From an uncultured Acidobacteriota bacterium (lineage in GTDB: Bacteria; Acidobacteriota; Terriglobia; Terriglobales; Acidobacteriaceae): a stretch of DNA of 64,000 nt. The notes under the pieces were generated by a model. The model made no database searches. It was not told the origin of the DNA and was given only the letters and a program-made list of their open reading frames with translations. Shown here piece after piece: positions 1 through 64,000 of the stretch. The DNA lies in the NCBI GenBank assembly GCA_903832295.1, contig CAILAZ010000309.1:1-64000 (forward strand), written 5' to 3'. Numbering within the stretch: position 1 is the stretch's first letter; the number at the start of each line of letters is the position of its first letter. The translations under genes and the position numbers were made by a program.

Positions 1-1276
1 CGGTCTTGTCGCTCACCACAAGCGCCCAGCGCCCGTAATCCATCCAGGGCAACGTGCCCACCTGTGAATATTGTGCGGTCGCGTCCACCCAGAGTTCCGG
101 CTCCTTGCCGGATGCCGGTATGTAGGCGATGGCATGGTTGAAGATTCCCATGCCGGGCAATTCCGTGTTTACATCGCGCCCCTGCCCCGCGTCCAGAAGC
201 GCCAGGTTGGCGGGGATTCCAGCCGCGCGCAGCATGGCCACCAGCAGGGCCGCCTTATCCTTGCAGTCGCCGTACTTGCGCTTCAGCGTCTCGGAGGGCA
301 ACTGCGGAATCAGGCTCGACTCGCCGAACTCAATCCCCGTATAGCGCACGTTCTTGTGCGCTGCGGCAACAATGCGGCGGATGCGCTCCAGACGGCTTCC
401 ATCCTTGACGTTGATCGTCGGCAGCAGTTCCTGCACCTCGGAGGCCTTCAGCTTTTCTTCTGAGAGCCGCGCATACTCCGCGGCCAGTTCGTGCCATGAA
501 CTGCCGGTCGAGAATTCAAGCTGCGGATAATCCACAACGTCCGGGGGCAGGTTGGGGAAATGCTGCTGCAACGCCGCCTGCGGACCATTCTCAATCGTGA
601 TCGTCTCCACGCCATTCTCGGTGGCCTTTGTCACCACGGCGTCCGGCATCAGTTGCAACTGGTAATGGAATACAACCGAAACCGGATGCGTGATGACAAT
701 GTGAGTTCTGTTGACCGGGGCAGACCATGCCAGCCGCCAGCGCTCCACGTTTCCTGCGGCAAACATCGGGGCTGTGTCGCGCGTCACAACCTCTTCTTCC
801 ACAATCGCGCCAATTGCGACGGCAGGCAGCGGACCGCCATACTTGCGCTGATCGCTGTACGTCTCCGGCACATTGGAGTGCACCGCCACGTCATTCAGCG
901 TCTTGCTGTCAAGCCAGTGCTCCGTTCCCTCTGCGGTAATCACGCGCCCGCGAATCTCTGGCCTGGACTGGTGCCAGGCCTTCCAGTACCCGCTGCTCTC
1001 CGCCCATCCTTCCACGCCCTTCTGCGTCTCCACCCGGTAGATTAGGTGGCGCGTCTGCACCGCCTTGCCGCTCTCGTCAAACTGGAAGCGCAGGTCGTTG
1101 ATCAGCACCGTGGCGTCGGTGTGCTTCTCCGCTTTCACCGTCTGCGCCGCCTGGCGCAGCGCCGCCGCATCCGCCGAAAAAGCCGCGCCGCTCCAAATGT
1201 CAGTGGCACTCAGGGGATTGGCAGCGAGAAGCAGAATAATGCCGAGAAGTCTGCGTACAGGCAGGCAGGATCGCAC
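1..1276 (-). CDS. DUF3857/transglutaminase-like protein, C-terminus beyond window
   Basis: This reading frame runs off the left edge and is not in the ORF track. It starts at a GTG with a GGAGG box a few bases upstream and begins MRSCLPVRRLLG, followed by a hydrophobic signal segment. The first 425 residues align closely with the complete paralogue immediately upstream (1391..5542): the same start context, the same LIYRVE segment, and the same transglutaminase-like region with a YGDCKDKA-type motif seen in reverse near 270-290. The family is secreted or periplasmic and of unknown function, with an N-terminal DUF3857 domain followed by a transglutaminase-like fold. It lies 114 bp downstream of its paralogue on the same strand, so it is probably co-transcribed. 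The end of the protein cannot be seen. Confidence 0.85.
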   Translation of the reverse strand, partial: MRSCLPVRRLLGIILLLAANPLSATDIWSGAAFSADAAALRQAAQTVKAEKHTDATVLINDLRFQFDESGKAVQTRHLIYRVETQKGVEGWAESSGYWKAWHQSRPEIRGRVITAEGTEHWLDSKTLNDVAVHSNVPETYSDQRKYGGPLPAVAIGAIVEEEVVTRDTAPMFAAGNVERWRLAWSAPVNRTHIVITHPVSVVFHYQLQLMPDAVVTKATENGVETITIENGPQAALQQHFPNLPPDVVDYPQLEFSTGSSWHELAAEYARLSEEKLKASEVQELLPTINVKDGSRLERIRRIVAAAHKNVRYTGIEFGESSLIPQLPSETLKRKYGDCKDKAALLVAMLRAAGIPANLALLDAGQGRDVNTELPGMGIFNHAIAYIPASGKEPELWVDATAQYSQVGTLPWMDYGRWALVVSDKT

Positions 1277-1390
1277 GATGAATTCCTCCGCGTTCTGAGT
1301 AGAGAATAATTTTGCTCCAACCCTGGGGGGAAGGAAAGCAAATTGACCGCCACGGAAGCCTCTGTCGCAGAAGCTCCCATGGAGGGTTGG

Positions 1391-4300
1391 TTACTGGCCG
1401 GCAGGCTTGGTCGTGCTCTTTGCCAGCGCACGCACGGCACTCAGTCGCTGTTGCGCATAAGCCCAGGTATCGGCAGGATCTTCGTTCTTTGGCTTCTCTA
1501 CCCGGGCATACATCTTCTCAGCCGCGTCCATCACGCCATACTGTTCGGCGATCATTGCCAGTCCAAACCAGACGGACGATCCCGGTTCCTCGTCGCCCTG
1601 GAGTTCCATGACTTTCAACAGCAGGCTGCGCGCCTGGTTGGGTTTTCCTGCTGCTGCGTACACGCAAGCCAGCGTATGCATGACGGCCCAGTTGTTCTTC
1701 GCCCGCTCGTTGGCTTTCACCGTGATGTCAATCGTCTCCTGGGAGATTGGCCCCGCCAAAGGCAGTGCGTGCCAGCCATATAGATTCATGTCGTTGGCCG
1801 TGCCTTCTCCCTTGTCGATGATTGCCTTCACAATCTCGCGCGACTTCTCAAACTGTCCCCGGCGTCCGGCCAGCGTCGCCAGCATCCGGACATAGTCCAG
1901 TTCGTCGGGATGCTCCTTGATCCGCGCCTGGATCAGCGCCTCGCATGCGTCATAGCGCTTCAATCCGGTGCATGCGGCCACCACGAATTGAAACGCTCGC
2001 AGGGAGGTCGGCTCGGCCTTGGCCAGCTCCTCAGCCAGCGGAAGCATCTCCAACCAGCGCTCCTGCTGCCAGTACGCATACACCATCGTCATCGCAAGCT
2101 GATTGCGCTCGGCGTCACTCTTTGCGCTCTGCCGGGCCGCCATCAGCCATTGAATATGCGGCGATTTCACGTCTCTCGACGAAAGCAACACGATCGCGGC
2201 CGTACGCATGGCGGAGTCATCCGCCGGCTGTCCTTTGGTCCAGAAATGCGGGAAGTTCGGACCACCCAGCGGATCATCTCCGCCGCCCTGGTGCACAGCC
2301 TCGCGTGCCCGGTCCAGCCATTTTCTTGCCGCCTCCGGCTTGTGTTGCTCCAGTGCCTCCAAGGCGAGCGTCCCCATGTGATCCATCTGCGGAGAGCCAG
2401 CCATTGAGAACGCCAGCACCTTGCAGCGCGCCCCTTCGCGCACCACGTACACGGTTTGGGGCTTCGCGCCTGGGCTCTCCACAATCACCTTGTAGCCCAA
2501 CACCTCGTCCCCATCCACGCTGAAGTGCATGTTGGAGGCCGCGATGTCAGCAATCGTGGTGAGCGGCAGTGACCCGCCCAGCGCCACGGTCAGCTTTGTC
2601 ATCATCTGCTGAAATTGCTTTTCCGCAGCCACATCCGAGTTCTCCAGCGTTCCCGTCGTCAGCTCGTTGAATTCCGCGTAAGTCAGCTTCCCGCTCAACA
2701 TGGCGCCGTAGAGCCGCCGCACTACGCTCGCTGGATCGCCCGCATCGAATTTCAGATTCTCGTAGCGTTGCGTTTTGCTGAAGCGCGCCGCATTCTGTGA
2801 CAGTTCGCTCTCGTTGCTCTGTCCCTTGGCCCCCTCCGACATCAGCGCTCCGGCCTCCGCGTACTTGCGCACCCGGATGAGCACCGCGGTCGCATTCGTC
2901 AGAGCCTTCACCCGCGCCGCATCGTCGGTCGTCATCTGCAAGGACCGCTTCAGCGCCGCGTCCGTGCCATCGGTGAGCGCAATCGCCCCCAGCATCAGTC
3001 CGTTGCGTCCCTCGCTGGCCGGCAGTGTGGCAACATATTCCAGCACGCCCTTGTAGTCGTTCGCATACCACAGGTCGTACAGAACGTTGTCCTCGTAGCC
3101 GCGGAAATATTCCTCGTCCTGCCTTTGCAACTCGCGCAGTTGGCTCACGGCTTCTTTCAGCGGAGCCTTCTCGCCGTAGCGCACGCCGTCGGCGTCATAC
3201 TCCAGCAGCAGCGCCAGGTTCACCCGCGTAAGCTTGTCCTTCGGATCGAGCACCAGCGATTTGCGATACGCCGCAACCGCGCCTGGATAGTCCATGCCCT
3301 TCTTTTCGAGCCTGCCAATCAGATCGTATTTCAGCACTCGGCCCAGGTTGCTGTAGGCCTGCGCCGAATCCGGCTCCAGCTTCACTGCCTCCTGCGCAAC
3401 GGTGCGGGCCTCTTCTCCCAGCCCCGCCGTCAGCAGCGCGTCGGAGAGCTGTATCTTGTGCAGCGCTTCTTTAGGGTGCAGCGTGACCAGTTCGCGATAA
3501 GCCGCCAGCCCTTCTCTGATCTTTCCGGCCGCAATCAGCGCATGCCCCACGTGGTCAAACGTAATCAGGATGGAGTCCGCTCCCGCCAACTTTAGCACAG
3601 CGTCGCGCAGCGCTCTTCCCTGCTCCGCCGTCAGCCGCGATGTTGTGTTCTCCGCCCTCAGCACTGCTTCTACCATAGTGCCTTCGGCGTTTGCAGAGTA
3701 CTTCTGCGTAAAGCTGATTACATTCACCTTCTCGTTTTTGTCAGAGGGCAACGCCCGCAGCTTGAAGCCCGGCGGCGCTACAATCCGGTAGTGCCACTCG
3801 TAGGTGAATGGTGTGATCGCCCAGTCCGCCGTCCGCTCCTTCGGTTTCTCGGCGTCGTCACCTTCTGCTTTCTTCGGTTCTTCTTTCGTCTTGAAGTATT
3901 TTGGCAGGCCTCCGAAGAGCGAATCCACACTCCAGATCGCCATCACCGCCGAGGTCAGATCCGTGCTGCCGCGCCTTCCCTTCGTTACCATCTTGATGGA
4001 GCCGGGTTTGTCCAGGTCTGCAAGTTCTCCATGCTCCAGCGAAATCAGCGACTCCGCTGCATACGCGCTCTTCACGTAGCTTTCGCTGTTCTCCTTCACC
4101 TGCTTGCTGTCTCCGCTGTAATACTCGCGGAAGTCGGCTTCATGCGGACCAAGCTGATCGCTGGTCTCGGTGATGGTGGCCATTCCGAACTCCGCCATCA
4201 CAAACTCGCGCACCTCTCTCTGCACGTTCTTATCCGCGGTCAGCTCCGGAATCTTCTTCAACTGCGCAGTGTTCTCACTGATCACCAGCGCCTGCCGTCC

Positions 4301-5542
4301 GTAGTCCATCCAGGGCAGAGTGCCCACCTGCGAATACTGCGCGGTCGCATCTACCCAAAGCTCGGGTTCCGTGCCGATTGCGGGAACATAGACGATGGCA
4401 TGGTCAAACATCCCCATCCCGGGCAGCCCCGGATTCACATCCTGTCCCGGCCCGGTATCGAGCAAGGCCAGGTTGGCTGCAATCCCTGCGCCTCGCAGCA
4501 TCGCCACCAGCAAAGAAGCCTTGTCCTTGCAGTCGCCGTACTTGCGCTTCAGCGTCTCTGAAGGTACCTGCGGAATCAGGCTGGACTCGCCGAACTCAAT
4601 CCCCGTGTAGCGGACATTCTTGTGCAGTGCCGCCACGATCCGCCGGATCTTCCCATTCCGATTCGCGTCCTTCAGGTTGATCTTTCCAAGCAATCCCGCC
4701 GCCTCCGACGGCCGCAGCTTGTCTTCGGACAGAGCGGCATAGGCGGCAGCAACTTTCTGCCATGACTCTGCGGTTGAAAACTCCAGCTCTGGATACAGCA
4801 CCACATCCGAGGGAACGCTCTCGGAGCGCTCCGTGAATCCGGCCAGCCTTCCCTGTTCGATCGTGATCGTCTCCACGCCGTCGCGCGTGAACTTTGCGAC
4901 CACGGCCTCTGGCATCATCTGCAACTGGTAGCACAGCGCCAACGACTCCGGATGGCTGATGACATAACGCGTTCTGTTCACCGGGACGCTCCAGCCCGCA
5001 TTCAACCTGTGCACCTGGCCTGCGGCAAACATGGGAGCCGTGTCTCGCGTGACTACCTCTTCCTCGACAATTGCGCCTACCGCGACAGCAGGCAGCGGTC
5101 CGCCAAACTTGCGCTCATCACTGTAAACCTCAGGATCGCTCTCGCGCGCGGCCACGTCATTCAGTGTCTTCGCGTCCAACCAGTGCTCCGTGCCCTCGGC
5201 AGTAATCACCCTGGCGCGAATCTCCGGCTTGGACTGGTACCAGGCCTTCCAATATCCGCTGCTCTCCGCCCAGTTCTCCACACCCTCCTGGGTTTCCACC
5301 CGGTAGATCAGGTGGCGCGTCTCCACCATCCGCCCGCTCGCATCAAGCGTGAAGCGCTGGTCGTTGAGAAGCACAGTGGCTTCACTGTGCCTGTCGGCCT
5401 TCACCGCGTCGGCAGCCAATCGCAGGGCTGCTGCATCCACGGAAAACGCCGCGCTGTTCCATATCTCCGTCGCGCTCAACTGCATGGCAAAAAAGAACAG
5501 ACCAATTCCGATGAGCCTCCGGAGAGGCAGACGAGATCGCAC
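1391..5542 (-). CDS. DUF3857 and transglutaminase-like protein with TPR repeats
   Basis: A 1383-residue protein with a GTG start preceded by GGAGG. Residues 1-25 form a signal peptide ending near LSATEIW. DUF3857 occupies roughly 50-250. A transglutaminase-like domain follows at about 290-400, with the core Cys in KYGDCKDKA (near 335) and a DHAIVYV segment supplying the candidate His. From about 670 onward there are tetratricopeptide-like helical pairs, for example LGRVLKYDL and YRKSLVLDPKD. Such proteins are common in acidobacteria and bacteroidetes, are exported, and have no proven reaction. The Cys/His pair is compatible with transglutaminase or protease-like chemistry, but this is inference. 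It is the upstream member of a tandem duplication. Confidence 0.88.
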   Translation of the reverse strand: MRSRLPLRRLIGIGLFFFAMQLSATEIWNSAAFSVDAAALRLAADAVKADRHSEATVLLNDQRFTLDASGRMVETRHLIYRVETQEGVENWAESSGYWKAWYQSKPEIRARVITAEGTEHWLDAKTLNDVAARESDPEVYSDERKFGGPLPAVAVGAIVEEEVVTRDTAPMFAAGQVHRLNAGWSVPVNRTRYVISHPESLALCYQLQMMPEAVVAKFTRDGVETITIEQGRLAGFTERSESVPSDVVLYPELEFSTAESWQKVAAAYAALSEDKLRPSEAAGLLGKINLKDANRNGKIRRIVAALHKNVRYTGIEFGESSLIPQVPSETLKRKYGDCKDKASLLVAMLRGAGIAANLALLDTGPGQDVNPGLPGMGMFDHAIVYVPAIGTEPELWVDATAQYSQVGTLPWMDYGRQALVISENTAQLKKIPELTADKNVQREVREFVMAEFGMATITETSDQLGPHEADFREYYSGDSKQVKENSESYVKSAYAAESLISLEHGELADLDKPGSIKMVTKGRRGSTDLTSAVMAIWSVDSLFGGLPKYFKTKEEPKKAEGDDAEKPKERTADWAITPFTYEWHYRIVAPPGFKLRALPSDKNEKVNVISFTQKYSANAEGTMVEAVLRAENTTSRLTAEQGRALRDAVLKLAGADSILITFDHVGHALIAAGKIREGLAAYRELVTLHPKEALHKIQLSDALLTAGLGEEARTVAQEAVKLEPDSAQAYSNLGRVLKYDLIGRLEKKGMDYPGAVAAYRKSLVLDPKDKLTRVNLALLLEYDADGVRYGEKAPLKEAVSQLRELQRQDEEYFRGYEDNVLYDLWYANDYKGVLEYVATLPASEGRNGLMLGAIALTDGTDAALKRSLQMTTDDAARVKALTNATAVLIRVRKYAEAGALMSEGAKGQSNESELSQNAARFSKTQRYENLKFDAGDPASVVRRLYGAMLSGKLTYAEFNELTTGTLENSDVAAEKQFQQMMTKLTVALGGSLPLTTIADIAASNMHFSVDGDEVLGYKVIVESPGAKPQTVYVVREGARCKVLAFSMAGSPQMDHMGTLALEALEQHKPEAARKWLDRAREAVHQGGGDDPLGGPNFPHFWTKGQPADDSAMRTAAIVLLSSRDVKSPHIQWLMAARQSAKSDAERNQLAMTMVYAYWQQERWLEMLPLAEELAKAEPTSLRAFQFVVAACTGLKRYDACEALIQARIKEHPDELDYVRMLATLAGRRGQFEKSREIVKAIIDKGEGTANDMNLYGWHALPLAGPISQETIDITVKANERAKNNWAVMHTLACVYAAAGKPNQARSLLLKVMELQGDEEPGSSVWFGLAMIAEQYGVMDAAEKMYARVEKPKNEDPADTWAYAQQRLSAVRALAKSTTKPAGQ

Positions 5543-5722
5543 GATGAATCCTCCGAGTACTGGTGCCTAATTTTTACGCTAATCGCAGGGGGAAGAAAAG
5601 CGAGAGAAATGCCCCAGGCGATTCCCTCTCAGTGGAACCGCTGAGTCCCCACGATCAAAACCAGTCGCGCCTATTCGGAATTCGCAATTGCAAGTTGCTC
5701 ATTCCCCGCCTATCCTTTCCCG

Positions 5723-6643
5723 ATGGAAAGTTGGACACCGGAAAACCGTTGGAGTCGCAACCATTCGCCCAAGACTCGCTCGAATATCGCCTTGCTGGTG
5801 ATTTCTGCTGCCCTGCTCGCGCTCTGCATGTCCTGCAACAAACCGCTTCCGGCGGAGTCCGTCCAGCTTGTCGCTTCCACTCCGTCCGTCACCATTACCG
5901 ATGTTCGCTTCCCCACCACGGCCATCGGAGGACTGCTCTGGTATCGCGCCATCGTCCCGGCCGTTTCTCCCGGCGAGCGCCTTCCTGTCCTGTACCTGCT
6001 GCGCGGAAGCAACAGCGATCCGGCCGAGGTGCAGCAACGCTCAGGAGCCGTCGAGCTCGCCATCGCCTCGCGCCTCATCGTCATTCTGCCAGAGGCCGGG
6101 TACTCCTACTACACCAACGCCAAGCACCGCCGCCACGCCCGCTGGGAAGACGCAATCGCTCTCGACCTTCCGCGCGACGTCGAATCACGCTTCCCCGTCT
6201 TGCCGGGCCGCGCCCACCGGGGCATCGCCGGAATCTCCATGGGAGGCTATGGAGCCGTCAAGCTCAGTCTGAAGCATCCAGACCTCTACGCCTTCGCCGC
6301 CAACATGAGCGGCTCGCTCGATATCACCCGGCGGCCAACGAGCCTGAAACGCTGGGGCCAGTCGTGGATGATCTGGACCACCTTCGGACTGACCCAGGCG
6401 GAGCGCAACAAGGAAGATGTGTTTGAGTTGATCGACCAGGCCGCCAGCGTGGACAACATCCAGTGGTTCGAGTCCTGCGGAATGGCCGATCCGCTGTATG
6501 ACGTTAACGCCCGCTTCCTCCATCACCTGCATCAGCACGGAGTCGTTCTGGACGGGATCTCTTCGCCTGGCTTCCACGATTGGGAAACCTGGGGCGCCAC
6601 CATGCCGGCCATGTTCCACGCCGCAGGAGAAGCGCTGCGATAA
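5723..6643 (+). CDS. Esterase-D-like alpha/beta hydrolase, exported
   Basis: A 306-residue protein divergent from the DUF3857 pair. The N-terminus has a hydrophobic stretch (NIALLVISAALLALC) followed by MSCNK, which may be a lipoprotein or Sec cleavage site, although the lipobox is imperfect. The body matches the esterase D / S-formylglutathione hydrolase-like fold: LPVLYLLRG near the start, the nucleophile elbow GISMGGYGA at about 172-180, and a late FHDWETW segment that supplies the likely catalytic His. The family hydrolyses short-chain or sugar esters. The substrate cannot be told from sequence. It probably acts outside the cytoplasm. Confidence 0.85.
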   Translation: MESWTPENRWSRNHSPKTRSNIALLVISAALLALCMSCNKPLPAESVQLVASTPSVTITDVRFPTTAIGGLLWYRAIVPAVSPGERLPVLYLLRGSNSDPAEVQQRSGAVELAIASRLIVILPEAGYSYYTNAKHRRHARWEDAIALDLPRDVESRFPVLPGRAHRGIAGISMGGYGAVKLSLKHPDLYAFAANMSGSLDITRRPTSLKRWGQSWMIWTTFGLTQAERNKEDVFELIDQAASVDNIQWFESCGMADPLYDVNARFLHHLHQHGVVLDGISSPGFHDWETWGATMPAMFHAAGEALR

Positions 6644-6701
6644 CAGTGCGCTCTCACATGAGAACAGCAGCGACAAGCGAAGTGTGCGTTGCCTGGAGGA
6701 G

Positions 6702-7268
6702 TTAATCGCCAGCAATCTTCTTTGGGCGAGGTTCCGATTTCAGCGCGGTGTGTTCCACCCGGATCAGCTTGTCAGTATCGAAATCGCGGGCTTCCAACTC
6801 TTCGGTGATCTCGCGATACTGCGCTTCGCTCATCTGCGGAGTGCGGCTCAGAATCCAGAGGTACTTGCGTCCGGGCTCGCTGACCACTGCGTATTCGTAA
6901 TCCTTGCCGAGTGCGATTACCCAGTAGTTGCCGAAGAACGGCCAGAAGAAAGTGACTCTAAGCCTGGCGTTGGTGCGCGGGTCAGCGACCTTTGCCCAGC
7001 CCCTTGCCTGCTTGGACTGGCCGTTGCGGATCGTGGTGTTGATCACGCTGATCTTGCCGTCAGGGCGCAGTGCGTATTCGGCCGTGGTGTCGCGGTCGCC
7101 CTGCTTCTCAAAGCGATTCGCGAAGCGAGCAATTTCATACCAGCGGCCAAGGTAGCGCGGGAGTTCGACGCGGGGAACGGTTTGCAGTGCGGGCGCGGTT
7201 CCAGCAACGGCATACACAGCGGTGGAGGCCACCGCCGCACTGAGCAGCAACCAGGTGCGTTTCGTCAT
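6702..7268 (-). CDS. Lipocalin family protein (Blc-like)
   Basis: I place the start at the internal Met of the longer track ORF (MTKRTWLLLSAAVAS), because it begins a clean signal peptide and the upstream extension looks like out-of-frame sequence. The mature 188-residue protein shows the lipocalin signature YLGRWYEIARF, then a beta-barrel pattern with FFWPFFGNYWVIAL and the SRTPQ segment typical of bacterial Blc/outer-membrane lipocalins. The family binds lipids or other hydrophobic ligands in the periplasm or at the outer membrane. It lies 44 bp downstream of the beta-CASP hydrolase gene on the same strand and may share its transcript. Confidence 0.9.
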   Translation of the reverse strand: MTKRTWLLLSAAVASTAVYAVAGTAPALQTVPRVELPRYLGRWYEIARFANRFEKQGDRDTTAEYALRPDGKISVINTTIRNGQSKQARGWAKVADPRTNARLRVTFFWPFFGNYWVIALGKDYEYAVVSEPGRKYLWILSRTPQMSEAQYREITEELEARDFDTDKLIRVEHTALKSEPRPKKIAGD

Positions 7269-7312
7269 TCTGAACAAGTTGGATGTTCCTTCCGCGCGGC
7301 GCGTGGCCCGCG

Positions 7313-8746
7313 CTAACTGATCTCTGCTTTGGCCATGTATTTGGCCGTGTCCACGTTCCAGTGAAGCTGCTGCACAATCTGCTGCCGAAGGGCCTCGGCG
7401 GAGTCGGGTTCGCCGTGGACGATGTGCGTGCTTTGCGGAGTGCGGTGGAAAGTGCGAAGCCACTCGAGCAACTCGTCCACGTCCGCGTGATCGCTGAACT
7501 GTTCGAGCGCGGCGACCTGGGCGCGGACGGGAACGATCTCGCCGAATATTTTGACCTCATGCGCGCCCTCCTTGATCTGGCGGCCACGGGTTCCAACGGC
7601 CTGGTAGCCGATGAAGAGCACGAGGTTGCGCGGGTCTGGCAGGCGCTGGATGAGGTGATGCTGAATGCGTCCGCCCATGCACATTCCGTTGGAGGAAACG
7701 ATGACGGATGGGTAGTGATTTTCATTGATGCGCTTGGATTCCTGCGCGGTGCTGGCGAAGTGGAAGCCGGGCCACTGGAGGGGCGAACCGTGGCGCGCGA
7801 TCATCTCGCGGGTCCCGGCGCTGAACTCCTCGGAGTGCTTGAGAAATATCTGCACGGCGTGAATGCCCATGGGCGAATCAGCAAAGACAGGGATGCGCGG
7901 AATGCGGTTCTGCTCCATGAGTTCCTTGAGAAGGAAGAGGAACTTCTGAGTGCGCTCGACGGCGAATGCGGGAACGACGATGCTGCCTCCGCGCTGGACG
8001 GTGGCGTTGATGAGCGAGGCCATTTCAGGGAGCACGTCGTCGTGCGGATGATGGCGGTTTCCGTAGGTGGATTCCATGACGAGCACGTCGGGCGATTCGC
8101 CCTCGGTGGGTCCGGAGTGCACGACTTTGCCGGGTGCGATGGTGCTGTTGCGAACGCGGCCGATGTCTCCGGTGAAGAGCAGAGTGCGGGGCGCGCCGCT
8201 GTTGGCAAGGGTGATTTCCGCCATGGCCGCGCCGAGGATGTGAGCGGAGCGCACGAAGCGGAAACGCAGGCCGGGAGCGAGTTCGACGGTCTCTGCGAAG
8301 GGCACGGCGCGGAAGCGGGAGAGCGATTGCTGCGCCTCTTGCATGGTGTAGAGCGGCAGGGCGGGAGAGTGCTTGGAACTCTTCTGCTTGTTGTGAAATG
8401 CGGCGTCTTCTTCCTGCAGGTAGCCGGAGTCCGGAAGGATGATGCCGCACAGGTCCACCGTGGCGGGAGTGGCGTAAACAGTGCCCTGGAAGCCTTCCTT
8501 GCAGAGGCGAGGAATCCAGCCACAGTGGTCGAGGTGAGCGTGAGTGAGGATGACGGCGTTGACCTCACGGGCGGGGATGGGAAGGTCAGCCCAGTTCTTG
8601 AGGCGCCACTCTTTTTGTCCCTGGAAGAGGCCGCAATCGACAAGGAGTTTGTAGCCGCTGTTTTCGCGGTCATCAGGGGCGGTGTTGAGCAGATGCTTGG
8701 AGCCGGTGACGGTGCCTGCGGCGCCGAGGAACTGGATGTAGCTCAC
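7313..8746 (-). CDS. Metallo-beta-lactamase/beta-CASP RNA-processing-type hydrolase
   Basis: I choose the GTG at 8746, with AGGGGGAGA just upstream, over the ATG at 8824. This gives 477 residues, a normal family length, beginning SYIQFLGAAGTVTGS. The metallo-beta-lactamase signature HAHLDHCGW, the FTGDIGR metal-binding Asp segment, and the later beta-CASP and RNA-specificity regions (SSNGMCMGGR, HGEPDSAEAL) are all present. Relatives are KH-less RNase J/CPSF73-like enzymes that act as zinc-dependent ribonucleases or related phosphodiesterases. A plausible -35 TTGACA at 8847..8842 on this strand would place transcription start near the upstream ATG, which further favours the GTG. Confidence 0.9.
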   Translation of the reverse strand: MSYIQFLGAAGTVTGSKHLLNTAPDDRENSGYKLLVDCGLFQGQKEWRLKNWADLPIPAREVNAVILTHAHLDHCGWIPRLCKEGFQGTVYATPATVDLCGIILPDSGYLQEEDAAFHNKQKSSKHSPALPLYTMQEAQQSLSRFRAVPFAETVELAPGLRFRFVRSAHILGAAMAEITLANSGAPRTLLFTGDIGRVRNSTIAPGKVVHSGPTEGESPDVLVMESTYGNRHHPHDDVLPEMASLINATVQRGGSIVVPAFAVERTQKFLFLLKELMEQNRIPRIPVFADSPMGIHAVQIFLKHSEEFSAGTREMIARHGSPLQWPGFHFASTAQESKRINENHYPSVIVSSNGMCMGGRIQHHLIQRLPDPRNLVLFIGYQAVGTRGRQIKEGAHEVKIFGEIVPVRAQVAALEQFSDHADVDELLEWLRTFHRTPQSTHIVHGEPDSAEALRQQIVQQLHWNVDTAKYMAKAEIS

Positions 8747-8818
8747 GGTTCTCCCCCTTGGCTGAAGATTGGATGGAACGAAAGGACGACCAATAAACAT
8801 AGGCCTCGGAGAGGATTT

Positions 8819-8847
8819 GTTCAATGCTGCAAGGGTCAGGTTGTCAA
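8819..8847 (-). promoter_or_regulatory. Candidate promoter for the beta-CASP hydrolase
   Basis: On the minus strand TTGACA (8847..8842) is a perfect -35 match. The -10 region about 17 bases later is poor (TTGAAC), so the call is tentative. It fits a start at the GTG 8746. Confidence 0.35.
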
Positions 8848-9358
8848 GTACGGACTCGCCCGCGACTGAGTATTCACGCAGGGGAGATGCTTGTTACGGC
8901 TGCATCCCTCTAGTTTCAGAATACCAAGTTTAAGGGGGGAAACCCTCACCTGGAAAAAGCTGGATTTGGTTTGGAATGAGGGAGTTGCAAAATAGAGGGG
9001 GTTGACAAAAATGGCGAGAAAACAAGGAAACGAGGTATTTGCACCGGAAGTGGTGCAAAAACGGGGAAAGGATTGGCGATCGGGTTCATCGTTGAAAAGG
9101 CTGTGTTAACGGATTCGGGCAATGGTTGAGGGAGGTCCGAAAGGATTGACTTTGCGGTTATAGGAAATGCGCGGGGGCGATTGCGCGGGCGGCAATGGTG
9201 GCGCAGGCGGTGGTTTTGCACAGGGGAAGAGGGGTGGGCCGAAGTGGGAAATCCACAGAATTATTGACTGCGGGGTGAGGGGATTTTGGGTGTGTTGTAT
9301 CCCACTGGACACGGCCATGGTGTGTTGCCGTGCTCATCCTTCACGACGCACTCACCGC
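8848..9358. other. Non-coding stretch with a short inverted repeat
   Basis: About 510 bp between the beta-CASP gene and the M1-like gene. Small ORFs here have no credible ribosome sites and atypical composition. The visible structure is an 8-bp inverted repeat TTTGCACC / GGTGCAAA at 9038..9045 and 9052..9059, with no T-run on either side. It could be an operator or a weak terminator. A plus-strand TTGACA at 9002 has no obvious partner or gene to drive. Confidence 0.5.
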
Positions 9359-11152
9359 TTAGTGCAGAGGTCCGGGGACGACGGGCGCGGTGCTGGGGCG
9401 CGGAGTGGGCGGTTCGGTGATGGGCGGGGACTTGACTGGAGAGACGGTGACGGGCGAGATGTTGTCACGGCGTTCGGACTCAGGGATGCTGCCGTCGTTC
9501 ACCTCGGCCTCGCTGGGCGTGGACTCGAAGGGGATCCGGATGATGCCCTTGCCGTGGGCGGGGACGATGACGCGGACGGAGGACTCACCGCCGCGGGAAC
9601 GGATGGCGACGGGCACCTCGCACCATGCGTCTCCCAGATTTTCAATGGTGATGGCGGTGACGGTCTGCTGGCCGAGGGTCTGGCGGACGTAGGCGGATTC
9701 GACGCGGAGTTGCGGGAGGCCCCGGTCGCGATAAACCCAGTCGTCAAAAAAGGTCTCAAGATCGCGCCGGGGGGTGAGCTGTTTTTCGATGAGGCGCTGC
9801 ATGTACGCGGAGTCGCGGTCATCGGTGGCGCGGTATTGTGCGAGCGCGGCCTGCAAGGGGCGGTCTCCGAGAATATCGCGCAGCATCCACCAGACGTATG
9901 CGGCCTTGGTGCGAAAGAACATCTCATCCGAGGTGGTGATGAGGGGCTGCAATCCGATGGCGGGAGGCTGTGAGGAAGCGGCATCGGCGGCAGGGGCGTG
10001 GGATTGCAGTTCCGCGAGGGAGAGGGCGTGGGAGAACTGGCCAAGATAGGCGACGGCGGCGCGTCGGCCGGACTGACGCTCGCGGATGAGAGCCTGGGCG
10101 AAGCCGGCAAGGCCTTCGCGAATCCAAGGGCGGGACGACTCCAGCATGGAGTGGACAACGGGGCGCGCGAGAGCGACCTCGGCAGCGGCGTGGGGCACGG
10201 CACGCATGGGGACGAAGTAGAACGGTCCGGCGTCGTAGGGCAGAGCTTCCGGATCGGTAAGTTCGACGAGAACGACCTTGCTGCCCGGGGTTCCGAACCA
10301 TTCCTCGAGGGGAGGAATGACGGTTTCCGCAGCGGCCATGTAATCGCGGGCGAAATTGGTGTGGGCCGCGCTGTAGTAGGCAAGGACGCGGGGACGGTCC
10401 GTGGTTTGGGCGGGATCGTTGAGGAGAACGATGACGGGGTCAACGTCACGGAATTCCGTGGTGAGCTGGTCGGCGGATTTGGATTCAGACCCGTTGGTGA
10501 TGAAAGCGGAGGAAGGCTCATCGCCTTCCGGCGGGGCGAGGCGCGAGAGTTGGATGTGGAGGACGGAGGTGCGTTCCCGCTCGCGCCAGTTGCGGAGTGC
10601 CTCAAAGAGTTCGTTGCCCTGAGCTAGATTGGCAGCGTCGATGGAGACCGGGTACCAGACGACGAAGCCGACGCCGCGGAGGGCGGTGAAATTATCCCCG
10701 ATCTGATCCCAGTCACTACGGCGGGCGATGGCGGCAGGGGTACCGATACGCTCGAGGCGGGTGGTGTCTTTTTGAATGGCGCCGGAGTAGCGGATATTGA
10801 GACGGATGGATGCGCCGGGGGCGAGGGGCTGCTCGAATTTGACGATGGCCTCACTGAGTGCTCCGGTGTGGTCGATGTCACTGGTGTAGTCCTGGGAGAG
10901 CCACTCGACCTGTGAGCCTTCGGCGAGGATAGCGAGCCAACGGAGAGAGCTGGAGAGCTGGAGGACGGCTTCGCGCTGGGCGATCCTGGAATCATTGCGC
11001 AACTCGACCGCGCCCTCGGCGGCGAGGGAGTGCTGATGGGGATCGAGGGTGAGCCGCAGATCGTAGCGGGTAAAGGTGAGGGCGTTGCGATCCAGGGCGG
11101 CAGCGGGGAGCGCAAGGAGAGCAAGTAAGGCAAGGACGAGGAGACGCCGCAA
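9359..11152 (-). CDS. M1-peptidase-like exported protein, zinc site degenerate
   Basis: A 597-residue protein with a signal peptide (MRRLLVLALLALLALPAAA). The N-terminal beta domain (YDLRLTLDPHQHSLAAEG, about 28-150) and the central helical domain resemble M1 aminopeptidases. The region that should carry HExxH-(18)-E reads VVHSMLESSRPWIREGLAGF, so the WxxEG glutamate block is recognisable but HExxH is not. The C-terminal third ends in a Pro/Thr-rich tail. M1 enzymes trim N-terminal residues from peptides. This one probably lacks zinc hydrolase activity and may instead bind or scaffold peptides. It begins 3 bp after rlmB on the same strand, so the two are almost certainly co-transcribed. Confidence 0.75.
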   Translation of the reverse strand: MRRLLVLALLALLALPAAALDRNALTFTRYDLRLTLDPHQHSLAAEGAVELRNDSRIAQREAVLQLSSSLRWLAILAEGSQVEWLSQDYTSDIDHTGALSEAIVKFEQPLAPGASIRLNIRYSGAIQKDTTRLERIGTPAAIARRSDWDQIGDNFTALRGVGFVVWYPVSIDAANLAQGNELFEALRNWRERERTSVLHIQLSRLAPPEGDEPSSAFITNGSESKSADQLTTEFRDVDPVIVLLNDPAQTTDRPRVLAYYSAAHTNFARDYMAAAETVIPPLEEWFGTPGSKVVLVELTDPEALPYDAGPFYFVPMRAVPHAAAEVALARPVVHSMLESSRPWIREGLAGFAQALIRERQSGRRAAVAYLGQFSHALSLAELQSHAPAADAASSQPPAIGLQPLITTSDEMFFRTKAAYVWWMLRDILGDRPLQAALAQYRATDDRDSAYMQRLIEKQLTPRRDLETFFDDWVYRDRGLPQLRVESAYVRQTLGQQTVTAITIENLGDAWCEVPVAIRSRGGESSVRVIVPAHGKGIIRIPFESTPSEAEVNDGSIPESERRDNISPVTVSPVKSPPITEPPTPRPSTAPVVPGPLH

Positions 11153-11155
11153 ACG

Positions 11156-11935
11156 CTACTCCTCTTTCCGCTTCTTGGCGGGTTTCTTGATGGCGGACTT
11201 TTGCGCGTTGCGGCGCTGGCGCTGGACTTCATACATGACGATGCCTCCGGCGACAGAGACGTTGAGGGACGAGATTGCGCCCATCATGGGGATGGAGACG
11301 AGCATGTCGCACTTGCGGCGGACGAGGTCGTGGAGGCCCTTGCCTTCGGCTCCCATGACGATGGCACAGTTCATGTTGTAGTCAAGCTCGTCGTAGGTTT
11401 TGTCGCCCCGCTCGTCGAGTCCGACGACCCAGACGTTCTCGGATTTGAGTTCATCGAGAGTGCGGGCGATGTTGACGACGCGGGCGACGGGGAGGTGCTC
11501 ACTGGCTCCGGCAGAGGCTTTGACGACGGTTCCGGTGATTCCGGCGGCGCGGCGCTCGGGGATGACAACGCCATCGACGCCAGCACCATCGGCAGAGCGG
11601 ATGAGTGCTCCGAGATTGTGGGGATCTTCGACGCCATCGAGGACGAGGAGGAAGGAGTATTGGCCGAGCTTGTTCTCGAGGAGTTCCTCGACGCCGGTGT
11701 ATTCCTTGCGCGAGGTGATGGCCATGACACCCTGATGGGTGTTGGTGCGGGTCTCGCGATCGATGTCTTCACGGGGAACGAAGCGAACGCTTATGCCCTG
11801 CTCGCGGCAGTCATCGAGAATCTTCTGGAGACGGTTGTCGGTGCGGTCACGGGAGACCGCTACATAGTCAAAGCGGCGGCCACCGCGCTTGAGTGCTTCG
11901 CCAATGGCATGAATGCCGTAGATAACTTCGCTCAT
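11156..11935 (-). CDS. rlmB: 23S rRNA (guanosine-2'-O)-methyltransferase, TrmH/SpoU family
   Basis: A 259-residue SPOUT methyltransferase. The N-terminal substrate-binding domain covers about 1-76. The three SpoU motifs follow: NLGALIRSADG near 108, IVMGAEGKGL near 190, and IPMMGAISSLNVSVAGGI near 215, which forms the trefoil knot and SAM site. The C-terminal tail is Lys-rich. RlmB methylates G2251 (E. coli numbering) in the ribosomal P-loop. TrmH-family paralogues with other targets look similar, so the exact position is inferred. First gene of a two-gene unit with the M1-like protein. Confidence 0.9.
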   Translation of the reverse strand: MSEVIYGIHAIGEALKRGGRRFDYVAVSRDRTDNRLQKILDDCREQGISVRFVPREDIDRETRTNTHQGVMAITSRKEYTGVEELLENKLGQYSFLLVLDGVEDPHNLGALIRSADGAGVDGVVIPERRAAGITGTVVKASAGASEHLPVARVVNIARTLDELKSENVWVVGLDERGDKTYDELDYNMNCAIVMGAEGKGLHDLVRRKCDMLVSIPMMGAISSLNVSVAGGIVMYEVQRQRRNAQKSAIKKPAKKRKEE

Positions 11936-12017
11936 AACCTATCTAGTGTACGGTATGGGGGCTTAGCTTCCGTTGCAAAAATGAGACACCGCGCTTTCTC
12001 CGCATCCTTTGGCGTTC

Positions 12018-12023
12018 TATACT
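12018..12023 (+). promoter_or_regulatory. Candidate -10 for the LytTR regulator gene
   Basis: TATACT lies 25 bases before the ATG at 12049. The -35 at 17-bp spacing (TTTCTC) is weak. A GAGGA ribosome site follows at about -11. Confidence 0.45.
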
Positions 12024-12048
12024 CGTCTGTACTGTTGAGGACGCGCCA

Positions 12049-12822
12049 ATGTCACTATCGGTCATCATCGTGGACGATGAACAGCTAGCCCGCGACGAAC
12101 TGTCGTATCTGCTGCGCGATGTGGAGGACCTGGACATTATTGGCCAGGGGAAGAATGGGCTGGAAGCGGTGACGCTGATCAAGGAAAACTCGCCGGACTT
12201 GGTTTTCCTGGACGTGCAGATGCCGGGGCTGGATGGCTTCGGGGTGATCAAGAAGCTGGTGGAGAAGAAGATTCCGCTGCCGAAGATTGTGTTTTCGACG
12301 GCGTTTGACCAGTACGCGGTGAAGGCGTTTGAGGTGAGCGCGCTGGATTACCTGCTGAAGCCGTTTGAGAAGAAGCGGGTGCTGCAGGCGATTGAGAAGG
12401 CGCGGAAGACACAGGACTCCGATGTGCCGCCGAACGAGAAGCTGGACACGCTGGTGAAGCTGCTGGAAGAACAGAAGACGCAGACGACGACGAAGGTTCT
12501 GCTGAAGGCGAACAACCGGCTGTTTTTGGTGGACCAGAAGGAAATCTGCTTTGCGTCGATTGAGGACGGGGTGATTACGGTGGTGGCGCAGAACATGGAA
12601 GGACAGTCGAACTGCAGGACGCTGGAAGAGCTGCTGGCGTCGCTGGATTCGAAGCTGTTCTGGCGGGCGCACCGGTCGTACCTGGTGAACATCAACCGGA
12701 TTAAGGAAGTGGTTCCGTGGTTCAAGAGCAGCTACCAGATCCGGATGGACGACAAGAAGCAGACAGAGATTCCGGTGAGCCGGGCGCAGACGCGACGGCT
12801 GCGGGAGTTGTTCGGGCTGTGA
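12049..12822 (+). CDS. LytTR-family response regulator
   Basis: A 257-residue two-domain regulator. The receiver domain (1-120) has the acidic pair D9/D10, phospho-acceptor D55 in VFLDVQMPG, T84 and K104 in YLLKPFE. The LytTR DNA-binding domain covers about 150-255, with the characteristic FWRAHRSYLVNINRI segment. The family binds paired direct repeats upstream of target promoters when phosphorylated by a membrane histidine kinase. No kinase is encoded next to it, so its partner is unknown. It is divergent from rlmB with about 110 bp between them. Confidence 0.93.
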   Translation: MSLSVIIVDDEQLARDELSYLLRDVEDLDIIGQGKNGLEAVTLIKENSPDLVFLDVQMPGLDGFGVIKKLVEKKIPLPKIVFSTAFDQYAVKAFEVSALDYLLKPFEKKRVLQAIEKARKTQDSDVPPNEKLDTLVKLLEEQKTQTTTKVLLKANNRLFLVDQKEICFASIEDGVITVVAQNMEGQSNCRTLEELLASLDSKLFWRAHRSYLVNINRIKEVVPWFKSSYQIRMDDKKQTEIPVSRAQTRRLRELFGL

Positions 12823-12834
12823 GCGGCAGGACTG

Positions 12835-12840
12835 TATAAT
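12835..12840 (+). promoter_or_regulatory. Candidate -10 for purS
   Basis: A perfect TATAAT sits 11 bases before the purS ATG, immediately followed by a GGGGGAA ribosome site. If used, the 5' untranslated region would be very short. No good -35 is visible. Confidence 0.4.
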
Positions 12841-12851
12841 CGGGGGAATTT

Positions 12852-13097
12852 ATGAAAGCCTACGTGTACGTTTCGATGAAGAAGAGCGTCCTTGATCCGC
12901 AGGGCAAAACGATTCAGGGTGCGTTGACGAAGATGGGATACAAGGGCGTTGCCGACGTGCGGCAGGGCAAGTACTTTGAGCTCTCGCTGGACGGCACGCT
13001 GGACCACGACGCGGCGCGCAAGGAAGTGGAGCGCATGGCGAGCGAAGTCCTGACGAATCCTGTGATTGAGGAATTCCACTACAAGCTTGAGGACTAG
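12852..13097 (+). CDS. purS: Phosphoribosylformylglycinamidine synthase subunit PurS
   Basis: An 81-residue protein that matches PurS in length and sequence: MKAYVYVSMKKSVLDPQG at the start, then GVADVRQGKYFEL and a LTNPVIEEFHYKLE ending. PurS is the small subunit of the three-part PurSQL enzyme, which converts FGAR to FGAM in purine synthesis and dimerises to bridge PurL and PurQ. Neither purQ nor purL lies next to it, so the subunits are encoded apart. A terminator follows 22 bp after the stop. Confidence 0.93.
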   Translation: MKAYVYVSMKKSVLDPQGKTIQGALTKMGYKGVADVRQGKYFELSLDGTLDHDAARKEVERMASEVLTNPVIEEFHYKLED

Positions 13098-13119
13098 CTG
13101 AAATTGCAGCGCGCAACAC

Positions 13120-13141
13120 AACCCGCCACGGCGGGTTTCTT
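13120..13141 (+). terminator. Intrinsic terminator after purS
   Basis: AACCCGC-(CACG)-GCGGGTT is a 7-bp stem with a tetraloop followed by TCTT. It separates purS from glmS. The T-run is short, so efficiency is uncertain. Confidence 0.7.
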
Positions 13142-13181
13142 CTGATATTACCAACGGCTTTTTTTATTCGGGGAGTGGCTC

Positions 13182-15056
13182 ATGTGCGGAATTGTTGGCT
13201 ACGTAGGCAAGAAGCAGGTTGTTCCGGTCATTATTGATGGATTGCGGCGGCTTGAATATCGCGGCTATGATTCGGCGGGAATTGCGGTTGCCGGCGGAGA
13301 AAGCGGACTGCAGATCCGGCGCGCGGAAGGCAAGCTGCGCAACCTGGAAGAAGTCATCCGGCATAACCCGATTGATGGAACCTACGGCATTGGGCACACG
13401 CGCTGGGCTACGCACGGACGGCCAAGCGAGGAGAACGCGCATCCGCACCGCGACTGCAGCGGAACCATCGTGGTGGTACACAACGGGATTGTGGAGAACT
13501 ACCTTGCGCTGAAGAAGCAACTGCGCGAGGAAGGCCACAGCTACAAGACCGAGACGGACACGGAAGTGATCGCGCACCTGATCGAGAAATATTTCCTGCT
13601 GGAAAATCCCGACAAAAAGATTTCGCTGGAAGAGGCCGTGCGAATGACGGTGAAGCGGCTGAGCGGAGTGTTTGCGATGTCGGTGATCTGCAGCAGCGAG
13701 CCGAACAAGATTATTGCGGCGCGCAACGGGCCTCCGGCGGTGATCGGGCTGGGCAAGGATGAGTATTTTGTGGCGAGCGACGTGCCGGCGATTCTGTATC
13801 ACACGCGGGATTTGTTTTTCCTGGGAGACGGCGACCTGGCGGTGCTGACGCCGGCGGGGGTGACGCTGACGGACTTCGACGGCAAGCCGGTGCAGCGCGA
13901 GGTGCAGCACATTACGTGGGATCCGATCATGGCGGAGAAGGGCGGCTTCAAGCACTTCATGCTCAAGGAAATCTATGAGCAGCCGCGAGCGGTTCGGGAT
14001 ACGGCGATGGGGCGGGTTTCGTTCGACACGGGCAAGGTGTTCCTGGACCAGATGGATGTGTCCGACGAGGAGTTCCGCACGCTGCGCAAGCTGAATATTG
14101 CGGCCTGCGGAACGAGCTGGCACGCGGGGCTGGCGGGCAAATACATGATCGAGCGGCTGGCGCGGGTTCCGGTGGAAGTGGATTATGCGAGCGAGTTCCG
14201 GTATCGCAATCCGCTGATTGGGCCGGACGAGATGACGATGGTGATCACGCAGTCTGGCGAGACGGCGGACACGATTGCGGCGCAACGGGAATCAAAGCTG
14301 AAGGGCGCCAAGACGATTGCCATCTGCAACGTGGTGGGCGCAATGATTGCGCGCGAAGCGGATGGGACAATTTATACGCACGCGGGGCCGGAGATCGGCG
14401 TGGCTTCGACGAAGGCGTTTACGGCGCAACTGGTGGCGCTGTTTCTGTTTGCGCTGCGGCTGGGGCAGATACGCGGCACGGTAACGGATGAAGAGTCCGT
14501 GAAGCTGACACAGGAACTGGCCAAGCTGCCGGGTCTGCTGGAAGGCGTGCTGGCCAGAGATGAAGAATTGGAAGAGCTGGCGAAGACCTACCAACGGGTG
14601 CAGGACTTCCTGTTCCTGGGACGCGGCATCCACTTCCCGATTGCGCTGGAAGGGGCGCTGAAGCTGAAGGAAATCTCCTACATTCACGCCGAAGGCTATG
14701 CGGCAGGGGAGATGAAACACGGGCCGAATGCGCTGATCGACGAAGACCTTCCGGTGGTGATTATTGCCACGCAGGACAAGAACGATCCGGGTTCCGTGCT
14801 GCGGTATGAGAAGACGATTTCAAATCTGAAGGAAGTGAAGGCGCGCTCAGGCCGGGTGATTGCAATCGCGACCGAGGGCGACGAGGATATCCGCGAGGCC
14901 GCCGACCACGTGGTGTTTATTCCACACGCACCGGAACTGCTGCTGCCGATCCTGGAGATTGTGCCGCTGCAACTGCTGGCGTACCACATTGCCGTGCGAA
15001 GAGGGTGCGACGTGGATCAGCCTCGGAATTTGGCGAAGTCAGTGACGGTGGAGTAG
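13182..15056 (+). CDS. glmS: Glutamine--fructose-6-phosphate aminotransferase (isomerising)
   Basis: A 624-residue GlmS. It starts MCGIVGYVG, so the nucleophilic Cys becomes the N-terminus after Met removal. The glutaminase domain (2-220) includes [10 protein letters not shown] and [13 protein letters not shown]. Two SIS sugar-phosphate domains occupy about 300-430 and 470-605, and the protein ends [16 protein letters not shown], the family's usual tail. It makes glucosamine-6-phosphate, the entry to cell-wall amino sugars. GGGGAG six bases upstream sets the ATG. No glmS ribozyme-like element is apparent in the 40-bp gap upstream. Confidence 0.97.
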
Positions 15057-15095
15057 AGGTTCGGCTTCCGATCGCACAAAAAACAGCAGCAAATT

Positions 15096-15128
15096 AGACG
15101 CACGCGGGGGCTCACCTCGCGTGCGTCT
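15096..15128. terminator. Strong hairpin between glmS and the convergent PD40 gene
   Basis: AGACGCACGCG pairs perfectly with CGCGTGCGTCT across an 11-base loop (GGGGCTCACCT). It is placed between convergent stops and can fold on either strand. The flanking T-run is weak, so it may act as a bidirectional terminator or mRNA end-protecting stem. Confidence 0.6.
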
Positions 15129-15157
15129 GGTTTCGGCTCCCTTTCTCTCGCATGATG

Positions 15158-16234
15158 TCAGCGGTGCGCAACCTCCTCCACGTGCAGGCTGGAGATATCC
15201 ATAAGCCACAAGGTCAGGGTGTGCGGTCCGGCAACGGCGTCGCGACTGGAGGAGAAGAGCAACCAGTGACCATCCGGCGAAATTACTGGAAACCCATTGA
15301 AGGCCTTGCGGTAGGTGAGCTGTACCTGCTCAGAGCTGTTCAGGTCGCCGAGGAATATCTGGTAGCTGCCCTGGATGGAGCGCACAAAGACATAGTGGTG
15401 TCCGTCGGGCGCGGGATAAGGCGACCAGTTCATGCCATCGTCGTTGGTGATCTTCTTTAGATCGCTGCCATCGTCGTTGATGGTAAACAAAGACATCGGC
15501 AGTGGATGCTTATTGGCCTTCTGGTCTTCGACCTTCCATGCGCGGAAGAGAATCTTGCTGCTGTGGGGAAAGTAGAAGGCGCCGCCCGGCTCCCAGCCAT
15601 CGAGGTGCGTGACCTGGGTAACCTGGCTGCCATCGGGTTTGGCGCGCCAGAGGTCCAGTTTTCCCTCTGCCTGATGGCCGTAGAGGATGTACTTTCCGTC
15701 AGGGCGCACGGAGACCTCGGCGTCATAGTTGGTGTTGCTGGTCAACCTGCGAACATCGCTGCCATCGAGATTCGAGGTGTAGATCTCGGCGCCCTGAGGA
15801 TAGTTGTTGGGGTCAGAGTAATTTCCCTTGGGAAGCTCCGGATGGTCGCGCGTCGAGGTCCAGATGATGCGCTTGCCGTCGGGAAAATAGTAGGAGCAGG
15901 CGTCCTCACCGCGGTCGTTTATGCGGCGAATATTGCTGCCATCGAGATTCAAGGTATAGACGTGATAGCTCTCATCACCCTGGCGCTTGGCGTTTCCGAT
16001 GATGCTCCGGCCATCGGGGGAGAAGTAGAACTCCGCCGCCGGACCGATGTTGGGAATAAAGTGCACGGGGAGTTCCTGCGGGGCGCTCTCCGCGGGGGAT
16101 GGGGCAGAGGCCGGGGCCGTTGCCTGAGCCCGGCCGCCCGTGGAGAGGCTGGCGGCAAGCATCGCCGCCAGCACCACGCGTGACATCCAGTACTGCGTGC
16201 TATTCCGCACTTTCGTAGCCTCTGTTGTGTTCAT
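15158..16234 (-). CDS. Exported PD40/TolB-like beta-propeller protein
   Basis: A 358-residue protein with an N-terminal signal region (VVLAAMLAASLSTGGRAQA) and then at least five PD40/WD40-like blades, each with a SPDGR or RPDGKYI motif (for example YFSPDGRSIIG, YYFPDGKRIIW, SVRPDGKYILYG, APDGHHYVFV and ISPDGHWLLFSS). Such propellers bind proteins or ligands in the periplasm; there is no catalytic motif. It starts 24 bp after the TonB-dependent receptor gene on the same strand, so it is likely co-expressed with, and may assist, that receptor. Both would sit under the leader-peptide attenuator at 19.7 kb. Confidence 0.8.
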   Translation of the reverse strand: MNTTEATKVRNSTQYWMSRVVLAAMLAASLSTGGRAQATAPASAPSPAESAPQELPVHFIPNIGPAAEFYFSPDGRSIIGNAKRQGDESYHVYTLNLDGSNIRRINDRGEDACSYYFPDGKRIIWTSTRDHPELPKGNYSDPNNYPQGAEIYTSNLDGSDVRRLTSNTNYDAEVSVRPDGKYILYGHQAEGKLDLWRAKPDGSQVTQVTHLDGWEPGGAFYFPHSSKILFRAWKVEDQKANKHPLPMSLFTINDDGSDLKKITNDDGMNWSPYPAPDGHHYVFVRSIQGSYQIFLGDLNSSEQVQLTYRKAFNGFPVISPDGHWLLFSSSRDAVAGPHTLTLWLMDISSLHVEEVAHR

Positions 16235-16258
16235 GGATTTCCTCGTCTTTTCTCAGGC

Positions 16259-19200
16259 CTAGAAGGTAATTTTGAGCGACAGTTGTGCGTTGAAGGGCTC
16301 GCCCGGACCGATGCCGGGGAGGCCAAACTGGGAGCCGTTAGTGTAGCCGATGGGAAAGCCCATGCTGAAGCCGGGAACGGCGATGATGCCGTTGGCTCCG
16401 GTGAACAGAGGGGCTCCGAGGTTGACGCGGTTGAAGATGTTGAACAGGTCCGCCCGAAGTTGGGCATGGACGCGTTCTGAGATTGCTGTTTCCTTGGAGA
16501 GATTCAAATCAACGTCGGCGAAACCAGGTCCGAAGAGCTGGTTGCGGCGCGTGGTTCCCCATGAGCCAAATGAGCTGGTGAAGGAATTGGCGTTGAACCA
16601 GTAAACCGGCTTGTGATTGACAACCGAGTGGGAGATGCCAGCGTAGGGATTGGCGATCTGGGTTGCACGGTCGGTGATTTCGGCGGTGCCACTGGGATCG
16701 ACGTAGTTGTTGACGGTGAAGGGCTGCCCGGATCGGATGCTGAGCAGGCTGCTGACCCGCCAGCCTTTGCTGAGCCGTCCCAGAGCAGGCAAGAACGCGG
16801 GCACGTCATAGGAGAGGAAAGCGGTGAAGTTGTTCCGCTGATCGAAGTCGCTGTTGCCGTACTCGCCGCGCCGGTTCGTGCTGTCCTGGGGAAGAAGCAA
16901 GAAGCTGCCGTAGTCCAGCGTATGCGCCCAGGTATAAGCGAACTGGGAAGTTACGCCGTGCCAGGATTGCGTTTTGAGCGTAGCCTGCAGTGAATTGTAG
17001 TTGGAGGTGCCGCCACTGGAGAGTTCGTTGATGAAGGTGTAGTTGGGATATTTCGAATAGAACGGGCGAGTGGTGTTGTAATCGGCCGCGTAATACTCGC
17101 TGCCCAGCGCCGCCTGGTTGATGTCATTGATCAACAGCAGATGCCGTCCCAGGCTGCCTACGTAGGCAATCTCGGCGAGGGCGGCTTTGCCCAGTCCATG
17201 CTGGATACCCAGCCGGTAGTTGAGCAGGCGGGGCGTGGTGAGGTGCTGGCTGACGGCGAAGAGGCTGATTGCGCTGTTCGGGGTGGCGCTGGCGAAGACA
17301 TTCGAGCCATTCGTGGGAAGCGCCGAGGTGCCACCGTTGTTGTAAAGATTGAGGGTCTGCACCTGGTTGTTTCCCACCGGATTATCCTGTGCGCCGCTGG
17401 CTCCGCCGTTGGCGAGGTTGCCGTCAGCGAGGAACGACGCGGCACTGACGGTATCAAAGGCGAGACCGATCGAGCCCCGGATGGCAGTGTTGGAGTCATG
17501 GAAGGGGCGGAGAGCAAAACCAAAATTCGGGGCGAAGTTCGTCTTTACTCCCGGGTAAAGCGTCCTGATGTCTTTTCCGGCGACCAGCAGGCCGCGCTGC
17601 GGATCAAAGGTTGTGAGATTCTGGTTTCCATTCTGCACCGGCTGATTGTAGCCATAGCGCAAGCCGAAAGTGAGACTCAACCGGCGCGTCGCCTGAAAGC
17701 GATCCTGCCCGAAGAAAGAGAAACCATTGCTGCTAAGCCAACGGGTAGGATCTCCGTGAACGAGCTTGGCGTTGCTGTAATATCCGGCAAGAAAGTCGGC
17801 GAGGGATTGCAGGTAGGGGTCGGTGACGGTTGAGAGCTGCGGATTGGTCCACGGACCCTGGTCTCCATAGAAGTTGAACACGCCGCGCTGATTGTTGTGA
17901 TAGAACGCATGGATCTTGTTGTATCGGAACTCACCGCCGAAGCGCAGTTCGTGGCGGCCGACGCCGTAGGTCACGGTGTCCGTCAGGTGCCAGCTCAGGT
18001 CGCGGCGGCCAGAATAGGGATTGATGCCGATGGGATCAAAGAGCGAGTTGCCGGTGCCGTCATTACCGATATTGATGCGAGGCGCGCCGGCGAGTTGCGG
18101 ATCGGTGACGCCGGTATTGAGTCCCAGTGCCGCCGGACTGTAACTGGTGTTGGCGTCGGCCTCGGTCTGCTGGAAGAAGTTAATACCCAGCAGGAGTTGA
18201 TTGGCGGCCCGGTCCGAGAGTGTGGAGTTCTGTACCAGCGCCCAGTTCTGCACCCGCATGGGCGAGGACTCGAAATAGGGTGAGAGGAAGGAAGAAGTGG
18301 GCGCCGTCTGGTGGCCCTGCGCGATGAAAGCACGGAGGCTAAGCCGCTCGCGCTCGCTCAATGTGTGCTCAATCCTGACGATTGCGTTGTTGCTGTAGCC
18401 GGTCTCCGTGCCTGGGTTGGAGTAGTTGCCCGGGCTTGCCGGGCCGTTGAGCGCGGAGGACGGCCAGAGGTTGGCGAGCAGCTTGGCCGATACCGGGTTC
18501 TGGACTACCGGGGCGTAGGTGCCGTACTTGCCTCCCGGATTGTTGAGCACATCGAGAGCGGCGGCCTGGTAGCCCTTGGGACCAGCGGAGGGTTCGGTAA
18601 CCACCACCGGATTCGTGAGATTGAAATTCTGGCGCTCATAGCTGGCGAAGTAGAAAGTACGGTTCTTGAAGATAGGTCCGCCAATGGTGAAGCCGAGTTG
18701 CTGGTTGCGCAGCTTGTTCTTGTGGACGATGTAATTGCCGCTGGCATCCGCGGCGCCGAATACCGGGTCAGCGGCCAGTGCCTCATGCCGCAAGTAGTAG
18801 TAGGCCGAGCCGTGCAGCTGGTTGGTGCCCGACTTCAAGGCAAGATTCACGGTGGGGCCGGGGTTGCGGCTGGTCTCGGCGCCGCCCTGGGTGAGAATTG
18901 AGAACTCTTCAACGGAATCCAGCGGCAGCAGCACACCGGGAATTCCATAGACGCCGCCCTGGTTGACCGCCGAAGTGTTGATCCACAGGTCGTTGTTATC
19001 GGCACCCTCAATCTGCCAGTTTGTCTGCGAGGCCTGCGAACCATTGATGGCGCTCATGAAGCCGACTCCATAGCCGGAGTAACCGGGAGTAAGCGTGAGC
19101 AACTGGGTGAAGTCGCGGCCGTTGAGAGGCACGTTCTGTACCATCTGGGGCAGCAACACATCCACATCAGAGGACGCCGAGGTGTCCACTGCGAGGGCCG

Positions 19201-19591
19201 CCGCCGTGACGTTTACCTTCTCAGCCACGGCATGCACCGTGAGCTTGAGCGCGAGGGGGTAAGCGCTGCCCGCGCTGACTTCGATGCGCTGAACCGTCAG
19301 CGGATCAAAACCAGCATGGGACACGGTAAGCGCGTAGCTGCCCAGCGGCAGATCCAACAGGGAGAACTCGCCGGCAGTGGTGGTCTGGGTGGAGTAGCTC
19401 TGCCCGGTGGATGCACTGACAGCTTTGACCTCGGTGCCGCTCAACAACGCTCCGGAGGCGTCCTCCACGTGGCCACGAATGCCTCCGCGGAATGTCTGGG
19501 CCTCAACAGGGAGGCTGGCAAATAGAAGGAAGGTGGCGGCCAAGAAAACGCTCAGGCCCAACGACAAGGACTTCAGGGTACGGGAATACAT
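16259..19591 (-). CDS. Oar-like TonB-dependent outer-membrane receptor
   Basis: I start at the Met of MYSRTLKSLSLGLSVFL, preceded by GAGAGAAAAG, which gives a clean signal peptide ending PVEAQ and 1110 residues. A carboxypeptidase-regulatory-like beta domain (GGIRGHVEDASGALLSG, about 30-115) precedes the plug (NVPLNGRDFTQLL near 150) and a large beta barrel that ends in LSLKITF, a typical outer-membrane C-terminal Phe. Acidobacteria have many such receptors, thought to import glycans, peptides or chelated metals. The ligand here is unknown. Its position downstream of a polycysteine leader and terminator suggests that sulfur or metal status controls it. Confidence 0.9.
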   Translation of the reverse strand: MYSRTLKSLSLGLSVFLAATFLLFASLPVEAQTFRGGIRGHVEDASGALLSGTEVKAVSASTGQSYSTQTTTAGEFSLLDLPLGSYALTVSHAGFDPLTVQRIEVSAGSAYPLALKLTVHAVAEKVNVTAAALAVDTSASSDVDVLLPQMVQNVPLNGRDFTQLLTLTPGYSGYGVGFMSAINGSQASQTNWQIEGADNNDLWINTSAVNQGGVYGIPGVLLPLDSVEEFSILTQGGAETSRNPGPTVNLALKSGTNQLHGSAYYYLRHEALAADPVFGAADASGNYIVHKNKLRNQQLGFTIGGPIFKNRTFYFASYERQNFNLTNPVVVTEPSAGPKGYQAAALDVLNNPGGKYGTYAPVVQNPVSAKLLANLWPSSALNGPASPGNYSNPGTETGYSNNAIVRIEHTLSERERLSLRAFIAQGHQTAPTSSFLSPYFESSPMRVQNWALVQNSTLSDRAANQLLLGINFFQQTEADANTSYSPAALGLNTGVTDPQLAGAPRINIGNDGTGNSLFDPIGINPYSGRRDLSWHLTDTVTYGVGRHELRFGGEFRYNKIHAFYHNNQRGVFNFYGDQGPWTNPQLSTVTDPYLQSLADFLAGYYSNAKLVHGDPTRWLSSNGFSFFGQDRFQATRRLSLTFGLRYGYNQPVQNGNQNLTTFDPQRGLLVAGKDIRTLYPGVKTNFAPNFGFALRPFHDSNTAIRGSIGLAFDTVSAASFLADGNLANGGASGAQDNPVGNNQVQTLNLYNNGGTSALPTNGSNVFASATPNSAISLFAVSQHLTTPRLLNYRLGIQHGLGKAALAEIAYVGSLGRHLLLINDINQAALGSEYYAADYNTTRPFYSKYPNYTFINELSSGGTSNYNSLQATLKTQSWHGVTSQFAYTWAHTLDYGSFLLLPQDSTNRRGEYGNSDFDQRNNFTAFLSYDVPAFLPALGRLSKGWRVSSLLSIRSGQPFTVNNYVDPSGTAEITDRATQIANPYAGISHSVVNHKPVYWFNANSFTSSFGSWGTTRRNQLFGPGFADVDLNLSKETAISERVHAQLRADLFNIFNRVNLGAPLFTGANGIIAVPGFSMGFPIGYTNGSQFGLPGIGPGEPFNAQLSLKITF

Positions 19592-19684
19592 GGCTCTTTT
19601 CTCTCTCATGTGCAATCTGTTTGAGGAACTTCCAATGGGCAGAAGCGGCTTGCGTTCGCCTCCCTTCCCGCCGTTGCGACGGGC

Positions 19685-19722
19685 AAAAAGCAGAAGGCCC
19701 ACGATGGGTGCTCGTGGGCCTT
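19685..19722 (-). terminator. Attenuator terminator upstream of the TonB receptor
   Basis: On the minus strand AAGGCCCACGA pairs with TCGTGGGCCTT (11 bp, 7-base loop), followed by CTGC and TTTTT. It lies between the Cys leader ORF and the receptor gene. Bases of the loop and left arm (19705..19716) can instead pair with TGGGTGCGTG inside the leader ORF (19790..19781), about 10 bp with a 2-base bulge. That would prevent the terminator from forming. Confidence 0.75.
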
Positions 19723-19746
19723 GCTGAACTCGGAGATGGAATTACT

Positions 19747-19839
19747 CTATGGAGTAACTCGGACTCTGGCGGCAAGCGCGCACGCACCCAGGGTGGGCTG
19801 CATACAACAACAGATCGCGGCTTGCGAAATCGCCTTCAT
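19747..19839 (-). CDS. Polycysteine leader peptide for the TonB receptor operon
   Basis: A 30-codon ORF, too short for the ORF track, with the core AICCCMQ encoded by three consecutive TGT codons (positions 10-12) and a further Cys at 20. The ATG lies 0-2 bases from the transcription start predicted from the TTGACA/TACTCT promoter, so it would be essentially leaderless. The stop codon lies in a small hairpin (TTACTC/GAGTAA). The last Cys of the triplet ends 14 bases before the antiterminator segment, the right distance for a ribosome stalled on Cys codons to leave that segment free. The role is inferred by analogy with amino-acid attenuators. Confidence 0.72.
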   Translation of the reverse strand: MKAISQAAICCCMQPTLGACALAARVRVTP

Positions 19840-19847
19840 GTAGAGCG

Positions 19848-19877
19848 AGAGTAACTGGAAAGCAAAATTTCTGTCAA
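19848..19877 (-). promoter_or_regulatory. Promoter of the TonB leader transcript
   Basis: A perfect -35 TTGACA (19877..19872), an 18-bp spacer and -10 TACTCT (19853..19848) read leftward. Transcription would start about 19841, at or next to the leader ATG. It is back to back with the tRNA-Cys promoter. Confidence 0.7.
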
Positions 19878-19907
19878 CTTGAAATTGCGGCTTCACTGAT
19901 TTTTCAC

Positions 19908-19936
19908 TTGTGCAGCGCTGGAAAGTTCGCTAGAGT
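19908..19936 (+). promoter_or_regulatory. Promoter of the tRNA-Cys leader transcript
   Basis: TTGTGC (19908..19913), a 17-bp spacer and TAGAGT (19931..19936). The expected start, seven bases on, is 19943, the A of the leader ATG, so the message is predicted to be leaderless. Its -35 is about 30 bp from the divergent TonB promoter. Confidence 0.65.
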
Positions 19937-19942
19937 GAGTGC

Positions 19943-20023
19943 ATGATTTTCTCCTCCACCATGGCCTGTTGTTGCGCGAGCATGTGTATGTGCATGCGCG
20001 ACGGCTCTGGCATGGGGAGATAA
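19943..20023 (+). CDS. Cys/Met-rich leader peptide upstream of tRNA-Cys
   Basis: A 26-codon ORF missing from the ORF track. It contains a Cys triplet (MACCCAS) and then an alternating MCMCMR block, five Cys in all, followed by DGSGMGR and a TAA. No ribosome site is needed if the predicted leaderless start is right. The codons after the last Cys (20004..20016) are complementary to the left arm of the following terminator: nine contiguous pairs (GCTCTGGCA with TGCCAGAGC), then four more after one bulge. This is the arrangement expected of a classical attenuator whose ribosome stalls when charged Cys-tRNA is scarce. Confidence 0.75.
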   Translation: MIFSSTMACCCASMCMCMRDGSGMGR

Positions 20024-20052
20024 TCGACAGCTTTCAGTAATAAGTTTTGTCG

Positions 20053-20086
20053 AACCCACTGCCAGAGCGCAGTGGGTTTTTGTTTT
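20053..20086 (+). terminator. Attenuator terminator directly before tRNA-Cys
   Basis: AACCCACTGC-(CAGAGC)-GCAGTGGGTT is a perfect 10-bp stem followed by TTTTGTTTT, a strong intrinsic terminator. It ends 2 bases before the tRNA. The competing helix 20004..20016 with 20055..20068 would remove its left arm. Confidence 0.88.
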
Positions 20087-20088
20087 AG

Positions 20089-20164
20089 GCACGGGTGGCG
20101 AAGCGGCTAACGCGGCGGACTGCAAATCCGTTATTCATGGGTTCAAATCCCATCCCGTGCTCCA
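20089..20164 (+). tRNA. tRNA-Cys (anticodon GCA)
   Basis: The cloverleaf is complete: acceptor stem GCACGGG/CCCGTGC, D arm with GCG/CGC, anticodon stem GCGGA/TCCGT with loop CTGCAAA (anticodon GCA at 20122..20124), T arm ATGGG-TTCAAAT-CCCAT, discriminator T and an encoded CCA. It is 76 nt long. The discriminator U and GCA anticodon are the identity elements of tRNA-Cys. It is the first stable product downstream of a Cys-codon leader and terminator, which would make tRNA-Cys synthesis responsive to Cys-tRNA charging. Confidence 0.96.
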
Positions 20165-20186
20165 GCATCCGCAAGGACGTAAGACG

Positions 20187-20291
20187 ATGACGACCACGCC
20201 CAATTCGACGATGACCGGCACGGCCACCATGGCCATGTGCATGTGTATGCGTCACGGTATCCCTGGCGTGGGCGGAGAATCCGGAGAGTAA
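20187..20291 (+). CDS. Second Met/Cys-rich leader peptide
   Basis: A 34-codon ORF starting 22 bases after tRNA-Cys, with AAGGA nine bases before its ATG. It opens with Thr-rich codons and then reads MAMCMCMRHG, nearly the same core as the leader before the tRNA. Codons 27-29 (GGC GTG GGC, 20265..20273) are perfectly complementary over nine bases to the left arm of the next terminator (20322..20330). The last Cys codon ends 18 bases before that segment. The repeated core and layout argue for duplication of a regulatory module. Confidence 0.72.
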   Translation: MTTTPNSTMTGTATMAMCMCMRHGIPGVGGESGE

Positions 20292-20318
20292 AGCAGCAAC
20301 ATCCGGTTCGATTTTCCG

Positions 20319-20354
20319 AAGGCCCACGCCGAACAAGCGTGGGCCTTCCCTTTT
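20319..20354 (+). terminator. Attenuator terminator before the zinc-ribbon gene
   Basis: AAGGCCCACGC-(CGAACAA)-GCGTGGGCCTT is an 11-bp perfect stem, then CCC and TTTT. Nine bases of the left arm can instead pair with the end of the second leader ORF. The stem is nearly the same sequence as the one before the TonB receptor. Confidence 0.82.
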
Positions 20355-20377
20355 GGCGCAGTACAGGAGCAACGACG

Positions 20378-20710
20378 ATGAAACAGCAAGCGCATTCGCA
20401 ACCGCAAACCAAAACCCTGACGCACATCTACGTCCGCGACGCACAGCAGGGCTTTGTGCGCCCCTGCTGGGCCAGCGGCCCGGAGCTGTATTGCGGCATG
20501 TGCATGCGGGGTGTGGTGCGGGCGGAGCTCGGTGCGACCTGCCCGGTGTGCAGCAGCACGGTGGAGCGCATTCTGGAAGTTACCGAAGGGGGTACGCCGA
20601 AGTTCACACGCCAACGACGTGAGTGTTCCATCCGCGTGGGTGCGGCGCGGCAGGAGGAACGACAGGCTGTGCTGTTGAACTTCAGGGCTTCGCAGCGGGG
20701 GCTTGCATAA
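20378..20710 (+). CDS. Small CxxC zinc-ribbon-like protein
   Basis: I take the Met at 20378, which has AGGAG eight bases upstream, instead of the longer track ORF that reads through the attenuator. The 110-residue protein is not recognised. It has two CxxC pairs 16 residues apart (YCGMCMRG and TCPVCSS), the spacing of a treble-clef or ribbon zinc site, plus single Cys residues in RPCWAS and RECSI. The C-terminal third is basic. It probably binds a metal and may bind nucleic acid. The upstream Met/Cys leader and the Csp-like neighbour suggest a role in metal or thiol balance, but no function is shown. Confidence 0.65.
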   Translation: MKQQAHSQPQTKTLTHIYVRDAQQGFVRPCWASGPELYCGMCMRGVVRAELGATCPVCSSTVERILEVTEGGTPKFTRQRRECSIRVGAARQEERQAVLLNFRASQRGLA

Positions 20711-20730
20711 GCCTTTCTTCTGCGAACGGG

Positions 20731-20756
20731 TCGGGGGCAGAGTGCGCTGCCCCCGA
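20731..20756. terminator. Hairpin between convergent zinc-ribbon and Csp genes
   Basis: TCGGGGGCAG-(AGTGCG)-CTGCCCCCGA is a 10-bp perfect stem between two convergent stops. There is no T-run, so it may act as a transcript end stabiliser or weak bidirectional terminator. Confidence 0.5.
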
Positions 20757-20781
20757 GCCTTCGACGCAGCCGTGATGCGGC

Positions 20782-21132
20782 CTAGGCGGCCATCATCATC
20801 TTTGCAGTCATCGAACAGGACTCGGCGCAGCGTCGGCACATTTCCGCGCAACGCATCATCATCGGATTGTCGCTCATGCCTTCGCACATCATCGCGCAGG
20901 CGCTGCACATCTCGGCGCACATCATGCACATCTTGCCGCCCATGGGAGACATGCGCATCATCATGTTTGCGCACATCTGGCACATCTCCATGCAGTCCAT
21001 GAGCATGGACATCTTCTTCATGTCCATCATGCCCATCTTCATGCACTGCATCATGGCTTCCATGCACATTGCCATGCAGCTGCGACAATCCTCCATACAT
21101 CGACGCATGTCCATTGACATTTCCATTTCCAT
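20782..21132 (-). CDS. Csp-like four-helix copper-storage protein, extremely Met/Cys-rich
   Basis: A 116-residue protein with 42 Met and 17 Cys by my count, about half of all residues. Cys pairs follow the CxxxC/CxxC helix pattern of DUF326 / Csp proteins (CMEDCRSCMAMC, MCAEMCSACAMMC, CAEMCRRCAESC). Those fold as four-helix bundles that load many Cu(I) ions on thiolates lining the core. It has no Tat or Sec signal, so it is Csp3-like and cytosolic. The Met content is far above what I know of characterised Csp proteins and suggests additional thioether sites. AGGAG seven bases before the ATG sets the start. It has its own promoter after the PLP-enzyme terminator. Confidence 0.85.
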   Translation of the reverse strand: MEMEMSMDMRRCMEDCRSCMAMCMEAMMQCMKMGMMDMKKMSMLMDCMEMCQMCANMMMRMSPMGGKMCMMCAEMCSACAMMCEGMSDNPMMMRCAEMCRRCAESCSMTAKMMMAA

Positions 21133-21238
21133 TGCTGTTCTCCTGTATTAAGTTCGGGACTTGCCCGTCATGGGTTGACGTCGCTCCGGGTGGCACCACC
21201 CAATCCCAGAGCTCCCGAGTGCGCGGGAGTTCATTGTA
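21133..21238 (-). promoter_or_regulatory. Promoter and structured 5' region of the Csp gene
   Basis: A -10 TACAAT at 21238..21233 gives a start near 21226 and an untranslated region of about 95 nt. This contains a 6-bp hairpin (CTCCCG/CGGGAG) and GGGTGG-t-GCCACCC. A 28-codon ORF also begins within the -10, but it lacks the MCM core, so I do not call it a leader. No known riboswitch class is recognised. Confidence 0.4.
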
Positions 21239-21256
21239 ACTCGAATGGGCCAGGGG

Positions 21257-21288
21257 AAAAAAGCCCGGTATCTTTGCGAACACCGGGC
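21257..21288 (-). terminator. Intrinsic terminator after the PLP-enzyme operon
   Basis: GCCCGGT and ACCGGGC form a 7-bp stem around a 12-base loop, followed by C and six T on the minus strand, 27 bp after the stop of the second enzyme. Confidence 0.8.
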
Positions 21289-21314
21289 GGAGAGGCACTG
21301 GCGGGTAAGCCCGT

Positions 21315-22475
21315 TTATTTGGCGGCGAACGAGAGCGCGTGGCTGGCGGCGGCGGTGAGCGCCTGATCGAGGTCGGCAATGAGGTCTCCGCTGTCTTCAA
21401 TGCCTACGGAGATACGCACAAGTTCCGGCGGCAGTACGCGCGTGGCGGCGATCTCCGGGGGCACGCTGGCGTGCGACATGGCGGCCGGGAGGCTGATGGT
21501 TGAGTGAACGCTTCCAAAGCTGACGCAGATCTGGAACATCTTTGCATTCTCGGCAATTGCCTTTGCGGCCTCCGTGGAGTGCGCCGTAAAGCTCAATACC
21601 GATCCCGCCCCGCTGGCCTGGCTGCGCTGCAACGGGGAGTGGGTGAGCCCGGGATAGAAGACATGGCCGACTCGCGCATCGGCGGCGAGGAATTCCGCAA
21701 TCGCCTGGGCGTTGCGCTGCTGCGCATCCAGGCGGAGCTTCAGGGTCTTGAGTCCGCGTTGCAATAGAAAGCAGTCAAAAGGCGCCAGCGCATTGCCCTC
21801 GGCGTTTTGCAGGAAGGCGATGTCGCCGCCAAGTTTCTCATCCCGAACGACCACCATGCCGCCGGTGACATCGGCATGCCCGCAGAGGAATTTTGTCGCG
21901 GAGTGGAGGACGACGTCGGCACCCAACTCCAAGGGACGCTGGAGGTAAGGCGACATGAGGGAGTTATCCACCACAAGCAGCGCACCATTGGCATGCGCCA
22001 GCGCAGCGAGGGCGCGGAGGTCCAGTACGCGCAGCAGTGGGTTGGTGGGGGACTCGGCATAGATGATGCGGGTGCGCGGCGTGATCTTCGCCGCAAAAGT
22101 CTCGAGGTCTCCGGCATCGGCGTAATGTGCGGTAATTCCGCTGCGCTCGAGCACGCGGGTAAAGAGACGGCAGGTGCCGCCATAGAGATCGCTGTCTGCG
22201 AGAATTTCATCCCCGGCGCGCAGGGTGCGCGCCACGGCAGTAATGGCCGCCATGCCGCTGGCGAAGGCAAAGCCACGCTGGCCGCCTTCCAGCTTTGCCA
22301 CGAGTTCCTCAAGAACCTTGCGGGTGGGATTACCACTCCGCGAGTAATCGAAGTCGCCGAAGCTATCGGCGTGCTCCTGCTCAAAGGTCGCCGTCTGGTA
22401 GATGGGCGTGGCCGTGGGACGGTAGGGGTCGCCGGGGGCGGCCTGATGCTGCACGAGCTGACTAGCGAACTTCAC
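21315..22475 (-). CDS. Cys/Met-metabolism PLP enzyme (cystathionine lyase/synthase type)
   Basis: I use the GTG at 22475 with a perfect AGGAGG upstream, which gives 386 residues. It overlaps the preceding gene by 14 bases, so the two are translationally coupled. Family marks: YSRSGNPTRKVLE, the glycine-serine turn FASGMAAITAV, DNSLMSPYLQ, PLP lysine in HSATKFLCGHADVTGG, and FGSVHSTISLPAAMSHAS near the end. This places it in the fold-type I trans-sulfuration family that includes MetB, MetC and the cystathionine gamma-lyases. The sequence alone does not separate synthesis from lysis. With its neighbour it could make a homoserine-to-homocysteine or Met-to-Cys pair. Confidence 0.85.
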   Translation of the reverse strand: MKFASQLVQHQAAPGDPYRPTATPIYQTATFEQEHADSFGDFDYSRSGNPTRKVLEELVAKLEGGQRGFAFASGMAAITAVARTLRAGDEILADSDLYGGTCRLFTRVLERSGITAHYADAGDLETFAAKITPRTRIIYAESPTNPLLRVLDLRALAALAHANGALLVVDNSLMSPYLQRPLELGADVVLHSATKFLCGHADVTGGMVVVRDEKLGGDIAFLQNAEGNALAPFDCFLLQRGLKTLKLRLDAQQRNAQAIAEFLAADARVGHVFYPGLTHSPLQRSQASGAGSVLSFTAHSTEAAKAIAENAKMFQICVSFGSVHSTISLPAAMSHASVPPEIAATRVLPPELVRISVGIEDSGDLIADLDQALTAAASHALSFAAK

Positions 22476-23673
22476 TGGCGGCCTCCTGAGCGCGTTGGGC
22501 GCAAGACAGAGCGCAACCCGCGGCGGCAAAGGCCTGCGCGAGATCGGCGATGATGTCGGCGGGCGACTCCAGCCCGACGGAAATGCGGATGAGTCCCTCG
22601 GAAATTCCGAGAGCCGCGCGCGTCTCCGCACCGAGGTCGGCGTGAGTGGTGGAGGCCGGATGGGTGATCAATGTCTCCAGCCCTCCCAGGCTTTCGGCGC
22701 GCGAGCAGAGCTGGACCGAGTTGAGCACAGCGATGGCGGTCTCAAAGGGAGCGTCGAGTTCAAAGCTCAACATGCCACCGGCGGCGCGCTGCTGTCGCAA
22801 CGCAAGCTCGTGCTGGGGAAAGCTCCGCAGGCCCGGGTAGTAGACGCGGGCAACCGACGGTTGCGACTCGAGCCACTCGGCGATCTGCTGCGCGTTCTCG
22901 CAGTGGAGGCGCAGCCTGGCAGGGAGCGTCTTGATGCCCTGAAGGGTGAGCCACGCCTCGAAGGGCGCCTGTATGGAGCCGAGCGTCTTGCGAATCAAAC
23001 GGAAGCGCTCCGCAAGCTCCGGGTTTTGCGTAGCCAGCGATCCGCCGACGGTGGCGTTATGTCCGTCCATGTACTTGGTAGTGGAGAGGACGCTGATATC
23101 CGCACCCAGTTCCAACGGGCGCTGGAGCGCGGGAGTCAGGAAGGTGTTATCCACGGCGAGCAAGAGTCCGTGACGGCGCGTAATTTCAGCAACCGCGGCA
23201 ATGTCTGTGAGGGTGAGGATGGGATTGGCCGGAGACTCGATGAAGACGATGCGCGTCTGCGGGGTGATTGCCGCTTGCACGTTCGCGGCCTCGGAGGTGT
23301 CCACAAAACTGGCGGTGACGCCGAAGGGCTCAAGGATTTCGCGGAAGAGACGGATGGTGCCGCCGTAGAGCACCTTGGAGAGGATGGCGTGGTCGCCGGC
23401 CTTGAGGAGGGAGAAGAACAGCGTGCTCTCTGCTGCCAGACCGGTGCGGAAACACACTGCCGGCGGCGTACCCTCGAGTGCGCCGATGGCCCGCTCGAGC
23501 GCATCTACCGTGGGGTTGGAGACGCGCGAGTAGCTGAAACCCTTATCTACACCGACGGCATCGTGAACGAAGGTGCCCGTCTGGTAGAGCGGGAAGAGCA
23601 GCGAACTGGCGTGCGAATCCAGCGAGCGTCCGCCGTGAATAGCAAGGGTGGCAATGTCGTGCGGGGAAGCCAT
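22462..23673 (-). CDS. Cys/Met-metabolism PLP enzyme (cystathionine gamma-synthase-like)
   Basis: A 403-residue member of the same family as its downstream neighbour, from which it differs substantially. It has LYQTGTFVHDAVG, YSRVSNPTVDALE, DNTFLTPALQ, PLP lysine in STTKYMDGHNATVGGS, and LGGLETLITHPASTTHA near the C-terminus. MetB-like enzymes condense an activated homoserine with Cys to form cystathionine; relatives use sulfide or cleave cystathionine. It is the first gene of the operon and sits behind a Met-rich leader and attenuator, in keeping with end-product control of Met or Cys synthesis. Confidence 0.86.
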   Translation of the reverse strand: MASPHDIATLAIHGGRSLDSHASSLLFPLYQTGTFVHDAVGVDKGFSYSRVSNPTVDALERAIGALEGTPPAVCFRTGLAAESTLFFSLLKAGDHAILSKVLYGGTIRLFREILEPFGVTASFVDTSEAANVQAAITPQTRIVFIESPANPILTLTDIAAVAEITRRHGLLLAVDNTFLTPALQRPLELGADISVLSTTKYMDGHNATVGGSLATQNPELAERFRLIRKTLGSIQAPFEAWLTLQGIKTLPARLRLHCENAQQIAEWLESQPSVARVYYPGLRSFPQHELALRQQRAAGGMLSFELDAPFETAIAVLNSVQLCSRAESLGGLETLITHPASTTHADLGAETRAALGISEGLIRISVGLESPADIIADLAQAFAAAGCALSCAQRAQEAASEVR

Positions 23674-23707
23674 TTGTTCTCTCCTGGCAGGTGAGTGGTT
23701 TATGTCC

Positions 23708-23745
23708 TAAAACAAATTTGCCGTCTTGAGAGTCCCCCAGACGGC
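23708..23745 (-). terminator. Attenuator terminator before the PLP-enzyme operon
   Basis: On the minus strand GCCGTCT pairs with AGACGGC, followed by AAATTTGTTTT. The left arm and loop (23744..23734, CCGTCTGGGGG) can instead pair over 11 bp, with one G-U, with CCCCCAGGCGG inside the leader ORF (23806..23796). Confidence 0.72.
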
Positions 23746-23770
23746 TGCCAGAAAAGAGTTGTGCGATTAC

Positions 23771-23848
23771 TCAAACACTCCGTGCTGGACGACCACCGCC
23801 TGGGGGGCACATGGCCATACGCATTCGAGAGTTGTTGAGCATCGTCAT
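23771..23848 (-). CDS. Met-rich leader peptide of the PLP-enzyme operon
   Basis: A 25-codon ORF, absent from the track, with AGGAA about seven bases before the ATG. Its first 14 residues hold five Met and end with one Cys (RMRMAMCPP). The antiterminator segment starts immediately after the Cys codon, so a ribosome stalled on Cys would cover it. A ribosome stalled on the Met codons at 9 or earlier would leave it open. The geometry therefore favours Met-tRNA sensing here, unlike the Cys triplet leaders at 19.8 and 19.9 kb. It shares the Met/Cys-rich core (MRMAMC against MCMCMR) with those leaders. Confidence 0.68.
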   Translation of the reverse strand: MTMLNNSRMRMAMCPPGGGRPARSV

Positions 23849-23881
23849 CTAGAGTTTCCTATCACTGAAAACGGATAGAGG

Positions 23882-23909
23882 ATCATAGCATGGAAAGTCA
23901 CGTTGCCAA
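23882..23909 (-). promoter_or_regulatory. Promoter of the PLP-enzyme operon
   Basis: TTGGCA (23909..23904), a 16-bp spacer and TATGAT (23887..23882) on the minus strand. The predicted start is about 27 bases before the leader ATG. Confidence 0.65.
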
Positions 23910-23993
23910 ACCCCCCGATCAAGATTCGCGAGTTTTTCATCGTTGCGCCAAGGGACAGGCGCCCCTCGCTTCAGTGGGCGCAAGGGGCGATGG

Positions 23994-24026
23994 TGACACA
24001 ACAAAGTCCCCGCCGTGGCGGGGACT
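23994..24026 (-). terminator. Terminator after the NHL/MBG repeat-protein gene
   Basis: AGTCCCCGCC-(AC)-GGCGGGGACT, a long perfect stem 18 bp after the stop, followed on the minus strand by TTTGTTGT. Confidence 0.7.
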
Positions 24027-24043
24027 CTGCTGCGTGGACCGGA

Positions 24044-27000
24044 TTACTGCGCGGTGTAGATGTAGTCGTGGTATTGCCAGACTCCATTGCTGCGACTGAA
24101 GAGCCGGACGTAAACGGGCTTGCCAGTTGCGGGAATGGAAGGAACGGTCGCCGTAGTGGAAGTGATGACGCCCGAGTTGTAGAGATTGACCGCACCCTTG
24201 CCGGAGGTTCCGACCTGCAACTGATAACCACCGTTGATGCCAACACCCGGGGTCCAGGTGAATTGCACGGCGGTGGTTCCCAGGACCGAGCCTGGAGCAG
24301 GCGTGAGCATCTCGGCAGCAGTGATGGTTCCGGCCTCGGTGTAGAGGTAGTCGATGAACGACCACACGCCGTTGATCTTCGAGAAGAGGCGGACATAGAC
24401 AGGAACCGCGTTTCCAGGAAGGGTGGGGATGGTGGCCGTGGTAGCGGCGATGATGCCCGAGCTATACAGATTGCTCGAACCCGCGCCGTTGGTGCCGGCG
24501 ATCAGTTGATAGCCGCCGTTCACTCCTACGCCCTGATTCCATGTGAATACGACATCCGTGGTTCCCAGCTTGGTGCCGGGAGTGGGAGACTGCATGGCGG
24601 CAGGAGTGGGAGTGCCGGCTTCGGTATAGGTGTAATCGACAGACTGCCATGCGCCGCCAATCTTGGAGAGAAGGCGCACATAGACAGGGAAAGCACTGAC
24701 GGGAATTCCATTTACGAGTGCCGATGTTGCCGCAATGGTACCCGATCTAAACAGATCGCTTGAACCCGCGCCCGTGGTACCAACGAGCAACTGGTAGCCT
24801 CCGCTGACGCCAACACCGCTGTTCCAGGTGAAGGTCACGCTCGCTCCGCTGAGCGCGGTGCCGGGAGTGGGAGACTGCATGGCGGCAGGAGCGGGAGTGC
24901 CCGATTCGGTGTACGTGTAGTCAAGGAACGACCACACGCCGTTGATCTTGGAGAAGAGCCGGGCATAGACGGTTTGGGCATCCGCAGGGATGTAGGGTAC
25001 GGCTACCGATGTGGCCTTGATTACACCGGAGACGAAGAGGTTGCTGGAGCCCGCTCCGGTGGTTCCGAGAAGAAGCTGATAGGCAGCGACTCCGCTGCCG
25101 GGAGACCAGTTGAAGGTAACGGGGGAATCAGGCAGAACACCGCTGGGCACCGGAGAGATCATCTCCGCCGCGCTGGGGCTGCCGGTTTCGGTGTAGGTGA
25201 AGTCGATGTTCGTCCAGAGTGCATTGACGCGCCAGAAGAGCCGGGCGTAGATGGTCTGGCCGGCGGTGGGGACGGAGACCGTCGCCGAGGTTGCGGTGGT
25301 GCGACCGGAATCATAAATGTCATTGAGCCCGATGCCGGTTCCGAGATAGAGCATGTAGCTATTCGCGGTCTTGCCTGCGTCCCATGCAAAGGTGACGGTA
25401 GAGTCGGACAGCGAGGAACCTGCGCTGGGACTGATGAAGGGATTGACGGTAAAGGAGACACTGACCGGAGGGGCCGCGAGGGTGTTGCCGTCACCGGGCT
25501 GAGTTGCGGTGACTGTGACCAGGCCGGCTCCGTTGATGTAGAGGGTGCTTCCGCTGATGGAGGCTGGACCGGAGACCGAGTAAGACACCGGCAAACCGGA
25601 CGATGCACCGGCGGTCAACACGATGGGAGACACCGGATAGGTCTGCGCACCCGGGTTGGGGAAGGTGATGGTCTGCGGCAACGAGTTCACCGTAAGGGTC
25701 CCGTTGATGTAGGTGATGGTGTAAGTATCCAGACCATTTCCCACAGCCGCGCTGGGAACGATGTCATAGGTGCCGACAGGGGCCGAGGGATCGGCACCCG
25801 TGCTGCTCAAGGTCACGCCGGTGACGCTGTCGCCGTCGGCAAGGCCAATGTAGGTGAATTCCGTCCCGGCGAATGTGAGAGTGTCGCCATAGGTCTTGGC
25901 GACGCTGTTGGCGGTGATCTTCAGGGCCTTCCTTTGCACGGTCAACGTGGTGCTGGCCGTGGCGCTGGTCAGGAAGTTGTTCCCGGCATAGTCATAGGTA
26001 ACGGTGTAAGAGGCTGTGACGGCCGGAAGGGTAAGAGTGTCAAAGGAGATTGAGAAGTTTCCGCCGGAGAGGTTCGCCAGCACCGGCGTTCCATTGATGG
26101 TGATCGTTACGGTCTCTCCGTCCCCGGGCAGCAGACCTGAGGCAGTCAGCGATCCCGAGAGCGTTACGGGCAGCCCGTAATTGACGGTCTGAGAGGACAG
26201 GCCACTGAAGGAAGGTGTTGGAGTCCAAGTGGTCGATTTGCGAATGCGATTGGTCCTCTGGTCAGTGATGTAGAGATTGTCCATCGCATCAAGCACCACG
26301 GCGGAAGGCGGCGCGCTGAGCCTTGCGCTGGTGGCCGGGCACCCATCGCCGACAGAGTCTGTCTGATAGCTGCATAAAGCAGCAAGCCATGAGCCGGCCA
26401 CGGTGGAGACGATCTGGGTATTTGCATCGACCTCGCGTACCAGTCCAAAGTCGAAGGCACCGCTATACCCGTCTGTGAGATAGAGGTCATTCAAGCTATC
26501 CAACGCGATGCCGTTCGCATAGATCATTACCTCGGTGGCGAGGCAACCGTCGCCGAAGTTGTCGATCACCGCACTACAGTGACTGTTGCCTCCACCGGCG
26601 ACAACAGAGACGGCCTTGGTGTTCGCATCCACTTTGTGAACCAGCGAGTACTCGGTGTAATAGATATTGTTTGCCGCATCGACCACTAACGCCGTTGGAT
26701 ACGTTGTGGACACCACCGAGTAGATGTATCCCGGAGTGCGTCCGCCGCAGTACGGGCCGCCCCCTGATCCGCAAATTACACGAATCTGGCCGACACCCGA
26801 GTCGGCGATGAATATGTTCCCAAGCGCATCTACAGCGAGGGAAGACGGCCCAAATACGCCGCCTCCGGAGAAGGAATGCAGACTAATCTGCCTCTGGAAT
26901 AGCAGGGCACGGGTTGCGGGACAGCCATTTCCGGAAGTATCCGTGGCGCCGGGGCAGACGTCGTAGTTGCCTCCGCCAACCCAGGAGATTTTCTGGGTCA

Positions 27001-29056
27001 CCGCATCCACCTTGTAAAGCGCTGAGGCGGCCCAATCTCCGAGGTATAGATTTCCGGCGCTGTCAATCGCCACATTCATCATTACGCCCAGCGGAGTGCT
27101 GGTAGCCGGGCGCACGGTGAAATTGTAGTAGCCGCGATTGCCGTTGCCCGCCACGGTGTAGATGTAGCCAGCGGTTTTGTCGGCGCAGAATGGGCCGCTG
27201 TTCACCGTGCAGATTACGCGGATACGGTAATTGTTGGTGTCAGCAATGAAGACGTTGCCATAGCTGTTGACGGCGGCCTGGCCGGGATAGTTGACTTGCG
27301 CCCAAGTTGCGGGGAAGCCATCGCCGTTGTAGCCGGCATTTCCGTTGCCGGCCAGGGTGCTCATGATGCCGGTCTGGGAGTGCTGCCCGGCAATTACGGT
27401 CTGAGTGGCGGTGATGGACAACAGCCCTGCGCTGGATGCCGAGTAGGTGTAGGAGCCAGCGGTGTTCAGGGGCGTGGCAGACAAGTTAAAGCTGGCATAG
27501 CCGTTGACGGCGTTGGTTGCGTAGTCCTGCGAATACGCGTTGGGTCCGGTGACAGAGAGCGATACGGAGGCGGATGAACCGGTGACTGCCGAGCCAGAGG
27601 CGTCAAGGATTGCGACGACAACGATGCCGGCGTTTGCGCCTGCCCGGACGGTGGGGTTTGGGGCGGTCGTAAACTTGAGACCGGCAGCGACATTGGCCGA
27701 GCACGATGCCGTGCTGCCACCATTTGCGCCTGAGCAACTCCAGCTCCAAGTCTTAGAGGAGAGGCTTACGGACGAGGGAAATCCGGACGAGCATAGAGAA
27801 TCGGTGGGTGCGGATTGGAACGCGCCTCCGTTGGACGCGCCGCAAATTCCATTTGACTTGAATGAGCTGGCACCACCGAGCTTCACGATTGCGTTGTTTG
27901 TAATGTCGGTGACATAGGCGTTTCCCGCTCCATCGACCGCGATCTTGCGGGGCGACCAGGAAGAGATGCCGGGATCCAGCAGCATCTGGGTTCCGCCAGA
28001 GAGCAACACAACGATGTTCCCGAAGCTGTCCACGATGTAAACCGACCCGGCTCCATCGACTGCGATTCCGGTAGCCGATGACAAGACCGATCCGCCGCCA
28101 CTGATACCGGTCCAGACCTTGGTCCGGGCCGCGCCGCGTGTCACCTTCCAGACGTAGCCTGCGGAGATGCATCCGGGGAACGCGTTGCAGGGATGATTGT
28201 CGCCGACATAGAGACTGCCGGCGGCGTCCATGGCGATTGGGCCGACGTAGGCAAACTGGGAAGCGACGGTGGTCTGGCTACCATCAGGCGCAACCTGCAG
28301 AATGGTCTCGGTGGTGGAATCTGAGATGTAGAGGTTTCCGGCTCCATCGACGGCCACGGAAACGGGATAGAGGTCAGCCGGGGCATTGACCTTTGTCATC
28401 TGTCCGCCGGCAACTTTCCAGACGCAGTTGGCACCGGGGTCGGCGATGTAGATGGCTCCTGCGCCATCGACGGCCGCGGCGACCGCAGAGGTCAATCCGG
28501 TGGCGACAGGCACCACTCCGACAAAGTCAGGGGAGATCCTCCAGAGAGCGCCAACATCGGCGACGTAGATGTAGCCCGCGGCATCGACGGCAATGCCCAT
28601 GGGACGAAATGAAATGCCCGCCGAGGTGGCGACGGGTGGAATCGCCGGCAGGGCTCCGCTGCCCGAACCTTGTATATAAGTGGTGGCAAGAGGCGTTCCA
28701 CCAAGGTCGCTGAGGACGACAGCGCCCATGCGCAGCCCAGGATAGGCCGGAGTGAAGGAAAGAGTCAGGGTGCAGGTGTCATTGGACGCATAGGTTCCGG
28801 CGACACAGGTCCCGCCGGCCATGGTGAAATCCAACGAGCTATAGCCCTGGGTGAGCACCTGGGGGGTAGCAATGGTGACGGGCGAGGCGAAAACATAAGT
28901 GAAGGTAGCAGTTGCGGACTGGCCGACGGTCTGAGTGCCGAAATCCGGTGCCCCGGATTGCAAGGCTACTTGTGCCGAAAGAGGCAGGAGGGCAAAAAAG
29001 ACGAAGAGGATGAATCGGCAGGCCTTAGCCGCAAACCGAGAGCTGGAAGAGCTCAT
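24044..29056 (-). CDS. Secreted NHL-repeat / MBG-domain / fibronectin-like repeat protein
   Basis: A 1670-residue protein with a signal peptide (FILFVFFALLPLSAQV). A short Hydin-like beta domain (VTFTYVFASPVTIATPQ, to about 130) is followed by many NHL propeller blades with the motif VDGAGNLYISD or VDALGNIFIAD (about 140-420 and 580-990). An immunoglobulin-like module lies between the two blade blocks. Next comes an MBG-type domain (KALKITANSVAKTYGDTLTF, about 1045-1120), an Ig-like stretch, and five C-terminal repeats of about 97 residues, each with VTFTWN...YQLLVGTTGAGS and ending DYTYTEAGTP. The protein is exported and has no enzymatic motif. It probably binds at the cell surface or is released. 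It stands alone between terminators. Confidence 0.82.
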   Translation of the reverse strand: MSSSSSRFAAKACRFILFVFFALLPLSAQVALQSGAPDFGTQTVGQSATATFTYVFASPVTIATPQVLTQGYSSLDFTMAGGTCVAGTYASNDTCTLTLSFTPAYPGLRMGAVVLSDLGGTPLATTYIQGSGSGALPAIPPVATSAGISFRPMGIAVDAAGYIYVADVGALWRISPDFVGVVPVATGLTSAVAAAVDGAGAIYIADPGANCVWKVAGGQMTKVNAPADLYPVSVAVDGAGNLYISDSTTETILQVAPDGSQTTVASQFAYVGPIAMDAAGSLYVGDNHPCNAFPGCISAGYVWKVTRGAARTKVWTGISGGGSVLSSATGIAVDGAGSVYIVDSFGNIVVLLSGGTQMLLDPGISSWSPRKIAVDGAGNAYVTDITNNAIVKLGGASSFKSNGICGASNGGAFQSAPTDSLCSSGFPSSVSLSSKTWSWSCSGANGGSTASCSANVAAGLKFTTAPNPTVRAGANAGIVVVAILDASGSAVTGSSASVSLSVTGPNAYSQDYATNAVNGYASFNLSATPLNTAGSYTYSASSAGLLSITATQTVIAGQHSQTGIMSTLAGNGNAGYNGDGFPATWAQVNYPGQAAVNSYGNVFIADTNNYRIRVICTVNSGPFCADKTAGYIYTVAGNGNRGYYNFTVRPATSTPLGVMMNVAIDSAGNLYLGDWAASALYKVDAVTQKISWVGGGNYDVCPGATDTSGNGCPATRALLFQRQISLHSFSGGGVFGPSSLAVDALGNIFIADSGVGQIRVICGSGGGPYCGGRTPGYIYSVVSTTYPTALVVDAANNIYYTEYSLVHKVDANTKAVSVVAGGGNSHCSAVIDNFGDGCLATEVMIYANGIALDSLNDLYLTDGYSGAFDFGLVREVDANTQIVSTVAGSWLAALCSYQTDSVGDGCPATSARLSAPPSAVVLDAMDNLYITDQRTNRIRKSTTWTPTPSFSGLSSQTVNYGLPVTLSGSLTASGLLPGDGETVTITINGTPVLANLSGGNFSISFDTLTLPAVTASYTVTYDYAGNNFLTSATASTTLTVQRKALKITANSVAKTYGDTLTFAGTEFTYIGLADGDSVTGVTLSSTGADPSAPVGTYDIVPSAAVGNGLDTYTITYINGTLTVNSLPQTITFPNPGAQTYPVSPIVLTAGASSGLPVSYSVSGPASISGSTLYINGAGLVTVTATQPGDGNTLAAPPVSVSFTVNPFISPSAGSSLSDSTVTFAWDAGKTANSYMLYLGTGIGLNDIYDSGRTTATSATVSVPTAGQTIYARLFWRVNALWTNIDFTYTETGSPSAAEMISPVPSGVLPDSPVTFNWSPGSGVAAYQLLLGTTGAGSSNLFVSGVIKATSVAVPYIPADAQTVYARLFSKINGVWSFLDYTYTESGTPAPAAMQSPTPGTALSGASVTFTWNSGVGVSGGYQLLVGTTGAGSSDLFRSGTIAATSALVNGIPVSAFPVYVRLLSKIGGAWQSVDYTYTEAGTPTPAAMQSPTPGTKLGTTDVVFTWNQGVGVNGGYQLIAGTNGAGSSNLYSSGIIAATTATIPTLPGNAVPVYVRLFSKINGVWSFIDYLYTEAGTITAAEMLTPAPGSVLGTTAVQFTWTPGVGINGGYQLQVGTSGKGAVNLYNSGVITSTTATVPSIPATGKPVYVRLFSRSNGVWQYHDYIYTAQ
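24047..25435 (-). repeat. Five tandem ~290-bp coding repeats
   Basis: The 3' end of the repeat-protein gene consists of five units of about 97 codons. Near-identical stretches recur, such as the codons for TTGAGSS and for KINGVWSFLDYTYTE. They vary enough to suggest old duplication with ongoing homogenisation of some segments. Confidence 0.75.
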
Positions 29057-29747
29057 GTTTTGTCCGCTTTCTGAGCCCTGGGTGGAAGGGCTACGACTCG
29101 GTGTTCACACCTAGGCGGAGGCAGTTACGGATCACATGCTCGGCGATAGAGCGCAGTGCCGATACCCACCGGACCAGAGAGCGAATTTATTGAGAGTCGC
29201 TGAACGTTACTAGGCACCGGGGGAGAAGACAAGCAGTTTCCACGATGGCCGATACGTGGGGGTTCCAATACGGGAAATGCTGTAGCTCGCGATGGATGGC
29301 TTTCTGACGGTTACTCGAATTGGGCCTAATGAGATGGCAGATTCTTGCCACTCATTCTGAAAACAGACATTCCTCCCCGCTTGTTTCGAAAAATGGTGGT
29401 ATTGTGAATGCGTTGATTCTGGACTATGCGGGGGGAACTGAGTAGAAACGCGCGGCGCGGGCTGGCAATAAATATCTTTTTATTTATCGATGTACGGAAG
29501 TAGTCCTTAACGTCTTCATAGCAACTGCCGCATTTCGCTTCCACCACTCTTCCACGTAATGGGGACCGTCTTTCTTTGAGGCGGCCGCCGGTCCAATCAC
29601 GGAGGCACTCGTGAGAGTAGTCGGTGGCGACCCATGGCGTTTCTATGCCTGCGCGCTTTGGCAGGCATTCGTGTTTATTCCTGCGGGTTCAACATGCCTG
29701 GAAAGTAACAGGAGATCTTCAGAGCCTGTGCGCTCGCTGGGGAGGGC
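29057..29747. other. Long intergenic region before the [NiFe] hydrogenase operon
   Basis: About 690 bp with no supported gene. The centre (29380-29500) is noticeably AT-richer than its surroundings (for example AAATAAATATCTTTTTATTT). A perfect 8-bp hairpin ATGCCTGC/GCAGGCAT lies at 29645..29668, followed by TCGTGTTTATTC, roughly 80 bp before the first gene. It could be an attenuator, a terminator or an RNA fold in a long leader. A 24-codon ORF (start 29634) spans it, but it does not match the Met/Cys leaders well. No clear promoter is recognised. Confidence 0.45.
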
Positions 29748-32700
29748 ATGATGCCTACACCCGGCGCACTTGTCCCCTGGGCTTTGTGGCCTCTGCTGTG
29801 TGGCATGGGTCTGGAATTGATGGGAGCGAAGCTGCTCTCGTCGCGATGGAAAGGCGCGCTCGCATTTCTGTGCTGCCTGGGGAGTCTTGCGGCGGTGCTC
29901 GGAACGTATCCGGGCGTCCGCGACGGATCTGCGATACATCTTCAACTGGGAGCCTGGGATGGTCCACTTGCACTGGTGCTGCATGTGGACGCACTGAGCC
30001 TGCTGTTTGCCTTTATGGCGACCGGGATCGGCACCCTGGTGCTGCTTTACTCCATTGACTACATGGCCGAAGAGGTTTCCGCGACACGGTTCTATTGCAT
30101 CATCCTGGCGTTTATCGCCGGGCTGGTGGTGCTGGTCTATAGCGCAAACCTGCTGATCTTCTACCTTGGCTGGGAACTGGTTGGCCTGTGTTCGTTCAGC
30201 CTTGTGGGCTTCTGGTACACGAATCCCGAGGCGGTGAAGGGAGCGCGCAAGGTTCTGCTGATGACGCACCTTGCGGGCTACGGGCTGCTGGCGGCGATTC
30301 TCGTTATTTATGCCCGAACGGGCAGCACGCTGTGGACCGATCCGGCGGTTGGAAAGTCGATGGGAAGCGGACTGTTTGTGCTGATGCTGATCGCGCTGGC
30401 CGCGAAATCAGTGCAGTTCCCTCTTCATACATGGATTCCCGAGGCGATGGCGGCTCCCACTCCGGTGAGCGCGCTGCTGCACGCGGCGTGCTACGTGAAG
30501 GCAGGGGTTTACCTGGCAGCACGCATGCACAGTTTTGCGGCGTGGCCCGCTTCGTGGAGCTTCATCATGCTGTGGGTGGGGACGGTGACGATGCTGGTGG
30601 GCGTGCTGTACGCGCTGGTGCAGACAGACCTGAAACGTCTGCTGGCATTCAGCACGGTGAGCCAGATCGGCTACATGATTACCGGCATTGGCCTGGGAAG
30701 CCCGCTGGGAATTGCCGCCGGACTGCTGCATTGCGTGAACCACGGATTTTTCAAGAGCACGCTGTTCCTGGCAGCCGGATCGGTGCAGCACGCCGCGGGT
30801 ACGAGGGACATGAACAAACTGGGCGGACTCGCCTCCAGAATGCCGCGAACGACGCTGGTGTGGATGATCAGCATTGGCAGCATGATGGGAATTCCGCTGA
30901 TGAGCGGCTTCGCGAGCAAGTGGCTGGTCTATACGGCGGCGCTCCAGAAGGGGATGGTGATTCCCGCGCTGGCCGCCTGGATTGCGAGCATCGGCACGGT
31001 GTTCATCGGAGTGAAGGCGACGAGCGCCGTGTTCCTGGGCGATACGACAGAGCAGACAAAGAACGCGCACGAATCGCCGGCGACGATGACGACCGGCATG
31101 ATGTTGCTGACGGCAGTGACGATCATTCTGGGGATTGCGCCGCAGTTTGCGATCCGGTACCTGATCAACCCGGTTCTGGCTTCGTTTGGAATGCCTGCTG
31201 CGATTGGCGTTTCGTGGTTTGGAATGACGGACGCAATGGGGAGCTGGGCAACTTCGATGGGGCTTGTGATGGCAGTGGTTTCGGCTGTCATCGGCGGCAT
31301 TGTGTACCTTGCGGTCGTGCGTCCGGCGCGGCATGTGGTTTCAGGCGGCGTGCTTGCGGGCGCAGGTGGCGGAGCCTTCACAGGCGGCGAGCCGATGCGC
31401 GGGTCCGCGGAATTGCAGGCAGTCGATTTCTCCGAGGTATTCAAGCGGCAGTGGGCTCCGATTCTGCGAGCATTCGACGTCGATGCGTTCTACAAAGGAT
31501 TCTGGCGGCTGGTGCTGAACTTCTCGACACGGATGCAACGCGCACTCTCCTGGCTGGAAACGCACGCGGTGGTGACGCTGGCTGGTTGCGCGGTTGTCGT
31601 CCTGCTGTCGGTGTTCCGGGCAGTTCCGAATGCTTCGCTTGCAGCGAGCGGAGAGGGAATTCCAACGCTGATTGGCGTATGCAGCGCATTCGCCTTCCTG
31701 GCACTGGTGCTTACGGCATTGAGCAGCAAGACGACCCGCAAGCTGGCGGGACTGATGTTCCTCTCCGGAGCCCCGGCGATTCTAGGGCTGATGGTGGAAT
31801 CCGGGGTCCTGAGGATGATTCTGCTGGAGGCATCTTCGTTCCTCGCGCTGCTGCTGATCTGGAAGAGCGCAAAGACGAAATCGGCGAAGTGGACATTTCT
31901 TGCGGTCGTTGCGGCTTCGGCGGCGACGCTGGTTCCAGGCTTGCTGCTGCTGGAACACGGACATGCGGACCTGGCACGAACACTGCTGATCGTTGGGTTC
32001 TTCCTGAAGCTGGGACTGGTTCCGTTCTTCCTGTGGCTGCCGAAAATTGCGGAGCAGGTTCCGGCACTGGTGCTGGGACTGGTGGTTTGTGTGCTGGATA
32101 TTGCCGCCTTCGGAGAACTCTGCGCGGTGGCAAAAGCGGCACCCTGGGTGCTGGAACCGAAGAGCCTGTGGCTGGGCGTAGCGGCGGCCTCAGCACTGGC
32201 GGCCGCACTGTTGATGCTCTCACAGCGCGACATGAAACGCCTGCTGGCGCTCTCAACGGTGGAAGACATGGGCTTCCTCTGTTTTGGACTGGCGTCAGCG
32301 ACGGTAATTGGATTTGAAGGCGCGGTGATTGGGGTGGCAACACACGCAGTTGCGAAGGCGTTGCTATTCCTCTCCATCAGCTCTCCGGAAGCGAACGGAG
32401 AGTTGCGAGCCAAGTGCCGGGGACTGGCGTCGCGTTACCCGGTGAGCGCCGCAGGCTTCCTGATTGGGATGCTGGCGGTGCTTGGCATTCCTCCCACGAT
32501 CGGGTTCGCGGGACGGTGGCGAATTTACGAAACAGCGGCACAGTTGGGAACGCCCTGGCTGGTGATGCTGATAGCGTCCTCGATGCTTGCGCTGATTGCA
32601 TACGTCCGCGCACTGACGGGAACGTGGTGGGGAATGTCATCTGCGGAAGCGGGCGTTGATTGTGCGGAGCCTGTGGAAACAGGGATCGCAAAGACACTCA

Positions 32701-32777
32701 TTGTGGTAATGGCGGCATTGCTGGTAATTGCCGGGACGTGGCCCTCTGGGGTCGATTTTCTGCGGGGGATCCGATGA
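29748..32777 (+). CDS. Fused double antiporter-like subunit of group 4 [NiFe] hydrogenase
   Basis: 1009 residues, almost entirely membrane helices. The N-terminal half (1-560) is NuoL/EchA-like, with the signature HTWIPEAMAAPTPVSALLHAA and a conserved charged helix. A middle part (610-710) resembles the small HyfE/NuoK-type helices. The C-terminal part (720-1009) is a shorter second antiporter-like module (LGLVPFFLWLPKIAEQVP, then AKALLFLSIS). Hyf-type complexes encode such subunits separately, so this is a fusion. It would carry protons or sodium across the membrane, driven by the hydrogenase. GGAGGG precedes paired ATG codons (29748/29751). The stop overlaps the next start (ATGA). Confidence 0.87.
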   Translation: MMPTPGALVPWALWPLLCGMGLELMGAKLLSSRWKGALAFLCCLGSLAAVLGTYPGVRDGSAIHLQLGAWDGPLALVLHVDALSLLFAFMATGIGTLVLLYSIDYMAEEVSATRFYCIILAFIAGLVVLVYSANLLIFYLGWELVGLCSFSLVGFWYTNPEAVKGARKVLLMTHLAGYGLLAAILVIYARTGSTLWTDPAVGKSMGSGLFVLMLIALAAKSVQFPLHTWIPEAMAAPTPVSALLHAACYVKAGVYLAARMHSFAAWPASWSFIMLWVGTVTMLVGVLYALVQTDLKRLLAFSTVSQIGYMITGIGLGSPLGIAAGLLHCVNHGFFKSTLFLAAGSVQHAAGTRDMNKLGGLASRMPRTTLVWMISIGSMMGIPLMSGFASKWLVYTAALQKGMVIPALAAWIASIGTVFIGVKATSAVFLGDTTEQTKNAHESPATMTTGMMLLTAVTIILGIAPQFAIRYLINPVLASFGMPAAIGVSWFGMTDAMGSWATSMGLVMAVVSAVIGGIVYLAVVRPARHVVSGGVLAGAGGGAFTGGEPMRGSAELQAVDFSEVFKRQWAPILRAFDVDAFYKGFWRLVLNFSTRMQRALSWLETHAVVTLAGCAVVVLLSVFRAVPNASLAASGEGIPTLIGVCSAFAFLALVLTALSSKTTRKLAGLMFLSGAPAILGLMVESGVLRMILLEASSFLALLLIWKSAKTKSAKWTFLAVVAASAATLVPGLLLLEHGHADLARTLLIVGFFLKLGLVPFFLWLPKIAEQVPALVLGLVVCVLDIAAFGELCAVAKAAPWVLEPKSLWLGVAAASALAAALLMLSQRDMKRLLALSTVEDMGFLCFGLASATVIGFEGAVIGVATHAVAKALLFLSISSPEANGELRAKCRGLASRYPVSAAGFLIGMLAVLGIPPTIGFAGRWRIYETAAQLGTPWLVMLIASSMLALIAYVRALTGTWWGMSSAEAGVDCAEPVETGIAKTLIVVMAALLVIAGTWPSGVDFLRGIR

Positions 32778-33304
32778 AATTGCTTGAGGACTTGCTGAAT
32801 CACTGCCGCCAGAAAAGCCCCTGGCTGTTTCATATGAACTCCGGCAGCTGCAATGGCTGCGATATCGAACTGGTTGCCAGCATTGCACCGCGCTATGACG
32901 TAGAACAACTGGGTATCCACCTGGAAGGCAGCCCGCGCCACGCCGATATTCTGTGCATCTCCGGCCCGGTGACGCATAACACTTTGAATGCGGTGAAGGC
33001 GGTCTATGGGCAGGTACCGCATCCGAAAGCGGTGGTCGGACTTGGCTCCTGCGCCGCGTCCTGCAACGTGTTTGCGGGCAGCCGGACGGTGGTAGGGCCG
33101 CTGCACCTCCACGTCCCGGTTGATGTCTATGTGCCGGGTTGCCCGCCGCGTCCTGACGCCATCATTGAAGGCATTGCGAAAGCTGCCGAGTTGCTCAGCC
33201 ATCCGGAACGGAAGCAGATTTCGGAGGCGGAGATCAAGGCTGCGTCGGCTGCCGGGTGCCAGTGTGACGGCGCTCCCGCAGAAGGAGAGACGCCGTGCAA
33301 GTAA
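32774..33304 (+). CDS. Group 4 [NiFe] hydrogenase small subunit (EchC/HyfI/NuoB-like)
   Basis: 176 residues from the ATG that overlaps the preceding stop; the longer track ORF extends backward into the antiporter gene. The proximal [4Fe-4S] ligands are visible: C26 and C29 in SGSCNGCD, C93 in LGSCAASC, and C123 in PGCPPRPD. There is a short Cys-containing C-terminal tail (AGCQCDGAP). It passes electrons between the NiFe site and the ferredoxin-like subunit on the cytoplasmic face of the membrane arm. Confidence 0.92.
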   Translation: MKLLEDLLNHCRQKSPWLFHMNSGSCNGCDIELVASIAPRYDVEQLGIHLEGSPRHADILCISGPVTHNTLNAVKAVYGQVPHPKAVVGLGSCAASCNVFAGSRTVVGPLHLHVPVDVYVPGCPPRPDAIIEGIAKAAELLSHPERKQISEAEIKAASAAGCQCDGAPAEGETPCK

Positions 33305-34212
33305 CAACTGCGATTCTTCGGCTGCTGGTATTCCCTGGACTCCTGTTTGCCATCCCGGCGGCCTGGTTCTTCCTGTACGTGGAGCGAAAGACGATTGCGC
33401 GGATGCAACGGCGCATTGGACCTCCATTGCTTCAGCCGTTTTACGATTTTGTAAAGCTGCTGGGAAAAGAGTCGCCGCGCTATACCGGCATCGAGAGCCT
33501 GATGATGAAGGCATGGCCGGCGCTCTCCGTGGCCGTGCTGCTGGCGGCGCTGGCACTGATTCCGATCTTTCCGGCGAAGGGCGGCTTTTCCGGCGACCTG
33601 ATTCTGCTGATTACGCTGCTGGAGCTGCCTTCGATGTTCTACATGCTGGCGGGCTTCACTTCACGTTCGATTTACGGGAAGGTGGGTTCGATGCGCGAAG
33701 CTTCCCTGAGCCTGTCGAGCAATCTCCTTTTTCTGACCGCAGTGATGATGATTGCGGTGACATCGCATACATTCCAGCTCTCAGAGCTGGCGATGCCGGC
33801 AGCGTCTCCGGCGAGATGGCTGGGGCTGGCTGCAATCATCCTCTGCATCCCAGCAAAGCTGCGGCTGAATCCGTTCTCCACTTCGAGCGCGGAGCAGGAG
33901 ATCTATGCCGGACCGCTGACCGAATACAGCGGGAGCGACCTGGCGCTGTGGGAACTTGCCCACGGACTGGAGTGGCTGGCGCTTTCCGGCTTTGTCGTTT
34001 CGATGTCATTTCCACGAACCGGCTTCCGGCTTGTGGACGCGGGAATCTTCGCGTTTCTGTGCATTGCACTGGTGATTCTGCTGGCGACCGTCGCGGCAGC
34101 TACCGCGCGCTTCACCATCGACCGCTCGGTGCGCTTCTACTGGCGCTGGAGTGTGACGCTGGCAGTCGTCTTTCTGGTAACGGCAGTCGTACTCAGGGGG
34201 GTCGCATCATGA
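33295..34212 (+). CDS. Membrane subunit EchB/HyfC/NuoH-like
   Basis: A 305-residue protein with a GTG start (AAGGAGA upstream) that overlaps the small-subunit gene by 10 bases. It has about eight transmembrane helices and the family signature YVERKTIARMQRRIGPP...QPFYDFVKLLGKE near residues 25-60, plus an acidic cytoplasmic loop (SSAEQEIYAGPLTEYSG). NuoH-type subunits anchor the hydrophilic arm and couple electron flow to ion translocation. Confidence 0.93.
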   Translation: MQVTTAILRLLVFPGLLFAIPAAWFFLYVERKTIARMQRRIGPPLLQPFYDFVKLLGKESPRYTGIESLMMKAWPALSVAVLLAALALIPIFPAKGGFSGDLILLITLLELPSMFYMLAGFTSRSIYGKVGSMREASLSLSSNLLFLTAVMMIAVTSHTFQLSELAMPAASPARWLGLAAIILCIPAKLRLNPFSTSSAEQEIYAGPLTEYSGSDLALWELAHGLEWLALSGFVVSMSFPRTGFRLVDAGIFAFLCIALVILLATVAAATARFTIDRSVRFYWRWSVTLAVVFLVTAVVLRGVAS

Positions 34213-34652
34213 AAAGCATCCTTCGTCTTCTTATGCAAAATCTTCGTGACGGCAGCATCACGCTTCCCTACCCGGAAAGGCCGGCGATCCAGAGCAACTT
34301 CCGCGGGATGGTGCAGAACGAACCCGAAGAGTGCACGGGGTGCGGCTTGTGCGCCTATGTGTGCACCTCCAGCGCGATTACTGTGCTGCGCGTTCTGGAC
34401 GGATTCCAATGGAACTACGACCCAGGACAATGCACATTCTGCGCGCGCTGCACGCAGCGCTGCCCCAAGCATGCGCTGACAATGGAAGGTACCCGTCCGC
34501 CGGTTTATCAACTGCGCGGCGCATTGCGGCAATCCCACGACGTTAAGAAAAAGAAGAAACCGGCGGGAACTCCCATCGGTCCGCTGCCGATTGAGGCGGC
34601 TGGGTCGAAGGACATGGTTGCAGGCATTGGCGAGCAAGGAGAAGTGAGATGA
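34209..34652 (+). CDS. Polyferredoxin-like subunit EchF/HyfH/NuoI-like
   Basis: 147 residues from the ATG that overlaps the preceding stop. Two [4Fe-4S] motifs are intact: CTGCGLCAYVC and CTFCARCTQRCPKH. The tail is Lys-rich (KKKKKP). It probably accepts electrons from ferredoxin and hands them to the small subunit. Its own stop overlaps the next start. Confidence 0.92.
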   Translation: MKSILRLLMQNLRDGSITLPYPERPAIQSNFRGMVQNEPEECTGCGLCAYVCTSSAITVLRVLDGFQWNYDPGQCTFCARCTQRCPKHALTMEGTRPPVYQLRGALRQSHDVKKKKKPAGTPIGPLPIEAAGSKDMVAGIGEQGEVR

Positions 34653-35086
34653 GCGAGAGCGCAACCATGTTCAAGAGAGAGCCGCGGTTTGACGCGCAGC
34701 TGCTGGAGTTACGCGAGGAAGACGGTTGGCAGCAGAAGAACGGCGCGTGGTGGATTGCGCCGCAGATGCTGGATGCGCGCGCCATGGCCCGGCTGATGGT
34801 TCCGGTTGCCCGTCTGATGACGGTGGCTTCCAGAGTGTGCGATGGCGGAGAGACACATCTTGATTATCACTGGGACCTGAATGGCGTGATCCTGACTTTT
34901 TCCGCGCAAACGAGCGAGAACAAGTTTGCGAGCATCAGCGACCTTTGCCCCGCCGCGGACTGGGTGGAACGCGAAATCCACGAGTACTTTGCTGTGGATT
35001 TCACCGGACGCGACAATACCAAACCGCTGATGTTGAGACCCGGCCTGGAAGCCGGCCTGAACCGCACCCAGGATGGAAAACTATGA
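34649..35086 (+). CDS. EchD/NuoC-like 30-kDa-type subunit
   Basis: A 145-residue protein. The C-terminal WVEREIHEYFAVDFTGR is the NuoC signature, and the end (PLMLRPG) matches related hydrogenase subunits. It lacks metal ligands and bridges the catalytic subunit to the membrane arm. In HycE/HyfG it is fused to the large subunit; here it is separate, as in Ech. Overlapping ATGA junctions on both sides show tight translational coupling. Confidence 0.9.
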   Translation: MSESATMFKREPRFDAQLLELREEDGWQQKNGAWWIAPQMLDARAMARLMVPVARLMTVASRVCDGGETHLDYHWDLNGVILTFSAQTSENKFASISDLCPAADWVEREIHEYFAVDFTGRDNTKPLMLRPGLEAGLNRTQDGKL

Positions 35087-36168
35087 GCTACCGAATTCCG
35101 ATTGGACCTTTCCATCCGGCACTGGAGGAACCTTACGAACTTGAACTGGTTTGCGAAGGCGAGACCGTGCGCGAGGCCGAGCTGCATGTGGGCTTCAATT
35201 TCCGCAACATCGAGCACCTGGCCGAAAGCCGCAATTACCAGCAGGCGATCTCACTGGTTGAGCGCGTTTGCGGGATCTGCTCGAACGTGCACTCGATGAC
35301 GTTTTGCCTTACGGTGGAGCGGTTGCTCGGGCTGCAAGTCCCCGAACGCGCGCAGTACATTCGGGTAGCGATGGGCGAGCTGGAGCGGTTGCATTCGCAC
35401 ATTTTGTGGGCGGGAATCGCGGCGAAGCTCATTGGTTTCAAGACGATGTTCATGAGCTGCTTTGCGATGCGCGAGAAGGTGATGGATACGCTGGAGATGA
35501 TCTCTGGCAACCGCGTGAACTACGGCATGAACTGCTTCGGCGGCGTGGTGCGCGACATCCATGACAAGGAAACGATCCTGGGCGTAGTAAACGCGATTGA
35601 GAAGGAACTTGTGAGCTCAATCATCCCGGTGTTCACAACCAACTCCACGGTACGGGACCGCTGCGCTGATATTGGCGTGCTGACCAATGAACAGGCAAAA
35701 GCAATGGGCATCGTAGGTCCTCTCGCACGCGCTTCCGGTGTGAACCAGGATCTCCGACGCGATGCGGCTTACCTGGTCTATGACCGGCTGGAGTTCGAAG
35801 TGCCGGTGCAAACAGCTGGAGATGTGCGCGCCAGGCTGGTGGTGCGGGCCCTGGAGTTGATTGAGAGTTGCCGCATCCTGCGGCAGGTAATGCGGGATAT
35901 TCCGGAAGGTCCGATTGCGGTGTCGTCCGGCGCGCCCCGGCTGAAGGTGCCTGCGGGGACGGCAGTGGCGCGTATCGAAGCTCCACGCGGAGAGGTGTTC
36001 TACTCGGTTACTTCGAATGGGACAGATAAACCCGAGCGGGTGAAAGTTCGGACGCCGACGTTTGCCAACATGCCTTCCATGCAGTGGGCACTGATTGGCG
36101 CCCAGCTGGCGGATGCTCCGCTGATTCAGGCCTCGATTGACCCCTGCTACTCGTGCACGGATCGTTGA
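35083..36168 (+). CDS. Group 4 [NiFe] hydrogenase catalytic large subunit (EchE-like)
   Basis: 361 residues. Both Ni-binding motifs are intact: RVCGIC (C63, C66) and DPCYSC (C355, C358), so it should be a true hydrogenase and not a NuoD. The chain ends three residues after the last Cys (TDR). There is thus no C-terminal extension to be cut by a maturation protease, as known for Ech/CooH-type large subunits. It reduces protons with electrons from ferredoxin, or runs in reverse. No hyp maturation genes lie in the window. Confidence 0.94.
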   Translation: MSYRIPIGPFHPALEEPYELELVCEGETVREAELHVGFNFRNIEHLAESRNYQQAISLVERVCGICSNVHSMTFCLTVERLLGLQVPERAQYIRVAMGELERLHSHILWAGIAAKLIGFKTMFMSCFAMREKVMDTLEMISGNRVNYGMNCFGGVVRDIHDKETILGVVNAIEKELVSSIIPVFTTNSTVRDRCADIGVLTNEQAKAMGIVGPLARASGVNQDLRRDAAYLVYDRLEFEVPVQTAGDVRARLVVRALELIESCRILRQVMRDIPEGPIAVSSGAPRLKVPAGTAVARIEAPRGEVFYSVTSNGTDKPERVKVRTPTFANMPSMQWALIGAQLADAPLIQASIDPCYSCTDR

Positions 36169-36219
36169 GGCGGGGTTGGAATGAATTGACTGAAATAGAA
36201 CAGGGATGGGCTCTTCCGC

Positions 36220-36963
36220 TCATCCCTGTTTCAGATGCTGGCTCTCAAAGAGAACATTGTAGCCGCGCTGGAAAAGCTGGAGATGAATGCGCATGGCCTC
36301 GCGGGCCTTTGCGGGGTTGCGCTGCTTTAATGCCTCGAGAATCTTAACGTGACCGCGAAGGGCAATCTCCAAGCCCTCTTCGAGAAGCAGACTCTTGGTG
36401 ATGAGTTCCATCGACTGCTCACGGATGCTGGACAAAATCCCATTCAGCACGTCATTTTTGGCGGCGCTGCCGATACAGACGTGAAATGAGAGATCGAGCT
36501 TTGAGAATTCGATCGCGTCGCGGACAAACTCCTTCATCTGCTCGACCAGGATCTCCATCTGCTGAAGTTCTGCCGCGGAAATCCGCTCGGCGCATAGAGC
36601 GACAACTTCGGTTTCAAGGAATAGCCGGGCCTCGACGAATTCACGCAGCGCCTTCTCATCGGCCAGCAATCCACCCCTGAGCCAGGAACCGGTGAGATAG
36701 GCGGATGGTTGCTCTGCTACAAAACTTCCGCCGCCGGCGCGGACACGGATGACTCCGATGAATGCCAGCGAGGCCAGCGCCTCACGCAGACTGGAGCGTC
36801 CGACGTTGAATGCCTTGCACAGTTCAGCCTCAGAGGGAAGCTTCTCTCCGGGCTGCCACGCCCCTTCAGCAATGCAAGCAGCAAGTTTTTTCGCCACTTG
36901 TTCGCTTAAGGTGACTCGGGACAGCGTATCCAAGTTCAACAACTTAGAGTTAGTCGCATCCAC
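36220..36963 (-). CDS. GntR-family (FadR/LldR-type) regulator of the lactate operon
   Basis: A 247-residue protein with an N-terminal winged helix (GEKLPSEAELCKAFNVGRSSLREALASL, about 35-75) and a C-terminal FCD ligand domain with the metal-binding pattern (DLSFHVCIG, GHVKILEAL). FCD-type GntR proteins such as LldR bind lactate or related acids and repress transport and oxidation genes. It is divergent from lldP, with a palindromic candidate operator overlapping the lldP promoter, so it is probably the lactate-responsive repressor. Confidence 0.88.
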   Translation of the reverse strand: MDATNSKLLNLDTLSRVTLSEQVAKKLAACIAEGAWQPGEKLPSEAELCKAFNVGRSSLREALASLAFIGVIRVRAGGGSFVAEQPSAYLTGSWLRGGLLADEKALREFVEARLFLETEVVALCAERISAAELQQMEILVEQMKEFVRDAIEFSKLDLSFHVCIGSAAKNDVLNGILSSIREQSMELITKSLLLEEGLEIALRGHVKILEALKQRNPAKAREAMRIHLQLFQRGYNVLFESQHLKQG

Positions 36964-37011
36964 GAACTAAGCATAGGGAAAAAGAAAGTTGCGGTCAATC
37001 GGATTTGCTAC

Positions 37012-37040
37012 TTGTCTGACAAGCTGACCTGCTGTATTGT
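37012..37040 (+). promoter_or_regulatory. lldP promoter overlapped by a GntR-type operator
   Basis: TTGTCT (37012..37017), 17 bp, TATTGT (37035..37040). The palindrome CTTGTCTGACAAG (37011..37023) covers the -35 and has the TTGT-N3-ACAA form expected of a FadR/LldR-class site. The mRNA leader that follows is about 100 nt and holds two small hairpins (GCGC...GCGC near 37070 and GGGTC...GACCC near 37100). Confidence 0.68.
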
Positions 37041-37146
37041 CTTTCCACTCAAAGCCACTGAGTAACGCGCCCGAAACGGAGCGCGAAGGGAAAAAGGGTC
37101 AGAATACTGCCGACCCAATCCTGATGGCCCTCGACGGAGGTTCTAC

Positions 37147-38997
37147 TTGAGCTCCCACACTGTTTCCGCAGCTAGCGCTAACAAGGTTCCAACGCCTTCA
37201 CAGCCTAGCCCGAACTACTTGATATCCGCACTGGTTGTTGCCGCGGGAGTAATCGCCGCGGTGATTATCTTGAGACTGCCTTCGCTGGGAGGAGCCTGGC
37301 AGCAGAATTACGATCCAACGGGACACTGGTTTCTGTCCACGTTGATTGCCGCTATTCCGATCGTGGTGTTGCTGGGTACGCTGGCGCTGGGTCACATCAA
37401 GGCGCACTACGCAGCCCTGGCCGGGCTGGCAGCGGCTCTACTTACGGCAATTTTCGGATTCCACATGCCGACACAACTGGCCGCCGCCACGGCGGTGTAC
37501 GGCGCAGGCTACGGCCTGTTTCCAATCGGCTGGATTGTGCTGAACGTGATCTTCATGTACCAACTGACGGTGGAGTCAGGGCGATTCACCGTGCTGCAAC
37601 ATAGCTTGACGGGGATCACCAAGGACCGCCGGTTGCAGTTGCTGCTGATTGCATTCTGCTTTGGCGCATTCTTCGAGGGTGCAGCCGGGTTTGGAACGCC
37701 TGTGGCAGTAACGGCTGCACTGCTGATTGGACTCGGATTCAAGCCGCTTCAGGCTTCTGGGTTGTCGCTGATCGCAAACACGGCCCCGGTGGCATTCGGG
37801 GCGCTGGGCACGCCGATCATCGCACTTGCGAAGGTGACTGGGTTTAGCGAGGTGATTCTCTCGGCGATGGCCGGACGTATCCTGACGCCGTTCTGCATCC
37901 TGGTTCCCTTCTGGCTGGTGTGGGCGTTTGCAGGGTTCAAGGGCATGGTTGAAGTGTGGCCGGCGATTCTGGTTGCGGGTGTCACGTTTGCAATCCCGCA
38001 GTTGCTGGTCTCAAATCTGCATGGCCCGTGGGTGGTGAACGTTGTGGCTTCGGTGGTTTCCATGATGTGCCTGATTGGATTCCTCCTGATCTGGAAGCCG
38101 AAGAGGATATGGAAATTCGAGGGACAAGAGGAAGAGGAGCAGGCTGAACTGGCGCGCGGAGAAATCAAGCAGACGTATTCGCGGAAAGAGATCACGCAGG
38201 CCTGGGTTCCGTGGGTGATTCTGAGCGTAATCGTATTTGTGTGGGGTACGCAGACCGGCAAGCTGTGGATGAACACGCCGGAGAAGATATTCCCCTCGAC
38301 TGCAAGCTGGTCCACAAAGCCCAGTGAAATCACCAATCCTCAATTCAAGGTAGCAGTGCTGCACAACATGGTGGAGCGAGTTCAGCCGGTGGTTCCGAAG
38401 CCGACAAAAGAGCCGGCAGTTTACGGACTGAACTGGGTGAGCGCCACGGGAACGGGAATTCTACTGGCGGCAATTCTCTCCGGGCTCATCATGGGGCAGG
38501 GACCGGGCAAGATTTTCTCAATTTTCCTGAAGACTGTAGTGAAGGTGCGATTCTCACTGCTGACGATTGCGGCCATGCTGGGGATTGGCATGCTGACGCG
38601 CTACTCCGGGCTGGACGCCACACTGGGGCTTGCGTTTGCGCGTACGGGCCATCTGTATCCATTCTTTGGCACGCTGCTGGGTTGGATGGGCGTGGCGGTT
38701 ACGGGCTCGGATACATCGTCAAACGTACTGTTTGGCAGCTTGCAGAAGATCACCGCACAGCAGATCGGCGTTTCTCCGGTGCTGATGTCAGCGGCGAACA
38801 CGACGGGCGGGGTTATGGGCAAGATGATCGATGCGCAGAGCATCGTGGTGGCCTCGACCGCGACGCAATGGTATGGGCACGAAGGCGACATTCTGCGTTA
38901 CGTCTTCCTGCACTCGCTGGCGTTGGCTGCGCTGGTGGGCGCTCTCATTTTCATGATGGCGTATGTGTATCCGTTTACCCAGCTGGTGGTTCACTAA
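37147..38997 (+). CDS. lldP: L-lactate permease
   Basis: 616 residues starting at TTG with GGAGG six bases upstream. It is a multi-helix LctP-family transporter (roughly 13-14 helices), with family-conserved loops such as AFCFGAFFEGAAGFGTPVAV and GSDTSSNVLFGSLQK. LctP proteins import lactate or glycolate with protons. It heads an operon with lutC and lutB-A. A second, closely related copy lies at 60.3 kb. Confidence 0.94.
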   Translation: MSSHTVSAASANKVPTPSQPSPNYLISALVVAAGVIAAVIILRLPSLGGAWQQNYDPTGHWFLSTLIAAIPIVVLLGTLALGHIKAHYAALAGLAAALLTAIFGFHMPTQLAAATAVYGAGYGLFPIGWIVLNVIFMYQLTVESGRFTVLQHSLTGITKDRRLQLLLIAFCFGAFFEGAAGFGTPVAVTAALLIGLGFKPLQASGLSLIANTAPVAFGALGTPIIALAKVTGFSEVILSAMAGRILTPFCILVPFWLVWAFAGFKGMVEVWPAILVAGVTFAIPQLLVSNLHGPWVVNVVASVVSMMCLIGFLLIWKPKRIWKFEGQEEEEQAELARGEIKQTYSRKEITQAWVPWVILSVIVFVWGTQTGKLWMNTPEKIFPSTASWSTKPSEITNPQFKVAVLHNMVERVQPVVPKPTKEPAVYGLNWVSATGTGILLAAILSGLIMGQGPGKIFSIFLKTVVKVRFSLLTIAAMLGIGMLTRYSGLDATLGLAFARTGHLYPFFGTLLGWMGVAVTGSDTSSNVLFGSLQKITAQQIGVSPVLMSAANTTGGVMGKMIDAQSIVVASTATQWYGHEGDILRYVFLHSLALAALVGALIFMMAYVYPFTQLVVH

Positions 38998-39015
38998 ACA
39001 CGCGTTAGAAGTGCA

Positions 39016-39041
39016 TGGCGGACGGCTAAGGCCGTCCGCCA
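39016..39041 (+). other. Intercistronic hairpin between lldP and lutC
   Basis: TGGCGGACGGC-(TAAG)-GCCGTCCGCCA is an 11-bp perfect stem 18 bp after the lldP stop and 13 bp before the lutC ATG. There is no T-run, so it probably stabilises the upstream mRNA end or reduces read-through. Confidence 0.7.
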
Positions 39042-39054
39042 ATAGAAGGAAATT

Positions 39055-39633
39055 ATGAACGCAATTCTGGAATCGTCACAGGTTTTCGAATCTTTCAGAA
39101 CGCGCGCTGAAGCGGTGAGCGCCCAGGTGGAACGCGTTGCAACAAGCGAGCTGGCACTGGAGCTGATTATCAGCAAATTGCATCTCGAGGGTGTGCGAGA
39201 CGAGGCCCATTGCTACGCGGTGTGGGCCGAGTGTCCAATGATAGGCACCCCGGAGAAGAAGCGGCTGGAGGCCGCGGTGCCGGGCCTGAAATTTGATGTG
39301 ACACGTGAACTGGCGGCGGATGCAAAGGTGGGAGTGAGCCAGATGGACTGGGCGCTGGCCAATACAGGCACGCTTGTGCAGAGGGCGGATGAGGTGGATC
39401 GGCGGCTGGTATCGACCCTGCCCCTGCTGCACATAGCGCTGGTGGCAACGGCGGCCCTTCTTCCCGATCTTCCCTCGGTGCTGGCGAGAATCGACCCGGC
39501 GAAGTCAAAGTACTTCTCATTTATCACGGGACCGAGCCGCACGGCAGACATCGAACGAGTGTTGACAATTGGAGTGCACGGCCCGGAACGGCTCCTGATT
39601 GTGCTTGTGGACGACCTGGAGGTGACGGCGTGA
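39055..39633 (+). CDS. lutC: LutC-like lactate utilisation protein (LUD domain)
   Basis: A 192-residue LUD-domain protein. VGVSQMDWALANTGTLV and FSFITGPSRTADIE are the family's typical strands. LutC is part of the LutABC iron-sulfur L-lactate oxidising complex, and the LUD domain is thought to bind a phosphorylated ligand or cofactor. AAGGAAA lies just before the ATG. Its stop overlaps the GTG of the next gene. Confidence 0.9.
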   Translation: MNAILESSQVFESFRTRAEAVSAQVERVATSELALELIISKLHLEGVRDEAHCYAVWAECPMIGTPEKKRLEAAVPGLKFDVTRELAADAKVGVSQMDWALANTGTLVQRADEVDRRLVSTLPLLHIALVATAALLPDLPSVLARIDPAKSKYFSFITGPSRTADIERVLTIGVHGPERLLIVLVDDLEVTA

Positions 39634-41762
39634 AACAGGAATTCAAGCAATCCATACTCGATGCGCTGGCAAACCCGAATCTGACTGGAGCGCTGGGGAA
39701 TTTCTCGGTGGCGTACCGCGCAGGGCGGGCCAAGGCTTACGAGGGCGTTGATTTTGAGGCGCTCCGCGATCAGATTGCAGAAATCAAGTCTTCCGCGTCC
39801 TCGCAATTCGATGTGCTGGCAGAACGGTTTTCGCAAGCGGCAGAGGCACAGGGGACAAAGGTATTCCGCACGAATGATCCGCAAGCGGTGAAGGACTACA
39901 TTCTCCGGCTGGCGCAGGATCGTGGAGTAAAGAGGATCGCCAAGTCAAAGTCGATGGCGACCGAGGAGATTCATCTTAACAAGCACCTGGAAAAGGCTGG
40001 CATCGATGTGCAGGAAACTGATCTCGGCGAGTGGATTATCCAGCTTGCAGGCCAGACGCCCTCGCACATGGTAATGCCCGCCATTCACATGACCAAGGAA
40101 GAGGTCGCCGACGTTTTCAGCAACAAGGTGGAAGATGGGCAGAAGCCGGATATTCCGAAACTGGTGAAATTCGCGCGAGGCAAGCTCCGCCCGATGTTTC
40201 TAAGTGCCGAGATGGGAATCAGCGGCGCCAACATTGCGGTAGCGGAAACAGGCAGCATCGTCATCGTGACCAATGAAGGCAACGCCAGACTGGTGACTAC
40301 ACTGCCGAAGATTCATGTGGCGATTGTGGGACTGGAGAAGCTGGTGGAGCATTTCCAGGACATCGCGCCGATTCTGATTGCACTCCCCAAGAGCGCTACC
40401 GCGCAACTGCTGACCAGCTACGTTTCCATCATCAGCGGGCCGGTACCGAACACGGACGGCTCAGCCAAAGAGTTGCACGTGATCCTGATGGACAACCGGC
40501 GCAATGAGATGTCGCACGATCCCCGTTTCAAGCAGGCCCTGCAATGCATCCGGTGTGCATCCTGCCTGAACGTCTGCCCGGTGTTCAGGCTGGTGGGCGG
40601 GCATGTGTTCGGCAAGGTGTACACGGGTGGCATTGGCACGATCCTTACGGCGTGGTTCAGTGCGCTCAAGGAATCCGACGAAATCCAGAGCCTTTGTATC
40701 CAATGCGGCAATTGCAAAGACGTGTGCCCCGGCAAGATCGATATCCCGGACCTGATTCTGGAGTTGCGACGCCGACTTGCCGTGGAACAGGGGCAGCCCT
40801 TGATACAGAAGGCGATCTTCTCAGTGGTCAACAACCGGAGGCTGTTCCATACCATGATGCGGGCTGCATCGATTGGGCAGAAGCCGTTTGCAAAGCAGGG
40901 ATTCATCCGCCATCTGCCGCTTTTCCTGAGCAACATGACGGAGAACCGTTCACTGCCTGCGATTGCCGATGTTCCATTCCGTGACCGAATCAAGCAGATC
41001 GAGCAGCCCAAGTGCACGGAGAAGGCCGCGTTCTACGGAGGGTGCCTGATCGACTTCGCGTACCCAGGGATGGGCGAGTCCGTGGTAAAGGTGCTGAACA
41101 AGGCGGGCATCGAGGTAATCTTTCCCGAGGGCCAGACCTGCTGCGGCGCTCCGGCGCGATACAGCGGAGCTTACGAAGTTGCCGCGCAGAACGGAGCCGA
41201 CAACATCAAGGCGCTGCTGGGAGAGGATGTGGACTATATCGTTTCGGCGTGCCCCACATGCACGGTAGCGCTGAAGCACGACTTCATCGCCAACCTGGAA
41301 TCCGTGGGGCGCACGGAGGAACTCCCGGCGGCACGACGGCTGGCGGAAAAGGTGGTGGATTTTTCCACGCTTGCCAGCCAGTTGGTGGAGCAGGGCAGGC
41401 TGAAGTTCAAGGCGGGCATTGAGCCGATGAAATTTACGTACCACGACTCATGCCACTTCAAGCGCACGCTGCACGCCGACCAGACTCCGCGCAAGCTGAT
41501 GAAGCAGGCGGGATACGAAGTGGTTGAGATGGAAGAGGCTGACATGTGCTGCGGAATGGGCGGCTCCTACTCGATCAAGCTCCCCGAGATTTCGGCCCCG
41601 ATTCTCGAACGCAAACTGGTGAACATTGAAAAGACGGGAGTGCCGCTGCTGCTGATCGACTGCCCGGGGTGCGTGATGCAGATCGGTGGAGGCCTGGACA
41701 AGCGTGCTTCCAACATCAAGGTGGAGCACACGGCACAGCGACTGGCAGAGTGCCTTGAATAG
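39630..41762 (+). CDS. LutB-LutA fusion, iron-sulfur L-lactate dehydrogenase subunit
   Basis: A 710-residue protein with a GTG start overlapping lutC. Residues 60-300 form a LUD domain (TGSIVIVTNEGNARL). Two [4Fe-4S] motifs follow (CIRCASCLNVCPVF near 305 and CIQCGNCKDVCPG near 355). This much is LutB. The C-terminal 250 residues add LutA's two CCG domains (TCCGAPARYSG, then DSCHFKR...MCCGMGGSYS). In B. subtilis lutA and lutB are separate genes, so this is a fusion. It oxidises L-lactate to pyruvate and passes electrons to the cell's carriers. Confidence 0.9.
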   Translation: MKQEFKQSILDALANPNLTGALGNFSVAYRAGRAKAYEGVDFEALRDQIAEIKSSASSQFDVLAERFSQAAEAQGTKVFRTNDPQAVKDYILRLAQDRGVKRIAKSKSMATEEIHLNKHLEKAGIDVQETDLGEWIIQLAGQTPSHMVMPAIHMTKEEVADVFSNKVEDGQKPDIPKLVKFARGKLRPMFLSAEMGISGANIAVAETGSIVIVTNEGNARLVTTLPKIHVAIVGLEKLVEHFQDIAPILIALPKSATAQLLTSYVSIISGPVPNTDGSAKELHVILMDNRRNEMSHDPRFKQALQCIRCASCLNVCPVFRLVGGHVFGKVYTGGIGTILTAWFSALKESDEIQSLCIQCGNCKDVCPGKIDIPDLILELRRRLAVEQGQPLIQKAIFSVVNNRRLFHTMMRAASIGQKPFAKQGFIRHLPLFLSNMTENRSLPAIADVPFRDRIKQIEQPKCTEKAAFYGGCLIDFAYPGMGESVVKVLNKAGIEVIFPEGQTCCGAPARYSGAYEVAAQNGADNIKALLGEDVDYIVSACPTCTVALKHDFIANLESVGRTEELPAARRLAEKVVDFSTLASQLVEQGRLKFKAGIEPMKFTYHDSCHFKRTLHADQTPRKLMKQAGYEVVEMEEADMCCGMGGSYSIKLPEISAPILERKLVNIEKTGVPLLLIDCPGCVMQIGGGLDKRASNIKVEHTAQRLAECLE

Positions 41763-41784
41763 CAGTAACCGGTGAATCACTTCA

Positions 41785-41813
41785 GCCCGCACAGATTCTG
41801 TGCGGGCCTTTTT
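41785..41813 (+). terminator. Terminator of the L-lactate operon
   Basis: GCCCGCACA-(GATTC)-TGTGCGGGC, a 9-bp perfect stem, then CTTTTT, 22 bp after the lutB-A stop. Confidence 0.92.
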
Positions 41814-41825
41814 CGGTTGGCGAGT

Positions 41826-43115
41826 CTATCCGCAAGACTGAAGTTCCTTGCCCCTGGTCTCAGGAAGCATCAGCACCGAGATGATCATGACCGCATAAGC
41901 CAAGGCAGCGAATACGGCGATTGCCCGGCCGAGGGTGAGGCGAACGCTGAGGTAGCCAACCAGGGTTGGAAACAGCGCTCCGACTCCGCGGCCGATGTTG
42001 TAGGAGAAACCCTGTCCGGAGCCGCGCACGCGGCTAGGAAACAGCTCGGTGAAATATGCGCCAAAGGGACTGAAGGAGCCGGACGCAAAGAATCCGAGCG
42101 GGAAACCCAGTACCACGACGAAGCCATTGCCAATGGGCATAGAGGTGTAGGCGGTGACGGTGAGGGCGCAGCAGGCGGCAAAGAGAATCAAGGACTTCTT
42201 TCGTCCAAGCGCGTCGGAAAGATACGCTCCGGTGAGATACCCGCAGAAGGAGCCGCCGATGATGACGATCATATAGGCCCCGGTGTTGAGCACCGAGAGG
42301 TGGCGCACCGTCTTGAGATAGGTGGGCAGCCAGGTGGTGATGGCGTAGTAGCCTCCCTGTGCTCCCACACTCAGGGCCGATGCCATCACGGTGGTCTTCA
42401 GCAGTGACGGAGAGAATATCTCGAGAAAGCGTAAACTGCCGCCCTCGGATGCGAGTTCGCGGCGGGTACGAAGATAGACCTCGGGCTCAGGGACATAACG
42501 GCGAATGTAGAACACCAGCAACGCGGGGAGAATTCCGATCCAGAACATCGCGCGCCAGGCAAGGTTCGGCGGGAGCCAGGAGAACATTGCGACAGAACAG
42601 ATGGCGGCAATTCCCCACCCTATGGCCCAGCCTCCCTGAACGGTGCCAACGGCTTTGCCGCGGTGTTCAGCGCGAATGGTTTCCCCCATCAACACTGAGC
42701 CAACGGCCCATTCTCCACCGAAGCCCAATCCCTGGAGGCCTCGAACGATGAGCAACTGCCAGAAGTTGGTGGTGAATCCGCTGAGGAAGGTAAACACCGC
42801 GAACCAGAGAATCGTCCACTGTAAAACACGGGTACGTCCGAATCGATCTGCGAGCAGTCCCGCGAGCCATCCTCCCACTGCGGAAATGAGCAGAGCCGCA
42901 GTTCCGAGCATTCCAGCTTCCCCCTTGGTGATGTGCCAGGCGGCAATCAAGCTGGGAATGACAAAGCTGTACACCATTACGTCCATACCGTCGAGCGCCC
43001 AACCTCCGAAGGTTGCGACGAAGGTACTCCGCTCGGAACGGGTCAACTCGGTGAACCACGCATTCGGCGCGTGCGCTCTGGTTGAGGCCGGTGTTGCCTT
43101 GGAAGGAGTGCCCAT
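41826..43115 (-). CDS. MFS organic-acid/proton symporter
   Basis: A 429-residue protein with 12 predicted helices and the MFS loops: GLLADRFGRTRVL after helix 2, then the family block GLQGLGFGGEWAVGSVLMGE, and a matching LSDALGRKKSL in the second half. These features match the metabolite/aromatic-acid proton symporter groups, including the Jen1-like carboxylate carriers. Placed downstream of pxpA on the same strand with a 35-bp gap, it could import pyroglutamate or another carboxylate. The substrate is not shown. Confidence 0.85.
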   Translation of the reverse strand: MGTPSKATPASTRAHAPNAWFTELTRSERSTFVATFGGWALDGMDVMVYSFVIPSLIAAWHITKGEAGMLGTAALLISAVGGWLAGLLADRFGRTRVLQWTILWFAVFTFLSGFTTNFWQLLIVRGLQGLGFGGEWAVGSVLMGETIRAEHRGKAVGTVQGGWAIGWGIAAICSVAMFSWLPPNLAWRAMFWIGILPALLVFYIRRYVPEPEVYLRTRRELASEGGSLRFLEIFSPSLLKTTVMASALSVGAQGGYYAITTWLPTYLKTVRHLSVLNTGAYMIVIIGGSFCGYLTGAYLSDALGRKKSLILFAACCALTVTAYTSMPIGNGFVVVLGFPLGFFASGSFSPFGAYFTELFPSRVRGSGQGFSYNIGRGVGALFPTLVGYLSVRLTLGRAIAVFAALAYAVMIISVLMLPETRGKELQSCG

Positions 43116-43150
43116 AAACTTCTCCTGTCTAGGAATGTGATGAAAGCAAA

Positions 43151-43912
43151 TCAGCGCCCAAACGTCTTGAGCGTTACGCCGTCCTTATCGAGCTTGTGCT
43201 TTATGGCCTTGATCATTGCAAGCGCGCCCGCAGTGTCTCCGTGCACACAGATTGTTTCCGCTTGAATCGGTATCCCGGTCCCGTCAATGGCCAGGACTGT
43301 TCGATTGCGCACCATGTTCAAGACTCTTTGCGCGATGAAGTCAACATCCTGAAGGACTGCTCCCGCCTGAGTCCGGGGCACCAACCCGCCACTCCGGGTG
43401 TATGCACGGTCCGCAAACACCTCCTGCACGAAGGGCAGGCCTGCAGCCTGTGCCGCGGCGACCATGGCTGAACCACTGAGGCACACCATGATCAACTCCG
43501 GGTCCACGGCCTTGATGGCTTGCGCAATTGCAGTTGCAACCGACGGGTTCTCCGCAGCCTTGTTATACAGCGCACCGTGGGCTTTTACATGATGGAGGCG
43601 TACGCCTGCGCGCCTGCAAAACGCCCAGAGTGCACCGACCTGATAAGTGACGTCGGCGGAAACTTCCTCGGCCGACACATTGATCTCCCGGCGACCGAAG
43701 CCGACCAAGTCAGGATAGGAAGGATGTGCTCCAACGGCTACTCCGCACTGAACAGCGAGTCTGACCGTCTGCCACATTCTTGCCGGGTTGGAAGCATGAA
43801 AGCCACAGGCCACATTTGCGGAGGTGATGAGTGGCATGACCTGCTCGTCGATGCCGCAATCGTAAACCCCGAAACCTTCTCCCATATCGCAGTTCAGATC
43901 AATCGATAACAT
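43151..43912 (-). CDS. pxpA: 5-oxoprolinase subunit A (LamB/YcsF family)
   Basis: I begin at MLSIDLNCDMGEGFG, with GGAG eight bases upstream, which gives 253 residues, the normal length. The start lies inside the end of pxpC (14-base overlap). Motifs include SANVACGFHA, GVAVGAHPSYPD, HVKAHGALYN and EVFADRAYT. With PxpB and PxpC it forms the bacterial ATP-dependent 5-oxoprolinase, which opens pyroglutamate to glutamate and removes a harmful by-product. Confidence 0.94.
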   Translation of the reverse strand: MLSIDLNCDMGEGFGVYDCGIDEQVMPLITSANVACGFHASNPARMWQTVRLAVQCGVAVGAHPSYPDLVGFGRREINVSAEEVSADVTYQVGALWAFCRRAGVRLHHVKAHGALYNKAAENPSVATAIAQAIKAVDPELIMVCLSGSAMVAAAQAAGLPFVQEVFADRAYTRSGGLVPRTQAGAVLQDVDFIAQRVLNMVRNRTVLAIDGTGIPIQAETICVHGDTAGALAMIKAIKHKLDKDGVTLKTFGR

Positions 43913-44849
43913 GGCTGAGTCTCCGGTGAGCATCTTCATAGCAAGCCTGTTCGGCGATAAGGGCAGCAACGGCTTCTCGATCTGTGCAGATGGTGAACCT
44001 CACACGGTCGCCTGCTTTCATCTGCGCTACCTTGGGCAGATCGGGGCCGATGACTGTGGCTATCTTTGCGTATCCTCCAGTGGTCTGGCAATCGGAGGCC
44101 ATGATGATAGGCATGCCGCTGCCGGGGACCTGAACCGATCCAGGACACAGCGCGTCGGAGACGATATCCGGGCCGCTGCCGTGGGCGATGGCAGGTCCCT
44201 CCAGTAGATAACCCATGCGGTCATGCCGGGTAGAGACAACATAGGGGCTATTGAGGAAGGTCAGCATCCCCTCGTCGGTAAAATGGTCATTTTGAGGGCC
44301 AAGCATGGCGCGCAATTGAAGATCACTTTCATAGGCTGGAACAAGGGACGATGGAAGTTCTGTGCGAGAGCTGCGGGAACATTCAGACGGAGCGATGGAG
44401 AGGACATCCCCACTTTTCAGAGCTCTACCTTCATACCCTCCAAGATGAGCACGCAAGAATGTGGAACGGCTTCCCATGATCTCCGGCACGTCGATTCCCC
44501 CTCGAAAAGCGACGTAGGACCGGCAACCAGTTACCGCGCATCGGAAAGCAAGCTCACTGCCGGGAGCAACGTAAAGAGCCGACCAGTTGGGGATGCGGGC
44601 TCCATCCAACTGGGCCTGCATTTCTGCGCCGCAAATTGCAACGTAAACCCTGGCGGAGAATCTGAAACGGGCCCCGCGCATTGTCATTTCCACGACAGCA
44701 GCGTTGCGCGGATTGCCCGCGAGGATATTGGCCATCGTGAATGCATAACGGTCCATGGCACCGGAAAGCGGCATTCCGAAAGCGCGATACCCGGAACGCC
44801 CATGATCCTGCACGGTACTCAAGATTCCGGGATCAATGACTGTGAGCAC
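43899..44849 (-). CDS. pxpC: 5-oxoprolinase subunit C (allophanate-hydrolase C-like)
   Basis: A 316-residue biotin-dependent-carboxyltransferase-like protein: DPGILSTVQDHGRSGYRAFG, SGAMDRYAFTMAN, then ARVYVAICGAEMQA and a late QTTGGYAKIATVIGPDLPK. It overlaps both pxpB (17 bases) and pxpA (14 bases). Confidence 0.93.
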   Translation of the reverse strand: MLTVIDPGILSTVQDHGRSGYRAFGMPLSGAMDRYAFTMANILAGNPRNAAVVEMTMRGARFRFSARVYVAICGAEMQAQLDGARIPNWSALYVAPGSELAFRCAVTGCRSYVAFRGGIDVPEIMGSRSTFLRAHLGGYEGRALKSGDVLSIAPSECSRSSRTELPSSLVPAYESDLQLRAMLGPQNDHFTDEGMLTFLNSPYVVSTRHDRMGYLLEGPAIAHGSGPDIVSDALCPGSVQVPGSGMPIIMASDCQTTGGYAKIATVIGPDLPKVAQMKAGDRVRFTICTDREAVAALIAEQACYEDAHRRLSHVID

Positions 44850-45588
44850 GGTTCTCGCCTCGGGCTGAAACGGTCATGAGCGGAGCGTAGGTACCTGAAT
44901 CAACCTGCTCCCTGATGGAGATGTATTCATCTTCAGAAATGGGTGCAAATTGAAGGTAGTCTCCGGCCGCAAAGAGAAATGGGCTTGGGGCGAGCGGGCG
45001 GAAGATGGTCACCGGGGTGCGCCCGATCAGTTGCCATCCGCCGGGGCTCTCCACAGGATAGATTCCGGTCTGCCGAGCGGCAATGCCAACCGATCCGGCC
45101 GCGATCTTCACCCGGGGCACAGCGAGCCGGGGCGCAGCAATGCGCTCTGGAAGACCGCCGAGATAGGGAAAACCGGGCATGAATCCGAGCATATAGACGA
45201 GGTATGGCAAAGAGGAATGAAGCGCGATCACCTCCTGCGCTGTTATGCCATTGTGCCGTGCAACAAACTCGAGATCGGGACCGAATTCGCCACCGTAACA
45301 CACGGGGATTGTAATGGTTCTCCTGGTTTCGTTTACTCCCGCGGGTTCGGGGCTCTCCAATAACTCCGCAACCCTCTGCTGGAGGGCTTGCCAGCTGATG
45401 ACGGCGGGATCGAAGTAGATCATGAGGGAGCGATAGGTGGGAACAACCTCGAGGATACGCGTCGGCATTTGGGCCATCAGAGTGCCGGCAAGGCGATGGA
45501 CCCGTGCATTCACCACGGGATCTATCTCGTCGCCGAACTCAACGACCAATCCTTGCTCGCCTGCTTCGAGTATGCGAATCGGCTTCAT
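44833..45588 (-). CDS. pxpB: 5-oxoprolinase subunit B (KipI-like)
   Basis: I start at MKPIRILEAGEQGLVVEF, with GGGGAG directly upstream, instead of 20 codons earlier. The 251-residue protein has IPVCYGGEFGPDLEFVA, MLGFMPGFPYLGGLP and GGWQLIGRTPV, the KipI/allophanate hydrolase subunit 1 marks. It lies 131 bp downstream of hydE on the same strand. The order pxpB-pxpC-pxpA-MFS continues the hydGE direction. Confidence 0.92.
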   Translation of the reverse strand: MKPIRILEAGEQGLVVEFGDEIDPVVNARVHRLAGTLMAQMPTRILEVVPTYRSLMIYFDPAVISWQALQQRVAELLESPEPAGVNETRRTITIPVCYGGEFGPDLEFVARHNGITAQEVIALHSSLPYLVYMLGFMPGFPYLGGLPERIAAPRLAVPRVKIAAGSVGIAARQTGIYPVESPGGWQLIGRTPVTIFRPLAPSPFLFAAGDYLQFAPISEDEYISIREQVDSGTYAPLMTVSARGENRAHSH

Positions 45589-45719
45589 CGTCTCCCCGGA
45601 GAGACCGTTGCGTGATCCGGCTATTATGCCACCCCGCTTCCGGGACAACCAATCGGCAAGCCAGGTTCGCTAGACGCGAGACCGCTGCTTCCATGCATAT
45701 TGCGCGGAAGCGGAACGGT

Positions 45720-46763
45720 TCAGAGGGAAGAGGAAATTCGGGAGCCGGGTCCGGAACCAACGAAACGCCCGAGGCGTCCGATTCGCATGCGAAGGCAATG
45801 ATTACACTGGGTGGCGTTCTCATCGACACAGGCCTTGCCGGGATAGATTTCGTACATCTGGCGATAAGGGGCGGGCGTGAGGATGGGCATGAAAACATTC
45901 CCGCCGCTTTCCAGTCCATGTTCGCGCCCGTCGGTGGTGTTGATGGTGGCGAGGGCGGTGGTCGCGGGCAAGTTGGCTTGCGGACAGACGATACGGGTGA
46001 GAGCAACGGTCTTCAGGACCATCAATTCGGTGCTGGGAACCTGATCCTCCGCGGCGCTGGGGGTGGCGGGATCTCCGAGGGGCGTTTGAGGATGAGCAAG
46101 AAATGGACCGATACCGACCATGTCGAGATCGAGTTGCCCAAAGAGGCCGATATCGCAAGCCAGCATCTCGCAGGTCTGCCCGGGGATTCCGACCATGACG
46201 CCGCTTCCGACTTCGTAGCCAATCTGCCGCATGAAACGCAACTGTCCGATGCGATCACTAGGCGTGGCTCCCCGCAGGGGATGAATGCGGGCGTAGAGTT
46301 CTGGATCCGAGGTCTCAAAGCGGAGCAGGTAACGATCTGCTCCGGCCTGCCGCCACAGACGCAGTTCGTCGGGAAGGCGCTCACCAAGGCTGAGGGTGAC
46401 GGCGAGTGGGGTTTCGCTCTTGATGACGCGAACTACTTCGGCAATCCATTCCGGCGCGAGGCCGAAGTCTTCACCGGCCTGCAAGACCACAGTTCCGAAG
46501 CCGAGGAGCACTGCCTGGCGAGCACACTGAAGAATCTCCTCCCGGCTCATGCGATAGCGCGGGATGGCGCGTGCAGCGCGCAATCCACAGTAGAGACACT
46601 GGCGCACGCAGTGGTTGGAGATTTCAATGAGTCCGCGCAGGTGAACCGCGTCGCCCACATGAGTGCGACGAGTTGCATCGGCCCGGGCAAAGAGCTGCTC
46701 CAACGCTGCCGAATCGGGCTGGCGCAGCCACTGAAGAATCTCTGGGTGGGTCAACCCTGGCAC
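45720..46763 (-). CDS. hydE: [FeFe] hydrogenase maturase HydE (radical SAM)
   Basis: 347 residues from a GTG preceded by GGAGGAAC, 21 bp after hydG. The radical-SAM triad is CVRQCLYCG (near 52-59), followed by a TIM-barrel pattern (LRFETSDPELYARIHP, IGYEVGSGVMVGIPGQT). C-terminal Cys residues (ACVDENATQCNHC) could hold an extra cluster, as in some HydE. HydE acts with HydG and HydF in building the 2Fe subcluster of HydA. Confidence 0.95.
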   Translation of the reverse strand: MPGLTHPEILQWLRQPDSAALEQLFARADATRRTHVGDAVHLRGLIEISNHCVRQCLYCGLRAARAIPRYRMSREEILQCARQAVLLGFGTVVLQAGEDFGLAPEWIAEVVRVIKSETPLAVTLSLGERLPDELRLWRQAGADRYLLRFETSDPELYARIHPLRGATPSDRIGQLRFMRQIGYEVGSGVMVGIPGQTCEMLACDIGLFGQLDLDMVGIGPFLAHPQTPLGDPATPSAAEDQVPSTELMVLKTVALTRIVCPQANLPATTALATINTTDGREHGLESGGNVFMPILTPAPYRQMYEIYPGKACVDENATQCNHCLRMRIGRLGRFVGSGPGSRISSSL

Positions 46764-46784
46764 TGGATGAAGTTCCTCCGCTGG

Positions 46785-48191
46785 CTACACGAACACATCA
46801 CGCTTGCCTTTGCGCACAGCATCGATCATCGGGGTAGCGATTCGCCTCTGCTTGTCATCCATGGTCGCAACCTGATGGAGGATGTGCAGCTCCCCTGCCT
46901 GACGGGTGGCTGGAGAAGCATAGTCCTCCAGGTATTCGGTGAAAGTGGCGAGCGCGTTGGGCTCGCAGTGATACTTGATCGCTCCGGGCTTGGCGATGTC
47001 CATGAAGTCGGAACCGGTGCGTCCGGTGCGGTAGCAGGCAGTGCAGAAAGAGGGAGTGAAACCCATCTCCGCGATTTCGCGGACGACCTCATCGACAGGG
47101 CGAATGTCTCCTACGGCAAACTGGCTGCTATGGAAGTCGCCCTGCGAGCGGGCGTAGCCGCCGGGATCGGTTCGGCTGCCGGCGGAAGTTTGTGAAATGC
47201 CGAGTTGGAAGCTCTGGTGGCGGATTGCGGACGACTCGCGGGTGGACATGATCAGGCCTGTGTAAGGAACGGCAAGGCGCAGGATCGCAGTCAACTTGAG
47301 GAAGTCGGGGTCGCTCACCGTGTACGGGGTTGTGGCAGTAAAGTCGGTTCCCGATGCGGGTTCGAGGCGGGGAACGCTGATGGTGTGCGGCCCACACCCA
47401 AAACGCTGCTCAAGGTGCTGTGCGTGCTGAAGCATCGCCAGCAACTCAAAGCGCCAATCGTAGATGCCGAGCAGAGCCCCAATGCCGACATCGTCAATTC
47501 CTGCCTCCATGGCACGGTCCATAACGGTGGCTCGCCAGTCGAAATCGCGCTTACGGCCCTGAAGATGGACACGGGCATAGGTTTCACGATGGTAGGTTTC
47601 CTGAAAGCACTGATATGTGCCGATGCCGGTGGCCTTGAGGTCACGAAAATCCGAGACGGAAAGAGGCGCGACGTTGACGTTTACGCGGCGAATTTCACCA
47701 TTGCCGGAGCGGGTTGCATACACGGTTTCCACGGCCGAGTGGACGTACTTCAGACTGTTGTGGTCCGGGTAGGACTCTCCGGCGACAACGAGAATACGCT
47801 TGTGTCCCTGCTCGATGATGACCCTGGTCTCGGCGGCAATTTCTTCCTGGGAGAGAACGCGGCGATGCAACTCACGATTGCTGGCTCGATATGCGCAATA
47901 GGTGCACTCATTGGCGCAAAGATTGCTGATGTAAAGTGGCGCGAACAAAACCAGGCGTGATCCGTAAATCTCCTGCTTGATGGAGCGGGCAGCGGCAAAC
48001 AACTCACTCATGAGCTCAGGATCGTCCACGGCTACAAGGGCGGTGGTCTCGTTGAAGCTTAACCCCTGCATGGCTTTTGCTTTGTCCAGAATGGCCCGAA
48101 TGCGCGCGGGTTCAGGACGAGCACGTTCCCTGAGACAATCGAAGATGACCTGTTCGTTGATGTAGGTGGCAATTCCCGCAGCTTCAGACAC
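46785..48191 (-). CDS. hydG: [FeFe] hydrogenase maturase HydG (tyrosine lyase, radical SAM)
   Basis: I choose the GTG at 48191, preceded by TAGGAGA, which gives 468 residues. The 642-residue track ORF reads back through the promoter into the divergent gene. The radical-SAM triad is CANECTYCAYR, and the C-terminal auxiliary cluster motif is FCTACYRTGRTG with a later Cys (KYHCEP). HydG cleaves tyrosine to make the CO and CN ligands of the H-cluster. Confidence 0.95.
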   Translation of the reverse strand: MSEAAGIATYINEQVIFDCLRERARPEPARIRAILDKAKAMQGLSFNETTALVAVDDPELMSELFAAARSIKQEIYGSRLVLFAPLYISNLCANECTYCAYRASNRELHRRVLSQEEIAAETRVIIEQGHKRILVVAGESYPDHNSLKYVHSAVETVYATRSGNGEIRRVNVNVAPLSVSDFRDLKATGIGTYQCFQETYHRETYARVHLQGRKRDFDWRATVMDRAMEAGIDDVGIGALLGIYDWRFELLAMLQHAQHLEQRFGCGPHTISVPRLEPASGTDFTATTPYTVSDPDFLKLTAILRLAVPYTGLIMSTRESSAIRHQSFQLGISQTSAGSRTDPGGYARSQGDFHSSQFAVGDIRPVDEVVREIAEMGFTPSFCTACYRTGRTGSDFMDIAKPGAIKYHCEPNALATFTEYLEDYASPATRQAGELHILHQVATMDDKQRRIATPMIDAVRKGKRDVFV

Positions 48192-48239
48192 TAATAAATC
48201 TCCTACCATACGAATAAACCCAATCCGGCGATAGGTGCG

Positions 48240-48253
48240 GTGATTTGGATCAC
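48240..48253. promoter_or_regulatory. CRP/FNR-type palindrome upstream of hydG
   Basis: GTGATTTGGATCAC, i.e. GTGA-N6-TCAC. Its centre (48246.5) is about 41.5 bp upstream of a start near 48205 on the minus strand, with a TTTATT-like -10 in between. This is the class II activator position. The same GTGA-N6-TCAC core recurs upstream of the GltD-like/hydA pair. Confidence 0.6.
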
Positions 48254-48333
48254 TCGCGGGCTTACTCCGGACTTGGCGGTTTGGACACAATGGATAGACA
48301 ATTGACTGCATGGAGATGGATCGAGGGCAAAGC

Positions 48334-49797
48334 ATGACCCAGCCGCAACGCATGGAAGCCGACGATCTAGGCCAGCGAGCGCTCCCCATTGAGGCGCTGT
48401 TTGGAATCCACACTGCACGTGCGATCGAGAATTTCACCCTGGCGGGGCGTCCGGTCCATGGAGCGCTGGCCCGCGCCTTTGGCGACGTAAAACTCAGTTG
48501 CGCGCTGACAAATCGCGCATTGGGATCGTGGGCAGATGATGCCGCCAAGGGCGATGCGATTGAGCGCGCCTGCCGCGACCTGGGTGAGGGGCTGCTCGAC
48601 GCCCACATTGTGGTGGACGCTTTGCAGGGCGGGGCCGGCACCAGCACAAACATGAACGTGAACGAGGTTGTGGCGAACCGTGCACTGGAGTTGCTGGGGG
48701 AAGCGCACGGCAATTACGACCGGGTTTCACCGCTCAACGATGTCAACCTGCATCAATCCACAAACGATACCTACCCGACGGCGCTGAAACTGGCGGCGAT
48801 CCGATTGCTGCACAAACTGGAAGCGCAAGTGATCTCTCTGCAGGAGTCTTTCCAGAGGGCAGAAAAGCGCTTTGCGCACATTGTGAAAGTGGGCCGGACT
48901 CAGTACCAGGACGCTGTGCTGACCACTCTTGGCCGCGAGATGGGCGCGTATGCGGAGGCGATCAATCGGGACCGATGGCGTATTTACAAGTGCGAGGAAC
49001 GGTTGCGGGTCGTGAACCTGGGTGGAACTGCGATTGGCACCGGACTGGCTGCGCCGCGTGAGTTTATCTTTGGCGCCGTGGAGCAGTTGCGCTCACTGAC
49101 GGGGATCGGGTTTGCCCGCGCGGAGAACCTGGTGGAGGCAACGCAGAATACAGACGTCTATGTCGAAGTCTCGGGAATCCTGAAGGCACACGCCGTCAGC
49201 CTGCTGAAGATCTGCTCGGACCTGCGACTGCTCTCCTCCGGTCCAGATGCGGGGTTGGGCGAGATTCGTCTGCCTGCAAGGCAGGCGGGCTCGTCGATTA
49301 TGCCTGGCAAGGTGAATCCTGTGATTCCCGAAGCCGTCAGCCAAGCGGCCATGTTGGCAATTGGAAATGACGGAGTAATCACCGCTGCCTGCGCCGCAGG
49401 CAGCCTGGAACTCAATGCGTTCCTGCCGTTAATCGCACACTGTCTGCTTGGAAACATAGACCTGTTGACGGGAGCATGTGACATCTTGAGCCGTCATTGC
49501 GTGGAGGGGATTGAGGCAGACGAGGCCAGATGCCGCGCTCACGTGGAGAATTCCACGGCGGCCGCAACGGCGCTGCTTCCTGTGCTGGGATACAGCCGGG
49601 CTGCAGAAGCTGTCCGGATTTCGAGATCAGAGGGCAGAACATTGCGCGCAGTAGTCACGGAGAACGAATGGATGAGCGCGGGAGCTTTCGACGCATGCAT
49701 CAGCCCAGAAGCGGTCTGCCGACTGGGTTCGCCGCGCGCGGCGGTGGAAGTGCCGGTTACTGCTCGCCTGTCTCCTGAGAAGGGCCGGTCGAAATGA
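48334..49797 (+). CDS. Aspartase/fumarase-superfamily lyase (AspA-like)
   Basis: 487 residues from the ATG with GAGGG seven bases upstream; the track start at 48310 has no ribosome site. Superfamily marks: GGAGTSTNMNVNEVVANRA, HVKVGRTQ-type helix (VKVGRTQYQD), and the signature GSSIMPGKVNPV. These fit aspartate ammonia-lyase (aspartate to fumarate plus ammonia). Such a gene often travels with hydE, hydF and hydG. The ammonium it releases may serve a maturation step, but that link is inference. Its stop overlaps the hydF start. Confidence 0.9.
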   Translation: MTQPQRMEADDLGQRALPIEALFGIHTARAIENFTLAGRPVHGALARAFGDVKLSCALTNRALGSWADDAAKGDAIERACRDLGEGLLDAHIVVDALQGGAGTSTNMNVNEVVANRALELLGEAHGNYDRVSPLNDVNLHQSTNDTYPTALKLAAIRLLHKLEAQVISLQESFQRAEKRFAHIVKVGRTQYQDAVLTTLGREMGAYAEAINRDRWRIYKCEERLRVVNLGGTAIGTGLAAPREFIFGAVEQLRSLTGIGFARAENLVEATQNTDVYVEVSGILKAHAVSLLKICSDLRLLSSGPDAGLGEIRLPARQAGSSIMPGKVNPVIPEAVSQAAMLAIGNDGVITAACAAGSLELNAFLPLIAHCLLGNIDLLTGACDILSRHCVEGIEADEARCRAHVENSTAAATALLPVLGYSRAAEAVRISRSEGRTLRAVVTENEWMSAGAFDACISPEAVCRLGSPRAAVEVPVTARLSPEKGRSK

Positions 49798-51038
49798 GTT
49801 CCACAGCAAAGGGCTTGCGGTTGCATATCGGATTGTTCGGACGGCGGAACGTTGGCAAATCGAGTCTATTGAACGCCATCACCCGGCAATCGGTATCGAT
49901 CGTCTCTCCAATTGCCGGGACGACGACGGATCCTGTCGAGAAGCCAATGGAGCTGCTTCCGCTCGGTCCTGTGTTGTTCATCGATACGGCAGGAATCGAC
50001 GAAGAAGGTGCCCTGGGAGCTTTGCGCGTTGGAAAGACACGACAGGTTTTCGAGCGAACCGAGGTGGCAATTCTGGTAGCGGAACCCGGTATCTGGGGCA
50101 GGTTCGAGGAGGAACTTGTCGCTGAGTTTTCTGCGCGGCAGACGCCGGTGATCGTTGTGTTCAATAAAGTCGATCTTGCTGCGGCAGACGACACGGTTGT
50201 GGAGCGGTTGCGTGCGGCACAATTATGCGTGGTTATGGCCTCAGCAATTACCGGACAGGGTCTCGCGGAACTGAGGCGGGCGCTGCTGGATCTGGCACCC
50301 CCGGATTTCATTGATTCGCCATCCATTGTTGGCGACCTGGTTGGCCCGGGCGAAATGGTTGTGCTGGTGGTTCCCATCGACAAAGAGGCTCCGAAGGGAC
50401 GACTGATTTTGCCTCAGGTTCAGACGATCCGCGACCTGCTGGACAGCGATGCCATCTGCATGGTGGTGAAGGAACGTGAGCTTCGCACCGCGCTTGCACG
50501 CCTGAATACACCACCCAGGCTGGTGGTGACCGATTCGCAGGCTTTTCTGAAAGTTGCCGCAGACACGCCAAAGGAGGTCGCGCTGACCAGTTTCTCCATT
50601 CTGATGGCGCGTTTCAAAGGCAATCTGACTGCACAGGTAGAGGGCACGCTTGCCATCGAGAAGCTGCGCTCCGGGGACCGTATTCTGGTAGCGGAGGCGT
50701 GTACGCATCATCCCATTGGCGAAGACATTGGGCGGGTGAAGATTCCCCGCTGGCTGGCGCAGTACACTGGTGCCAAGCTGGATTTCGTTTCCATGCAAGG
50801 GCTTGATTTTCCTGATGATCTGAGCAGTTACAAGCTGGTGATCCACTGTGGAGCCTGCATGTGGAATCGACGGCAGATGCTTAGCCGCATCCTGCAGTGC
50901 AAACAGGCTGGCGTTCCTATTACCAACTACGGGCTGACGATCGCCTACAGTCTGGGGATTTTCGGACGCGCGCTGGAGCCGTTCCCGGCGGCTTTGGCGC
51001 TTTATCAGGAACTGGAAGGTCCGCCTCCAAGAGCATGA
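49794..51038 (+). CDS. hydF: [FeFe] hydrogenase maturation GTPase HydF
   Basis: A 414-residue protein. The GTPase domain has GRRNVGKSS (17-25), DTAGID and NKVD. The C-terminal cluster domain carries CTHHPIGEDIGR and, about 50 residues on, HCGACMWNRR, which supply the [4Fe-4S] ligands. HydF is the scaffold on which the 2Fe subcluster is assembled before transfer to HydA. ATGA overlap with the lyase gene. Confidence 0.95.
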   Translation: MSSTAKGLRLHIGLFGRRNVGKSSLLNAITRQSVSIVSPIAGTTTDPVEKPMELLPLGPVLFIDTAGIDEEGALGALRVGKTRQVFERTEVAILVAEPGIWGRFEEELVAEFSARQTPVIVVFNKVDLAAADDTVVERLRAAQLCVVMASAITGQGLAELRRALLDLAPPDFIDSPSIVGDLVGPGEMVVLVVPIDKEAPKGRLILPQVQTIRDLLDSDAICMVVKERELRTALARLNTPPRLVVTDSQAFLKVAADTPKEVALTSFSILMARFKGNLTAQVEGTLAIEKLRSGDRILVAEACTHHPIGEDIGRVKIPRWLAQYTGAKLDFVSMQGLDFPDDLSSYKLVIHCGACMWNRRQMLSRILQCKQAGVPITNYGLTIAYSLGIFGRALEPFPAALALYQELEGPPPRA

Positions 51039-51083
51039 ATCTATGTGCTTTACCTTCCTTTTGTAGCATGGTCATAAGCTCTC

Positions 51084-51125
51084 GTGACAGCCATCACTGG
51101 CCACCGTGTGGGGTTGCCGTAGTAT
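51084..51125 (+). promoter_or_regulatory. CRP/FNR-type site and promoter for the hydrogenase pair
   Basis: The palindrome GTGACAGCCATCAC (51084..51097) has the same GTGA-N6-TCAC core as the hydG site. TAGTAT (51120..51125) is a plausible -10, which puts the start near 51132 and the palindrome centre at about -41.5, the class II activator position. No good -35 is present, as expected for activator-dependent promoters. Confidence 0.65.
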
Positions 51126-51271
51126 TCAGGCGGGCAGGATGCTCGTGACGCCGCACTCTGGCGGACCCTTGGTGCGGATGCGATTACGGAAGTGCGCATT
51201 TGCCCAACTGATTGCGAGTCGAGATTTTGCAGGGCGAACACTGGGAACCGGCCGGCAACGGCCTGGGGACC

Positions 51272-53281
51272 ATGAAAGAGAACACCATGGCCCGTCTTTA
51301 TTATGGAGTCTGGAACGGCTTGGTTCTAGACAATCGCGGCAGAAGCGCTGCGAGCGATCCTTTTTCCGAATTTGAGCGGTTTGGAGACTTCAACGAAGGA
51401 AACCCTATTCGCGCATTTTTCGGCGATTTGGGCTTTCTTGTTTTTGACCCAAAAGTGAGTCTTGTGGACGCTTTCTGGCGTTACCTGGACGAGGCGGCCA
51501 AACAGTCTTGCGGCAGATGCACGCCATGCCGAATGGGAACTGTGCTGGTGCGTGACTCGCTGGACCGGTTGCGCAAGGGGATGGTGCCGCAACTTGATTT
51601 CGAAGGTATTCGTGCCCTGGCGCAGCAGATGACAGAGACCTCGCTGTGCGGTCTTGGCCAGACCTGCGCCAAGGCGCTGCTGGGGGCGCTCGATCATTTC
51701 CGCGACCGACTTGAGGCCGAGGTCGCGACCCTCCGGGTTCCCGAGCAGAATGGCATGACGTACATGACGGCGCCATGCATCCAGGCCTGCCCTTCCAAGA
51801 TCAACGTGCCTCGCTACATTGACTACATCCGTGATGGAAAGCCAGAGCACTCCCTGGGAGTGATTCTGCAGAAGTACCCGATGGCCGCCACCTGCGGCCG
51901 GGTCTGCGTAAGATTCTGCGAGATGGCATGCAGGCGCAACCTGGTAGATCAGGCGGTGAGCATCAAGACGCTCAAGCGCTATGTCGCCGATCACCAGAAG
52001 GGAAAGCGGGAACTCCGTTTTAATGAAGACCTGATAGCCCATCCGTTGCCGGAAGATATGCGGGTCGCAGTAGTAGGAGCCGGACCGGCCGGAGTGTCTT
52101 GTGCCTATCACCTTCTACTCCGCGGCTATCACGTGGATATTCTGGAAGCCGGCGGCACAGCCGGTGGCATGGCGGCCATTGGAATTCCCGCCTATCGGCT
52201 TCCCAAAGATGTATTAAAATCCGAGACCGATATTATTACCGCACTCGGCGGGCGCTTCCTCTTCAAACAGGCTCTTGGACGAGAATATTCCGTGGATGAC
52301 CTGTTCCAGCGCGGCTACAAAGCAGTGTTCCTTGCGCTGGGATGCCAGCAGGGCACACGCTTGGGTGTGAAGGATGAGGATCCCACGCTTGCAGGCTATG
52401 AGGCGGGTATCGGATTCCTGCTGAAGGTTCACGACCACATTGCGGGGATCAAGATCACCAGATTGTCAGGCGAGGTTGTGGTGGTTGGCGGCGGAAACGT
52501 AGCAATGGATTGCGTGCGCTCCGCCCTGCGAATGGGTGCGGAAAAAGTGCACCTGGTGTATCGCCGCACCCGCGAGGACATGCCCGCCGACGAGGAAGAA
52601 ATCAAAGCAGCCGAAGAGGAAGGAGCAATTTTCCACTTTCTTTCCAATCCCGCAGCGGTGAAGTCCGAGGATGGCCGGGTGATTGGACTGGAACTGGTGA
52701 AGATGCGCTCGACCGATGCCGACGCGCAAGGAAGGCGCAACGTGCAGGCCATCCCTGGCACCGAACACTTTATGCCCTGCACGACACTGATTGCTGCCAT
52801 AGGACAGCAAGTACAAAGCGGTGTGATCCAATCTGGCGACGGAGTGACGATGAACCGCTGGAACTGCGTTGACGCCCAACCGATTAACCTGATGACATCA
52901 CGCCCGGGCGTCTTCGCCGGCGGTGACTGCGCATCCGGCCCCTCGACGTTGATTCATGCAATGGCAAACGGACTCCAGGCAGCGCGCTCGATTGACGACT
53001 GGATACAACTTGGGCAGGTACGCTTCTCGCCACGAGTGCGAATGCGACGAATCCTGAATGAACACAAGATGCTGAACTCTGATTGCGTTGATATTCCGGT
53101 GAAGTTGGAGTACCGCGTGCACCACCCGGAGTTGGACCCCGAAGTGCGCAAGTACATGTTCGAAGAAGTGGAACGTACGATCAGCCCTGAGGAGGCTTAT
53201 CACGAGGCCAAGCGCTGCATGCGCTGTTACCGGATCTACTCGGTCATCACCGAGCATCCCATTCCGGAAGGGGCGTCATAG
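51272..53281 (+). CDS. GltD-like NADPH flavoprotein with NuoF-type iron-sulfur domain
   Basis: The start is uncertain: ATG 51272 (GGGG close by) or 51287; the track start at 51212 lacks a ribosome site. Residues 50-165 match only the C-terminal cluster domain of NuoF (SCGRCTPCRMGT...CGLGQTC), without its FMN/NADH domain. The rest is GltD: cluster ligands APCIQACPSKINVPRYIDYI and CGRVCVRFCEMACRRN, FAD site VAVVGAGPAGVSC, NADPH site VVVVGGGNVAMDC with YRRTREDMPA, and GGDCASGPSTLIHAMANG. The tail has an extra CMRC pair. It probably links NAD(P)H to HydA, encoded 2 bp downstream. Confidence 0.88.
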   Translation: MKENTMARLYYGVWNGLVLDNRGRSAASDPFSEFERFGDFNEGNPIRAFFGDLGFLVFDPKVSLVDAFWRYLDEAAKQSCGRCTPCRMGTVLVRDSLDRLRKGMVPQLDFEGIRALAQQMTETSLCGLGQTCAKALLGALDHFRDRLEAEVATLRVPEQNGMTYMTAPCIQACPSKINVPRYIDYIRDGKPEHSLGVILQKYPMAATCGRVCVRFCEMACRRNLVDQAVSIKTLKRYVADHQKGKRELRFNEDLIAHPLPEDMRVAVVGAGPAGVSCAYHLLLRGYHVDILEAGGTAGGMAAIGIPAYRLPKDVLKSETDIITALGGRFLFKQALGREYSVDDLFQRGYKAVFLALGCQQGTRLGVKDEDPTLAGYEAGIGFLLKVHDHIAGIKITRLSGEVVVVGGGNVAMDCVRSALRMGAEKVHLVYRRTREDMPADEEEIKAAEEEGAIFHFLSNPAAVKSEDGRVIGLELVKMRSTDADAQGRRNVQAIPGTEHFMPCTTLIAAIGQQVQSGVIQSGDGVTMNRWNCVDAQPINLMTSRPGVFAGGDCASGPSTLIHAMANGLQAARSIDDWIQLGQVRFSPRVRMRRILNEHKMLNSDCVDIPVKLEYRVHHPELDPEVRKYMFEEVERTISPEEAYHEAKRCMRCYRIYSVITEHPIPEGAS

Positions 53282-53283
53282 CC

Positions 53284-55116
53284 ATGAATTCCTATACCGT
53301 CGAACCCTCTGCGCTGATAAAGGCCTCCATCAACGGACAAGCGGTTACCGCCGAAGCAAATGAGACGATTCTGAGTTGCGCACGGCGGCATCAGATACAC
53401 ATTCCCACGTTATGCGAGATGCAGGATATTGACCATGCGCCCGGTACGTGCAGGGTGTGCCTCGTCGAGATCCATATGCCTGGCCGCGAACAACCCCAGA
53501 CCGTTACCAGTTGCAATACCCCGGTACATGATGGAATGGAGATTCAGACCCGCACGCCTCGGATCCGCGAGATGCAGCGGTTGCAGGTGGAACTTCTGTT
53601 GGCTGACCACAACCAGGACTGCGCCACCTGCGTTCGCCATGGAAACTGTGAATTGCAGGACGTGTGTCAGTTTGTTGGACTCCAGTCAAACCGCTTCTTT
53701 GATCCAGTTCGCGTGGCTTCAAGGAAGGTGGACCGCACCTCGCCCGCGCTGATCCGCGACATGACCAAGTGCATCCGATGCCAACGTTGTGTTGCACTCT
53801 GCCGCGACGGACAGGGAGTGGACGCACTGGTGATTACCGGGACCGGGCAGGACACCGCTGTGGGATTGCATTATGGGCCATCGCAGAAGGATTCCACTTG
53901 TGTCACCTGCGGACAGTGCGTGCTGGTGTGCCCGACCGGAGCGCTGGGCGCGCGCGATGAGACCGACGCAGCTCTCGATATGCTGTATGACCCAGAGATC
54001 ATCACGGTGTTTCAGTTTGCGCCCGCTGTGCGTGTTGGCTTCGGCGAAGAATTCGGAATGCCCCCGGGAAGCAACGTTGAAGGAGAGATCATCAGCGCGT
54101 TGCGCCAGATGGGCGCAGACATCGTGCTCGACACGAACTTTGCCGCCGATGTCGTGATCATGGAGGAGAGCACTGAGTTGCTGCGGCATCTCTCGGCCAA
54201 CCGGCGTCCGACCTTTACTTCGTGCTGCCCGGCGTGGATTAACTTCGCCGAGCGCCACTATCCCGATATCCTGCCATTGCTGTCGTCAACCAAGTCTCCG
54301 CAGCAGTGCCTAGGGAAGATTGCCAAGACGTATCTACCCGAACGCATGGGCCTTGATCCTGCGCGAATCCGCGTCATCTCAATCATGCCCTGCACCGCGA
54401 AGAAGGATGAACGGGTGCGCGGACAACTCGCCGAGAACGGCGTGCCCGAGGTGGATCTGGTGTTGACCACCCGCGAATTTGCGCGGCTGTTGAAACGCCA
54501 GGGGATCAATCTTGCCACGCTCGAAAAATCCACATTCGACAATCCCTACATGACGAACTATTCGGGTGCGGGCGCAATCTTCGGGACCACTGGCGGCGTG
54601 ATGGAAGCGGCAGTGCGAACCATGTACAAGACCGTAACCGGCAAGGAACTGGATCAGATGGAGCTGACGCAACTGCGCGGCTTCGAGGGAATCCGGTCAG
54701 CCACGGTGCAGGTTGGCGACCTTGAAGTAAAGGTGGCCATGTGCCACGGGCTGAAGTCGGCGCGCGAAATCGTTGAGGCCGTCCGCGCCGGAACTGTTGA
54801 TTTTGACTTCATCGAGATCATGGCCTGTCCTGGAGGGTGCGTGGACGGAGGCGGCACTCTGCGATCCAAGAAGGCGTATCGTCCGTTCGCAGCGAAACGA
54901 CGCGAGACCATGTTCGCCATCGACCGGAATGCAAAAATCCGCCAATCGCATAACAATCCGCAGGTGAAGGCACTCTACGAAAACTTCCTGGAGCACCCTT
55001 ATTCGGAAAAAGCTCACCACTTGCTCCATACGTACTACACAGATCGCCACATCAACATGGTGCGGACGGTGAAGGAAATCTGGAACGAGATTACGATGAG
55101 CACGATGGTGTACTGA
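53284..55116 (+). CDS. hydA: [FeFe] hydrogenase catalytic subunit
   Basis: 610 residues with a full set of relay clusters: plant-type [2Fe-2S] (C44, C56, C59, C77), the His-liganded cluster (H109, C113, C116, C122), and two [4Fe-4S] (CIRCQRCVALC 163-173 and CVTCGQCVLVC 206-216). The H-cluster motifs are TSCCPAW (C314, C315), MPCTAKKDE (C370) and MACPGGCVDGGG (C515, C519), so it should be active. The small C-terminal domain is present. No HydC/NuoE-like thioredoxin-fold subunit is encoded nearby. Cytoplasmic. GGAAGGGG precedes the ATG. Confidence 0.96.
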   Translation: MNSYTVEPSALIKASINGQAVTAEANETILSCARRHQIHIPTLCEMQDIDHAPGTCRVCLVEIHMPGREQPQTVTSCNTPVHDGMEIQTRTPRIREMQRLQVELLLADHNQDCATCVRHGNCELQDVCQFVGLQSNRFFDPVRVASRKVDRTSPALIRDMTKCIRCQRCVALCRDGQGVDALVITGTGQDTAVGLHYGPSQKDSTCVTCGQCVLVCPTGALGARDETDAALDMLYDPEIITVFQFAPAVRVGFGEEFGMPPGSNVEGEIISALRQMGADIVLDTNFAADVVIMEESTELLRHLSANRRPTFTSCCPAWINFAERHYPDILPLLSSTKSPQQCLGKIAKTYLPERMGLDPARIRVISIMPCTAKKDERVRGQLAENGVPEVDLVLTTREFARLLKRQGINLATLEKSTFDNPYMTNYSGAGAIFGTTGGVMEAAVRTMYKTVTGKELDQMELTQLRGFEGIRSATVQVGDLEVKVAMCHGLKSAREIVEAVRAGTVDFDFIEIMACPGGCVDGGGTLRSKKAYRPFAAKRRETMFAIDRNAKIRQSHNNPQVKALYENFLEHPYSEKAHHLLHTYYTDRHINMVRTVKEIWNEITMSTMVY

Positions 55117-55138
55117 CAAAGGGAAGAACTATCTTCAT

Positions 55139-55169
55139 AAAAGGAGGCCATGAAAAATGGCTTCCTTTT
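55139..55169 (+). terminator. Terminator after hydA
   Basis: AAAAGGAGGCCAT-(GAAAA)-ATGGCTTCCTTTT, a 13-bp stem with one G-T pair, ending in TTTT, 22 bp after the stop. Confidence 0.85.
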
Positions 55170-55219
55170 ATGTTTGGAACTGGCCAACACAACTTCTCGC
55201 AATTATGCGACATTGAGAT

Positions 55220-56143
55220 ATGGCACAGGTTCCAAGCCGGCGACAATTTGCTGCGGGATATGGCGCCTGCGCGCTCGCAAGTTGCTTGTGGGGAACCGGT
55301 TTCTACTTCGGAAAGATCGCGCTGACGCAGATGAGCGTGGCGCACATGGTGCTCTACCGATTTCTGTTTGCCTGCGTAGCCTTGCTGCCCCTGGTGTGGA
55401 GACATCCGGCACGGTTCGGCGCGAGTGAGTGGCGGGTGCTGATCCTGGCATCGTTTCTGGGCGTACCCGTGCAGTTTCTGGTTCAGTTCTATGGGCTTTC
55501 GCTGACCACGGTTTCCCATGCCTCCATGATGGTGGGAACGATGCCGGTGCTGCTGGCGGTTGCTGCCTCGCTGTTCGCTCATGAACGGCTGGACGTGATG
55601 GGATGGATGGCGCTGGGCGCCTCCACGCTCGGAGTTGGCCTGATCGCGCTGGGGGGAACTCCGGCGATTTCGGATGGACGCGGGCCAAGTGTGGCGGGCG
55701 ATTTGCTGGTGGTGCTTTCCCTAGTGATTGCGCTTGGCTGGATTCTGCTGAACAAACGTCTGCTGGAGAAGCATCCACCCGTGGTGGTTACCGCCTATGG
55801 GCTGCTGAGCGGAGCGGCGATGCTGGCGGTGGTGGTTCTCACGACGCGCGGGGCACCGCCGGTTTACAGCGTGAGTGGACGAGCATGGATGGCTCTTGCA
55901 GCAAGCGGAGTGCTTTGCACTGCATGCACTACGTTGCTGTGGAATTGGGGAATTCAGCGGGTGCCGGCTTCTCGCGCTGGGGTGTTCCTGAACCTCGAAC
56001 CTGCTGTTGGTTCCATCCTTGGCATTCAATTGCTTGGGGACCGGCTAGGACCTTTCGCGTGGATCGGAGGAGGGCTGATCGTGGCTGCTGCGGCAACGCT
56101 GACAACACGCGGCCACACGGAGGTTGCCGCCATTCTGGAATAG
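55220..56143 (+). CDS. EamA/DMT-family transporter
   Basis: A 307-residue protein with ten predicted helices in two EamA halves (ASCLWGTGFYFGKIAL at the start; LNLEPAVGSILGIQLLGDRLGP near the end). The family exports or exchanges amino acids, nucleotides or other metabolites. The substrate is unknown. It follows the hydA terminator, so it is probably a separate unit. The ribosome site before the ATG is weak. Confidence 0.88.
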   Translation: MAQVPSRRQFAAGYGACALASCLWGTGFYFGKIALTQMSVAHMVLYRFLFACVALLPLVWRHPARFGASEWRVLILASFLGVPVQFLVQFYGLSLTTVSHASMMVGTMPVLLAVAASLFAHERLDVMGWMALGASTLGVGLIALGGTPAISDGRGPSVAGDLLVVLSLVIALGWILLNKRLLEKHPPVVVTAYGLLSGAAMLAVVVLTTRGAPPVYSVSGRAWMALAASGVLCTACTTLLWNWGIQRVPASRAGVFLNLEPAVGSILGIQLLGDRLGPFAWIGGGLIVAAAATLTTRGHTEVAAILE

Positions 56144-56258
56144 TCCAAGTCATGCACGACCACCTACTTCATCCAGGGATCTTCCGGTATTCCCGGGACG
56201 CTTCACACCAAGCCCCCCACTCAGCCACAACCTGTCCGATCCAGAGGTCCTTGGAGGA

Positions 56259-57263
56259 TTATTCCTCTTCGCCTGTGGCGTGGGTCTGAACCGCCATCGC
56301 CCGGATAAATTTCCAAGCGCTTCGTACGATTTCATCCAACTCAGGATGTTCTGGGCGCCAGCCGAGTTCAGACCGAATTTTCTCGGAACTTGCAACCAGC
56401 GTTGCAGGGTCACCTGGGCGTCGCGGCTTCATTACTTCTGGAATAGGATGACCGGTCACCCGCCGCGCGCACTCGATGACTTCCCGTACGCTGAAGCCTT
56501 TGCCGCTGCCGAGGTTATAGATCAGTTGCAAGGGCTCCTGGGCAGAGCGTAGAGCGTCGAGTGCAAGCAGGTGTGCGCTTGCGAGGTCAGACACATGTAC
56601 ATAGTCGCGCACACAGGTTCCGTCAGGCGTATCGTAATCACCGCCAAAGATGTTAATGAAACTCCGTCTTCCGCTCGCTACCTGAAGCACCAGTGGAATC
56701 AGATGTGATTCCGGATCATGCTGCTCACCAAGCGTCCTGGTTGCGCCCGCAGCGTTGAAATAACGCAGGCTCGCATAAGAGAGTCCATGGATGCGATGGA
56801 ACCACGCGAGCATCTGTTCCACCATCAGCTTCGATTCGCCGTAAGCATTTGTCGGCAGAAGGGCGTCATTCTCTCGAATGGGAATGCGCCCGGGATTTCC
56901 GTAAAGCGCAGCCGTAGATGAGAACACAAAACGGCTCACGTGATGAGCGAGCATCGCCTCCAGCAGCGTGAGGGCATTTGCCGTGTTGTTGCGAAAAAAC
57001 TTCGCCGGATCGTGCATGGATTCGCCAGCCTCGATCCACGCAGCAAAATGCATTACTGCCGCAGGTTGATGCTCTCGAAAGGCATCGTCAAGCACGGCGC
57101 GGTCACCCACGTCTCCGATTACGAACTTGGCCGCCGGGGGGATCGCATCGCGATGCCCTTTACTCAGGTTGTCATAAACTACAACCTCGTGCCCCGCAGC
57201 CACAAGTTGCGCCGCGACGATGCCGCCGATGTACCCCGCACCGCCTGTGACAAGAACCTTCAT
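56259..57263 (-). CDS. galE: UDP-glucose 4-epimerase
   Basis: A 334-residue short-chain dehydrogenase-like epimerase. NAD site VTGGAGYIGG, catalytic pair SSTAALYG and YGESK, and NYFNAAG-like RYFNAAGA, then GTCVRDYVHVSDL. It interconverts UDP-glucose and UDP-galactose for surface glycans. It begins 7 bp after the upstream esterase-like gene on the same strand. Confidence 0.93.
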   Translation of the reverse strand: MKVLVTGGAGYIGGIVAAQLVAAGHEVVVYDNLSKGHRDAIPPAAKFVIGDVGDRAVLDDAFREHQPAAVMHFAAWIEAGESMHDPAKFFRNNTANALTLLEAMLAHHVSRFVFSSTAALYGNPGRIPIRENDALLPTNAYGESKLMVEQMLAWFHRIHGLSYASLRYFNAAGATRTLGEQHDPESHLIPLVLQVASGRRSFINIFGGDYDTPDGTCVRDYVHVSDLASAHLLALDALRSAQEPLQLIYNLGSGKGFSVREVIECARRVTGHPIPEVMKPRRPGDPATLVASSEKIRSELGWRPEHPELDEIVRSAWKFIRAMAVQTHATGEEE

Positions 57264-57270
57264 ATGCGTG

Positions 57271-59016
57271 CTAATACCGCCAACTGGTCAGGTCCGCACC
57301 CGCGGGAGCCGTCTTCGCAATTCGATCTAATATCTTATCCAGGTACATGGTGTTGTAATGCAGCCGAGTGAGATAGTTGGGACGCGACGGATCTCCATTC
57401 CAGCAGTGCTCCGCGCGGTCTCCATACTTCACCTCCCCGTCATAGGGCGGGTTGGTGGTGCTCTTCAGAAAATCCTCCATCTTATAGACAGCATCGTTCA
57501 AGAAATAGGTGTCGGCACTTCCGCAGTAAAGATGCAATTTCCCGCGCAGCTTCGGACCAAGCACCGACCAGTTCTTCTCGAGAATTGCCCGCAGATCGTA
57601 ATGTTCTCTCCAATAATCAGCAACCTCGTGGTTGATCGCACCCGTGCGCTTGTCGAAGATGGGCTTGGGATAACCGTCTTCTCCCACGGGTGAATAGACC
57701 GCCTGCCAGATGTCAAACTGTTCGCCAGAACGCCCGTGGCTGCCCAATGCAAGCTCGTATGCGTTGTTCTCCTCAAGGGTCAGTGTCGTGTGTCCCAGGT
57801 AGTCGCGCATGGCCGGTTGTGCCACCCGCTTGTGCGCACCCTCAATGAAGAATGCGTTCTTGTCGTGGTACAGATCAATCACCTCGTAGGAACTGAAGTC
57901 CACCGGGTCAGGACAAGCGCCAAAAGCCCCGTTGTAGTGATCGGGATAAAATATCTGTACCGCGAGAGCTTCCCAGCCCCCGGTGGATCCACCGTACATG
58001 AATCGCGCCCAGCCTGCTCCGATCGCCCGGAATTGCTTCTCGACCGCAGGCATCAACTCAGTTTCAATTGCGTCGCCGTAGGGACCGAGATTGGCCGAAT
58101 TCACTGCGTAAGAATCGTCGTAGTAGGGATTTGCATGCTGCACCTTAACGACCAGGAAGCGGGGAAACCCCGGTGATATCCACTGCTGGTAGTTCTTGTA
58201 GGACTCCTCCTGCTGAATCCTGTTGTAGCCCGAGATATGGAAACGCTCGCTATAATCCGGCTTCAGATTCGGATCAGGCGGTTCCGTACGGAAGTCGCTG
58301 AACTCACTCACAAAGTGGTCATGCGAGAGCAGTAAAGGAAAGTGCGCCTCGGGATGCGTGTCAAATCCTTCGGGCACCAGCACCAGCGCGGAGAGATACA
58401 TCGGCCGTCCCCAGAACTTGGTAAGCAACTGGCTCTGGATGCGGATGCGGCGAACGTACTTCGTGTCTTTCGGCTCGGGGATGGGCGGGATCACACGATC
58501 CAGCGCTACTTTGAAGGATGTGCTGCCTTTACCGATCACGACCTTCTCAGGCTTGCTGTAAAGGTTCCCTGGTGCGAGATTCCAGTGCTGGCCTTCACCC
58601 CGGTCCATCGGAAGCCTGACGGTCTTGCCGTCAGAACGGTGAAAGGTCTCATACACATGAAGTACCGCCTGCATGTAGTACTCGCCCGGAGGCAGATCGC
58701 GCAAACTGCGAACCGGGTATCCATCCGCTCGCTCATCGACAACTACCGGCTGCCCCGGCTGGAGTCCTTCGACATCCACACCAAAGATGAGCTGTGAGGC
58801 TGGAGTGTCGTCGATCTGATTGCGAGGTTCATCTCCGGGATCGGTCGAGAGCAGCAGATACATGCGGCCATCGAGCGCGCGGGCACTGCTGCTGACGGGA
58901 AAGCTGATCGAGAATTTTGCGAAGTTGTCCGGTTCCGACTGTGCGAAAGCCAAAGCGGACACCGTCAGAGCAGAAGCAAACAGCATGCGAAGGAAGAACC
59001 GTGCGCCTGAGGCCAT
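57271..59016 (-). CDS. Exported esterase-like alpha/beta hydrolase
   Basis: A 581-residue protein with a signal peptide (FFLRMLFASALTVSALAFA). The first 180 residues form a beta-rich domain. The remainder has a hydrolase fold with the nucleophile elbow MYGGSTGGWEAL (near 350) in place of the usual GxSxG context, and a late GDRAEHCWNGD block that may provide the His. It resembles the large putative secreted esterases of acidobacteria. The substrate is unknown. Probably co-transcribed with galE. Confidence 0.75.
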   Translation of the reverse strand: MASGARFFLRMLFASALTVSALAFAQSEPDNFAKFSISFPVSSSARALDGRMYLLLSTDPGDEPRNQIDDTPASQLIFGVDVEGLQPGQPVVVDERADGYPVRSLRDLPPGEYYMQAVLHVYETFHRSDGKTVRLPMDRGEGQHWNLAPGNLYSKPEKVVIGKGSTSFKVALDRVIPPIPEPKDTKYVRRIRIQSQLLTKFWGRPMYLSALVLVPEGFDTHPEAHFPLLLSHDHFVSEFSDFRTEPPDPNLKPDYSERFHISGYNRIQQEESYKNYQQWISPGFPRFLVVKVQHANPYYDDSYAVNSANLGPYGDAIETELMPAVEKQFRAIGAGWARFMYGGSTGGWEALAVQIFYPDHYNGAFGACPDPVDFSSYEVIDLYHDKNAFFIEGAHKRVAQPAMRDYLGHTTLTLEENNAYELALGSHGRSGEQFDIWQAVYSPVGEDGYPKPIFDKRTGAINHEVADYWREHYDLRAILEKNWSVLGPKLRGKLHLYCGSADTYFLNDAVYKMEDFLKSTTNPPYDGEVKYGDRAEHCWNGDPSRPNYLTRLHYNTMYLDKILDRIAKTAPAGADLTSWRY

Positions 59017-59212
59017 GCGATAGTCTAACTCTCCTGAGCGGAAGTTTGTTCACCACTTTTCAGCGGTGCACGCCGTCGTACCCAGCTCCAAAATTTCCTG
59101 GGACAGCCCTGCTCATCTGGCACCTCCCAGCCTCTCTCCGGGCATCCCAACCAATCTCCACGGACATTTCGAGCAGTCAATCCAATCAACCAGCAGTATG
59201 AGGAGATTCTCA

Positions 59213-60073
59213 ATGCCTTACATCAGCGTTGGCGAGGAAAATTCAGGCAAGATCGATTTGTATTATGAGGACCACGGCAAAGGAAACCCAGTAGTCTTAA
59301 TCCACGGGTGGCCGTTGAGCGGCGCCTCCTGGGAAAGGCAGTTGCCGGCTCTGCTGGAGGCTGGCCATCGGGTCATCACCTATGATCGGAGGGGTTTTGG
59401 CCGATCCAGTCAGCCCTCCCGCGGCTACGACTATGACACGCTTGCCACAGATCTGAATGCGCTCATGTCACGGCTCGAGTTGAGAGATGCCACTCTGATT
59501 GGCTTTTCCATGGGCGGAGGCGAGGTGGCCCGTTACCTTGGAACTCACGGCAAGCAGCGTGTGCACTCAGCGGTATTCATTTCCGCAATCCCACCTTTTC
59601 TACTGAAAACCAGCGACAACCCGGAAGGAGTGGACAAGTCAGTTTTTGAGGGAATCAGAAAGGGACTCTCCGCCGACCGTCCGGCATTCCTCGCGCAGTT
59701 CCTGGCGGATTTCTACAATGTGGACACATTGGGTGGGAAGCAAATATCGCAGCAGGCGGTGCAGGCAAGCTGGAACATCGCTGCCATGGCCTCACCAATC
59801 GGCACTCTCGAGTGTGTCCAATCCTGGCTCACTGATTTCCGGAAGGACCTCCAGAGCATTCAAGTTCCCACTCTCGTACTTCATGGAGATGCCGACCGCA
59901 TACTTCCCATTGCCTCCACAGGAAAACGAACGCCAGAGTTCGTTAAAGGAAGCAAATTGGTTGTTATCCAGGGAGGACCCCACGGGCTCACCTGGACACA
60001 TGCCAACCAGGTGAATCAGGCTTTACTCGATTTCCTTCAGCAGAACAAGGCCGCACGGAAGGACGCCGCCTGA
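59213..60073 (+). CDS. Alpha/beta hydrolase (chloroperoxidase/esterase type)
   Basis: I start at MPYISVGEENSGKIDLYYEDHG, preceded by GAGGAG at an ideal distance, and not at the track start 49 codons earlier. The 286-residue protein has the oxyanion motif LIHGWPLSG, nucleophile elbow GFSMGGGEVARY (Ser near 98), the Asp in LHGDADRILP and the His in GGPHGLTWTH. It belongs to the cofactor-free haloperoxidase/arylesterase group. The natural reaction is usually ester or lactone hydrolysis. Cytoplasmic. Confidence 0.9.
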   Translation: MPYISVGEENSGKIDLYYEDHGKGNPVVLIHGWPLSGASWERQLPALLEAGHRVITYDRRGFGRSSQPSRGYDYDTLATDLNALMSRLELRDATLIGFSMGGGEVARYLGTHGKQRVHSAVFISAIPPFLLKTSDNPEGVDKSVFEGIRKGLSADRPAFLAQFLADFYNVDTLGGKQISQQAVQASWNIAAMASPIGTLECVQSWLTDFRKDLQSIQVPTLVLHGDADRILPIASTGKRTPEFVKGSKLVVIQGGPHGLTWTHANQVNQALLDFLQQNKAARKDAA

Positions 60074-60081
60074 CGCTGGCT

Positions 60082-60150
60082 CTAAGGTGGTGTGGCGTCG
60101 GTTCACCTTTTCCACCTAAGGTATTCCTCGGGAAAGACCTTAGTCCTAAG
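60082..60150 (+). promoter_or_regulatory. CTAAGGT repeat and hairpin before the second lldP
   Basis: CTAAGGT occurs at 60082 and 60116, and its inverse ACCTTAG at 60137..60143; another CCTAAG follows at 60145. The pair 60116..60143 forms a hairpin with an inner TTCC/GGAA stem. It may end the hydrolase transcript or be a binding site controlling lldP. It does not resemble the TTGT-N3-ACAA operator of the first lldP. Confidence 0.45.
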
Positions 60151-60321
60151 ACACTGCGAAGGTCCAGCGCACTCCCCTGCTTGCGGTATTTTTCGCTACA
60201 CAGGCAACCGAGTGCGCTTATTTGCGTCAATCGCCGCCTTGCTCTGTGATATAACCGTCGGACTTTATCTCACCGCAGCGGCAGTTGAAGCGGAGAGTTT
60301 CGATTGGTTTCAGGAGGATAT

Positions 60322-62151
60322 GTGGCCACACCGAGCGGCGCTAACGAAAGACCGTCCAAGCCCAACTTACCTGCGAAATCCGAAAGCTGGGTCACCGTCA
60401 TCGTCCTCACGGTTGTTGCTGCGGGAGCAGCAGCCTGGTTGCTGAATACGAACCACGTCACCTCACCATGGCAGCAGAATTACGATCCCGTCGGACACTG
60501 GTTGCTCTCCGCGCTCGTTGCGGCGCTCCCTGTCATCGTGCTCCTTGGAAGCCTTGCTCTCGGACACGTCAAGGCGCACTATGCTGCCCTTGCGGGTCTG
60601 GCCACCGCGCTTTTGACCGCAATCCTGGGCTTCCACATGCCCGCGAGGCTGGCCCTTACCACTGCCGTTTACGGTGCAGGCTACGGGTTATTTCCCATTG
60701 GCTGGATCGTGCTCAACGTGATCTTCATGTATCAACTCACGGTTGAGTCCGGACGATTCAAGGTGCTCCAGCACAGCCTGACTGGCATCACCCAGGACCG
60801 CCGCCTCCAGTTGTTGTTGATCGCGTTCTGCTTCGGAGCCTTCTTCGAGGGCGCGGCAGGTTTTGGAACACCGGTCGCTGTCACCGCTGCCCTGCTCATC
60901 GGACTCGGCTTCAAACCGCTTCAAGCCTCCGGTCTTTCTCTCATCGCCAACACTGCCCCCGTTGCTTTCGGAGCTCTGGGCACCCCGATCATCGCACTTG
61001 CCAAAGTGACCGGATTCAGCGAAGTAGTACTCGCCGCCATGACCGGGCGCATCCTCGCTCCCTTCTGCATCATCGTTCCCTTCTGGCTGATCTGGGCATT
61101 CGTCGGATTCAAGGGGATGGTCGAGGTTTGGCCCGCAATCCTGGTGGCTGGAGTCTCATTCGCCGTGCCGCAGTTGCTGGTTTCCAATATGCACGGCCCA
61201 TGGTTGGTGAACGTGATCTCCGCCGTCATTTCTATGATCTGCCTTATCGGATTCCTGCTGGTCTGGCATCCAAAGAAAATCTGGACATTCGCGGATGAGA
61301 CCAGCAAGAGCGCCAGGGCGGACCACGGCTACAGCCGCGCCGATATCTCTCGTGCCTGGGTGCCATGGATCATTCTCAGCGTGATTGTATTCACCTGGGG
61401 AACACAGACCGGCAAGCTCTGGATGAATACACCAGAGAAAGTCATTCCTTCCACCTCAACATGGAATCCAAAGCCGAGCCAGATTACCAACCCGCAGTTT
61501 CCGGTCGCCGGACTTCACAACAATGTCGAGCGCGTCCCTCCCGTGGTGCTGAAGCCAACCAAAGAGCCTGCCGTATTCCAGCTCAACTGGGTGAGCGCAA
61601 CCGGAACGGGCATTCTGCTTTCGGCTGTTCTGTCAGGACTTGTGATGGGGGTATCCTTCAGCGGGATCTTCCGGATCTACCTGAACACAATCCACAAAGT
61701 GCGCTTCTCTCTCCTGACCATTGCTGCAATGCTTGCCGTCGGCATGCTGACCCGCTACAGCGGGCTGGATGCCACCATGGGGCTGGCGTTCGCCAAGACC
61801 GGGCAGTTCTATCCCTTCTTTGGCACCATGCTGGGCTGGCTTGGAGTGGCACTCACCGGCTCTGACACCTCTTCCAATGTGCTGTTCGGCAGTCTGCAGA
61901 AGATCTCCGCGCAGCAGGTGGGCGTCTCACCCATTCTGATGTCTGCCGCCAACAGCACCGGCGGAGTGATGGGCAAGATGATCGACGCCCAGAGTATCGT
62001 CGTGGCATCCACTGCAACCCAGTGGTACGGCCACGAGGGCGATATTCTGCGTTATGTATTTCTGCACAGCCTTGTACTGGCCGCGCTGGTCGGCGTTTAC
62101 GTCTATCTACTCGCCTACATTCCCCCTTTCACGCAGCTCGTAGTGCATTAA
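60322..62151 (+). CDS. lldP: L-lactate permease, second copy
   Basis: 609 residues from the GTG with a perfect AGGAGG four bases upstream; the track ATG at 60304 lies before that ribosome site. It is strikingly close to the 37.1-kb permease over its whole length: the same YDP-GHW-LS segment, AFCFGAFFEGAAGFGTPVAV, GSDTSSNVLFGSLQK and an identical FTQLVVH end. It differs mainly in the first 40 residues and a central loop. Third-position codon choice also differs: this copy uses more C-ending codons. It lies directly upstream of a D-lactate dehydrogenase and could serve D-lactate import. Confidence 0.93.
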   Translation: MATPSGANERPSKPNLPAKSESWVTVIVLTVVAAGAAAWLLNTNHVTSPWQQNYDPVGHWLLSALVAALPVIVLLGSLALGHVKAHYAALAGLATALLTAILGFHMPARLALTTAVYGAGYGLFPIGWIVLNVIFMYQLTVESGRFKVLQHSLTGITQDRRLQLLLIAFCFGAFFEGAAGFGTPVAVTAALLIGLGFKPLQASGLSLIANTAPVAFGALGTPIIALAKVTGFSEVVLAAMTGRILAPFCIIVPFWLIWAFVGFKGMVEVWPAILVAGVSFAVPQLLVSNMHGPWLVNVISAVISMICLIGFLLVWHPKKIWTFADETSKSARADHGYSRADISRAWVPWIILSVIVFTWGTQTGKLWMNTPEKVIPSTSTWNPKPSQITNPQFPVAGLHNNVERVPPVVLKPTKEPAVFQLNWVSATGTGILLSAVLSGLVMGVSFSGIFRIYLNTIHKVRFSLLTIAAMLAVGMLTRYSGLDATMGLAFAKTGQFYPFFGTMLGWLGVALTGSDTSSNVLFGSLQKISAQQVGVSPILMSAANSTGGVMGKMIDAQSIVVASTATQWYGHEGDILRYVFLHSLVLAALVGVYVYLLAYIPPFTQLVVH

Positions 62152-62163
62152 CCTGTTACACGG

Positions 62164-62189
62164 GGCGGCCATGATTCTTCCTGGCCGCC
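62164..62189 (+). other. Intercistronic hairpin between lldP copy 2 and dld
   Basis: GGCGGCCA and TGGCCGCC form an 8-bp stem around a 10-base loop, 12 bp after the permease stop. It occupies the same place as the hairpin after the first lldP, though the sequence differs. Confidence 0.6.
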
Positions 62190-62211
62190 TCATCTTTCCA
62201 GGAGCAATCAT

Positions 62212-64000
62212 ATGGCGGTAACTGCTGTGGCACGCCCTTCCTACTCACCTGAACAACTGAACACCATGCTGGCCCAGATTCTGGATGAGCGCCGCATCCT
62301 GATGCGCCCCATCGATCTCATCGCCTACGCTTCCGACGCCGGCTTCTACAGGCTCATCCCTAAAGCGGTAGTGCAGGCAGCCAGCGAGCAGGAAGTGGAG
62401 CGCCTCTTTCGTTTCAGCCATACTCATTCCATTCCCATCACTTTTCGGGCTGCGGGCACCAGCCTTTCCGGTCAGTCCATCTCCGATGGTTTGCTCGTCG
62501 AGGTCACGCGCAATTTCCGCGACCTCCAGGTGCTCGAGAACGGCCGTCGCATTCGCGTTCAACCAGGGGCGATTGGCACCAGCGCCAACCGCGCACTTCT
62601 CCCTTATGGAGTGAAGATCGGTCCGGACCCTGCGTCCATTGCGACCTGCACTCTCGGAGGAATTCTCTCCAACAATTCCAGCGGAATGTGTTGCGGCGTG
62701 GAGCAGAATGCCTACCACACCCTGGCTTCGCTCCGCTTCCTGCTGCCGTCGGGCACCTCCATTGACACCGCCGCCCCCGATGCCGACCAGCAATTCTTCG
62801 CGAAAGAACCCGCCCTCGCCCGCGGCGTTCTCGAGCTGAAGGCAAGAATTGAGCGCGACCCGGTTCTGGCCGAACGCGTGCGCCGCAAGTATCGAACCAA
62901 GAACACCACCGGGTATGGCATCAACGCCTTCCTGGATTTCGAGCGTGCTGTGGACATCTTTGCCCACCTGCTCATTGGTTCGGAAGGCACCCTGGCCTTC
63001 ATCTCCGAGGCGGTGCTCAATACCGTGCCGGAGCTTCCGGTAAAATACACCGGGCTGCTGCTCTTCCCTGATCTCTACGCCGCGTCCGAATCGATCGTTC
63101 CCCTGCGCCAGGCCGGAGCCAAGGCGCTGGAAATCATGGATCGGGCTTCCCTGCGTTCCGTTGAAAATCAAGCCGGTACTCCTCCAATCATCAAGACCTT
63201 GGCGGACGGCGCTGCCGGATTGCTCGTCGAGTTCCAGTCCGCATCAGAGTCTGGTCGCGCGGAGCTTGAGGCCCTCGCTGCTGAATCCACTTCGAGCCTT
63301 ATGCTGCTTGAACCCGCACAATTCACTCACTCGGCCGCCGCCCAGGCTGCGCTCTGGAAGATCCGTGCCGGCATGTTCCCTTCCGTTGGCTCGGTTCGCA
63401 AGAGCGGAACCACGGTCATCATCGAAGATGTTGCCTTCCCGATCGAGCACCTCGCCCCCGCGGCACAGGAGTTGAATGGACTCTTCCAACGCCACGAGTA
63501 TGACAACGCCATCATTTTCGGCCACGCTAAGGACGGGAATCTCCACTTTGTCATCACCCAGTCCTTCAACGATCAGCGTGCCATCGACCAGTACTCGCAC
63601 TTCATTGATGACGTCGTCGAACTGGTCGTCCATAGATTTGATGGTGCCCTCAAGGCCGAACACGGCACCGGGCGCAACATGGCTCCTTTCGTCGAGACCG
63701 AGTGGGGCGCGGAAGCCTACGAGATCATGCGTCAGGTCAAGTCGCTGGCCGATCCCACTGGTCTGCTCAATCCCGGCGTCATCATCAACTCCGACCCGCT
63801 GGCTCACCTGCACAACCTCAAGCAGTTGCCTACCGTCGAACCCGAAATCGACAAGTGCATCGAGTGTGGTTACTGCGAGCCGCGCTGTCCCAGCCGCGAT
63901 CTCACTCTCACTCCGCGCCAGCGCATCGTCGTGCGTCGCGAGATGACGCGCCAGCAACAACTCGGCGGCAGCGCAATGCTCACGCAGCTCGAGAGCGACT
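62212..64000 (+). CDS. D-lactate dehydrogenase, FAD and Fe-S type (3' end outside window)
   Basis: This frame is not in the track because it runs off the right edge. It starts at an ATG with AGGAG seven bases upstream. About 596 residues are visible: FAD-binding type 4 domain (FRAAGTSLSGQSISDG, GGILSNNSSGMCCGV, LLIGSEGTLAFI), the FAD-linked oxidase C domain with FGHAKDGNLHFVI, and the first [4Fe-4S] motif CIECGYCEPRCPSRD near residue 545. The order matches GlcD-GlcF-like D-lactate dehydrogenases, in which a second cluster and CCG domains follow. It oxidises D-lactate or glycolate. Its position after a lactate permease favours D-lactate. Confidence 0.9.
   Translation, partial: MAVTAVARPSYSPEQLNTMLAQILDERRILMRPIDLIAYASDAGFYRLIPKAVVQAASEQEVERLFRFSHTHSIPITFRAAGTSLSGQSISDGLLVEVTRNFRDLQVLENGRRIRVQPGAIGTSANRALLPYGVKIGPDPASIATCTLGGILSNNSSGMCCGVEQNAYHTLASLRFLLPSGTSIDTAAPDADQQFFAKEPALARGVLELKARIERDPVLAERVRRKYRTKNTTGYGINAFLDFERAVDIFAHLLIGSEGTLAFISEAVLNTVPELPVKYTGLLLFPDLYAASESIVPLRQAGAKALEIMDRASLRSVENQAGTPPIIKTLADGAAGLLVEFQSASESGRAELEALAAESTSSLMLLEPAQFTHSAAAQAALWKIRAGMFPSVGSVRKSGTTVIIEDVAFPIEHLAPAAQELNGLFQRHEYDNAIIFGHAKDGNLHFVITQSFNDQRAIDQYSHFIDDVVELVVHRFDGALKAEHGTGRNMAPFVETEWGAEAYEIMRQVKSLADPTGLLNPGVIINSDPLAHLHNLKQLPTVEPEIDKCIECGYCEPRCPSRDLTLTPRQRIVVRREMTRQQQLGGSAMLTQLESD

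Follow-up and report, generated by a model that had tools for sequence, protein, structure and literature searches.

The TonB-type receptor gene in this 64,000-nucleotide window, the whole stretch of soil-acidobacterial DNA that we analysed, is preceded by a leader element that, judged from its sequence, is very probably a ribosome-mediated transcription attenuator reading cysteine codons; the receptor would then belong to a regulon that responds to cysteine starvation. A preliminary description of this DNA had already placed an attenuator before the receptor gene and its PD40 partner. That proposal is well supported: the leader ORF, the terminator and the competing arm are all there, and every element named at the time is present, with positions exact to the base (Table 1). 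Clustered control codons, an intrinsic terminator and a mutually exclusive antiterminator 3′ of the codons, which together characterize leader-peptide attenuators, all occur in the element. Outer-membrane receptors are numerous in Acidobacteriota and their ligands mostly obscure, and a Cys-codon leader is an uncommon and testable hint at what such a receptor may import.

Table 1 Features of the receptor control region and of neighbouring elements in the window
Feature	Coordinates	Strand	Details
PD40 / TolB-like beta-propeller protein	15158..16234	-	358 aa; Pfam; directly 3′ of the receptor gene
TonB-type receptor	16259..19591	-	1110 aa from ATG at 19591; Pfam PF13620 carboxypeptidase-regulatory domain, PF25183 beta barrel
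Receptor terminator stem-loop AAGGCCCACGAGCACCCATCGTGGGCCTT	19694..19722	-	intrinsic; 11 pairs; tail CTGCTTTTT; T-run end at 19685
Receptor leader ORF MKAISQAAICCCMQPTLGACALAARVRVTP	19747..19839	-	Cys leader; 30 codons, ATG to TAG; translation
Antiterminator arm TGGGTGCGTGCGCGCTTG	19773..19790	-	within the leader, 3′ of the Cys triplet
Promoter-like site TTGACA (19877-19872) / 17-nt spacer / TTACTC (19854-19849)	19849..19877	-	consensus match only
Divergent promoter-like site TTGTGC-17-TAGAGT	19908..19936	+	6 nt 5′ of the ATG of the tRNA-Cys leader; consensus match only
tRNA-Cys leader ORF MIFSSTMACCCASMCMCMRDGSGMGR	19943..20023	+	Cys leader; translation
tRNA-Cys leader terminator AACCCACTGCCAGAGCGCAGTGGGTT	20053..20078	+	
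tRNA-Cys(GCA)	20089..20164	+	ARAGORN and Rfam
Met/Cys leader ORF MTTTPNSTMTGTATMAMCMCMRHGIPGVGGESGE	20187..20291	+	homologous to the tRNA-Cys leader
Terminator of the Met/Cys leader	20318..20348	+	same AAGGCCCACG stem as at 19694-19722
Small ORF ('zinc ribbon')	20378..20710	+	two CxxC motifs; under the Met/Cys leader
Two Cys/Met PLP-enzyme genes	21315-23673	-	metC/metB-like
Terminator GCCGTCTGGGGGACTCTCAAGACGGC of the Met-rich leader	23720..23745	-	
Met-rich leader MTMLNNSRMRMAMCPPGGGRPARSV	23771..23848	-	before the two PLP-enzyme genes

Cysteine occupies codons 10, 11 and 12 of the receptor leader, as a triplet, and codon 20. On the minus strand, the leader ATG reads ~9 nt 3′ of the -10-like TTACTC, a spacing that predicts a leaderless or almost leaderless transcript; the TTGACA-17-TTACTC site is absent from the output of a generic promoter scan. 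Both strands of the 64-kb window were searched for a Cys-dense short ORF combined with a stem of at least 10 pairs and a T-run, which returned exactly two matches, the receptor element and the tRNA-Cys leader. The same search returned no element in 20 dinucleotide-shuffled windows, and a chance origin of the receptor element was ruled out on that basis. At the gathering score, Rfam covariance models gave no riboswitch or T-box match in the window, the tRNA being the sole match, and no NCBIfam model covers the leaders.

The stem with TTTTT that had been described between the Cys-triplet leader and the receptor start folds as a strong terminator. The 51-nt terminator stretch has a minimum free energy of -24.1 kcal/mol (z = -5.34), none of 200 shuffles folds as well, and the stem starts 24 nt beyond the leader stop codon. 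Pairing of the leader's TGGGTGCGTG region with the terminator loop and arm, also proposed at the outset, is borne out by computation: TGGGTGCGTGCGCGCTTG pairs with AAGGCCCACGAGCACCC, the terminator 5′ arm plus loop, at -18.4 kcal/mol, compared with a shuffle mean of -13.0 (p = 0.025). When leader regions of elements before other genes were swapped in, none of the 16 paired as well with the receptor terminator. The arm lies 23–41 nt ahead of the leader stop, beyond the cover of a ribosome that pauses there, and termination must then hinge on timing.

In the mechanism that we propose, RNA polymerase would initiate just upstream of the leader ATG, giving a putatively leaderless transcript with a ribosome trailing behind. 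With ample Cys-tRNA, this ribosome would pass the Cys codons and reach the stop, the terminator would escape capture by the TGGGTGCGTG arm, and its 11-bp hairpin 24 nt farther on would end the transcript. For this to happen in fed cells, the ribosome would have to stay close behind the polymerase, or the terminator would have to fold faster. With scarce Cys-tRNA, the ribosome would stall at the Cys triplet and free the downstream arm, which could then pair with the terminator 5′ arm and loop and let the polymerase continue into the genes for the receptor and the PD40 protein. Such read-through under starvation would make the receptor a member of a Cys/Met-starvation regulon.

The source genome holds at least six leader–terminator elements of the same plan, which precede the receptor, tRNA-Cys, cysK, metY, the metC/metB-like pair and the zinc-ribbon ORF. 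Four attenuator-like elements (those of the receptor, tRNA-Cys, the zinc-ribbon ORF and the PLP-enzyme pair) fall inside ~4.2 kb; in the last, the antiterminator CCCCCAGGCGGTG pairs at -26.8 kcal/mol (p = 0.002). The genome-wide pattern TGTTGYTGY-N70-100-TTTTT, applied to this genome, misses the window leaders owing to their spacing. It found the cysK attenuator (L267, G000:C157, minus strand), in which the leader MICCCRMCRISACCCCGKVPSGESVIVE contains eight Cys codons and the terminator has 15 bp; the remaining matches of the pattern carry no terminator. The leader MLNATLIVTAMAMCMYMMYMQTPVGALEVSRKLR and a terminator lie upstream of metY–metX (L272, G000:C339); cysK and metX were identified by reading the translated sequence, and cysD was not found in the source genome. 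The L272 leader, with its terminator, is Met-dominated (MAMCMYMMYM), which suggests that Met is sensed as well as Cys.

Related genomes contain further members. A ATGTGYATGTGYATG search of 150 of them gave 15 hits, a few of these by chance, against 2 in a reversed-pattern control, and the matches comprise leader–terminator elements before metY, cysD and siroheme synthase, genes named from translated sequence. In a scan of named genomes, MAMCMCM leaders were found before metY in many Acidobacteriaceae MAGs. The named records with this leader type suggest that the source genome is from an Acidobacteriaceae-like family. The 19 metY leaders compared vary chiefly in the third position of the codon (745 vs 413 and 432), a bias indicating that this leader type is translated. 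At the sister elements of cysK, metY, cysD and tRNA-Cys, the control codons match the regulated pathway.

One layout is common to 21 elements, six of them from the source genome: a cluster of Cys/Met codons and a stop 22–34 nt before the stem. In most of the 21, a segment located 3′ of the first Cys codon and 5′ of the terminator can pair with the terminator's 5′ arm better than shuffles do, with a combined Fisher p of 1e-14 for a set in which some elements are close relatives. Pairing is weakly better than shuffles, or short of significance, in six further elements, and no better than shuffles in four (L093, L174, L078 and L084; p 0.30–0.47).

The receptor probably imports a sulfur-containing nutrient. 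This ligand class is suggested by the genes that share its control plan: cysK, metY–metX, the metC/metB-like pair and tRNA-Cys in the source genome, joined in relatives by cysD, siroheme synthase and metY. The locus in this way points to a Cys/Met regulon for Acidobacteriota.

The same comparisons bear on other readings of the element. If the Cys-rich peptide were itself what the leader is for, perhaps in metal binding or redox chemistry, the terminator would be its 3′ end and the receptor would have its own promoter, for which the ~100 nt between terminator and receptor ATG leave room; Cys-rich small proteins do exist. Yet at orthologous positions the order and spacing of the cysteines vary while the codon cluster and the stop-to-terminator spacing are retained, and leaders of the same plan sit before Cys and Met biosynthesis genes. 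We consider a functional peptide very unlikely. A slightly smaller probability still attaches to a Cys leader with a Rho-dependent or translationally coupled output, in which the hairpin would be a secondary roadblock. Control of this kind has been proposed for actinobacterial Cys leaders, and two receptors of the family (L039 and L256) have leaderless-looking CCC leaders and no terminator, but in the receptor element itself the terminator is strong and an arm competes for it.

A metal-responsive upstream ORF is the third alternative, with the nascent Cys-rich peptide sensing copper or zinc. The leader is indeed rich in Cys, and a small CxxC ORF lies close by at 20378–20710. However, the leader contexts examined include no gene for metal transport or metal homeostasis; the genes found there belong to sulfur amino-acid metabolism or encode tRNA-Cys, and some leaders of the same plan are rich in Met rather than Cys. 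Metal sensing seems the least probable of the three, and of the sulfur- or metal-related ligand first suggested for the receptor, the sulfur half is backed by the regulon context and the metal half is not. Ribosome-mediated attenuation at cysteine codons is the reading that we retain.

The most unexpected part of the locus is the tRNA-Cys gene with a Cys leader of its own. We consider it fairly likely that the leader peptide, with its many Cys codons, controls the gene for the very tRNA that reads them, with the TonB receptor in the same divergent control region. The antiterminator GGCTCTGGCATGGGG in the tRNA-Cys leader pairs at -24.4 kcal/mol (p = 0.001). Two tRNA-Cys sequence types occur in the family: GCACSGGTGGCGAAG, the type of the window tRNA, and GGCGCGGTACCC or close to it. 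A Cys leader and terminator lie upstream of the GCACSGGTGGCGAAG type in 6 of 26 cases, from six different genera (the five other loci are L032, L174, L175, L192 and L218), and upstream of none of the 18 GGCGCGGTACCC-like genes, which adjoin tRNA-Gly in several loci. Because the leader would sense its own codon, low Cys-tRNA would directly raise tRNA-Cys supply, and the arrangement, if true, would form a compact feedback loop. The literature that we searched held no precedent for control of a tRNA gene by an own-codon leader.

Conservation on the receptor side is patchier. The receptor–PD40 pair is kept in three relatives (downstream ORFs of L091, L092 and L093). The closest receptor orthologues, L091 and L092 (61–62%), retain the PD40 gene and have no Cys leader upstream, so leader control is not fixed with the pair. 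An orthologous pair in G192, whose receptor is 55% identical, has the leader MKSNRQLATCCYDRGHSCVRTSALSRCCIF and a terminator with a stem, GGCCCACGAT/ATCGTGGGCC, that is near-identical to that of the receptor element, the GGCCCACGA stem being common to both; its computed arm–terminator pairing does not exceed that of shuffles (p = 0.44). Three receptors from another genus carry MNSVSLLVSVCSECC-type Cys leaders with terminators; in the two whose downstream 1.5 kb was inspected (L106 and L108), no PD40 gene was seen. When PD40 alone served as the orthologue marker in 60 relatives, it gave only 31–37% full-length matches, and the loci retrieved lacked a Cys leader with terminator.

Among 94 receptor upstream regions scanned, 6 pass, against 1 of 94 in antisense and 7 of 470 shuffles; two of the six have weak, chance-like hairpins. 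Short poly-Cys ORFs lacking a terminator number 14 before receptors, compared with ~5 per 94 shuffled regions and 7 in antisense, an excess of ~3x over shuffles that is suggestive only. At L039 (MPLMMFKFRGCCCSR), L256 (MDSYTTYFRPCCCPHPEKY) and L247, the receptor genes come with very short poly-Cys ORFs that lie close to a -10-like sequence and lack a terminator.

The trp, his and leu leader-peptide attenuators of enterobacteria pair a cluster of control codons with mutually exclusive antiterminator and terminator structures. The present elements share both features, but their two-structure layout appears simpler, and their range of targets extends to an outer-membrane receptor and a tRNA. Closer in codon identity is the uORFC-8-2 motif upstream of cysS in Rhodobacterales, a tandem-Cys short ORF with an intrinsic terminator for which ribosome-mediated attenuation was proposed (PMC8632094); here, too, a short ORF with tandem Cys codons precedes an intrinsic terminator. 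That motif is alphaproteobacterial, occurs at cysS only and has its two Cys codons within a stem, whereas our elements are from Acidobacteriota and have several targets, and the receptor element falls outside uORFC-8-2 in both gene and phylum.

Actinobacterial Cys leader peptides before cys operons likewise have runs of Cys codons in very short ORFs ahead of sulfur genes, but no obvious terminators (PMC1262725), in contrast to the strong intrinsic terminators and antiterminator arms seen here. The receptor ORFs of L039, L256 and L247 resemble these actinobacterial leaders in being poly-Cys and terminator-free. Mycobacterial polycysteine short ORFs, as far as they are described in papers citing Canestrari et al. 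2020, doi 10.1111/mmi.14498 (PMC13236596, PMC9094748), are leaderless, as is predicted here, and share the Cys-codon run. A survey listed almost no predicted Acidobacteria attenuator with an associated function (PMC2965389), and we found no report of Cys attenuators in Acidobacteria in the literature searched. Attenuators with Cys leaders have been described in other groups; what appears to be new is their placement before a receptor gene and before tRNA-Cys.

The receptor terminator stem had also been noted as nearly identical to that of the zinc-ribbon attenuator, which is accurate: AAGGCCCACG-N9-CGTGGGCCTT occurs at only two sites in the 4.87-Mb genome, the receptor terminator and the zinc-ribbon attenuator (20319–20347). 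In 40 relatives, these arms recur in a single stem, past the end of an unrelated gene. The stem is palindromic, and its orientation is therefore uninformative. A common origin of the two stems is plausible. The accompanying idea of a module duplication holds for the terminator stem but does not extend to the leaders, whose alignment scores 19 against a shuffle mean of 17.4 (p = 0.26). A duplication of the whole module, leader included, is therefore not supported for the TonB and zinc-ribbon elements, which outside the stem align no better than shuffles. The tRNA-Cys and zinc-ribbon leaders, with a score of 48 against a shuffle maximum of 26, are a clearly homologous pair. The zinc-ribbon ORF has no Pfam or NCBIfam match and only weak hits in 100 relatives (E above 0.003); lacking a family and clear relatives, it may be a lineage-specific or a doubtful gene.

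Two other loci, L130 (Acidobacteriaceae RYN_13) and L155 (Angelobacter RYN_9), carry a leader with a MAMCMCMCCC core and a terminator before a gene that looks ATP-grasp-like by eye. In a distant phylum, a MAMCMCMCM leader and terminator precede an OAH-sulfhydrylase gene (metY) at L119 (Ignavibacteria, DDUR01000076.1).
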